Origin: a virus
Strand: one strand, 5' to 3'
IMG/VR virus record: IMGVR_UViG_3300022074_005761
Span: 1 to 24,447 of that record
DNA length: 24,447 nt
Position numbers and translations under genes: made by a program
Notes under the pieces: model-generated
Database searches by the model: none
Told to the model about the DNA's origin: nothing
The model's input: the letters and a program-made list of their open reading frames with translations, nothing else
Shown here: one piece after another, positions 1 through 24,447 of the stretch
How positions within the stretch are numbered: the stretch's first letter is position 1
Layout: each line of letters begins with the position of its first letter

Positions 1-427
1 CTTTTACATTATCAAGAATATCTTTTGAAACCTTAAGCCAATCAAGACCAAAATAATCATACATACCAAACAAAGATACGATTATATTTGGACGAGTTTT
101 TACAAAGAAATGTTTATGATTTTTTTTATCCATAATATCGCCACAAATAAATTTATGATTCGGAAATCTTCTCCTAGCAATATCAATCATTTTTTGACTG
201 ATATCAATTCCAATATACCTTTCTGGATCAATGTCTATCAGGTCAAGCAGCAGACCTGTTCCGCAGCCTGCATCTAAAATAACATCTGATTCTGTATCTA
301 TTGCTCCGCACACATAGAACTCAAGAAATTTATTTTCTGCTATTTCTACTGCGCTGCTATAAACTTCATCATAATCATTTGCTATTTCATCATAAAATTT
401 CTCTATGTTTTTACTTTGATCACTCAT
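1..427 (-). CDS. Class I SAM-dependent methyltransferase, partial (cut by left edge)
   Basis: I translated the first 142 residues; the C-terminus lies beyond the window. The protein has a Rossmann-fold SAM-binding motif I (DAGCGTG, residues 52-58), followed by a YIGIDIS strand ending in the acidic residue that usually binds the ribose hydroxyls, and a later CGDI motif. This is the layout of the Methyltransf_11/25 group, which mostly acts on small molecules or proteins. No DNA-methylase catalytic motif (DPPY or PCQ) is seen in the visible part, but one could lie outside it. The start ATG shares one base with the stop codon of the primase-helicase (TGATG), so the two are translationally coupled in the minus-strand early operon. 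The substrate is unknown. Confidence 0.85.
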   Translation of the reverse strand, partial: MSDQSKNIEKFYDEIANDYDEVYSSAVEIAENKFLEFYVCGAIDTESDVILDAGCGTGLLLDLIDIDPERYIGIDISQKMIDIARRRFPNHKFICGDIMDKKNHKHFFVKTRPNIIVSLFGMYDYFGLDWLKVSKDILDNVK

Positions 428-2121
428 CAATCCCACCCCTGCGGTAAACTTTGTTTTTCTTCAAATATTCTTTTTTTGTTGTTGTAATCAAATTTAACTT
501 CTCCAATGTTTCCATATAAACCTTGCTCCCTTATCTTTCTTGTAATAATTTTTATGCTGTCATCATCAAAGTCACGATGCACTGTAACAACAGCGTCAGA
601 TTGATTATGCCAATGACTTGCGCCTGCTATATCATATGCAGTTGGTGCTTCATAAACACCATCCATTGATTTTGGTAACTTGGTTGGATGTGCAACAACC
701 CAAACAGTAACATCATGGGTTCGTGCAAACCTTTTACAATTGCTTATAAAGTCTCGTATATGCTCATCTTCTCTGTAGTTGCCAGAACGCTTTGCATCAA
801 CTTCATTGTAAGGATCAATAATTATTCCGTTTATCCCAAATTTTAAACAGCTTTGTTTTGCTATTTCTAAAATCTTTTTTATATTTGGTATATGTTCTCT
901 TGTCTCAATAAAATAAAAATGTTCTTTTACCCAATCTAGTGCAGCGTGTAATTCATCTGTGGTCATTCTGTCTTGTGTGCCTTTATCAAAAGGTTTCTCT
1001 GTCACTATCTGCGCAAGCCGCCTGATGTGCATAGATGTTGAATGTTCTGGTGAAAACATTGCAAATTTCCAATTATGTTTTTTTGCAATCCGAACAAGGA
1101 ACTGGTCAAGCACTGTAGATTTTCCGTGATTCGGTATTCCAGTCCAAACATGGAAAGTGCCTTTTAATATTTTGTATATTTGGTCAAGCTTTGGGTATCC
1201 AATTTCAATAGGTTTGGCATAATTGCCATTATATAAATCAAGCACCTCATTTGTGTAGTTTCTAACTGTATAAAGTCCATCAACAGGGTAAGGTTTAGCG
1301 TACTGAACAAGTCTTTTCAAAGTAGCGGCACCATGCTTTGTAAGAACATCATTTGCATCTTTGCAATCTTTTGGTGTTTCTACATACCAACAGATATCCT
1401 TTCCAAACCTGTGCAGCAATTCTTTATTAAGGTTTTCTCCTGCGCCATCTTTATCTACAAATAAAATAATTTTTCTAGCTTTAATTGGATGTGTTTGCAA
1501 ACATGAAAATCTTTTATCATTTTCTTTAAATGCCACCTTTGCAGGCGCACCATCAGGCAGCGTTGTGGCATTCTTGTAACCAACTTCATAAAGGCTAAGA
1601 ACATCTATTTCACCTTCTACAAAAATTACCTCATTTGCATCCTTAATATTTTCATAATTGTATAAACTTTTTTTTCCGTTTTTGGTTTGTTTGAATTGTT
1701 TATCAACTGTTCTAAATTTTATATTGTCAGCCTGCTTGTCTTTTGGATTGTATGGAAAACAAATCCATTTATCATCATTTGAAGAATAGATCTTCAAGGC
1801 TTTGTAAGTTTCTCGGCTTATACTTCTACCAATAAAATACTTGTCTAAAAAATCGTTTTGCAAATTGTCCTTTTGATATGAAAGCTTGTTGGGATGCATA
1901 CTTACAACTTTCATTTTTGTGGTATCTAAGGAACCTGAATAACCGCAATGATGACAATTCCACATAGCCTTCGTACCTCCCTCTGTAGTAAGGCTTAACG
2001 GTCTGTCTTTGGGGTTGTGTGGTGGCTGACACTTTGGACATTTTATTTTTTGTGTATCGTCTCTTCCAAAATGCACATTAGTTTGTATTCCTTCTTCTCT
2101 TAATTTATCCTGCAATAACAT
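427..2121 (-). CDS. Bifunctional primase-helicase (T7 gp4-like)
   Basis: This replicative protein would make RNA primers and unwind DNA at the phage fork. At 564 residues it matches T7 gp4 in length. The domains are in the expected order. A zinc ribbon has C28, C31, C56 and C59. A Toprim primase domain has E169 (VEGEID) and the D223/D225 pair (VDKDG). A RecA-like hexameric helicase has Walker A at GIPNHGKST (328-336), Walker B at IIIDPYNE (D436) and motif H3 ending in AH (H478), followed by an arginine-rich segment near 528-531. It overlaps the upstream HTH gene by 17 bases. No DNA polymerase is visible in the window, so its partner lies elsewhere or comes from the host. Confidence 0.95.
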   Translation of the reverse strand: MLLQDKLREEGIQTNVHFGRDDTQKIKCPKCQPPHNPKDRPLSLTTEGGTKAMWNCHHCGYSGSLDTTKMKVVSMHPNKLSYQKDNLQNDFLDKYFIGRSISRETYKALKIYSSNDDKWICFPYNPKDKQADNIKFRTVDKQFKQTKNGKKSLYNYENIKDANEVIFVEGEIDVLSLYEVGYKNATTLPDGAPAKVAFKENDKRFSCLQTHPIKARKIILFVDKDGAGENLNKELLHRFGKDICWYVETPKDCKDANDVLTKHGAATLKRLVQYAKPYPVDGLYTVRNYTNEVLDLYNGNYAKPIEIGYPKLDQIYKILKGTFHVWTGIPNHGKSTVLDQFLVRIAKKHNWKFAMFSPEHSTSMHIRRLAQIVTEKPFDKGTQDRMTTDELHAALDWVKEHFYFIETREHIPNIKKILEIAKQSCLKFGINGIIIDPYNEVDAKRSGNYREDEHIRDFISNCKRFARTHDVTVWVVAHPTKLPKSMDGVYEAPTAYDIAGASHWHNQSDAVVTVHRDFDDDSIKIITRKIREQGLYGNIGEVKFDYNNKKRIFEEKQSLPQGWD

Positions 2122-2446
2122 TCTTACTCCTCAATAGTTTTTGTTTATCTTTAGTATAGGCGGTAGTGAGTGTCCTAACACTGCGGACACTGGTGTCCAC
2201 ACTCAAGTAATATCTATTAGAAGTACCTTTTCTATGCTGCACAGTAAGCTTTCCATTTAACCCCAACCAATTTATACATCTGCGAACCTGCCTGTCTGAA
2301 ATACCACATATTTTGCCAATGTGTTTTAAGCTAGGGTAGCAAGAGTGATCTTGGTCTGCGTAGTTTGAAAGTATGAAAAGAACGAGCTTAGTTGTTGGCG
2401 TGTTGCACTTTTGATCTTTACACCAACTGATAGCTTCTATAGACAT
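2105..2446 (-). CDS. HTH_36-type replication-initiation-like protein
   Basis: The protein has 113 residues with a winged-helix DNA-binding domain. The segment CYPSLKHIGKICGISDRQVR (about 37-56) and the following RCINWLGLNGKL match the pattern of HTH_36 / phage replication protein O N-terminal domains. These bind origin DNA or recruit the helicase. There is no ATPase or large C-terminal domain, so this is a short initiator or an accessory DNA-binding protein. The gene lies directly upstream of the primase-helicase and overlaps it by 17 bases, which supports a role in replication start. No strong Shine-Dalgarno sequence precedes the ATG. A transcriptional regulator is the alternative. Confidence 0.7.
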   Translation of the reverse strand: MSIEAISWCKDQKCNTPTTKLVLFILSNYADQDHSCYPSLKHIGKICGISDRQVRRCINWLGLNGKLTVQHRKGTSNRYYLSVDTSVRSVRTLTTAYTKDKQKLLRSKNVIAG

Positions 2447-2462
2447 GGCAGGACATTATGGG

Positions 2463-2681
2463 CTAATAACTTTTTTCATGCAAGAAATAAAAATCATTTG
2501 GCTGTACTTTACCATTTGTAGAATCGCAGATAATCATCATATCTTCCTTTCTAGGAATCCTTTGACCTTGACACCATTTTGCAACAGCGTGAAAAGAAAA
2601 ATTATTTTCCTTGGCAAAATCTAATTGAGTTATTTTTTCCTGTTTAAGATATTCAGATAAAGTCATGCGTCTATCATACAT
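2463..2681 (-). CDS. Cro/CI-like HTH repressor
   Basis: The gene product has 72 residues from ATG 2681, or 67 from a second in-frame ATG at 2666. The helix-turn-helix runs through TQLDFAKENNFSFHAVAKWC, followed by GQRIPRKEDM and a GKVQPNDFY ending typical of small phage Cro-like proteins. A longer reading frame up to 2768 is open, but its N-terminus would cover the divergent promoter region and has no ribosome site, so I reject that start. A consensus TATAAT ends 7 bases before ATG 2681, which suggests a leaderless transcript. It is the first gene of the minus-strand early operon, divergent from the nuclease at 2744, the classic place for a phage switch regulator. Confidence 0.75.
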   Translation of the reverse strand: MYDRRMTLSEYLKQEKITQLDFAKENNFSFHAVAKWCQGQRIPRKEDMMIICDSTNGKVQPNDFYFLHEKSY

Positions 2682-2688
2682 AAAAAAA

Positions 2689-2694
2689 ATTATA
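2689..2694 (-). promoter_or_regulatory. -10 box of the repressor promoter (leaderless start)
   Basis: The minus strand reads a perfect TATAAT followed by seven T and then ATG at 2681. Normal -10 to transcription-start spacing places the first transcribed base at or next to the A of this ATG. That resembles the leaderless cI mRNA made from lambda PRM. The -35 region is poor (TTTCGC at 17-base spacing), so activation by a regulator is possible. Confidence 0.55.
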
Positions 2695-2707
2695 CAATCC
2701 ACCCAAA

Positions 2708-2725
2708 ATGTGCGAAAATACACAT
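2708..2725. promoter_or_regulatory. Candidate operator, 18-bp palindrome
   Basis: The arms ATGTG and CACAT are perfect inverted repeats around an 8-base centre. The site lies in the short divergent region between the repressor start and the nuclease gene, just upstream of the repressor -10 box, where a bound protein would affect both directions. On the minus strand it contains TGTGTATTTTC, which matches 10 of 11 bases of the palindrome at 5687-5704. Confidence 0.5.
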
Positions 2726-2743
2726 CAATAACTTGAACATAAC

Positions 2744-3523
2744 ATGAAGAATAATTGTTTTGAAACACATAACTTAAATCACTTAAGTCCTTCGTCTATA
2801 AACGAGTATATTCAAAACCCTTCTCATTGGTTGCTTAAAGTAAGCGGCTTTAGAGAGAATATTGGAATACCTGCTTTTTGGAGAGGGACAGCAGTTGATG
2901 AAGCTATTTCATATGGATTGTTTGATACCAAGCTATCTATTCAAGACTTGCAACATTATGCTCTAAATGTCTTTGACAAAAAAGTTGATGAGGCAAAAGC
3001 AGCAAACCTTTCGTTTAATGTGCAAAAAGCAATGAATGAGAGAAGCCTTTTACCATCATTTATACAAACTGGCGTTCCATACTTTAGACAGTTTGGTGAG
3101 CCAAAAGGCACACAAGGCAAAATTGTTCTTAGGCTTGATGACATACCAATAGATATTGTTGGTTATTATGATCTTCATTACACAGGCATAGTTAGAGATA
3201 TAAAAACCACTAGCAGAATGCCGAGCAAGTTACCGAACAGCTATAACAGACAACTTAGCATTTATGCTACTGCTATGGACTGTATTCCTGTTGTTGACTA
3301 TGTTTGTGCATCCAAATCCAGACAAGAAGTCAAAAGCATTGGCGTTACAGATGTAGAAGAACACATGAAGGTTGTTAGAAAAGCGTGTCTCAATATTATG
3401 AACCTGCTTTCTTACTCTGATGATATTCATGAGGTTGCTTCACTTCTTATGCCTGATTTTGATGACTGGCGATGGTCTGAATCAGAAAAGTTGGCAGCTA
3501 TTGAACTTTTTAACATGAGGTAA
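2744..3523 (+). CDS. RecB/Cas4-like PD-(D/E)XK exonuclease
   Basis: The 259-residue protein probably resects DNA ends to make single strands for the annealing protein encoded 3 bases downstream. The N-terminus HLSPSSINEYIQNP (13-26) is the usual opening of RecB-family nucleases. The catalytic motifs are D143 (GYYD), the D-x-K pair D152/K154 (RDIKT) and the Q-x3-Y motif at Q170/Y174 (RQLSIY). The motif I position that often carries histidine reads RGTAVDEA, with Asp in place of His. The pairing with ERF parallels lambda Exo/Bet. It is the first gene of the plus-strand early operon. I see no clear Shine-Dalgarno before the ATG. Confidence 0.85.
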   Translation: MKNNCFETHNLNHLSPSSINEYIQNPSHWLLKVSGFRENIGIPAFWRGTAVDEAISYGLFDTKLSIQDLQHYALNVFDKKVDEAKAANLSFNVQKAMNERSLLPSFIQTGVPYFRQFGEPKGTQGKIVLRLDDIPIDIVGYYDLHYTGIVRDIKTTSRMPSKLPNSYNRQLSIYATAMDCIPVVDYVCASKSRQEVKSIGVTDVEEHMKVVRKACLNIMNLLSYSDDIHEVASLLMPDFDDWRWSESEKLAAIELFNMR

Positions 3524-3525
3524 TT

Positions 3526-4245
3526 ATGGATAAATTAATTACTGCGCTTATTGCTGCGCAGAAAAAAATAAGCAATGCAAACAGAACTGCTATGAATGAG
3601 TTTTTCAAAAGCGCAAAAAAGAAAAGCGGTTCTCCATATGCGACATTGGAAGATGTTATTCAGGCAGTAAAAGAGCCTTTACTTGAGCAAGGTATTTTGT
3701 ATCAACAAATATCAGAACAAGTTGAGGGTGGAGTGTGTATAGAAACTGTGTTTTATGGACATGGGGCAAAGCTTGAAACAGGTAAATACTTTGTGCCTGC
3801 TGACAAGCAAACTCCACATGGCTATGGAAGTGCGCTTACCTATGCAAGAAGATACTCATTATCCAGTGCTTGCGGTATTGGTGCTGCAGATGATGATGGC
3901 AATGATGCAGAGATAGCAACTGCTAAAAAGCCTGCGTCAAAACCAAAAACAGATACAAAAGCTGAGCCAGATGAGAAGGCGGAAGCGCAACAAGCAAAAT
4001 ATCTTTTCTTTTCAGATGAGGATCAATCACAAGTGTTAGCTACTGCAATTGATGAAGATATACTTTTGGAAGTGCTTAGAAACTTTTTGAAAAAACCTGA
4101 GACACCAAAGGCGCAACAACTTTTCAAAATAAACAAAGAAATGATCTTGAAAGCGACAGTATCCGCAGAGGGTGATACCAAAGAAGCTTTGACCATGATG
4201 CAAAGATTGTTTGAGAGAGAGATTGCAAAAGGAGAGTTAGAATGA
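3526..4245 (+). CDS. erf: ERF-family single-strand annealing protein
   Basis: This 239-residue recombinase would anneal complementary single strands during phage recombination and genome circularisation or concatemer formation. The family signature is clear: YATLEDVIQAVKEPLLEQGI (38-57), then GYGSALTYARRYSLS (99-113) and GIGAADDDGND (117-127). The remainder is a charged Lys/Glu/Ala linker (about 133-158) and a helical C-terminal domain. It starts 3 bases after the nuclease stop and ends with an ATGA overlap into the next gene, so the nuclease and annealing protein are one translational unit. Confidence 0.93.
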   Translation: MDKLITALIAAQKKISNANRTAMNEFFKSAKKKSGSPYATLEDVIQAVKEPLLEQGILYQQISEQVEGGVCIETVFYGHGAKLETGKYFVPADKQTPHGYGSALTYARRYSLSSACGIGAADDDGNDAEIATAKKPASKPKTDTKAEPDEKAEAQQAKYLFFSDEDQSQVLATAIDEDILLEVLRNFLKKPETPKAQQLFKINKEMILKATVSAEGDTKEALTMMQRLFEREIAKGELE

Positions 4246-4520
4246 GCATAGACTTAGATAAGTGTGTTTATCTCTGTATGAGAGATGGTCGTTGGTGGAC
4301 ATTTTGGGAGTTACAGGAAGAAATACAACAAAAGACTGGTCATTTTTATGGCGAGCCTTCAATTTCTGCTGCCATTAGAAACTTACGAAAATGGAAACAA
4401 AGAGTAAGGTTTGATTTACCAACACATGATACTTTTGACCCTATAGAGAGAAAAAGAATTACAGATGGTAAAGGCAACAGATATAGACTTAAAATTGATA
4501 CTAATGAAGCAAAAACATGA
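4242..4520 (+). CDS. Small winged-helix-like protein, unknown function
   Basis: The protein has 92 residues, overlaps erf by ATGA and is overlapped the same way by the next small gene. The sequence MRDGRWWTFWELQEEIQQKT, then EPSISAAIRNLRKWK, looks like a winged helix whose recognition helix is the SAAIRNLRKW segment. The C-terminal part (TDGKGNRYRLKI) looks like a beta wing. This pattern is common in small phage DNA-binding proteins encoded beside recombination genes. I do not recognise a named family and infer only DNA binding. Confidence 0.7.
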   Translation: MSIDLDKCVYLCMRDGRWWTFWELQEEIQQKTGHFYGEPSISAAIRNLRKWKQRVRFDLPTHDTFDPIERKRITDGKGNRYRLKIDTNEAKT

Positions 4521-4654
4521 ATAAAAAAACTACAAAGATGTTTGAAAAAACATTAAAAGAAAAACTAGCAAAACAAGGAATCAATAAAGATTGGATGGAA
4601 AAACATTTGATTATTGAAGAATTAAATTCAGAAAAGGAGAAAAACAATGGATAA
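4517..4654 (+). CDS. Small helical protein, 45 aa, unknown
   Basis: This is a very short gene read from ATG 4517. It overlaps the upstream stop as ATGA and the downstream ATG (4647) by 8 bases. The product is Lys/Glu-rich and predicted all-helical (for example KDWMEKHLIIEEL). It has no recognisable domain. Exact coupling on both sides and filling of an otherwise unused gap in a tightly packed operon are the main reasons to accept it. It carries the AAGGAG ribosome site of the next gene in its last codons. Confidence 0.5.
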   Translation: MNKKTTKMFEKTLKEKLAKQGINKDWMEKHLIIEELNSEKEKNNG

Positions 4655-5006
4655 AAAATATGAAACAAAAAACAGGGGAGCCTTCTTTGTAGAATCTGGC
4701 TCAGAGGTTTTAGAATCTGGTAATCATGAGTTTCATGATGGTGTAAAGCACTATGCAAAGATTATTAGAAGTACAGGCAAAGATGGTAAAACCAAATTGG
4801 AGTTTTGCATTTCTTTGGGCATGATTTATGAAGTGCCAGAAGAAGAAAAGCTTGACCCAGTAAAAAGTCCTGACTTTGCAGGTCGTCTTACTTACTGCGG
4901 AAGAACATTCAAGCTAGGCAAATGGAGAAAATCATCTGAATCAGGAATGGATTACTGGTCATCAAGTTCTACAGATGTAACAGAAGAACCAGAAGCACCA
5001 TTCTAA
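4647..5006 (+). CDS. Small DNA-metabolism protein with SSB-like acidic tail
   Basis: The protein has 119 residues and is preceded by an AAGGAG site. The second half (GRLTYCGRTFKLGKWRKSS, then MDYWSSSS) resembles DUF736-type small beta proteins. The C-terminus is acidic and ends TEEPEAPF, similar to the acidic tail ending in Pro-Phe that single-strand DNA-binding proteins use to recruit partners. Together with the neighbouring exonuclease and ERF, this suggests a single-strand DNA-binding or accessory recombination role. That is inference; there is no firm OB-fold match by eye. Its stop shares one base with the next start (TAATG). Confidence 0.65.
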   Translation: MDKKYETKNRGAFFVESGSEVLESGNHEFHDGVKHYAKIIRSTGKDGKTKLEFCISLGMIYEVPEEEKLDPVKSPDFAGRLTYCGRTFKLGKWRKSSESGMDYWSSSSTDVTEEPEAPF

Positions 5007-5344
5007 TGGAAGAAGTAAATGAAAAGTGGATGGATAAAATTCGTTCATTGGCTCAACCTATCCAAAAATCTGAATATGAAATCTTAAAATGTGAAGCCAA
5101 GATAAAGAAAAAATTAGCAATGCTTAAGGTCATTGCTTTTGAAAATGGAAACAAGACAGTAGCTTCACAAGAAGTCTATGCAGAAAATGATCCGAGCCTT
5201 TATAAACTTCGCTTAGAACATGCAGTCGTAAAATCAAATCTTGCTTCTTTAAAAATACAGCTTGAGGCTTTAAAGATTGGATTTGAAGAATGGCGAACCA
5301 AGATGGTGAATGCAAGAGAGGAGCAAAAGAGGTACGGAGCATGA
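5006..5344 (+). CDS. Coiled-coil protein, unknown
   Basis: The 112-residue product is almost entirely helical with long charged heptad-like stretches (IQKSEYEILKCEAKIKKKL, then LASLKIQLEALKIGFEEW). I recognise no family. It is coupled by a 1-base overlap to the gene before and an ATGA overlap to the HNH nuclease after it, so it probably belongs to the recombination unit. A structural or adaptor role for a nuclease complex is possible but unsupported by motifs. Confidence 0.65.
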   Translation: MEEVNEKWMDKIRSLAQPIQKSEYEILKCEAKIKKKLAMLKVIAFENGNKTVASQEVYAENDPSLYKLRLEHAVVKSNLASLKIQLEALKIGFEEWRTKMVNAREEQKRYGA

Positions 5345-5673
5345 AAGGTAGAAAGCCTACAAAAGCTGAACAATATCATATGGATAAAGTTCGGTCTTTG
5401 GGTTGTATTGTTTGCAGAAAAGAAGGCATTTCAATTAATGCAGAAATCCATCATGTCTTTGGCAAAACCAGACAGGCAAAAGGTGATTTTAGAGGTGCTC
5501 ACTTTTATGTTCTGCCTTTGTGCTTTAATCATCATAGGGCAGGTCGTCATGAACCACCTATAAGCAGACACCCATACAAAGCAAGGTTCATAAAGGCTTA
5601 TGGTTCCGAACAAGAACTTCTTCAAGAGGTAGAAAAGCTTCTTGAAAACCAAGAAGATAATCTTATTTTCTAG
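5341..5673 (+). CDS. Ref-like HNH nuclease (RecA-dependent nuclease family)
   Basis: I choose ATG 5341, which overlaps the previous stop as ATGA and follows an AGAGG site; a frame open from 5290 is a less likely start. The 110-residue product opens MKGRKPTKAEQ and carries zinc ligands C22 and C25, the paired histidines H37/H38 (EIHHVFG), and C61/H64/H65 (CFNHH), ending with a KARFIKAYGS segment. This order is that of the phage P1 Ref / RecA_dep_nuc family, which cuts DNA at RecA-bound displaced strands. A NinG-like junction role is an alternative. It closes the recombination block. Confidence 0.8.
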   Translation: MKGRKPTKAEQYHMDKVRSLGCIVCRKEGISINAEIHHVFGKTRQAKGDFRGAHFYVLPLCFNHHRAGRHEPPISRHPYKARFIKAYGSEQELLQEVEKLLENQEDNLIF

Positions 5674-5680
5674 CACAAAA

Positions 5681-5713
5681 AGTACTTGTTTATTTTCATA
5701 AACATGGTACTAT
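5681..5713 (+). promoter_or_regulatory. Internal promoter candidate over a nearly perfect inverted repeat
   Basis: TGTTTAT (5687-5693) and ATAAACA (5698-5704) are perfect 7-base arms around TTTC. Outside them AGTAC (5681-5685) and GTACT (5707-5711) pair again, with a 1-to-2 base offset. A weak promoter can be read across it: TTGTTT (5686-5691), 16-base spacer, TACTAT (5708-5713). The site separates the recombination genes from the small-gene block and lies in one of the few non-coding gaps, 83 bases wide. There is no plus-strand T-run, so it is not a good terminator for the upstream genes. Confidence 0.45.
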
Positions 5714-5756
5714 GGTTGCAATGTTTAACAAATTGAGCCGAAAGGCAGGAGATAAA

Positions 5757-6008
5757 ATGAAAAACAAATGTAAAACATATAACCAAATACATGGTGAATC
5801 TAATTCACACCCACACAAATACGCTGCAAAATCTGAGGCAGATTTGGCTCTTTGTGAAATGGATTATTCACAACTTCGTCAACATTGTTCTTTAGTACAA
5901 AGAATGATGATTTTTCTTGAACAAAATGACGCAGCTTTTCTTGATGATTTTGCTGATGGCAAGGTTCAAGATAGCTTTCAGATGCAGGGGGTAAATCATG
6001 TTGAGTAA
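5757..6008 (+). CDS. Hypothetical protein, 83 aa
   Basis: The start is ATG 5757, preceded by an AGGAG ribosome site 7 bases away. An earlier in-frame ATG at 5712 lies inside the promoter-like hairpin and has no ribosome site. The sequence is soluble, with a polar His/Lys-rich first half and an acidic helical second half (FLEQNDAAFLDDFADGK). No domain is recognised. It is the first gene of the block of small unknown genes and overlaps the next start by 11 bases. Confidence 0.6.
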   Translation: MKNKCKTYNQIHGESNSHPHKYAAKSEADLALCEMDYSQLRQHCSLVQRMMIFLEQNDAAFLDDFADGKVQDSFQMQGVNHVE

Positions 6009-6210
6009 CTATCACAAGGCTTTATTGGCTATGCAAGACCTATCCTACGGAGAGCTTGAGAAGCTTGAAAGGGATATTGCAGAGACTAAACATGGAATGG
6101 ATATGGGTGACCCAGATGCTTACAAAGAGTGGTGTACGGGTTCTGAGCATGAATCTAAAGCCTTTTATGGCGGCAAAGATTATTACATGAAGGAGGGTTA
6201 TGATGAGTAA
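5998..6210 (+). CDS. Hypothetical protein, 70 aa
   Basis: The start follows a G-rich ribosome site (AGGGGG). The N-terminal half is a helix (LSYGELEKLERDIAETKHGM), and the rest is rich in Tyr, Asp and Lys. I recognise no domain. It overlaps both neighbours by a few bases and so is translated as part of the early operon. Small proteins in this position of phage genomes often modify host functions, but nothing in the sequence shows a target. Confidence 0.6.
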   Translation: MLSNYHKALLAMQDLSYGELEKLERDIAETKHGMDMGDPDAYKEWCTGSEHESKAFYGGKDYYMKEGYDE

Positions 6211-6547
6211 AGATGTAACTTTCAAGCAAGCTGTTTTTTTGGAAAACTACAACATTTATTCAGCGCAAAGATGGATGCCTGATGAAGATGGCAAGGGCGC
6301 AGCAATTGTGTTCTGGGTTTCACAAGATATTGTTATTTATCTTGAAACAGGCACAACAAAAGAAAGCTTTCCTTGTGAGTATCGTCGTACTTGGGACGGC
6401 ACAGAAAAACATTTTCAAGAATTAAAAGCAGAATTAGTTAAAGAACTTGATGAACAACTAATGGATGGTATCTACAAAGAGCAGGAAGTTTTGACTGCTA
6501 AAGCAGAGACTATGGAAGATTTAAGCAATATAGGAGTAATCAGATGA
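6203..6547 (+). CDS. Hypothetical protein, 114 aa
   Basis: ATG 6203 is preferred over ATG 6200 because GGAGGG (6192-6197) sits 5 bases from it and only 2 bases from the earlier ATG. The N-terminal half looks like a beta-rich fold (IVFWVSQDIVIYLETGTT), and the C-terminal half is a charged helix (KHFQELKAELVKELDEQL). No family is recognised. It overlaps the previous stop by 8 bases and the next start by ATGA. Confidence 0.62.
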   Translation: MSKDVTFKQAVFLENYNIYSAQRWMPDEDGKGAAIVFWVSQDIVIYLETGTTKESFPCEYRRTWDGTEKHFQELKAELVKELDEQLMDGIYKEQEVLTAKAETMEDLSNIGVIR

Positions 6548-6744
6548 TGAATAGAAATCAATCTTACTTAGACGCAGTAAGAATATATCAACACTCAAGA
6601 CGAGATGAAAACTTGGGTTATGGGTATCCAGAAAAAGATATGTCCTCAGTGCATGGAGCACAGGGCAAGAGGTTTTGGATTTTAAGAGACAATCATGGAT
6701 TCTTGGCAGCAGTTACAGTTGGCAAGAATGCAAAAGTTTTGTGA
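6544..6744 (+). CDS. Hypothetical protein, 66 aa
   Basis: An AGGAG site precedes ATG 6544 (an adjacent ATG at 6547 is equally possible). The short basic protein contains a tyrosine-rich stretch and ends in a beta hairpin-like GKRFWILRDNHGFLAAVTVG. No domain is recognised. Overlap with the upstream gene as ATGA supports translation. Confidence 0.55.
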   Translation: MMNRNQSYLDAVRIYQHSRRDENLGYGYPEKDMSSVHGAQGKRFWILRDNHGFLAAVTVGKNAKVL

Positions 6745-6753
6745 GGTAAAGAT

Positions 6754-6900
6754 ATGACTATTATTACAGATATGCTAACTGATCTTAGTTTGAAATATGA
6801 CCAAGACCTTAGGCAAGTACCATTTATAGAATTGCAAAATATTTTGACAAAAGATGAATGGCAAAAAATTGAGTCTGCATTGCACAAAGGTTTTTTCTAA
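6754..6900 (+). CDS. Small hypothetical protein, 48 aa
   Basis: This short gene starts 9 bases after the previous stop with a GAGG site, and its stop TAA shares one base with the ATG of the 366-residue gene. The product is a helical polypeptide (TDMLTDLSLKYDQ, then LTKDEWQKIESALHKGFF). No family is recognised. The tight fit between two genes is the main support. Confidence 0.5.
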   Translation: MTIITDMLTDLSLKYDQDLRQVPFIELQNILTKDEWQKIESALHKGFF

Positions 6901-8000
6901 TGAATAAGATTGTATTAGAAAAGCTGCTTCATGGTTATCAACTTATGGAGCATGACGGACCACTTATAGCAGATGGAAAAGAAATGAACAGAAGCACTCT
7001 AGCATTTCTTACACATTTTGGTATTCCCCCTTTCATTGCTCCAAAAGTAAAAGGTAATGAAATGGGGTTGAGTGGAAAAGAGATACATCAAACCCTGAAG
7101 GTGTTGAGTCATGAAATACAACAAGCAGGTAAGTTTTACTGTGACCAAAGGTTTTTGAAAGATGTTATTGATTTACAACAGCTTGAAAAAATTATGCCTG
7201 AAGTTCCTTTGGTTTTGCCTTATGAAAGCACTTTTCTACAAGTTGAGCATGATTTAGGTATGTTGAATATGTTGATATTTGAGCATGACAAGGAAGAGTT
7301 AAATATTGATACTTCTTCAAATAAATTCAAGTCTTGGCGAAAAGATCGCATCAAGTTTTGGAAAAATGAAGAAGAATATGAAGAAAAAAGATGGTCAGAT
7401 ATTGAGATTGCTCTTAGCTGTACTGTCGTTTGTATTCCCTATTTACCAGATCAAAACTGTTTTATGTATGACCCAATACCAACACACTTTATGTTTCATC
7501 ATGATTCAGATGTAAGCAAAGGCTCATATTCATATTGGCTTTTGCATGAAGGTATGGAGTTGGCTCAATATTGTGATTTTTCACAAGATAAACATAATAG
7601 ATATACAAATCAATATTGGGATAACTCAAGAAATGCCATAGCAGATATTTTATATAACTACTTTGTAATGATGCACTTTCCAAACCTTGCAGAACAACAA
7701 GAAGTCAAAGGTAAGAAGCCAATGATTTTAAATAGTGTTTCAAGGTTCAAAGGTTCAGAATTGCGAAGAAAGCCAACATGGGAACATAAGACTTTAAAGA
7801 TATCCATGACACAACAAGAGCGACAAATGTTTGAGACAGGGAAAATGCACAGTTCTGGAAAGAGGTTTCACTCTGTCAGAAAACATATCAGAAGATTGGC
7901 TAGTGGCAAACATACAATAGTCAATTCACATTTCAGAGGCAAGAAAGAACTGGGCATAATACAAAAAGATTACAAAATGGAGGTCAGAAATGACAGGTAA
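6900..8000 (+). CDS. Unknown 366-aa protein with basic C-terminal motif
   Basis: This is the largest gene of the small-gene block and I cannot name it. The N-terminal two thirds is mixed helix and sheet with few charged clusters. The C-terminal 50 residues are strongly basic, with a pattern VRKHIRRLASGK, then VNSHFRG, then GIIQKDY. A similar V-R-x-H-x-R ending is, in my recollection, frequent in phage proteins and loosely resembles the C-terminus of the type V anti-CRISPR AcrVA2, but I cannot confirm homology. It could bind nucleic acid. It is coupled by a 1-base overlap at its start and an 11-base overlap at its end, beside an XRE regulator. Anti-CRISPR genes often neighbour HTH regulators, but this is weak context. 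Confidence 0.7.
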   Translation: MNKIVLEKLLHGYQLMEHDGPLIADGKEMNRSTLAFLTHFGIPPFIAPKVKGNEMGLSGKEIHQTLKVLSHEIQQAGKFYCDQRFLKDVIDLQQLEKIMPEVPLVLPYESTFLQVEHDLGMLNMLIFEHDKEELNIDTSSNKFKSWRKDRIKFWKNEEEYEEKRWSDIEIALSCTVVCIPYLPDQNCFMYDPIPTHFMFHHDSDVSKGSYSYWLLHEGMELAQYCDFSQDKHNRYTNQYWDNSRNAIADILYNYFVMMHFPNLAEQQEVKGKKPMILNSVSRFKGSELRRKPTWEHKTLKISMTQQERQMFETGKMHSSGKRFHSVRKHIRRLASGKHTIVNSHFRGKKELGIIQKDYKMEVRNDR

Positions 8001-8199
8001 TGAACTAAAGGAGCTGAGAAAGGAGCATGGTGTTACACAAGAACAGCTTGCAGACTTTCTTAGTTATTACAGCGCAGGCAAACCAAACAGATCAATGATA
8101 TCTAGACTTGAGCAAGGATATGCCAATATCAACCCGAGACTAGAAATTGCGATAAAAGGTTTTTTTGATAATGAAACTAAAGGAGATAAAAATGGATAA
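7990..8199 (+). CDS. XRE-family HTH regulator
   Basis: The 69-residue protein is one helix-turn-helix domain: GNELKELRKEHGVTQEQLAD (3-22), then SMISRLEQG as the recognition helix and a hydrophobic C-terminal helix. It has a GGAGG ribosome site and overlaps the 366-residue gene. As a plus-strand early regulator it may play the Cro or Aca-like role opposite the repressor at 2463-2681. Its target sites are unknown. Confidence 0.85.
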   Translation: MTGNELKELRKEHGVTQEQLADFLSYYSAGKPNRSMISRLEQGYANINPRLEIAIKGFFDNETKGDKNG

Positions 8200-8665
8200 A
8201 ATATGGGCATGGAGAATTGATCCAGAAAAAAGATCTATAGCACACATACAGTTAGACCGAGATAATTGGTTTTATGACATCAAACAAAACATGGTTCCGC
8301 ATCCTAATGAAGAAAGACTTTTGATTGAAAGGTTTGATATTTTTCGTGGTTGTGAATTGTGGCTTGATGAAGAGGGCTTGTTAAAAGAGCCACAATATTG
8401 TTTTCAGATAGAGTGTATTGAAAACCAAAATGGAATACATCCTGCTACATATGCAATGTATACACAGTCAAAAAAGTATGAATATCAAACATTCTCACAC
8501 CAGTTTGTAGGTGTAGGCATTATTATAGGAAATAATCCTGAGAATCCTGATTTGCCAAAAAGCTGTCCATTGACTTTGGCGCAGGTTGGTGGTTGTGTGG
8601 AGTTCATGCATCCTAGTTACAGAATTGAACCTAAAGTATCATTTAGGCTAATTGAGGGAGATTAA
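8192..8665 (+). CDS. Hypothetical protein, 157 aa
   Basis: ATG 8192 is chosen because AGGAG lies 7 to 8 bases before it; the frame is open from 8165 but that start lacks a ribosome site. The sequence is rich in aromatic and acidic residues (KIWAWRIDPEKRSIAHIQLD, then GCELWLDEEGLLKEPQYCF) and looks like a compact beta-rich globular domain. No family is recognised. It overlaps the XRE stop by 8 bases and ends right before the next start. Confidence 0.62.
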   Translation: MDKIWAWRIDPEKRSIAHIQLDRDNWFYDIKQNMVPHPNEERLLIERFDIFRGCELWLDEEGLLKEPQYCFQIECIENQNGIHPATYAMYTQSKKYEYQTFSHQFVGVGIIIGNNPENPDLPKSCPLTLAQVGGCVEFMHPSYRIEPKVSFRLIEGD

Positions 8666-8878
8666 ATGGAAACAACACTTAAATATACGAGAGAACTTCG
8701 TAACGCAATCAATGAACAAGACTTACAAACTTTTCTTGATATGTATCTTAAACTTTATAACCAGTTGCAGATCAAATATGAAGGAAAGGAACAAATACAT
8801 AGCTTAATTATTGATTTGTTATTTGAAGAACTTGAAACACAAAGAGACGAGCAAATGTCAGGAAGGTTAGGAGTATGA
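8666..8878 (+). CDS. Hypothetical helical protein, 70 aa
   Basis: This acidic, all-helical small protein (RELRNAINEQDLQTFLDMYL, then LIIDLLFEEL) starts immediately after the previous stop and overlaps the next gene as ATGA. A GAGGGAG site in the end of the upstream gene precedes its ATG. No domain is recognised. Confidence 0.58.
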   Translation: METTLKYTRELRNAINEQDLQTFLDMYLKLYNQLQIKYEGKEQIHSLIIDLLFEELETQRDEQMSGRLGV

Positions 8879-9063
8879 CACAGTATAAAGATTTGGTTCA
8901 TGAAAGGTGGGAGCAGTTACAAAAAGAGAAAGAGGGAAATGTGATATATCAACTCCTTTGGGATCAGAAAGGCTTTCATACCTATTACATGAATGGAAAA
9001 ATCGTTACAGAAAAAGATGGAAAAAAAACTATCAACTGTCAAAAATCTAGACTAGATATATGA
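8875..9063 (+). CDS. Hypothetical protein, 62 aa, last gene of early operon
   Basis: The last plus-strand gene overlaps the upstream stop as ATGA and ends 33 bases before a strong hairpin terminator. The short product has a charged N-terminal helix followed by a beta hairpin (GFHTYYMNGKIVTEKDGKK). No family is recognised. Confidence 0.55.
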   Translation: MTQYKDLVHERWEQLQKEKEGNVIYQLLWDQKGFHTYYMNGKIVTEKDGKKTINCQKSRLDI

Positions 9064-9095
9064 TATAGTTAATTTTTCATAATTCCTCATTGGAG

Positions 9096-9125
9096 AAAAG
9101 GCAGTTATTTTATAGCTGCCTTTTT
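9096..9125. terminator. Bidirectional intrinsic terminator
   Basis: AAAAGGCAG (9096-9104) and CTGCCTTTT (9116-9124) form a 9-bp stem. It is extended by a G-T wobble and three A-T pairs to a 3-base loop at 9109-9111. The plus strand ends in a T-run and the minus strand reads the matching T-run from the A stretch, so it can stop both the early plus operon and the late minus operon. The stop codon of the last minus gene (9124-9126) lies in the T-run. Confidence 0.85.
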
Positions 9126-9354
9126 ATTTCTCACTCTGATATTTGATATTCAAACCTGCAAGGGTGCATAGTCTGTTTTTTTCATCTAACCCTTTTTGAG
9201 TTATTTTAAAATTACCTTTTTCTTCTTCAACAAAATTATCTTTCAAGACATCTACTAAATCTTGCTCAGTCAGTTCTTCTGCGAACATTACTGAAAGCAA
9301 CGCTCCTAATCTTCTATTCTGTGTTTTAGATAGTGCCACTAAACATGATACCAC
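9124..9354 (-). CDS. Hypothetical protein, 76 aa, last late gene
   Basis: This small protein starts inside the end of the endolysin gene (16-base overlap) and stops in the shared terminator. It has two parts: a helical N-terminus (MFAEELTEQDLVDVLKDNF) and a winged-helix-like GNFKITQKGLDEKNRL segment. No named family is recognised. Its place at the end of the lysis cassette may only reflect read-through packing. Confidence 0.6.
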   Translation of the reverse strand: MVSCLVALSKTQNRRLGALLSVMFAEELTEQDLVDVLKDNFVEEEKGNFKITQKGLDEKNRLCTLAGLNIKYQSEK

Positions 9355-9782
9355 TCCTTGCCTTCAAATAATAAAGCCTCTGCTTCTCGTCTTCGTACAA
9401 GACCCTGCAAGACTTCACCGCCTGCTTTATTCCATCTTTTCATCTCATATGGAACATCTTCAATTCTTGCTTGATTCAAAACAGTCAGCATTGTTGAATT
9501 CTTTAGATTTGTAGGACCAAGGTTATAAGTCCAACAAACTAAAGCATCAAACTGATTTTGTGATAAACCAATATCTACATATCTTTCTACATATTCTTCA
9601 TATTCAAGCAGTTCTGTTTCTAACATTGTTTCTGCTTCTTCTTGTGTAATTTTTAATCCTTGCTCAACATCTTTTGTGTGTCCGTATCCTATTGTCCAAA
9701 CACCAACAGAGTCTTGATAAGCCTCTAATTCACAACCTTCAAATTTTTTGATAAGAGCAATTCCCTCTTTTGAAATTTTCAT
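9339..9782 (-). CDS. Endolysin, T4-type lysozyme (GH24 muramidase)
   Basis: The enzyme cleaves the MurNAc-GlcNAc bond of peptidoglycan at the end of infection. I start at ATG 9782 (147 residues), which follows a GGGGAG site 1 base after the nuclease stop. A frame open to 9923 would prepend residues that only shadow the nuclease gene. The catalytic set is complete with GH24 spacing: E15, then 8 residues, D24, then 5 residues, T30 (KFEG, AYQD, VWTIGYGH). There is no signal peptide or SAR segment, so it should need a holin to reach the periplasm. Confidence 0.95.
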   Translation of the reverse strand: MKISKEGIALIKKFEGCELEAYQDSVGVWTIGYGHTKDVEQGLKITQEEAETMLETELLEYEEYVERYVDIGLSQNQFDALVCWTYNLGPTNLKNSTMLTVLNQARIEDVPYEMKRWNKAGGEVLQGLVRRREAEALLFEGKEWYHV

Positions 9783-9783
9783 C

Positions 9784-10173
9784 TTATTCTCCCCAAGTTC
9801 CGTCTTCACGGACTCTTGCTTTTTTTGTTCCGCCCCAGTATTCAACTGCGTGTCCTTCATCTTTGAGAAGTTCGCAGATATCTTTTCCCCCTTCTGTATG
9901 AGGTATCCCCAAAATCCGTCCATATTTACCGCTACCTAATGATAATAATTGTAATTTTTCTCCGCATAATTCAATGAGCCTTTCTTTTGCTTGCAAGCCA
10001 AGTGCTTTTTCTTCTAAATTTCTTGTTCTGCTTTCAGGCGTATCTATGCCTGCCAATCTTACTCTTTGATTTGATAGCACAACTTCAAAGCCAAGATCAA
10101 TATCAACATCAATAGTATCTCCATCAATGACCCTGACTAAGCGACAATTGTAATAATAAGGTTTATTGCTCAT
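9784..10173 (-). CDS. Thermonuclease-like nuclease (SNase fold)
   Basis: The 129-residue enzyme belongs to the staphylococcal nuclease family and would degrade DNA and RNA with Ca2+. The key residues are present: D17/D19 (VIDGDT), R39 and D44 and E47 (RLAGIDTPE), and R86 (KYGR). I choose ATG 10173, overlapping the upstream o-spanin gene by 11 bases; a TTG at 10209 with a GAGG site is an alternative. No signal peptide is seen. It lies between spanins and endolysin, so it is made late, when host DNA breakdown or clearing of released DNA could be useful. Confidence 0.9.
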   Translation of the reverse strand: MSNKPYYYNCRLVRVIDGDTIDVDIDLGFEVVLSNQRVRLAGIDTPESRTRNLEEKALGLQAKERLIELCGEKLQLLSLGSGKYGRILGIPHTEGGKDICELLKDEGHAVEYWGGTKKARVREDGTWGE

Positions 10174-10546
10174 TTTTGTTCTTGCTTGTGACCATTCTAT
10201 AATAGACAACCACCTCTTTTAACTCTTTTATGTATCTTTTTAGTTCCTGCATATTGTATGCCATCAGTTCATAATCAGGCACAGACATAGCAACAAACAC
10301 CAACCTGCCTTCTTCTTTCTCTACTCTTTTGAGGAATTCATTTACATTTTTATCTGAAACAACATACCAATAAGGTGCTTTGAGTTGTAACTCTCTAGGT
10401 AAAACAGGTTGCGCTATTTGTCTTTCAATAGGCTTTGAAATTACATCTACTTTTTTAGGGATTAGACTGCAACTGTAAGCCATCATCAAGACTGTCAATA
10501 TTGCGACTATCTTGTTCAATGCTTTCAAATACTTCTTTTGTGCCAT
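10163..10546 (-). CDS. Outer-membrane spanin subunit candidate (Rz1-like lipoprotein)
   Basis: The 127-residue protein has a signal with basic start (MAQKKYLKALNK), a hydrophobic core and a lipobox-like AYSC, with lipidated C26. Its mature part is proline-containing at first (QPVLPRELQLKAPYWY) and then helical. The gene begins within the end of the inner spanin gene in another frame (92-base overlap), the architecture of lambda Rz/Rz1. It is longer than Rz1, so the mature domain may reach across the periplasm. The lipobox is not perfect (Tyr at -2), which leaves some doubt. Confidence 0.72.
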   Translation of the reverse strand: MAQKKYLKALNKIVAILTVLMMAYSCSLIPKKVDVISKPIERQIAQPVLPRELQLKAPYWYVVSDKNVNEFLKRVEKEEGRLVFVAMSVPDYELMAYNMQELKRYIKELKEVVVYYRMVTSKNKNEQ

Positions 10547-10847
10547 TGTTTACTCTGGTTTCAATGAGGTTTGGTTTTGCTGCTGCAAGCTTACTGAGAT
10601 TGTGTCGTTTGAATATGTCTAAGTATCTATTCATCTCAGCTTCTATTTCTTGGTTTTTGCTTTGTAAATTCAAAAGACCTTGCGTCTGCATTTGAAAATC
10701 AGATTGCAGGGTTTCTATTGCTGCTCTTTGTTCTTGATCTCTTAATTCAAAGGCTTGATTGAGAGAGCTAAGTCTTTGATTTTGAAAGTAAAGAACACCA
10801 GTGATTGCAACTAAAATTACAATAATGCCAAGAAATATCTTGCTCAT
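10455..10847 (-). CDS. Inner-membrane spanin subunit candidate (Rz-like)
   Basis: The 130-residue protein has one N-terminal transmembrane helix (residues about 4-20, IFLGIIVILVAITGVLYF) followed by a long periplasmic coiled coil (24-75) and a C-terminal KPNLIETRVNNGTKEVFESI motif. This is the i-spanin layout, and with the overlapping lipoprotein it would fuse inner and outer membranes in the last step of lysis. It starts 11 bases after the FecR-domain gene. Confidence 0.78.
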   Translation of the reverse strand: MSKIFLGIIVILVAITGVLYFQNQRLSSLNQAFELRDQEQRAAIETLQSDFQMQTQGLLNLQSKNQEIEAEMNRYLDIFKRHNLSKLAAAKPNLIETRVNNGTKEVFESIEQDSRNIDSLDDGLQLQSNP

Positions 10848-10858
10848 GGCTTCTTATT

Positions 10859-12004
10859 CTATCCGCTACCCTGTCTTATGACAATGGTTGAAGAACTGCC
10901 ACCATTAACCCTTACTTGATTCTGCACACCGTCTTGGTCAAGAATTACTGTATAAGAGTTGTTTCCATCAATAGTAATATTGGCATTTGAACTTACTTCT
11001 CTTTTCATGCTTATTGATTGACCAGAAACAACAGTAGTAATTTGAGTACTGCTATCCTGCCCTACTGCTGTGCCTTTTATGTCTATTGCTGTAGCAACTT
11101 GTCTTATTTCATCTTCCTCTTCTATGGCATCTAATTCGTTGATAATATCTAGCAAATCCTCAAGGAAATTTACATTCAAAGCATCATAATCTAGCTCAGT
11201 AAATTCTAGTTCTTCTCCCTCAAGCTCATCTTCTGCTAATGCGTCATATTCAAGTTCATCAAAATCTAATATGTCGCTTTGGCGTGAGTCAATAGCTTCC
11301 TCTTCACTTTCTTTTCTTTTTGGCGGGGAAACAATCAACATATTGTCAATAAAGTCTAATGACAAATCTAAAATTACAGGGTCAGATGGTGGACTTTCAA
11401 ATGTTGTAGTTGTGGTTGCCTGATATGGTTTATTAAGAATTACCTCTCCCAAAGCTGTCGTGACTACTATTTCTCCTGATGATGTTCCATCAGGGTTTGG
11501 CAAAAGAATAAATAAACTTTCTCCTGTGTCTGCCTCTACTGTGACTGTGAAATCTGTACCCCTGATTCCGACAGTCGCACTATTTGTTCTGAGAACCATA
11601 TTTTTTTTGGGAACCGAACCTAATAAACCTGTTGTAAATCTTGCTGTACCTTTTACAAAATTAAGGGCAAGTTTAGAATTATCTGGATTTGGGTCAAAAA
11701 CAAACTCATCAATAATAACCTCTGAGTGTTCTGTGATCTTAATAGTAGTATCATCAACGAATCTGATGCCCATGCGACCTGATTCTGTCTGGGCTTTGTC
11801 GTATGACTGTATGCCAAAGTCAGTTATAACTTCGTAAGGCTTATCCCTTTGTATTTGTGCGTTTCCTGAAACTTCTTCTACAGAACCTATATCAGCAGCT
11901 TGTGCTTGTACCTTGATCGTTTTGAACGACACAAACAGTACCATTATTACCGCTAGAAATAACTCTAAGCCAATCGTTGTCCAATGTGCTTGCTTGTGTA
12001 ACAT
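10859..12004 (-). CDS. FecR-domain protein with acidic repeats and curlin-like C-terminus
   Basis: The 381-residue protein is probably exported: residues 1-36 form a signal peptide ending QAQA. Residues about 40-200 are a FecR domain (IQSYDKAQTESGRMGIRF, then ATVGIRGTDFTV). Residues 244-283 are eight tandem acidic five-residue units with Leu in the third place (DELEY, DALAE, EELEF). The last 45 residues contain curlin-like segments (ITIDGNNSYTVILDQDG, then VQNQVRVNGG). The gene overlaps the curlin-repeat gene by 113 bases. FecR domains usually sit in periplasmic sensors, but here there is no membrane helix after the signal. I infer an anchor or nucleator for the curlin-repeat protein, the role CsgB plays in bacteria. 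Confidence 0.82.
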   Translation of the reverse strand: MLHKQAHWTTIGLELFLAVIMVLFVSFKTIKVQAQAADIGSVEEVSGNAQIQRDKPYEVITDFGIQSYDKAQTESGRMGIRFVDDTTIKITEHSEVIIDEFVFDPNPDNSKLALNFVKGTARFTTGLLGSVPKKNMVLRTNSATVGIRGTDFTVTVEADTGESLFILLPNPDGTSSGEIVVTTALGEVILNKPYQATTTTTFESPPSDPVILDLSLDFIDNMLIVSPPKRKESEEEAIDSRQSDILDFDELEYDALAEDELEGEELEFTELDYDALNVNFLEDLLDIINELDAIEEEDEIRQVATAIDIKGTAVGQDSSTQITTVVSGQSISMKREVSSNANITIDGNNSYTVILDQDGVQNQVRVNGGSSSTIVIRQGSG

Positions 12005-12599
12005 TTAAAGTTCTTGAGTTGCCTGTGTGATCTAAATAAAAATAACCGCCCTGATATCCGTCACCATTGTAATTGATGGTATTTGAATCACCATCAATAT
12101 CCATGTAGTTAGTTGCTAAATCAACATCAATATCGGCATCTACTGTATTACTATCACCTTGAATTATCCAATCTAAGTCAAGCGTAGAAGCCATAGCAGT
12201 TGTGCCTTGATCAATGGACATATCGTTTGAGTTACCTGTTACATCTACATTAAGGTTTGAAGAGTCAGCTCCATAAGTATTAGTAGGATCAACTTGAATA
12301 TCAAAAATATTGCTATTGCCATCAAACTCAAAAAAGCCTGTGAAGGTATCTGATGTAATATCTCCTTTGAATAAGTTGCTATCACCTATTTGGTTGATAT
12401 CAAGCGTCATGGTTGCTCCGTCCAAATCTAAGGGAGTCATAGAACCTGCTGTAGCATTCTGACCACCAATAAGGTTGCCTGAACCTAATTGCTCAACATC
12501 TAAATTAAGAGTTGCTCCTACTTGATCTATAGAAACTTCATTATCAGCCCCGTAAGCTAGAGCAGTCATCATCAATACACTTAGGTATCTCAATATCAT
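11892..12599 (-). CDS. Curlin-repeat secreted protein (CsgA/CsgB-like)
   Basis: ATG 12599 is chosen because GGAGG lies 4 bases upstream; it gives 235 residues with a classic signal peptide (MILRYLSVLMMTALAYGA). The mature part is built of about eight repeats around a G-[DN]-S-N core (GDSNLFKGD, GNSNIFDIQ, GNSNDMSID, GDSNTVDAD, GDSNTINYN, GNSRTLNVT), alternating short strands and turns. This is the curlin beta-arch pattern G-x-x-N-x5, although many of the usual Gln positions are Asp. The protein is very acidic with few Lys or Arg. It ends with two cysteines (C223, C235). It is the likely cargo of the CsgG/CsgF pore encoded just upstream. Confidence 0.8.
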   Translation of the reverse strand: MILRYLSVLMMTALAYGADNEVSIDQVGATLNLDVEQLGSGNLIGGQNATAGSMTPLDLDGATMTLDINQIGDSNLFKGDITSDTFTGFFEFDGNSNIFDIQVDPTNTYGADSSNLNVDVTGNSNDMSIDQGTTAMASTLDLDWIIQGDSNTVDADIDVDLATNYMDIDGDSNTINYNGDGYQGGYFYLDHTGNSRTLNVTQASTLDNDWLRVISSGNNGTVCVVQNDQGTSTSC

Positions 12600-13383
12600 C
12601 GTACCTCCAAAGGTTTTGCTCAATCCCCTTCTCTATGATTTTGAGAACCGCAAATTCAATGGCGGATTGCAATGCAATAGTTACTGACTCATTTTCCACA
12701 TTTCCATTCTCTATTTCAACTAATTCTGTATCGTTTTTGACGAATCTAAACACATCTCCTGACTGTCCATGACTTAAAATGGTTTTAGTAGTAGTAACCT
12801 CTAATAATATGCGCCCAGAAAGCACAGAAACGAGCCTCAAGCTCAAAGTTACTGTATCTTGTCTATATTGCCTACTTATACCAATTCCGAGCAACCTAGC
12901 CCCATTTCCGCCTGATCTGACATTTGACTCATAACCAACTATTGCCCCTTCAAATAACATACCTGCAAATAAAAGAGGTTTGAGTTTTTGTTCTTCTTTG
13001 AAATCCTGTCTTGAACTCCTGATTATCTGTCTTTCTTTTGTAAGGTTGTCTAAGCCAACTCTTTCTACGACTGTAAAGAATTCACCTCTTGCTGCACTTT
13101 TCAACGCTTTGATCAGAAGATTGGCAGGGGCTTGAGTTACAGCAGTAGAGAATGAAGCATAAGTACTGTTAGACCTACGCTGTCCTGTCATATCAAGAAA
13201 CGCACTTGGATAAACTGCTACCACCAATTTTTCTTTAGGTGGCGACAAGTATTCAAGCTCGTAATTTATAACATCATGTAGATGCGGATATTTTGATATA
13301 CGAAAGTTATCTAGTTTGTTTTTAGGTAATGCTCCGCAGCTAGAAAGTGAAACTATTGATAGGGAAAGTAATGACAGTAACAT
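12544..13383 (-). CDS. csgG: CsgG-family outer-membrane curli secretion pore
   Basis: This lipoprotein would form the ring pore through which curlin subunits cross the outer membrane. ATG 13383 follows GAGGAAGG and gives a 15-residue lipoprotein signal with Cys at 16 (LSSC), the same position as in E. coli CsgG. ATG 13422 would add a basic stretch and is the alternative. Similarity to E. coli is strong: FSTAVTQAP, ERVGLDNLTKERQIIR, GAIVGYESNVRSGGNGAR, GIGISRQYRQD and TTKTILS all match. In the constriction loop the conserved Phe is kept, while the E. coli Asn before it is Ser and the Tyr is shifted by two. It overlaps csgF by 44 bases and the curlin gene by 56. Confidence 0.94.
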   Translation of the reverse strand: MLLSLLSLSIVSLSSCGALPKNKLDNFRISKYPHLHDVINYELEYLSPPKEKLVVAVYPSAFLDMTGQRRSNSTYASFSTAVTQAPANLLIKALKSAARGEFFTVVERVGLDNLTKERQIIRSSRQDFKEEQKLKPLLFAGMLFEGAIVGYESNVRSGGNGARLLGIGISRQYRQDTVTLSLRLVSVLSGRILLEVTTTKTILSHGQSGDVFRFVKNDTELVEIENGNVENESVTIALQSAIEFAVLKIIEKGIEQNLWRYDDIEIPKCIDDDCSSLRG

Positions 13384-13828
13384 GACCTTCCTCGTCTGTA
13401 ATAGTAAGCGTAATCGTTTCATCGTCTGACTCATATTCTATGGTGTTACCTTCTAACTCAATAGAACCCTCTTTTGAGGCAGTTTCTCCGAAAAGATTTT
13501 CTACAAGTTGCCTTGATAGTTGTGCATACACTCTGGACTCTAAGTTTCGTATGAACCTAGATAGTGTAGTGTTGTTTTCTTCCCTTTCTAATTCTTCTGC
13601 TAACGCTTTGATTTCCTCAAGCAAAGTTTTCTTCCTAGTGTGTTCTTGATTTTCAATGGTCAGATAATGTTGTGATGTATTGAATCCAGAGAAACTAGGC
13701 GACTTAAATTTAAAAATCATCTCATCTGTGTAGACAAAGTTTGAAAACAACAACAAAAATATGACAAGTAAGACAAAAAATATAATTGTTCTTAGCTGTC
13801 TTTTTTTATATTCCCACCAATCTCTCAT
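13340..13828 (-). CDS. csgF: CsgF-like curli assembly factor
   Basis: CsgF binds inside and below the CsgG channel at the cell surface and couples secretion to fibre nucleation. The 162-residue protein has a long signal sequence (basic to residue 13, hydrophobic 14-29). Its mature start EMIFKFKSPSFSGFN (36-50) aligns with the E. coli CsgF start TMTFQFRNPNFGGNP, the segment that sits in the CsgG pore. A helical middle with RVYAQLSRQLVENLFG follows, and a C-terminal beta part ITLTITDEEGHVTVITFPI matches the E. coli end. A GAGGAAAG site precedes the ATG. It is slightly longer than E. coli CsgF (138 residues). Confidence 0.88.
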   Translation of the reverse strand: MRDWWEYKKRQLRTIIFFVLLVIFLLLFSNFVYTDEMIFKFKSPSFSGFNTSQHYLTIENQEHTRKKTLLEEIKALAEELEREENNTTLSRFIRNLESRVYAQLSRQLVENLFGETASKEGSIELEGNTIEYESDDETITLTITDEEGHVTVITFPINSFTF

Positions 13829-14178
13829 TAGTCTTTCCTCTGATCGTCTCTATCTGCTTTAGCTATTTTATCTTTCTGTACCAATTGTGGCACTCCTAAC
13901 ATGGTTTTCAATAAAGTATCTTGCCTGATTATTTCATTATCTACACTTCTGACTCTATCAATCAAGGCAACTAATATGTTTTGTTGTGCATCTAATTTTG
14001 TTTGTAACCTATCTTCCATAGCTTTGAGTTGTTCATTCACCTTGTCATCAACCACATCTATTTTAGACTCCATGCCATCTATAATTCTATTGATAAGTTT
14101 CCAAACAAAGATTCCTAGACCTAAAGCAGCAGCAACAGGAAAACCTAGTTCTGTTATTAATCTTACTATATCGTCCAT
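13828..14178 (-). CDS. Membrane-anchored coiled-coil protein, candidate holin
   Basis: The 116-residue protein has one transmembrane helix near its N-terminus (FPVAAALGLGIFVWKLI, about 13-29), then a long charged coiled coil (MESKIDVVDDKVNEQLKAME) and a basic/acidic tail. It starts the lysis part of the late operon, directly after the tail genes, with 1-base overlaps on both sides. Class III holins and BhlA-like proteins have similar layout, and the endolysin needs a holin, so this is the best candidate in this region. A membrane-tethered assembly factor cannot be excluded. Confidence 0.6.
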   Translation of the reverse strand: MDDIVRLITELGFPVAAALGLGIFVWKLINRIIDGMESKIDVVDDKVNEQLKAMEDRLQTKLDAQQNILVALIDRVRSVDNEIIRQDTLLKTMLGVPQLVQKDKIAKADRDDQRKD

Positions 14179-14432
14179 TATGTTGGTTTGGTTGGATAAA
14201 CAATATCGTTAATCGTACTTGAATTTGTGTAACTTGCAGGCATATCTCTGAGGGCTTGTCTGTATGTTGCCCACTCCGTTTTTTTTGTATCAGACAGAGG
14301 AGAATCAGCAGCTTGTGTCCAATCACATTCTGCTAATAATTCATTGCGTCTTTCTCTTACATATTCAACGACATTTAAATCATTGTGACTGCTATAAGTC
14401 TCTCCACCTGTTTTGTAAGAAAAATGACTCAT
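14178..14432 (-). CDS. Tail-fibre/tail assembly chaperone-like protein
   Basis: The 84-residue protein contains RERRNELLAECDWTQAADSP, then TEWATYRQALRDMP. This is the [LN]-L-x-x-[CS]-D-W-T-Q ... Y-R-Q-x-L-R-D-[MI]-P signature of small phage tail assembly chaperones (XkdW or tail-fibre assembly type). It is encoded directly downstream of the J-like tip protein, with a 4-base overlap, as expected for a chaperone of the tip or receptor-binding region. Confidence 0.75.
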   Translation of the reverse strand: MSHFSYKTGGETYSSHNDLNVVEYVRERRNELLAECDWTQAADSPLSDTKKTEWATYRQALRDMPASYTNSSTINDIVYPTKPT

Positions 14433-17287
14433 GTAGATAAACCTACTATTTCTATATAAAACGGACCTAGACCTTTTTGTCCGCTTGCATTGTTGCTTAG
14501 ACTCCTAGCTGCTCCAAACAACCTTAAATGTCTTGTGCTATTAGAAGGAATGTCCTCTAACAAAGCTAAAACCCTTGTACCTAAAGCTGCTGTCCCTGTG
14601 GCTGTGAAAGACCTAAAAGCAACTATGCTGTCTAAATCAGTTGAGCTGTCCCCTAATGCAAGAACACCTCGGATCTCTGATGAACTAGAAGATGAACCTA
14701 CAGGATTGTAACCACACCAGATAGCGTATTTTTTGGTTGCCGCTCCTGAATGAATGGGAAAATTTATTGTTATGTTAGCCACTGTGTCCATAGTGTGCGT
14801 AGTTGAGCCATCATTGTATTGACGAGGGTTTGAGTCATTATCAAAATTAGTTAAATCAAAATTAAACTCAGTGATAGAGTTATCTTGAGATATAGTACCG
14901 CCTGTAGCCCCCCCTGTTCCACTTTTTCCTCTTGAACCTAAAGATATGGTTGCTAAAGCAATCTCGCTTTCCGTTATTGTTAAAGAATCTATTTTTGCTG
15001 CTTGTATTGCATCATCTTCAATATCTGTCGTATCTACTCTTGTGAAATTTGCGTTTCCTGCAGAAACAAAACCAGACGAATGCGTACCACCATGATTGAT
15101 TGCTCTTACCCAAAAATAATATGTTGTACCAAAAGATAAACCATCTTGAATACCAAAATCTGCTTTACTGATAGCACTTGGTTCTCCAAAAACTGTTTGC
15201 ACTAAATTAGTATCATCCGTTGGTGTTGTACTGTTTGTTTTTCTATATATTTTGACTGCTCTCAAATCGCTGTTAGATGGATTAGTCCATTGCACTCTTA
15301 TACCAAAAGCATTGCCTGTAGTAACAGAGGCACTGGTAGGACTGTTTGGAGCATCAGTTGGTTGCGTAATAGTAATGTTACTAAAGTCTGTCGCACTTGA
15401 ATAAACATTGTCAAAAGTAAAATGCCTTACCCTGACATTATAAGTTTGACCTACAGTCACATTCGGTATGACTGCTATTGTCTGTCCTTTACCTGATATC
15501 TGCGATGTATAGGTTGAATCTGAACTTAGTTTGTATTGAACTTCTGTCCCTTGTATGGCTTCGTTTGAAGCATTTGACCAAACAACTTTTATGTTTACTT
15601 TGGTAGTTGTGCCATCAATAGTTGCTGTTTGATTTATAGATCCTGCTGTTGGAGCTGTCACAGTCAAAGACCCTGATGTTAAATCACTACCTTCTGCTTG
15701 TATGGTTGAGTATTCATTTGTAGCAAAGTCAAAAACAGCAGTGCTTATTTCTTTAAGATCAAGTTCACAAGCAAGAACTGGGTTCTCATCTCCATCTACA
15801 ACCATGTTGACTGCAATCACTTCAAAAAGTTTATTTGTAAAAGATAGCCTTGAGTTTGTGACTTGAACATAGTCAGTGGGCTGTAATCTTAAAAAGTTCA
15901 AGTTAGTAACAACCTTAATAACTGTGGTCTCTCTTTGATGTAGCAGGGCTATTTTTGAGAGTCTTTGCGCCATTGTGTTTGATGTTGTAAAAGGCAATCT
16001 AACTTCCATTGTTTTTACAAAGTTTGCTGTGCTTTCTCCTGAAGGCGTATCTGCATTTAAGAGTGTGCTGTTTTGAAGTATTGGCGTATCAGTTGGAACA
16101 AACTTTTGACTTGAATCAGGAAATATTGCTTTGACTGTGTTGGCTAAATCTCCTGAAATAGAATTAGTGACAACATTGATAGGTCTTAAACAATCATCAT
16201 CAGTAATTGTCAAACTGGCTGTCTGATTTGCGCCTGCAAAACAATTGAACTTGCCATTTGAATAGGTCATTGTTCCTGCCATAGAACTGAGTATTCCTGC
16301 TGTTATGGTTTCTCCGCTAGATGCAAAATCAGTAAATCCATTACAGGTATATCTATCTTCTGTTGATGAGCCATCTGCAAGAGTTACATCTTGATCACAA
16401 GTATTGGCAGCAGCAGCGAAACCGCCTGCGCTAGTAGTATCATTTATTTCATCTGATGTAGCTCCAAGTCCGTATGTTGTATTAGTCAAATAGTCTCTCA
16501 AACATAGGGCTGGATTTGATCTGCCTGCATCATCAGAAACAGCGGATCCAGTTCTTGGGTCATGAACATTTTTGCCTTTTACCTGAAAGCTTAGATTTGG
16601 GAAGTTGGGTAAAAGTTCTGAGTCATAAACAAATTGCATATAGACATATGCACAGTCTTTGAATATATGTGTATTTGGCACTGATGTAGAATCTAATTGC
16701 GCTTGTGCAAAACCGTCAACTGCTGTTTGACTCCCATCATGAAAGGTAAATCTAATCAATCTTCCTGAGCCTAGATTGTTTGGATTATCTGTGTTTGTAA
16801 AAAATGATTCTGTTACAGTATGAACTGTTTCGCTGTTGATGGTAGAAGATGAGGTAGATGATCCTAATGCAAGTACCTTGTCATTTATGATTACCTTTTC
16901 TAAGCTGTTGATTTGATGTCCTGCTAAAACTGCAAACACATGAAGAACAGAATTATCCGTGCCAGATGTTTGTATCTGTGTGAAGGTACCTGCAACTCTA
17001 CATTCTCCATAAACAATTTGTCTTGGAGCATTTGGGTTTTTAGTGCTTACTTTTGTACCAAAATTTCCTGAAAGACCGCTAGGCAAATCTTTTGCGGTCA
17101 TCATATTAATTCCAGTAGCTACAAAAGTAGATATTGCGCTAAAAGCCACAAAAGCAGCAGCACCACTAGATATACCTAAAAACCCTGAAAAAGAGGCAAA
17201 TCCTGCCCCACCAGTACCTAAAGTGACCCCAACTATAATCCCTGCAACAATGGCAGCAATGGCGGCTTGTTTTACAGCTTTAGCCAT
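14429..17287 (-). CDS. Tail tip protein J-like, with fibronectin type III repeats
   Basis: The 952-residue protein would form the tail tip that contacts the host receptor. The N-terminus is hydrophobic and glycine-rich (residues about 8-65), as in J and GTA gp15-like proteins that interact with membrane or tape measure. A tail hub region of the phage-tail_3 type covers about 330-515. Two fibronectin type III domains follow (about 530-650 and 655-745; WTNPSNSDLRAVKIYRK, then GTTYYFWVRAIN). The C-terminal 200 residues are a beta-rich glycine/serine domain that probably bears receptor specificity. It overlaps the upstream peptidase gene by 8 bases. Confidence 0.88.
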   Translation of the reverse strand: MAKAVKQAAIAAIVAGIIVGVTLGTGGAGFASFSGFLGISSGAAAFVAFSAISTFVATGINMMTAKDLPSGLSGNFGTKVSTKNPNAPRQIVYGECRVAGTFTQIQTSGTDNSVLHVFAVLAGHQINSLEKVIINDKVLALGSSTSSSTINSETVHTVTESFFTNTDNPNNLGSGRLIRFTFHDGSQTAVDGFAQAQLDSTSVPNTHIFKDCAYVYMQFVYDSELLPNFPNLSFQVKGKNVHDPRTGSAVSDDAGRSNPALCLRDYLTNTTYGLGATSDEINDTTSAGGFAAAANTCDQDVTLADGSSTEDRYTCNGFTDFASSGETITAGILSSMAGTMTYSNGKFNCFAGANQTASLTITDDDCLRPINVVTNSISGDLANTVKAIFPDSSQKFVPTDTPILQNSTLLNADTPSGESTANFVKTMEVRLPFTTSNTMAQRLSKIALLHQRETTVIKVVTNLNFLRLQPTDYVQVTNSRLSFTNKLFEVIAVNMVVDGDENPVLACELDLKEISTAVFDFATNEYSTIQAEGSDLTSGSLTVTAPTAGSINQTATIDGTTTKVNIKVVWSNASNEAIQGTEVQYKLSSDSTYTSQISGKGQTIAVIPNVTVGQTYNVRVRHFTFDNVYSSATDFSNITITQPTDAPNSPTSASVTTGNAFGIRVQWTNPSNSDLRAVKIYRKTNSTTPTDDTNLVQTVFGEPSAISKADFGIQDGLSFGTTYYFWVRAINHGGTHSSGFVSAGNANFTRVDTTDIEDDAIQAAKIDSLTITESEIALATISLGSRGKSGTGGATGGTISQDNSITEFNFDLTNFDNDSNPRQYNDGSTTHTMDTVANITINFPIHSGAATKKYAIWCGYNPVGSSSSSSEIRGVLALGDSSTDLDSIVAFRSFTATGTAALGTRVLALLEDIPSNSTRHLRLFGAARSLSNNASGQKGLGPFYIEIVGLST

Positions 17288-17705
17288 TTATTCTCCAAAC
17301 CTTTTTCGCCACATGATTATCTCTGTAGGTGTAACCATAATCTGTTATGCAAACAATCATATGACCTGTGCAAACACCCATCAATTCCTCATAGTTATTT
17401 TCGCTATCTTCTAACAAGACAATATCTCCTGCTGTAATAAATGCTTTGTCTAAAGTAACAAGACCTGCTTTTTTTAAATATGTGCTTGCTGCTTTGTTCA
17501 ATGATTTGCCATTGTTTTTGATAAACATCAAAGCTTCTTTTTTATTTGACCATGTGTGATCTAAAATCTTTTCACCTGTCATTGCCTTTATTGCTTCAAT
17601 TACTAATATGCAACAATCCCATTTTCCCCACTTGAAAACATGATCTTGTCTGCCTCCTAAAAAATTAAATAAAAGCATTTCCCACTGTGGTAATTTTTTA
17701 ATCAT
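17280..17705 (-). CDS. NlpC/P60-like cell wall peptidase of the tail tip
   Basis: The 141-residue protein has the catalytic Cys in WGKWDCC (C31, following D30) and the His in CTGHMIVCIT. This is the pattern of the DUF6950/NlpC-P60 peptidases encoded before J-like proteins in GTA-type tails. It would cut peptidoglycan peptides during DNA entry. The two adjacent cysteines make it uncertain which is the nucleophile, though the DC context favours C31. It overlaps both neighbours by 4 to 8 bases. Confidence 0.82.
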   Translation of the reverse strand: MIKKLPQWEMLLFNFLGGRQDHVFKWGKWDCCILVIEAIKAMTGEKILDHTWSNKKEALMFIKNNGKSLNKAASTYLKKAGLVTLDKAFITAGDIVLLEDSENNYEELMGVCTGHMIVCITDYGYTYRDNHVAKKVWRING

Positions 17706-18358
17706 CTTCTATCAAAGTTAGCTGGATCGCCTGCTACAGGTTGTCTGCTGCCTCCTCCGCCACCCCCCAAAGTGCCGCTTGTAGAGGATGTTCTGCCCCA
17801 AAGTATTTCTTGATCTGCTAATTTCTGTACTCTGTTGAAAGCTGTATCTGTTGTTCCGCCTGCAACAAACTTTTGAGATTCTTTGTTGTATCTGAGCATT
17901 GATGGTCTTTCAAGATCAATTAGTCTATTTTCTGCATTGACTGTAATTATTGAACCAGTTGGCGCATCCTGAATTGACATTGATGTCATTCTTCCTTGAA
18001 AAGCTGTAAGCGTTCCTTTTACTTCATTCGTACCCCCATCTAAAAATCCTAAGAACACAGTAAGTTTTCTATTTTGGTAATTTTCAGCAAGTGCATGAGA
18101 CAGAACTGTTTCATCCATAGCAGAAAGAGTTACAGTAATTCCATTTGTTTTTAGTTCTTTAGTTTCTTCAAAGCCACTTATCTGTAATAAAGTGCCTGTG
18201 CCTGTATATGTTTCACTGGAAATAGTTATGTCCTCTGTTCCTGACCAGACCCTAACTGGATCAGAATCAAACAAGGCTTTGACTGCTACAAATGGAAAAG
18301 CATGACTTTCAGAAAGTGCATTGACAATTGAAGTATCAAGACCTTGCCTTGTTGCCAT
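17702..18358 (-). CDS. DUF2163-like tail hub protein
   Basis: The 218-residue protein fits the GTA gp13-like baseplate hub. Supporting features are FVAVKALFDSDPVRVWSG near the start, TYTGTGTLLQISGFEETKEL, then LTVFLGFLD and IITVNAENRLIDLERPSMLR. The segment just before the C-terminus is a run of six glycines, probably a flexible linker. Its position between the distal tail protein and the NlpC-like peptidase supports the call. It overlaps the peptidase start by 4 bases. Confidence 0.78.
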   Translation of the reverse strand: MATRQGLDTSIVNALSESHAFPFVAVKALFDSDPVRVWSGTEDITISSETYTGTGTLLQISGFEETKELKTNGITVTLSAMDETVLSHALAENYQNRKLTVFLGFLDGGTNEVKGTLTAFQGRMTSMSIQDAPTGSIITVNAENRLIDLERPSMLRYNKESQKFVAGGTTDTAFNRVQKLADQEILWGRTSSTSGTLGGGGGGSRQPVAGDPANFDRR

Positions 18359-19231
18359 TTATAAAGACTCCACACATGAGAAAGCAATTCTGTAAATTGA
18401 GTTTCTATCTGCTGACCAACTTATATCATTGTCTATAAGTCTGAATAATCCTTTGGGTGATGCAAACTTAACAAGATTATTATCTGCCAAAGCTGATCTT
18501 AATTTGGGTTCTACGCCCACTGAAAATTTGTTTGCACCGCCGCCTACTGCTGTTTCTGTTGCTGCCTCTGTAACCAATAATAATTGTACTGGTTGACTTG
18601 TGGTGCTTGTTCCGCCTAAAACACCTAGATAATCTCCAACTGCTATCGTACCTGCTGCTGTATTACTTGTTGCTAATAATGATAAACCTTGTGCGCCTTT
18701 TATGTTTTGTTGAACCTTGCATCCAGAGGTTCCTGTTTCACCTGTAAGGGTTGAATCTACGACTACAACTGTGTTGCTTGTGACTGTTGTTATTTTGTGG
18801 GTTCCGTTGTTAGCTTCATTGTCTGCGCCTGTTACTACTATGTAATCACCAACTATTGCGTTTGCAAAAGTAGAAGCCCCTGCAGTAATCGTGCTGCCAG
18901 AAAAGGTAAGAGCAACATTTGTATTTGATATTCTTGCATTAGCTTTAAGATCATCTGCATCATAAGTGCCTGTGTTTGTTAAAGCGTCTGGGTCTGTAAA
19001 TTTGAAAACATTAGCACTGCCTTTCAATCTTGATAGAAATGATTGCCAGTTTACTGCTGTTGATCTGTTCATTGGGGGCAGCACCACATTGGCTCGCCAA
19101 AAAACATTATCAAACTCTTGAGTCTTTTGTTGACCTGTAAAGGGACTTACTGTTTGTCCAATGCTTCTTACCAATTCAAAATCACTTGAAAGAAAGTTTG
19201 GTGTTGTGGGCATTGTTAATTCTTTTGCCAT
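18359..19231 (-). CDS. Distal tail-like protein with inserted beta domain
   Basis: The 290-residue protein follows the tape measure in transcription order, where the distal tail (Dit) or DUF2460-type protein is found. The N-terminal part (FWRANVVLPPMNRSTAVNWQ) and the C-terminal part (GLFRLIDNDISWSADRNS, then IYRIAFSCVESL) make one domain. A Thr/Val/Gly-rich beta-sandwich-like insert lies between about 95 and 165 (NGTHKITTVTSNTVVVVDST). The assignment rests on position and pattern more than on a signature. Confidence 0.7.
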   Translation of the reverse strand: MAKELTMPTTPNFLSSDFELVRSIGQTVSPFTGQQKTQEFDNVFWRANVVLPPMNRSTAVNWQSFLSRLKGSANVFKFTDPDALTNTGTYDADDLKANARISNTNVALTFSGSTITAGASTFANAIVGDYIVVTGADNEANNGTHKITTVTSNTVVVVDSTLTGETGTSGCKVQQNIKGAQGLSLLATSNTAAGTIAVGDYLGVLGGTSTTSQPVQLLLVTEAATETAVGGGANKFSVGVEPKLRSALADNNLVKFASPKGLFRLIDNDISWSADRNSIYRIAFSCVESL

Positions 19232-20859
19232 TATCTCATACCTCTTTTGAATGAACCGCCTCGCATATTAGCTTCAAGAACAGCAGCTTTTGAAACATCT
19301 GCGATCTGGGGCAACATTCTTGTTACTTCTGCTCTAACAGTTGGAACTACGCCTGTGCTAAAACTTATGTTTTGCACAACCGAAACACCACCACCACCAG
19401 ACATTGCTGATCTTGTATCTGCAGCATTCATGATGTTGCCTGCTGAATGCGGCACAAAAAGTTCTGGACCCCTTTCTCCAACAAGCATTGCTCTGCCATG
19501 AGCTGCGTGTCCGCCACCTGCACCTGCAGGCAGTGGATTTTGTGGACCAAATTGCATATTAGGAAACAATCCTTGCAATATAGGAGTTATGACTTGCATT
19601 CTTAAAAATGATGCAATGATCTCTGCAATAATTGATTTGGTGAAGTCTCCGAAACTCTTTAAGGCGTTTTCACCAGAAAGTAAGGCGTTTGCAAAGTCTC
19701 TAGCTAAATTTTGTGCAGCTTCTTCCATGACTTGATTAAGCTCTGAGATTTCTGTAGTTGCGGTTTTTGTTTTTTGTGTAAAGTCTGGCAAATTTTGTGC
19801 TGCCTCACTTATTGAACTTTCTATATTTTCTGCTAATAAAACTGTCAATCTGGCAATGTCCTCATTGGCGGCAGCGATAGCCTGAGTACCTCCACCTCTA
19901 TTTGTTATTGCATCCCTTAAGGCTATGGTGTCTAAAATTTCTTGCTGTAAAGCTTCCCTAGTTTCTTCTGGCGTAGCGTCTGCACCTGCTATGTCTTGTG
20001 CAGTAAATGTATCCATTCTTAGTCTTATAAGTCTTGCTAGGCTTCCTGCTAATTTATTCAATCTATCTGCAAGTCCACCGAGCATTTGTCCCAAACCGCT
20101 TTCAAATATAGTGTTTCCAAGTTCTTTGAATGCAATTTGCATATTGGATGCCTTTGTAGAAAGGTTATCCATTTTTTGTTCCATTGCACCACCAAACCTT
20201 TGTTGCATACCTTCTATCAAAAGATTCACCATCTGTGCTGCGCCTTCTGCAGTTTTACCAAACTCACCTAGCTCTAGTCTTGTAACACCAAGTGCTTCTG
20301 TAAGAATTTTGGTTGCAGGAATACCTCTATCATCAAGTTGGTTTATTTCTTCTAAGCCAAGACCACCTGCGGCAGACCTAGAGACAAGCCTGACCATTGC
20401 TTGAAACGCTCCCAATTGATCTACTGATGTTGATGCGGTATCCGCAAAAGTCTGCAGCATATCCATGCTAGGCTCAATGCCTGCACCTTTGAGCTGTATA
20501 AATGCTCTTGAAACATCTTCTATTTGGAAAGGTGTTGTTTGCGCAAAAGTAAGAATTCTATTTAAGGCTCCTTGACCTGCATTGATTGAACCAAAAACTG
20601 TATTCAGAGAGTCTCTCAAATCTTCAAACTCTGATCCAACTGCAGCAATACCTCTTACTGCTGCTATGCTCCCAAGTCCTGCAGCCGCAGAGGCAAGCAA
20701 AGGCACAAGAGTTCTCATAGACCCGATCATTGGTAGAAAAGCGCCCCTTCCTGCCTTCCCTGTTTTACCAAGAGTTCCTTGAATGTTGTTGAGTTTGGCG
20801 TTCAGATCACGAGTATCTGCCTTTATCTCAACTATTAATTCGTCAACTGTTTTAGCCAT
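19231..20859 (-). CDS. Tail tape measure protein
   Basis: The 542-residue protein sets tail length. The N-terminus (VDELIVEIKADTRDLNAKLN) and the region FEDLRDSLNTVFGS, TPFQIEDVSRAF, LKGAGI, INQLDDRGIP are the conserved tape measure domain (TIGR02675 type). A central hydrophobic/helical stretch follows (YVxFLxM-like MQVITPILQGLF), then the typical C-terminal GERGPELFVPHSAG. At about 0.15 nm per residue, the rule known from other siphophages, the tail would be roughly 80 nm. It starts on the base that ends the GT frame (TAATG). Confidence 0.92.
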   Translation of the reverse strand: MAKTVDELIVEIKADTRDLNAKLNNIQGTLGKTGKAGRGAFLPMIGSMRTLVPLLASAAAGLGSIAAVRGIAAVGSEFEDLRDSLNTVFGSINAGQGALNRILTFAQTTPFQIEDVSRAFIQLKGAGIEPSMDMLQTFADTASTSVDQLGAFQAMVRLVSRSAAGGLGLEEINQLDDRGIPATKILTEALGVTRLELGEFGKTAEGAAQMVNLLIEGMQQRFGGAMEQKMDNLSTKASNMQIAFKELGNTIFESGLGQMLGGLADRLNKLAGSLARLIRLRMDTFTAQDIAGADATPEETREALQQEILDTIALRDAITNRGGGTQAIAAANEDIARLTVLLAENIESSISEAAQNLPDFTQKTKTATTEISELNQVMEEAAQNLARDFANALLSGENALKSFGDFTKSIIAEIIASFLRMQVITPILQGLFPNMQFGPQNPLPAGAGGGHAAHGRAMLVGERGPELFVPHSAGNIMNAADTRSAMSGGGGVSVVQNISFSTGVVPTVRAEVTRMLPQIADVSKAAVLEANMRGGSFKRGMR

Positions 20860-21403
20860 TAGTCAGGGTATAACTCCATAAGTTCTTCCAATTCATTTTT
20901 GGACATTGGTTGTTGTGTGTCAGCAGTGTGGAATTCTTTGAAGCCTCTGATAGCAGAGTACATCTCAATCGGAGATAAGTTCCAAAAGTCTTTTGGACGC
21001 ATACCCATAGTGCCAAGACAAATTTCCATGAACCTTGACCAACTGATCTTCTCATCAGTTATGCTACTTGCTGAGACTTTCCCTCTTCTTCTCCTTCTGG
21101 ATCGCTTAAGGTTTGTGCCAGAAGTTGAGCAACCTCTGTGCTTGCAGTGACTATGCCTATGTCACTAATAATGTTACCGACTTGCTTATCATTCAAATCA
21201 TTGCCGCCACCACGCAAAGCAGCTTTAAGAACAACAATGAGTTCTTTTAATCTTATGTCTGCTTGTGCTATGCGTGCAGCTAATTTCAAGATACCAGAAT
21301 CTAGTTCTTCTTCAATCCGAACTAAAGCATCTATTGTAAGCCGAGCCTTATAGGTTTCTGAACCTAAGGTGATCTCTATTTCACCCCTCAGTGGATTCGT
21401 CAT
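20859..21403 (-). CDS. Tail assembly chaperone GT fusion made by -1 frameshift
   Basis: This is a join: residues 1-109 are read from 21403 to 21077 in the frame of the G protein, then the frame shifts back one base. A further 72 residues are read from 21077 to the stop at 20861-20859, 181 in total. The T part reads [20 protein letters not shown], then [12 protein letters not shown], which is the small GTA-type tail chaperone family (DUF2376/PF09550). The T frame has no usable ATG, GTG or TTG before its conserved domain, so the frameshift is the natural way to express it. It lies between the tail tube and tape measure genes, as G/GT does in lambda. Confidence 0.8.
21041..21060 (-). promoter_or_regulatory. 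Hairpin downstream of the frameshift site
   Basis: AACTGAT and ATCAGTT form a perfect 7-bp stem with a 6-base loop, 16 bases after the slippery heptamer and just past the G stop codon. The distance is longer than the usual 5 to 9 bases, so its role as a stimulator is uncertain. Confidence 0.4.
21059..21403 (-). CDS. Tail assembly chaperone G (GTA gp11-like)
   Basis: The 114-residue product is made when no frameshift occurs. It has a beta N-terminus ([20 protein letters not shown]), a helical middle ([20 protein letters not shown]) and [10 protein letters not shown], matching the GTA-type tail chaperone (DUF3356/Phage_TAC_11) family. It ends with an acidic stretch [12 protein letters not shown]. 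It should coat the tape measure during tail assembly. Its start overlaps the upstream gene by 23 bases. Confidence 0.85.
21077..21083 (-). other. -1 ribosomal frameshift heptamer GGGAAAG
   Basis: The minus strand reads G GGA AAG in the zero frame at codons 108-109 of the G gene. It fits X-XXY-YYZ exactly and is identical to the heptamer of lambda G-GT. The following -1 frame stays open to the end of the T domain at 20859. Confidence 0.8.
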
Positions 21404-21620
21404 TTGACTTTGCTCCTGAACTTCCTTTTGGAAGCTCCAATGTTAAATAAATAAGATCATCTCTTTCATCAATAGTTGAATCCAAAACTTTGTAAGTCTT
21501 GCCATCAACATCAACTTCTGTGACATCTTTACCTAATTTATTTGGGGCAGAAAGGACACCGTCATCAAGACTTGCCTGAATAGTGTCCTTGCCCTTTTTA
21601 ATTTCTACAGTCTTAAACAT
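21381..21620 (-). CDS. Hypothetical protein between tail tube and chaperone genes
   Basis: The 79-residue protein starts 1 base after the tail tube stop. It looks like a small beta-rich domain ([14 protein letters not shown], then [20 protein letters not shown]) with a disordered Ser/Asp tail. I do not recognise a family. Position suggests a minor tail protein or tube accessory factor. Confidence 0.68.
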
Positions 21621-21621
21621 C

Positions 21622-22026
21622 TTATGCTGCTGCGAATGTTACTGCCCCACTAGATTCTAGTGTGACGGAATAAGTGGCTTCGCCATTGTACTCACCTGCA
21701 AACTCTAGAGAAGTTACTTGAAAACTTCCTGTGTAAGTTCCCAGATCAGGAATCACAAAATCATAAGTATTGAATACTGATTCCCCAACTGAAGTTCTTA
21801 ATTGTTGCTCAGATGTGCTGTCCGTGAAAACACCAGAACCACTGATAGTTAATGATTGTATTCCACCTTGAGCTAAAAGAGTTCTTTTGTTGGAAGAATC
21901 CTTGTTGGTTATATCAACCATTTCATCATTCAAAACAATAGAAGAAGATCGTAAGCCACCTACTGTAACTTTGGATCCGCTCACTGTTGCTTTTATGAGA
22001 ACTGCTGAACCTTTCTGTGCTGCCAT
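21622..22026 (-). CDS. Major tail tube protein (TP901-1/GTA type)
   Basis: The 134-residue protein would polymerise into the tail tube. It has the family pattern: KGSAVLIKATVSG at the start, GLRSSSIVLNDEMVDITNKD, TLLAQGGIQSLTISGSGVFTD and a C-terminal EFAGEYNGEATYSVTLESSG. These match the TP901-1 major tail / GTA tail tube family in both length and sequence. It has a GGAGATAAATT-type ribosome site and begins 13 bases after the tail terminator gene. Confidence 0.9.
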   Translation of the reverse strand: MAAQKGSAVLIKATVSGSKVTVGGLRSSSIVLNDEMVDITNKDSSNKRTLLAQGGIQSLTISGSGVFTDSTSEQQLRTSVGESVFNTYDFVIPDLGTYTGSFQVTSLEFAGEYNGEATYSVTLESSGAVTFAAA

Positions 22027-22039
22027 AATTTATCTCCTA

Positions 22040-22447
22040 TTATGAAGTTCCTAAAATTATTGCACGGAATCGCATGACACCATGTCTGGTTATCCCGTCT
22101 GGGTCCCTAATTATATCACTAAATTCAAACCTTAAATTAACAAGATTGAATCCTGTAACACTTAGACTACTATCATGCAGTAAAGTGTGAATCCTGTCCA
22201 TTATATTTTTGGTCTCCTTTGATCCTGTGTACTGTGACCAAACATGGATTGTTATAGTGAATTCTCCGCCATCTTCATTTTTTGTGCCGAAATCAACAGC
22301 TGTTTCTTCACCTATCTGCACATAAGGATAGGAGGCTGTTTCAACAACCTCATCATATACGCCTGCTCCAAGTGAAGTTGTAAGATTGCTGTCATTATTC
22401 AATGTAGAATAAAGCGTGGTTTGAAGCGCAAATTGACCAATACTCAT
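22040..22447 (-). CDS. Tail terminator (DUF3168-like)
   Basis: The 135-residue protein has the DUF3168 pattern: ALQTTLYSTLNNDSNLTTSL at the start, YPYVQIGEETAVDF and ITIHVWSQYTGSKETKNIMDRI in the middle, and HGVMRFRAII at the end. It caps the tail tube and joins it to the head. Order (after HK97 gp10, before the tube protein) is standard, with a 4-base overlap upstream. Confidence 0.88.
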   Translation of the reverse strand: MSIGQFALQTTLYSTLNNDSNLTTSLGAGVYDEVVETASYPYVQIGEETAVDFGTKNEDGGEFTITIHVWSQYTGSKETKNIMDRIHTLLHDSSLSVTGFNLVNLRFEFSDIIRDPDGITRHGVMRFRAIILGTS

Positions 22448-22890
22448 TTTTTGATATACCCACCCTGTTTAAATTTTCTCTCTATTTTTCTTCTGTTTTT
22501 TTCCAAAGCAGGAACCATAAATGGTCTTGCTGCCATTTTGCTTGTTCCAAATTCCAAACTTGGCGCATATGGCGCAGATGCTACTATTTGACCAACTACC
22601 TTTTTGCCTGATCTTTTAACATTAGATGTAATACTGCTTACCAAAAATCCTGTGTCTGTGGCAGGCGGCTGACCTGCGGCTGATGCTGTGTGCGTCCTTC
22701 TAGGATTATACTTTTCATAAGTAACACCAGTTTTAGCTCCTCTTTGTATGCTCTCAATTGCATGATTTCTGACAATGGCAACTGCTTCATTCATCTTTTT
22801 GTTTATTTCAAGCATGGCATCTTTATTGAATCTTTTATCTAATTTTTTGTTAAATAATTTAAGATTTTTGATATCAAATGTAATTTTCAA
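22444..22890 (-). CDS. HK97 gp10-like head-tail protein
   Basis: The 148-residue basic protein matches the HK97 gp10 family: NKKMNEAVAIVRNHAIESI, then PATDTGFLVSSITSN and APSLEFGTSKMAARPFMVPA, the family hallmark. It takes part in tail completion or head-tail joining. It overlaps both neighbours by 4 bases. Confidence 0.9.
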   Translation of the reverse strand: MKITFDIKNLKLFNKKLDKRFNKDAMLEINKKMNEAVAIVRNHAIESIQRGAKTGVTYEKYNPRRTHTASAAGQPPATDTGFLVSSITSNVKRSGKKVVGQIVASAPYAPSLEFGTSKMAARPFMVPALEKNRRKIERKFKQGGYIKK

Positions 22891-23210
22891 GTTGCAACTC
22901 CTTCCTCACAGATCAAAAGCAAATATCTATCTCTTTCGTCTATGTTTCTAATTCCTCTTATGTTGAAGTTCCTTGTTCCGTACTGTATGCGGTAATTTGT
23001 GCCTATATCGCTGCGAAAACGGATTGTTATGTGATGAGTTTGGGTTTCTTGCACTTTACCCTGCCTAACCCCTTCTTTGTTGCTGACGGGCTTAATATTA
23101 GCCCAGAGCAAAGCAAGGGTTGTATAGGTTTTTGCAGCTCCACCGCCTGTATCTGTCGTATGGGAGGGCGACTGTAGCTTGACTTGATGTCGCATCATGC
23201 CAATGCTCAT
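22887..23210 (-). CDS. Head closure / head-tail joining protein
   Basis: The 107-residue protein matches the Phage_H_T_join family (SPP1 gp16 / GTA type): GMMRHQVKLQSPSHTTDTGG at the start, LLWANIKPVSNKEGV, HHITIRFRSDI and RNFNIRGIRNIDERDRYL. It would seal the connector and bind the tail. The order with the neighbouring genes is the standard one. Confidence 0.9.
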   Translation of the reverse strand: MSIGMMRHQVKLQSPSHTTDTGGGAAKTYTTLALLWANIKPVSNKEGVRQGKVQETQTHHITIRFRSDIGTNYRIQYGTRNFNIRGIRNIDERDRYLLLICEEGVAT

Positions 23211-23211
23211 C

Positions 23212-23865
23212 TTAACCTACCGATAGGAGAGAATTAGAATACAAACCCTTCATTACTACATAAGGGGCATAAAGTTTTTGCATTGATGGTGGGTAAGCCT
23301 GAGCCGAATACATGTCGCCCCTATGTTCATACATATGAGCTATGTGTTGCAACATCCCCAACCTTATTGGCTCTGGAACAGCATAAGGAGAGGTATATCC
23401 TGAGACATACACAATCTTGATGGCATTTGCTACTCGTAGAGCAGTTGGGAATGTTTCTCCGTTCCTTAAGACAACTCTTGATGGTTCTCTTACATTGTCT
23501 AAGTAATATCTTGTACTGGCAAAAGTTGTTTCTGTGTCCTCGTCATTGAAGGTACTAATAGATGAAACTGAAACCACAGGTGGTCTTGCTAGTGTTATGT
23601 AATTTTTGTAGTAAGTTAGATAAGGACCTGTTCTAAAGCCTTCAAAGAGTGGATCTTCCATTTCATCGTAACCATCTATGAACTGAGTTATGGTTTGTGT
23701 CATTAATGATCTGCCTAAGTGTTCTTCTGCAAACCTTCTAGCAGTTTCTATGTAAGGTCTAATTATTCTTTCGTCTGTGCTGTCCTCTACACGAAGGTAA
23801 TCTTTTACTTCTTGTAGCGTTAATGGCTCTTGTGTTGGAGCTGTGCTTATTTGTAATCCTGCCAT
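23212..23865 (-). CDS. Head-tail adaptor (gp6-like connector)
   Basis: The 217-residue protein matches the HK97 gp6 / SPP1 gp15 adaptor family. The features are EPLTLQEVKDYLRVEDSTDE, RPYIETARRFAEEHLGRSLM near the start, then a beta part and PEPIRLGMLQHIAHMYEHRG near the end. It forms the ring below the portal. It shares one base with the previous stop (TAATG). Confidence 0.92.
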   Translation of the reverse strand: MAGLQISTAPTQEPLTLQEVKDYLRVEDSTDERIIRPYIETARRFAEEHLGRSLMTQTITQFIDGYDEMEDPLFEGFRTGPYLTYYKNYITLARPPVVSVSSISTFNDEDTETTFASTRYYLDNVREPSRVVLRNGETFPTALRVANAIKIVYVSGYTSPYAVPEPIRLGMLQHIAHMYEHRGDMYSAQAYPPSMQKLYAPYVVMKGLYSNSLLSVG

Positions 23866-24062
23866 TAGAGTAACCTCTCAAGTATGGTTGCTCCGACTAA
23901 CAAACCATACAGACCAATGATCATACCCTCTATACGAGCAAACCTAGCTGCTCCTGAGTCTAATCTTTTCTCAATGTTCTTATATCTTTCAGCACATACC
24001 AATTGATGTGCATTCAGATCATTTTGAACTTGATTTGCTGTCGGCTTTTCCAGAGTCGGCAT
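23865..24062 (-). CDS. Small membrane protein, XhlA-like
   Basis: ATG 24062 follows an AAGGAG site and gives 65 residues; the frame is open to 24101 without a ribosome site. The product has an amphipathic helical segment (CAERYKNIEKRLDS) followed by a transmembrane helix (MIIGLYGLLVGATIL). The layout resembles small XhlA/hemolysin-like phage proteins, sometimes linked to holin function, but it sits among head genes. Its role is unknown. Its start is nested 44 bases into the end of the upstream gene. Confidence 0.65.
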   Translation of the reverse strand: MPTLEKPTANQVQNDLNAHQLVCAERYKNIEKRLDSGAARFARIEGMIIGLYGLLVGATILERLL

Positions 24063-24309
24063 CTTTTTCTCCTTCTTCGGAGTCTGCTTCATCTGAATCA
24101 AGACTTTTTTTCAAACTTAAACCATACTGATTGATGAGCATATTTACTTCTTGCCCTCTCAATGTAATCTGATCTCTTTCCTGTGTGAGTTGTTGTATTC
24201 TGCCCCAAAGATTTACTTGTTCTTCGGTAAAAGAATCAATCTCATAAACACTGGCTTCACCAGATTCATCAGTAATAGTAAAAGTTTTACTTTCTTTAGC
24301 GTCTGCCAT
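24019..24309 (-). CDS. Coiled-coil protein with acidic tail (DUF6447-like)
   Basis: The 96-residue protein has an N-terminal beta part (KTFTITDESGEASVYEIDSF), a helical segment (TEEQVNLWGRIQQLTQERDQ) and a disordered tail rich in Asp, Glu, Ser and Lys. It resembles small proteins of marine phages that I recall as DUF6447, though I am not certain. The ATG follows GGAG. Its role is unknown; position is upstream of the connector genes. Confidence 0.65.
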   Translation of the reverse strand: MADAKESKTFTITDESGEASVYEIDSFTEEQVNLWGRIQQLTQERDQITLRGQEVNMLINQYGLSLKKSLDSDEADSEEGEKDADSGKADSKSSSK

Positions 24310-24337
24310 ATTTACTCCATAAAAAAATTATTCTATC

Positions 24338-24361
24338 ACACTAAAGTTATCCCTCTAGTGT
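24338..24361 (-). repeat. Hairpin over a stop codon, intergenic
   Basis: ACACTAGAG and CTTTAGTGT form a 9-bp stem with one wobble pair around a 6-base loop that includes the stop codon of the gene at the right edge. A run of seven T follows at distance, so it may be a weak terminator or an RNA processing site before the coiled-coil gene. Confidence 0.3.
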
Positions 24362-24447
24362 TTCTATTCTTGCTTTTAAATCTTCTATTATTGTTTGTTG
24401 TTCTTTTATACTTTCAATCAACAAAGGTACAATTTTTTCTTCAAAAA
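24347..24447 (-). CDS. C-terminus of a coiled-coil structural protein, partial
   Basis: Only the last 32 residues are in the window: FEEKIVPLLIESIKEQQTII, then a coiled-coil EDLKARIETLEG, then stop. This kind of ending (EK-[FIV]-VPLL-[IV]-x-[AS]-I-x-E followed by a short coiled coil) is common at the C-terminus of tail fibre or intramolecular chaperone (S74-like) proteins. The rest of the gene lies beyond the right edge. Confidence 0.6.
   Translation of the reverse strand, partial: FEEKIVPLLIESIKEQQTIIEDLKARIETLEG

Follow-up and report, generated by a model that had tools for sequence, protein, structure and literature searches.

The tail gene cluster of a marine phage raises the question of how the second domain of its tail assembly chaperone, which has no start codon of its own, is produced. 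The window, meaning the whole stretch of DNA that was analyzed, comprises positions 1 to 24,447 of IMG/VR record IMGVR_UViG_3300022074_005761 (24,447 nt). The genes around the chaperone are read on the minus strand in the order tail tube, G, T, and tape measure, and a preliminary description had proposed that T is expressed by lambda-like −1 frameshifting at the end of G. The relevant features are as follows.

21622..22026, minus strand: major tail tube protein (PF06199, E 1.8e-31)
21381-21620, minus strand: 79-aa open reading frame separating the tail tube gene and G (no Pfam match; only a weak PHROG match)
21059..21403, minus strand: G, the N-part of the tail assembly chaperone, 114 aa (ORF call; PF11836, Phage_TAC_11, GTA-gp10)
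21077..21083, minus strand: candidate slippery heptamer GGGAAAG, read G_GGA_AAG in the G frame and kept in phase in close relatives
20859..21077, minus strand: T domain in the −1 frame, 72 residues plus TAA (PF09550, Phage_TAC_6)
21040..21061, minus strand: hairpin around the G stop, seven Watson-Crick pairs and one G-U pair, 15 nt past the heptamer
20852..21055, minus strand: spurious 67-aa open reading frame in the G frame past the G stop (ORF list)
19231..20859, minus strand: tape measure protein, 542 aa (PF20155, E 5.1e-16; phrog_973)

Both parts of the chaperone match their families well above the curated cut-offs. The G product matches PF11836 with an E value of 1.6e-18 (67 bits against a cut-off of 27.8), and a profile search of the −1 frame product, which the preliminary description had called for, matched PF09550 with an E value of 3.6e-11 (43.8 bits against 23.4). 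A sequence search of the PDB with G found no relative. G ends at a TAA at 21061-21059, and the −1 frame remains open to a TAA at 20861-20859, which shares bases with the ATG of the tape measure gene (20859) in the arrangement TAATG. This open frame bears out the predicted G-T fusion of 181 residues, 72 of which follow the slip. No ATG, GTG, or TTG lies upstream of the conserved Trp in the T frame of the window, and the first start-type codon is the internal Met of 'FMEIC'; the view that T lies in the −1 frame without a usable start is thus upheld, as is the presence of the wrong-frame 67-aa product among the open reading frames. As in lambda-type loci, the chaperone gene is located between the tail tube and tape measure genes, with the 79-aa frame intervening before G.

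The heptamer GGGAAAG, which is also lambda's own, occurs only once in this stretch, at 21083-21077 on the minus strand. Its first base occupies codon position 3 of the G frame and its AAG is the sixth codon ahead of the G stop, exactly the phase that had been reported. When the last 20 codons of G were shuffled, 1.7% of trials produced GGGAAAG in phase, and 2.7% produced an in-phase X_XXY_YYZ heptamer of any kind (Y = A or T). Taken alone, the heptamer of the window is therefore weak evidence, being moderately unlikely by chance, and the case becomes strong because the site is conserved in relatives.

In the first two viral scans, close relatives hold GGGAAAG exactly 22 nt upstream of the G stop while the flanking codons vary, the conservation that the preliminary description had proposed to look for. 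More distant relatives carry GGGAAAG or GGGAAAC at other sites near the end of G, or AAAAAAG or CCCTTTG. A wider viral scan yielded 43 further distinct G/T pairs, all with T in the −1 frame and an in-phase heptamer; T has no start near the domain in 20 of them, and the other 23, with runs of eight to nine As, additionally offer T a start (ATG or GTG) where an ATGA/GTGA junction occurs. Once redundancy had been reduced at the 80% level, 53 sequences from phages, prophages, and other cellular sources remained; in 35 of these, an in-phase heptamer lies within the final 63 nt of G, against 3 and 4 for the other two phases, 4 for an internal stretch of G, and a codon-shuffle expectation of 3.1 ± 1.6. 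An in-phase heptamer was found in none of 40 Rhodobacterales gene transfer agents (GTAs) used as a control. An X_XXY_YYZ heptamer is therefore present in phase within the overlap and is conserved, as in the lambda system. Two exceptions were noted. In the close relative L037 (2978-3077), GGTAAAG replaces GGGAAAG, T has no start, and the hairpin is retained; in the viral contig L043, T is in the +1 frame with its own ATG. Sequences without a heptamer usually have a T with its own start, which may sit in the +1 frame. Viruses of the AAAAAAA group (L082, L092, L101, and others) combine an in-phase A7 site with a T ATG or GTG at an ATGA/GTGA overlap; they are possibly intermediate between the shifted and own-start forms, and separate synthesis of T is possible in many of these viral relatives, judging from their junctions.

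The protein domains, the frame, the phase of the heptamer, the absence of a T start, the conservation among relatives, and the gene order support frameshifting. On this sequence evidence, a lambda-type G/GT tail assembly chaperone frameshift in GTA-type proteins is very probable. Such a G/GT frameshift was reportedly described in phage lambda (Xu et al. 2004, Mol Cell, as cited in PMC5009743). Most ribosomes would stop at the end of G and release the 114-residue protein, while a minority would move back by a single base at G_GGA_AAG, where the tRNAs paired with GGA and AAG would shift to GGG and AAA, and would produce the 181-residue GT fusion. By analogy with lambda, G would be made in excess over GT and would coat the tape measure protein, and the T part would recruit tail tube subunits.

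There is a small chance that T is instead translated separately from an internal start, by re-initiation past the G stop, and that the heptamer is incidental. Rhodobacterales GTAs and two other clades use this route with ATGA/GTGA overlaps, and the window does contain an internal ATG, the 'FMEIC' Met. However, initiation there would lose the conserved Trp, and no earlier start is present; moreover, this Met belongs to the domain, and the position is not ATG in the relatives L043 and L054. Incidental occurrence is also difficult to reconcile with the excess of heptamers over chance and with their absence where the T of a GTA has its own start. Relatives with an own-start T and no slippery site, which the preliminary description had named as evidence against frameshifting, do exist (Rhodobacterales GTAs, two other cellular clades, and L043), but they branch from among relatives with a slippery site, and in them the heptamer is gone together with the need for it.

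Slippage of RNA polymerase on the run, rather than of the ribosome, would also restore the frame and is conceivable in relatives with eight to nine As. The window and most close relatives carry GGGAAAG, a run too short for efficient polymerase slippage, and this process requires no particular phase of the heptamer, whereas phase clearly matters in the non-redundant set; we regard it as very improbable. A −1 split of a single protein resembles an indel, and the two frames might formerly have been one, divided by a sequencing error or by decay of the gene. Dozens of distinct contigs, as well as cellular genomes, share this split in the identical frame and have a slippery site there, which refutes this explanation and leaves it with hardly any probability.

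The hairpin that had been noted behind the heptamer is present and conserved, but its position is not that of a classical stimulator. Its 7-bp stem, AACTGAT/ATCAGTT, occupies 21060-21054 and 21047-21041. The 33-nt core of the window hairpin folds with a z score of −2.7 against shuffles, while the 60 nt after the heptamer fold as well as their shuffles (z 0.03); in relatives, folding clearly surpasses that of shuffles by a wide margin (z −3.8 to −4.9). The seven core pairs, counted by script, are intact in all six distinct stems, a small number, and two pairs have changes on both sides: one alternates between T-A and C-G, and the other occurs as G-C, A-T, and G-T. These data suggest a conserved and co-varying hairpin, for which coding constraint on the T side is a possible alternative cause. 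Classical frameshift stimulators sit 5-9 nt from the heptamer. The present hairpin includes the G stop and begins 11-15 nt beyond the heptamer, so it does not qualify as one; an effect on termination, or a different function, is possible.

Frameshifting in tail chaperone genes is well established, and the lambda G/GT case has been reviewed (PMC5009743); according to the same source, G_GGA_AAG shifts very readily in E. coli and serves as a g-t shift site in a halovirus. The window resembles lambda in the location between tail tube and tape measure, the −1 direction, and the short overlap, but differs in its protein families, the GTA pair PF11836 and PF09550, and in the conserved hairpin spanning the stop codon. 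RcGTA has a second tail chaperone gene after g10, termed g10.1 (PMC9765227) or g10.5 (PMC11409702), and this pair shares with the window both protein families and the same order ahead of the tape measure gene. Most Rhodobacter capsulatus phages of one collection are said to have a programmed chaperone frameshift (PMC8601537), which the accessible part of that source neither ties to PF11836 and PF09550 nor sets against the two-gene form of RcGTA. In the accessible part of an RcGTA-phage comparison (PMC11409702), the two chaperones are handled as separate genes and no discussion of frameshifting was found; the open-licence literature is incomplete, so this absence proves little. As a separate observation, Pelagibacter phage HTVC202P (L289, 2852-3360) has a 113-aa gene followed by an unannotated gap and then the tape measure gene; the gap can be read through in the −1 frame and the 113-aa gene carries an in-phase A9C run at its end, so that a frameshifted chaperone from a different family has probably gone unannotated here.

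Cellular genomes were searched with a GTA protein, since the diverse T alignment was too weakly conserved to serve as a query. Unlike the window, Rhodobacterales GTAs have two genes: 78 of 79 pairs lack any heptamer (the remaining one has GGGCCCG), and T, in the −1 or +1 frame, almost always starts at a codon of its own near the domain, most commonly in an ATGA or GTGA overlap. Beyond Rhodobacterales, in a class-wide sample and one whole order, both forms occur. The genomes of seven slippery-site loci (L225, L227, L228, L229, L238, L245, and L248) encode GTA_TIM, in six of the seven on the same contig 4-7 kb downstream. The region around L229 (L252), which carries GGGAAAG, has RcGTA-like surroundings with an HK97-type portal, protease, capsid, TIGR02217, TIGR02218, and TIGR02219; its tape measure is 196 aa (NF058675 at 205 bits, slightly below the cut-off of 220), and a host PBP1A-family gene adjoins the cluster. 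For L253 and L254, the GTA-like label derives solely from GTA_TIM and the layout of the genes. Within the order that includes G013, CCCTTTC is present and a T start is missing in eight clusters; in another 21, T has its own start and no heptamer occurs. GTA_TIM is encoded in most of these genomes. The conservation of CCCTTTC is weaker evidence than that of GGGAAAG, because the T-frame motif PFPW partly dictates it. The statement that the chaperone domains are separate genes in the GTA thus holds for Rhodobacterales but not in general, since several RcGTA-like clusters outside this order, which may be working GTAs or related prophages, carry a slippery site without a T start. A rule that phages shift and GTAs do not was dropped, given GTA_TIM in slippery-site genomes and the RcGTA-like cluster L252.

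The window itself does not fit an RcGTA-like GTA, a type with a short tape measure (~200 aa) and RcGTA-type tail tip genes: its tape measure has 542 aa, its large tail protein is J-like (phrog_5616, phrog_31), and the phage carries its own helicase/primase. Two records deposited as 'Bacteriophage sp.', L056 (MW462191) and L251 (MW091529), pair ~180-aa tape measures with neighbouring GTA-type genes and could be GTA clusters from bacteria. The phage of the window also encodes a curli secretion set at 10859-13828 on the minus strand, comprising CsgF (PF10614, E 7.9e-19), CsgG (PF03783, E 2e-48), a protein with a weak curlin-repeat match, and a FecR-domain protein; curli or CsgG appears in the literature alongside pelagiphages and a marine methylophage.

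In trees of G and T, the own-start form occurs in several separate clades among slippery-site clades. With a viral clade as the root, at least five changes are required, and frameshifting is the simpler ancestral state. By parsimony, with short proteins and a chosen root, this suggests that frameshifting is ancestral and was replaced several times. We lean, with modest confidence, towards a history in which the G/GT frameshift came first in this tail module, persists in some non-Rhodobacterales RcGTA-like clusters (GGGAAAG or CCCTTTC, no T start), and was replaced by an own-start T in at least three cellular lineages, including Rhodobacterales GTAs.

The very probable mechanism is lambda's and already known, and the new part is a modest evolutionary twist. 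For annotation, a T frame behind G is easily missed. The finding that GTA-type chaperones are linked to the lambda strategy, proposed earlier and sustained here by the profile matches, the −1 frame, and a phased heptamer conserved in independent contigs, connects the chaperone pair of GTAs with the way in which lambda tails assemble, and it suggests a role for the second GTA chaperone as a T domain recruiting the tail tube protein. If the proposed history is true, the G:T ratio in own-start lineages would be set by other means, and why classic GTAs swapped a fixed-ratio frameshift for two genes becomes a testable question.
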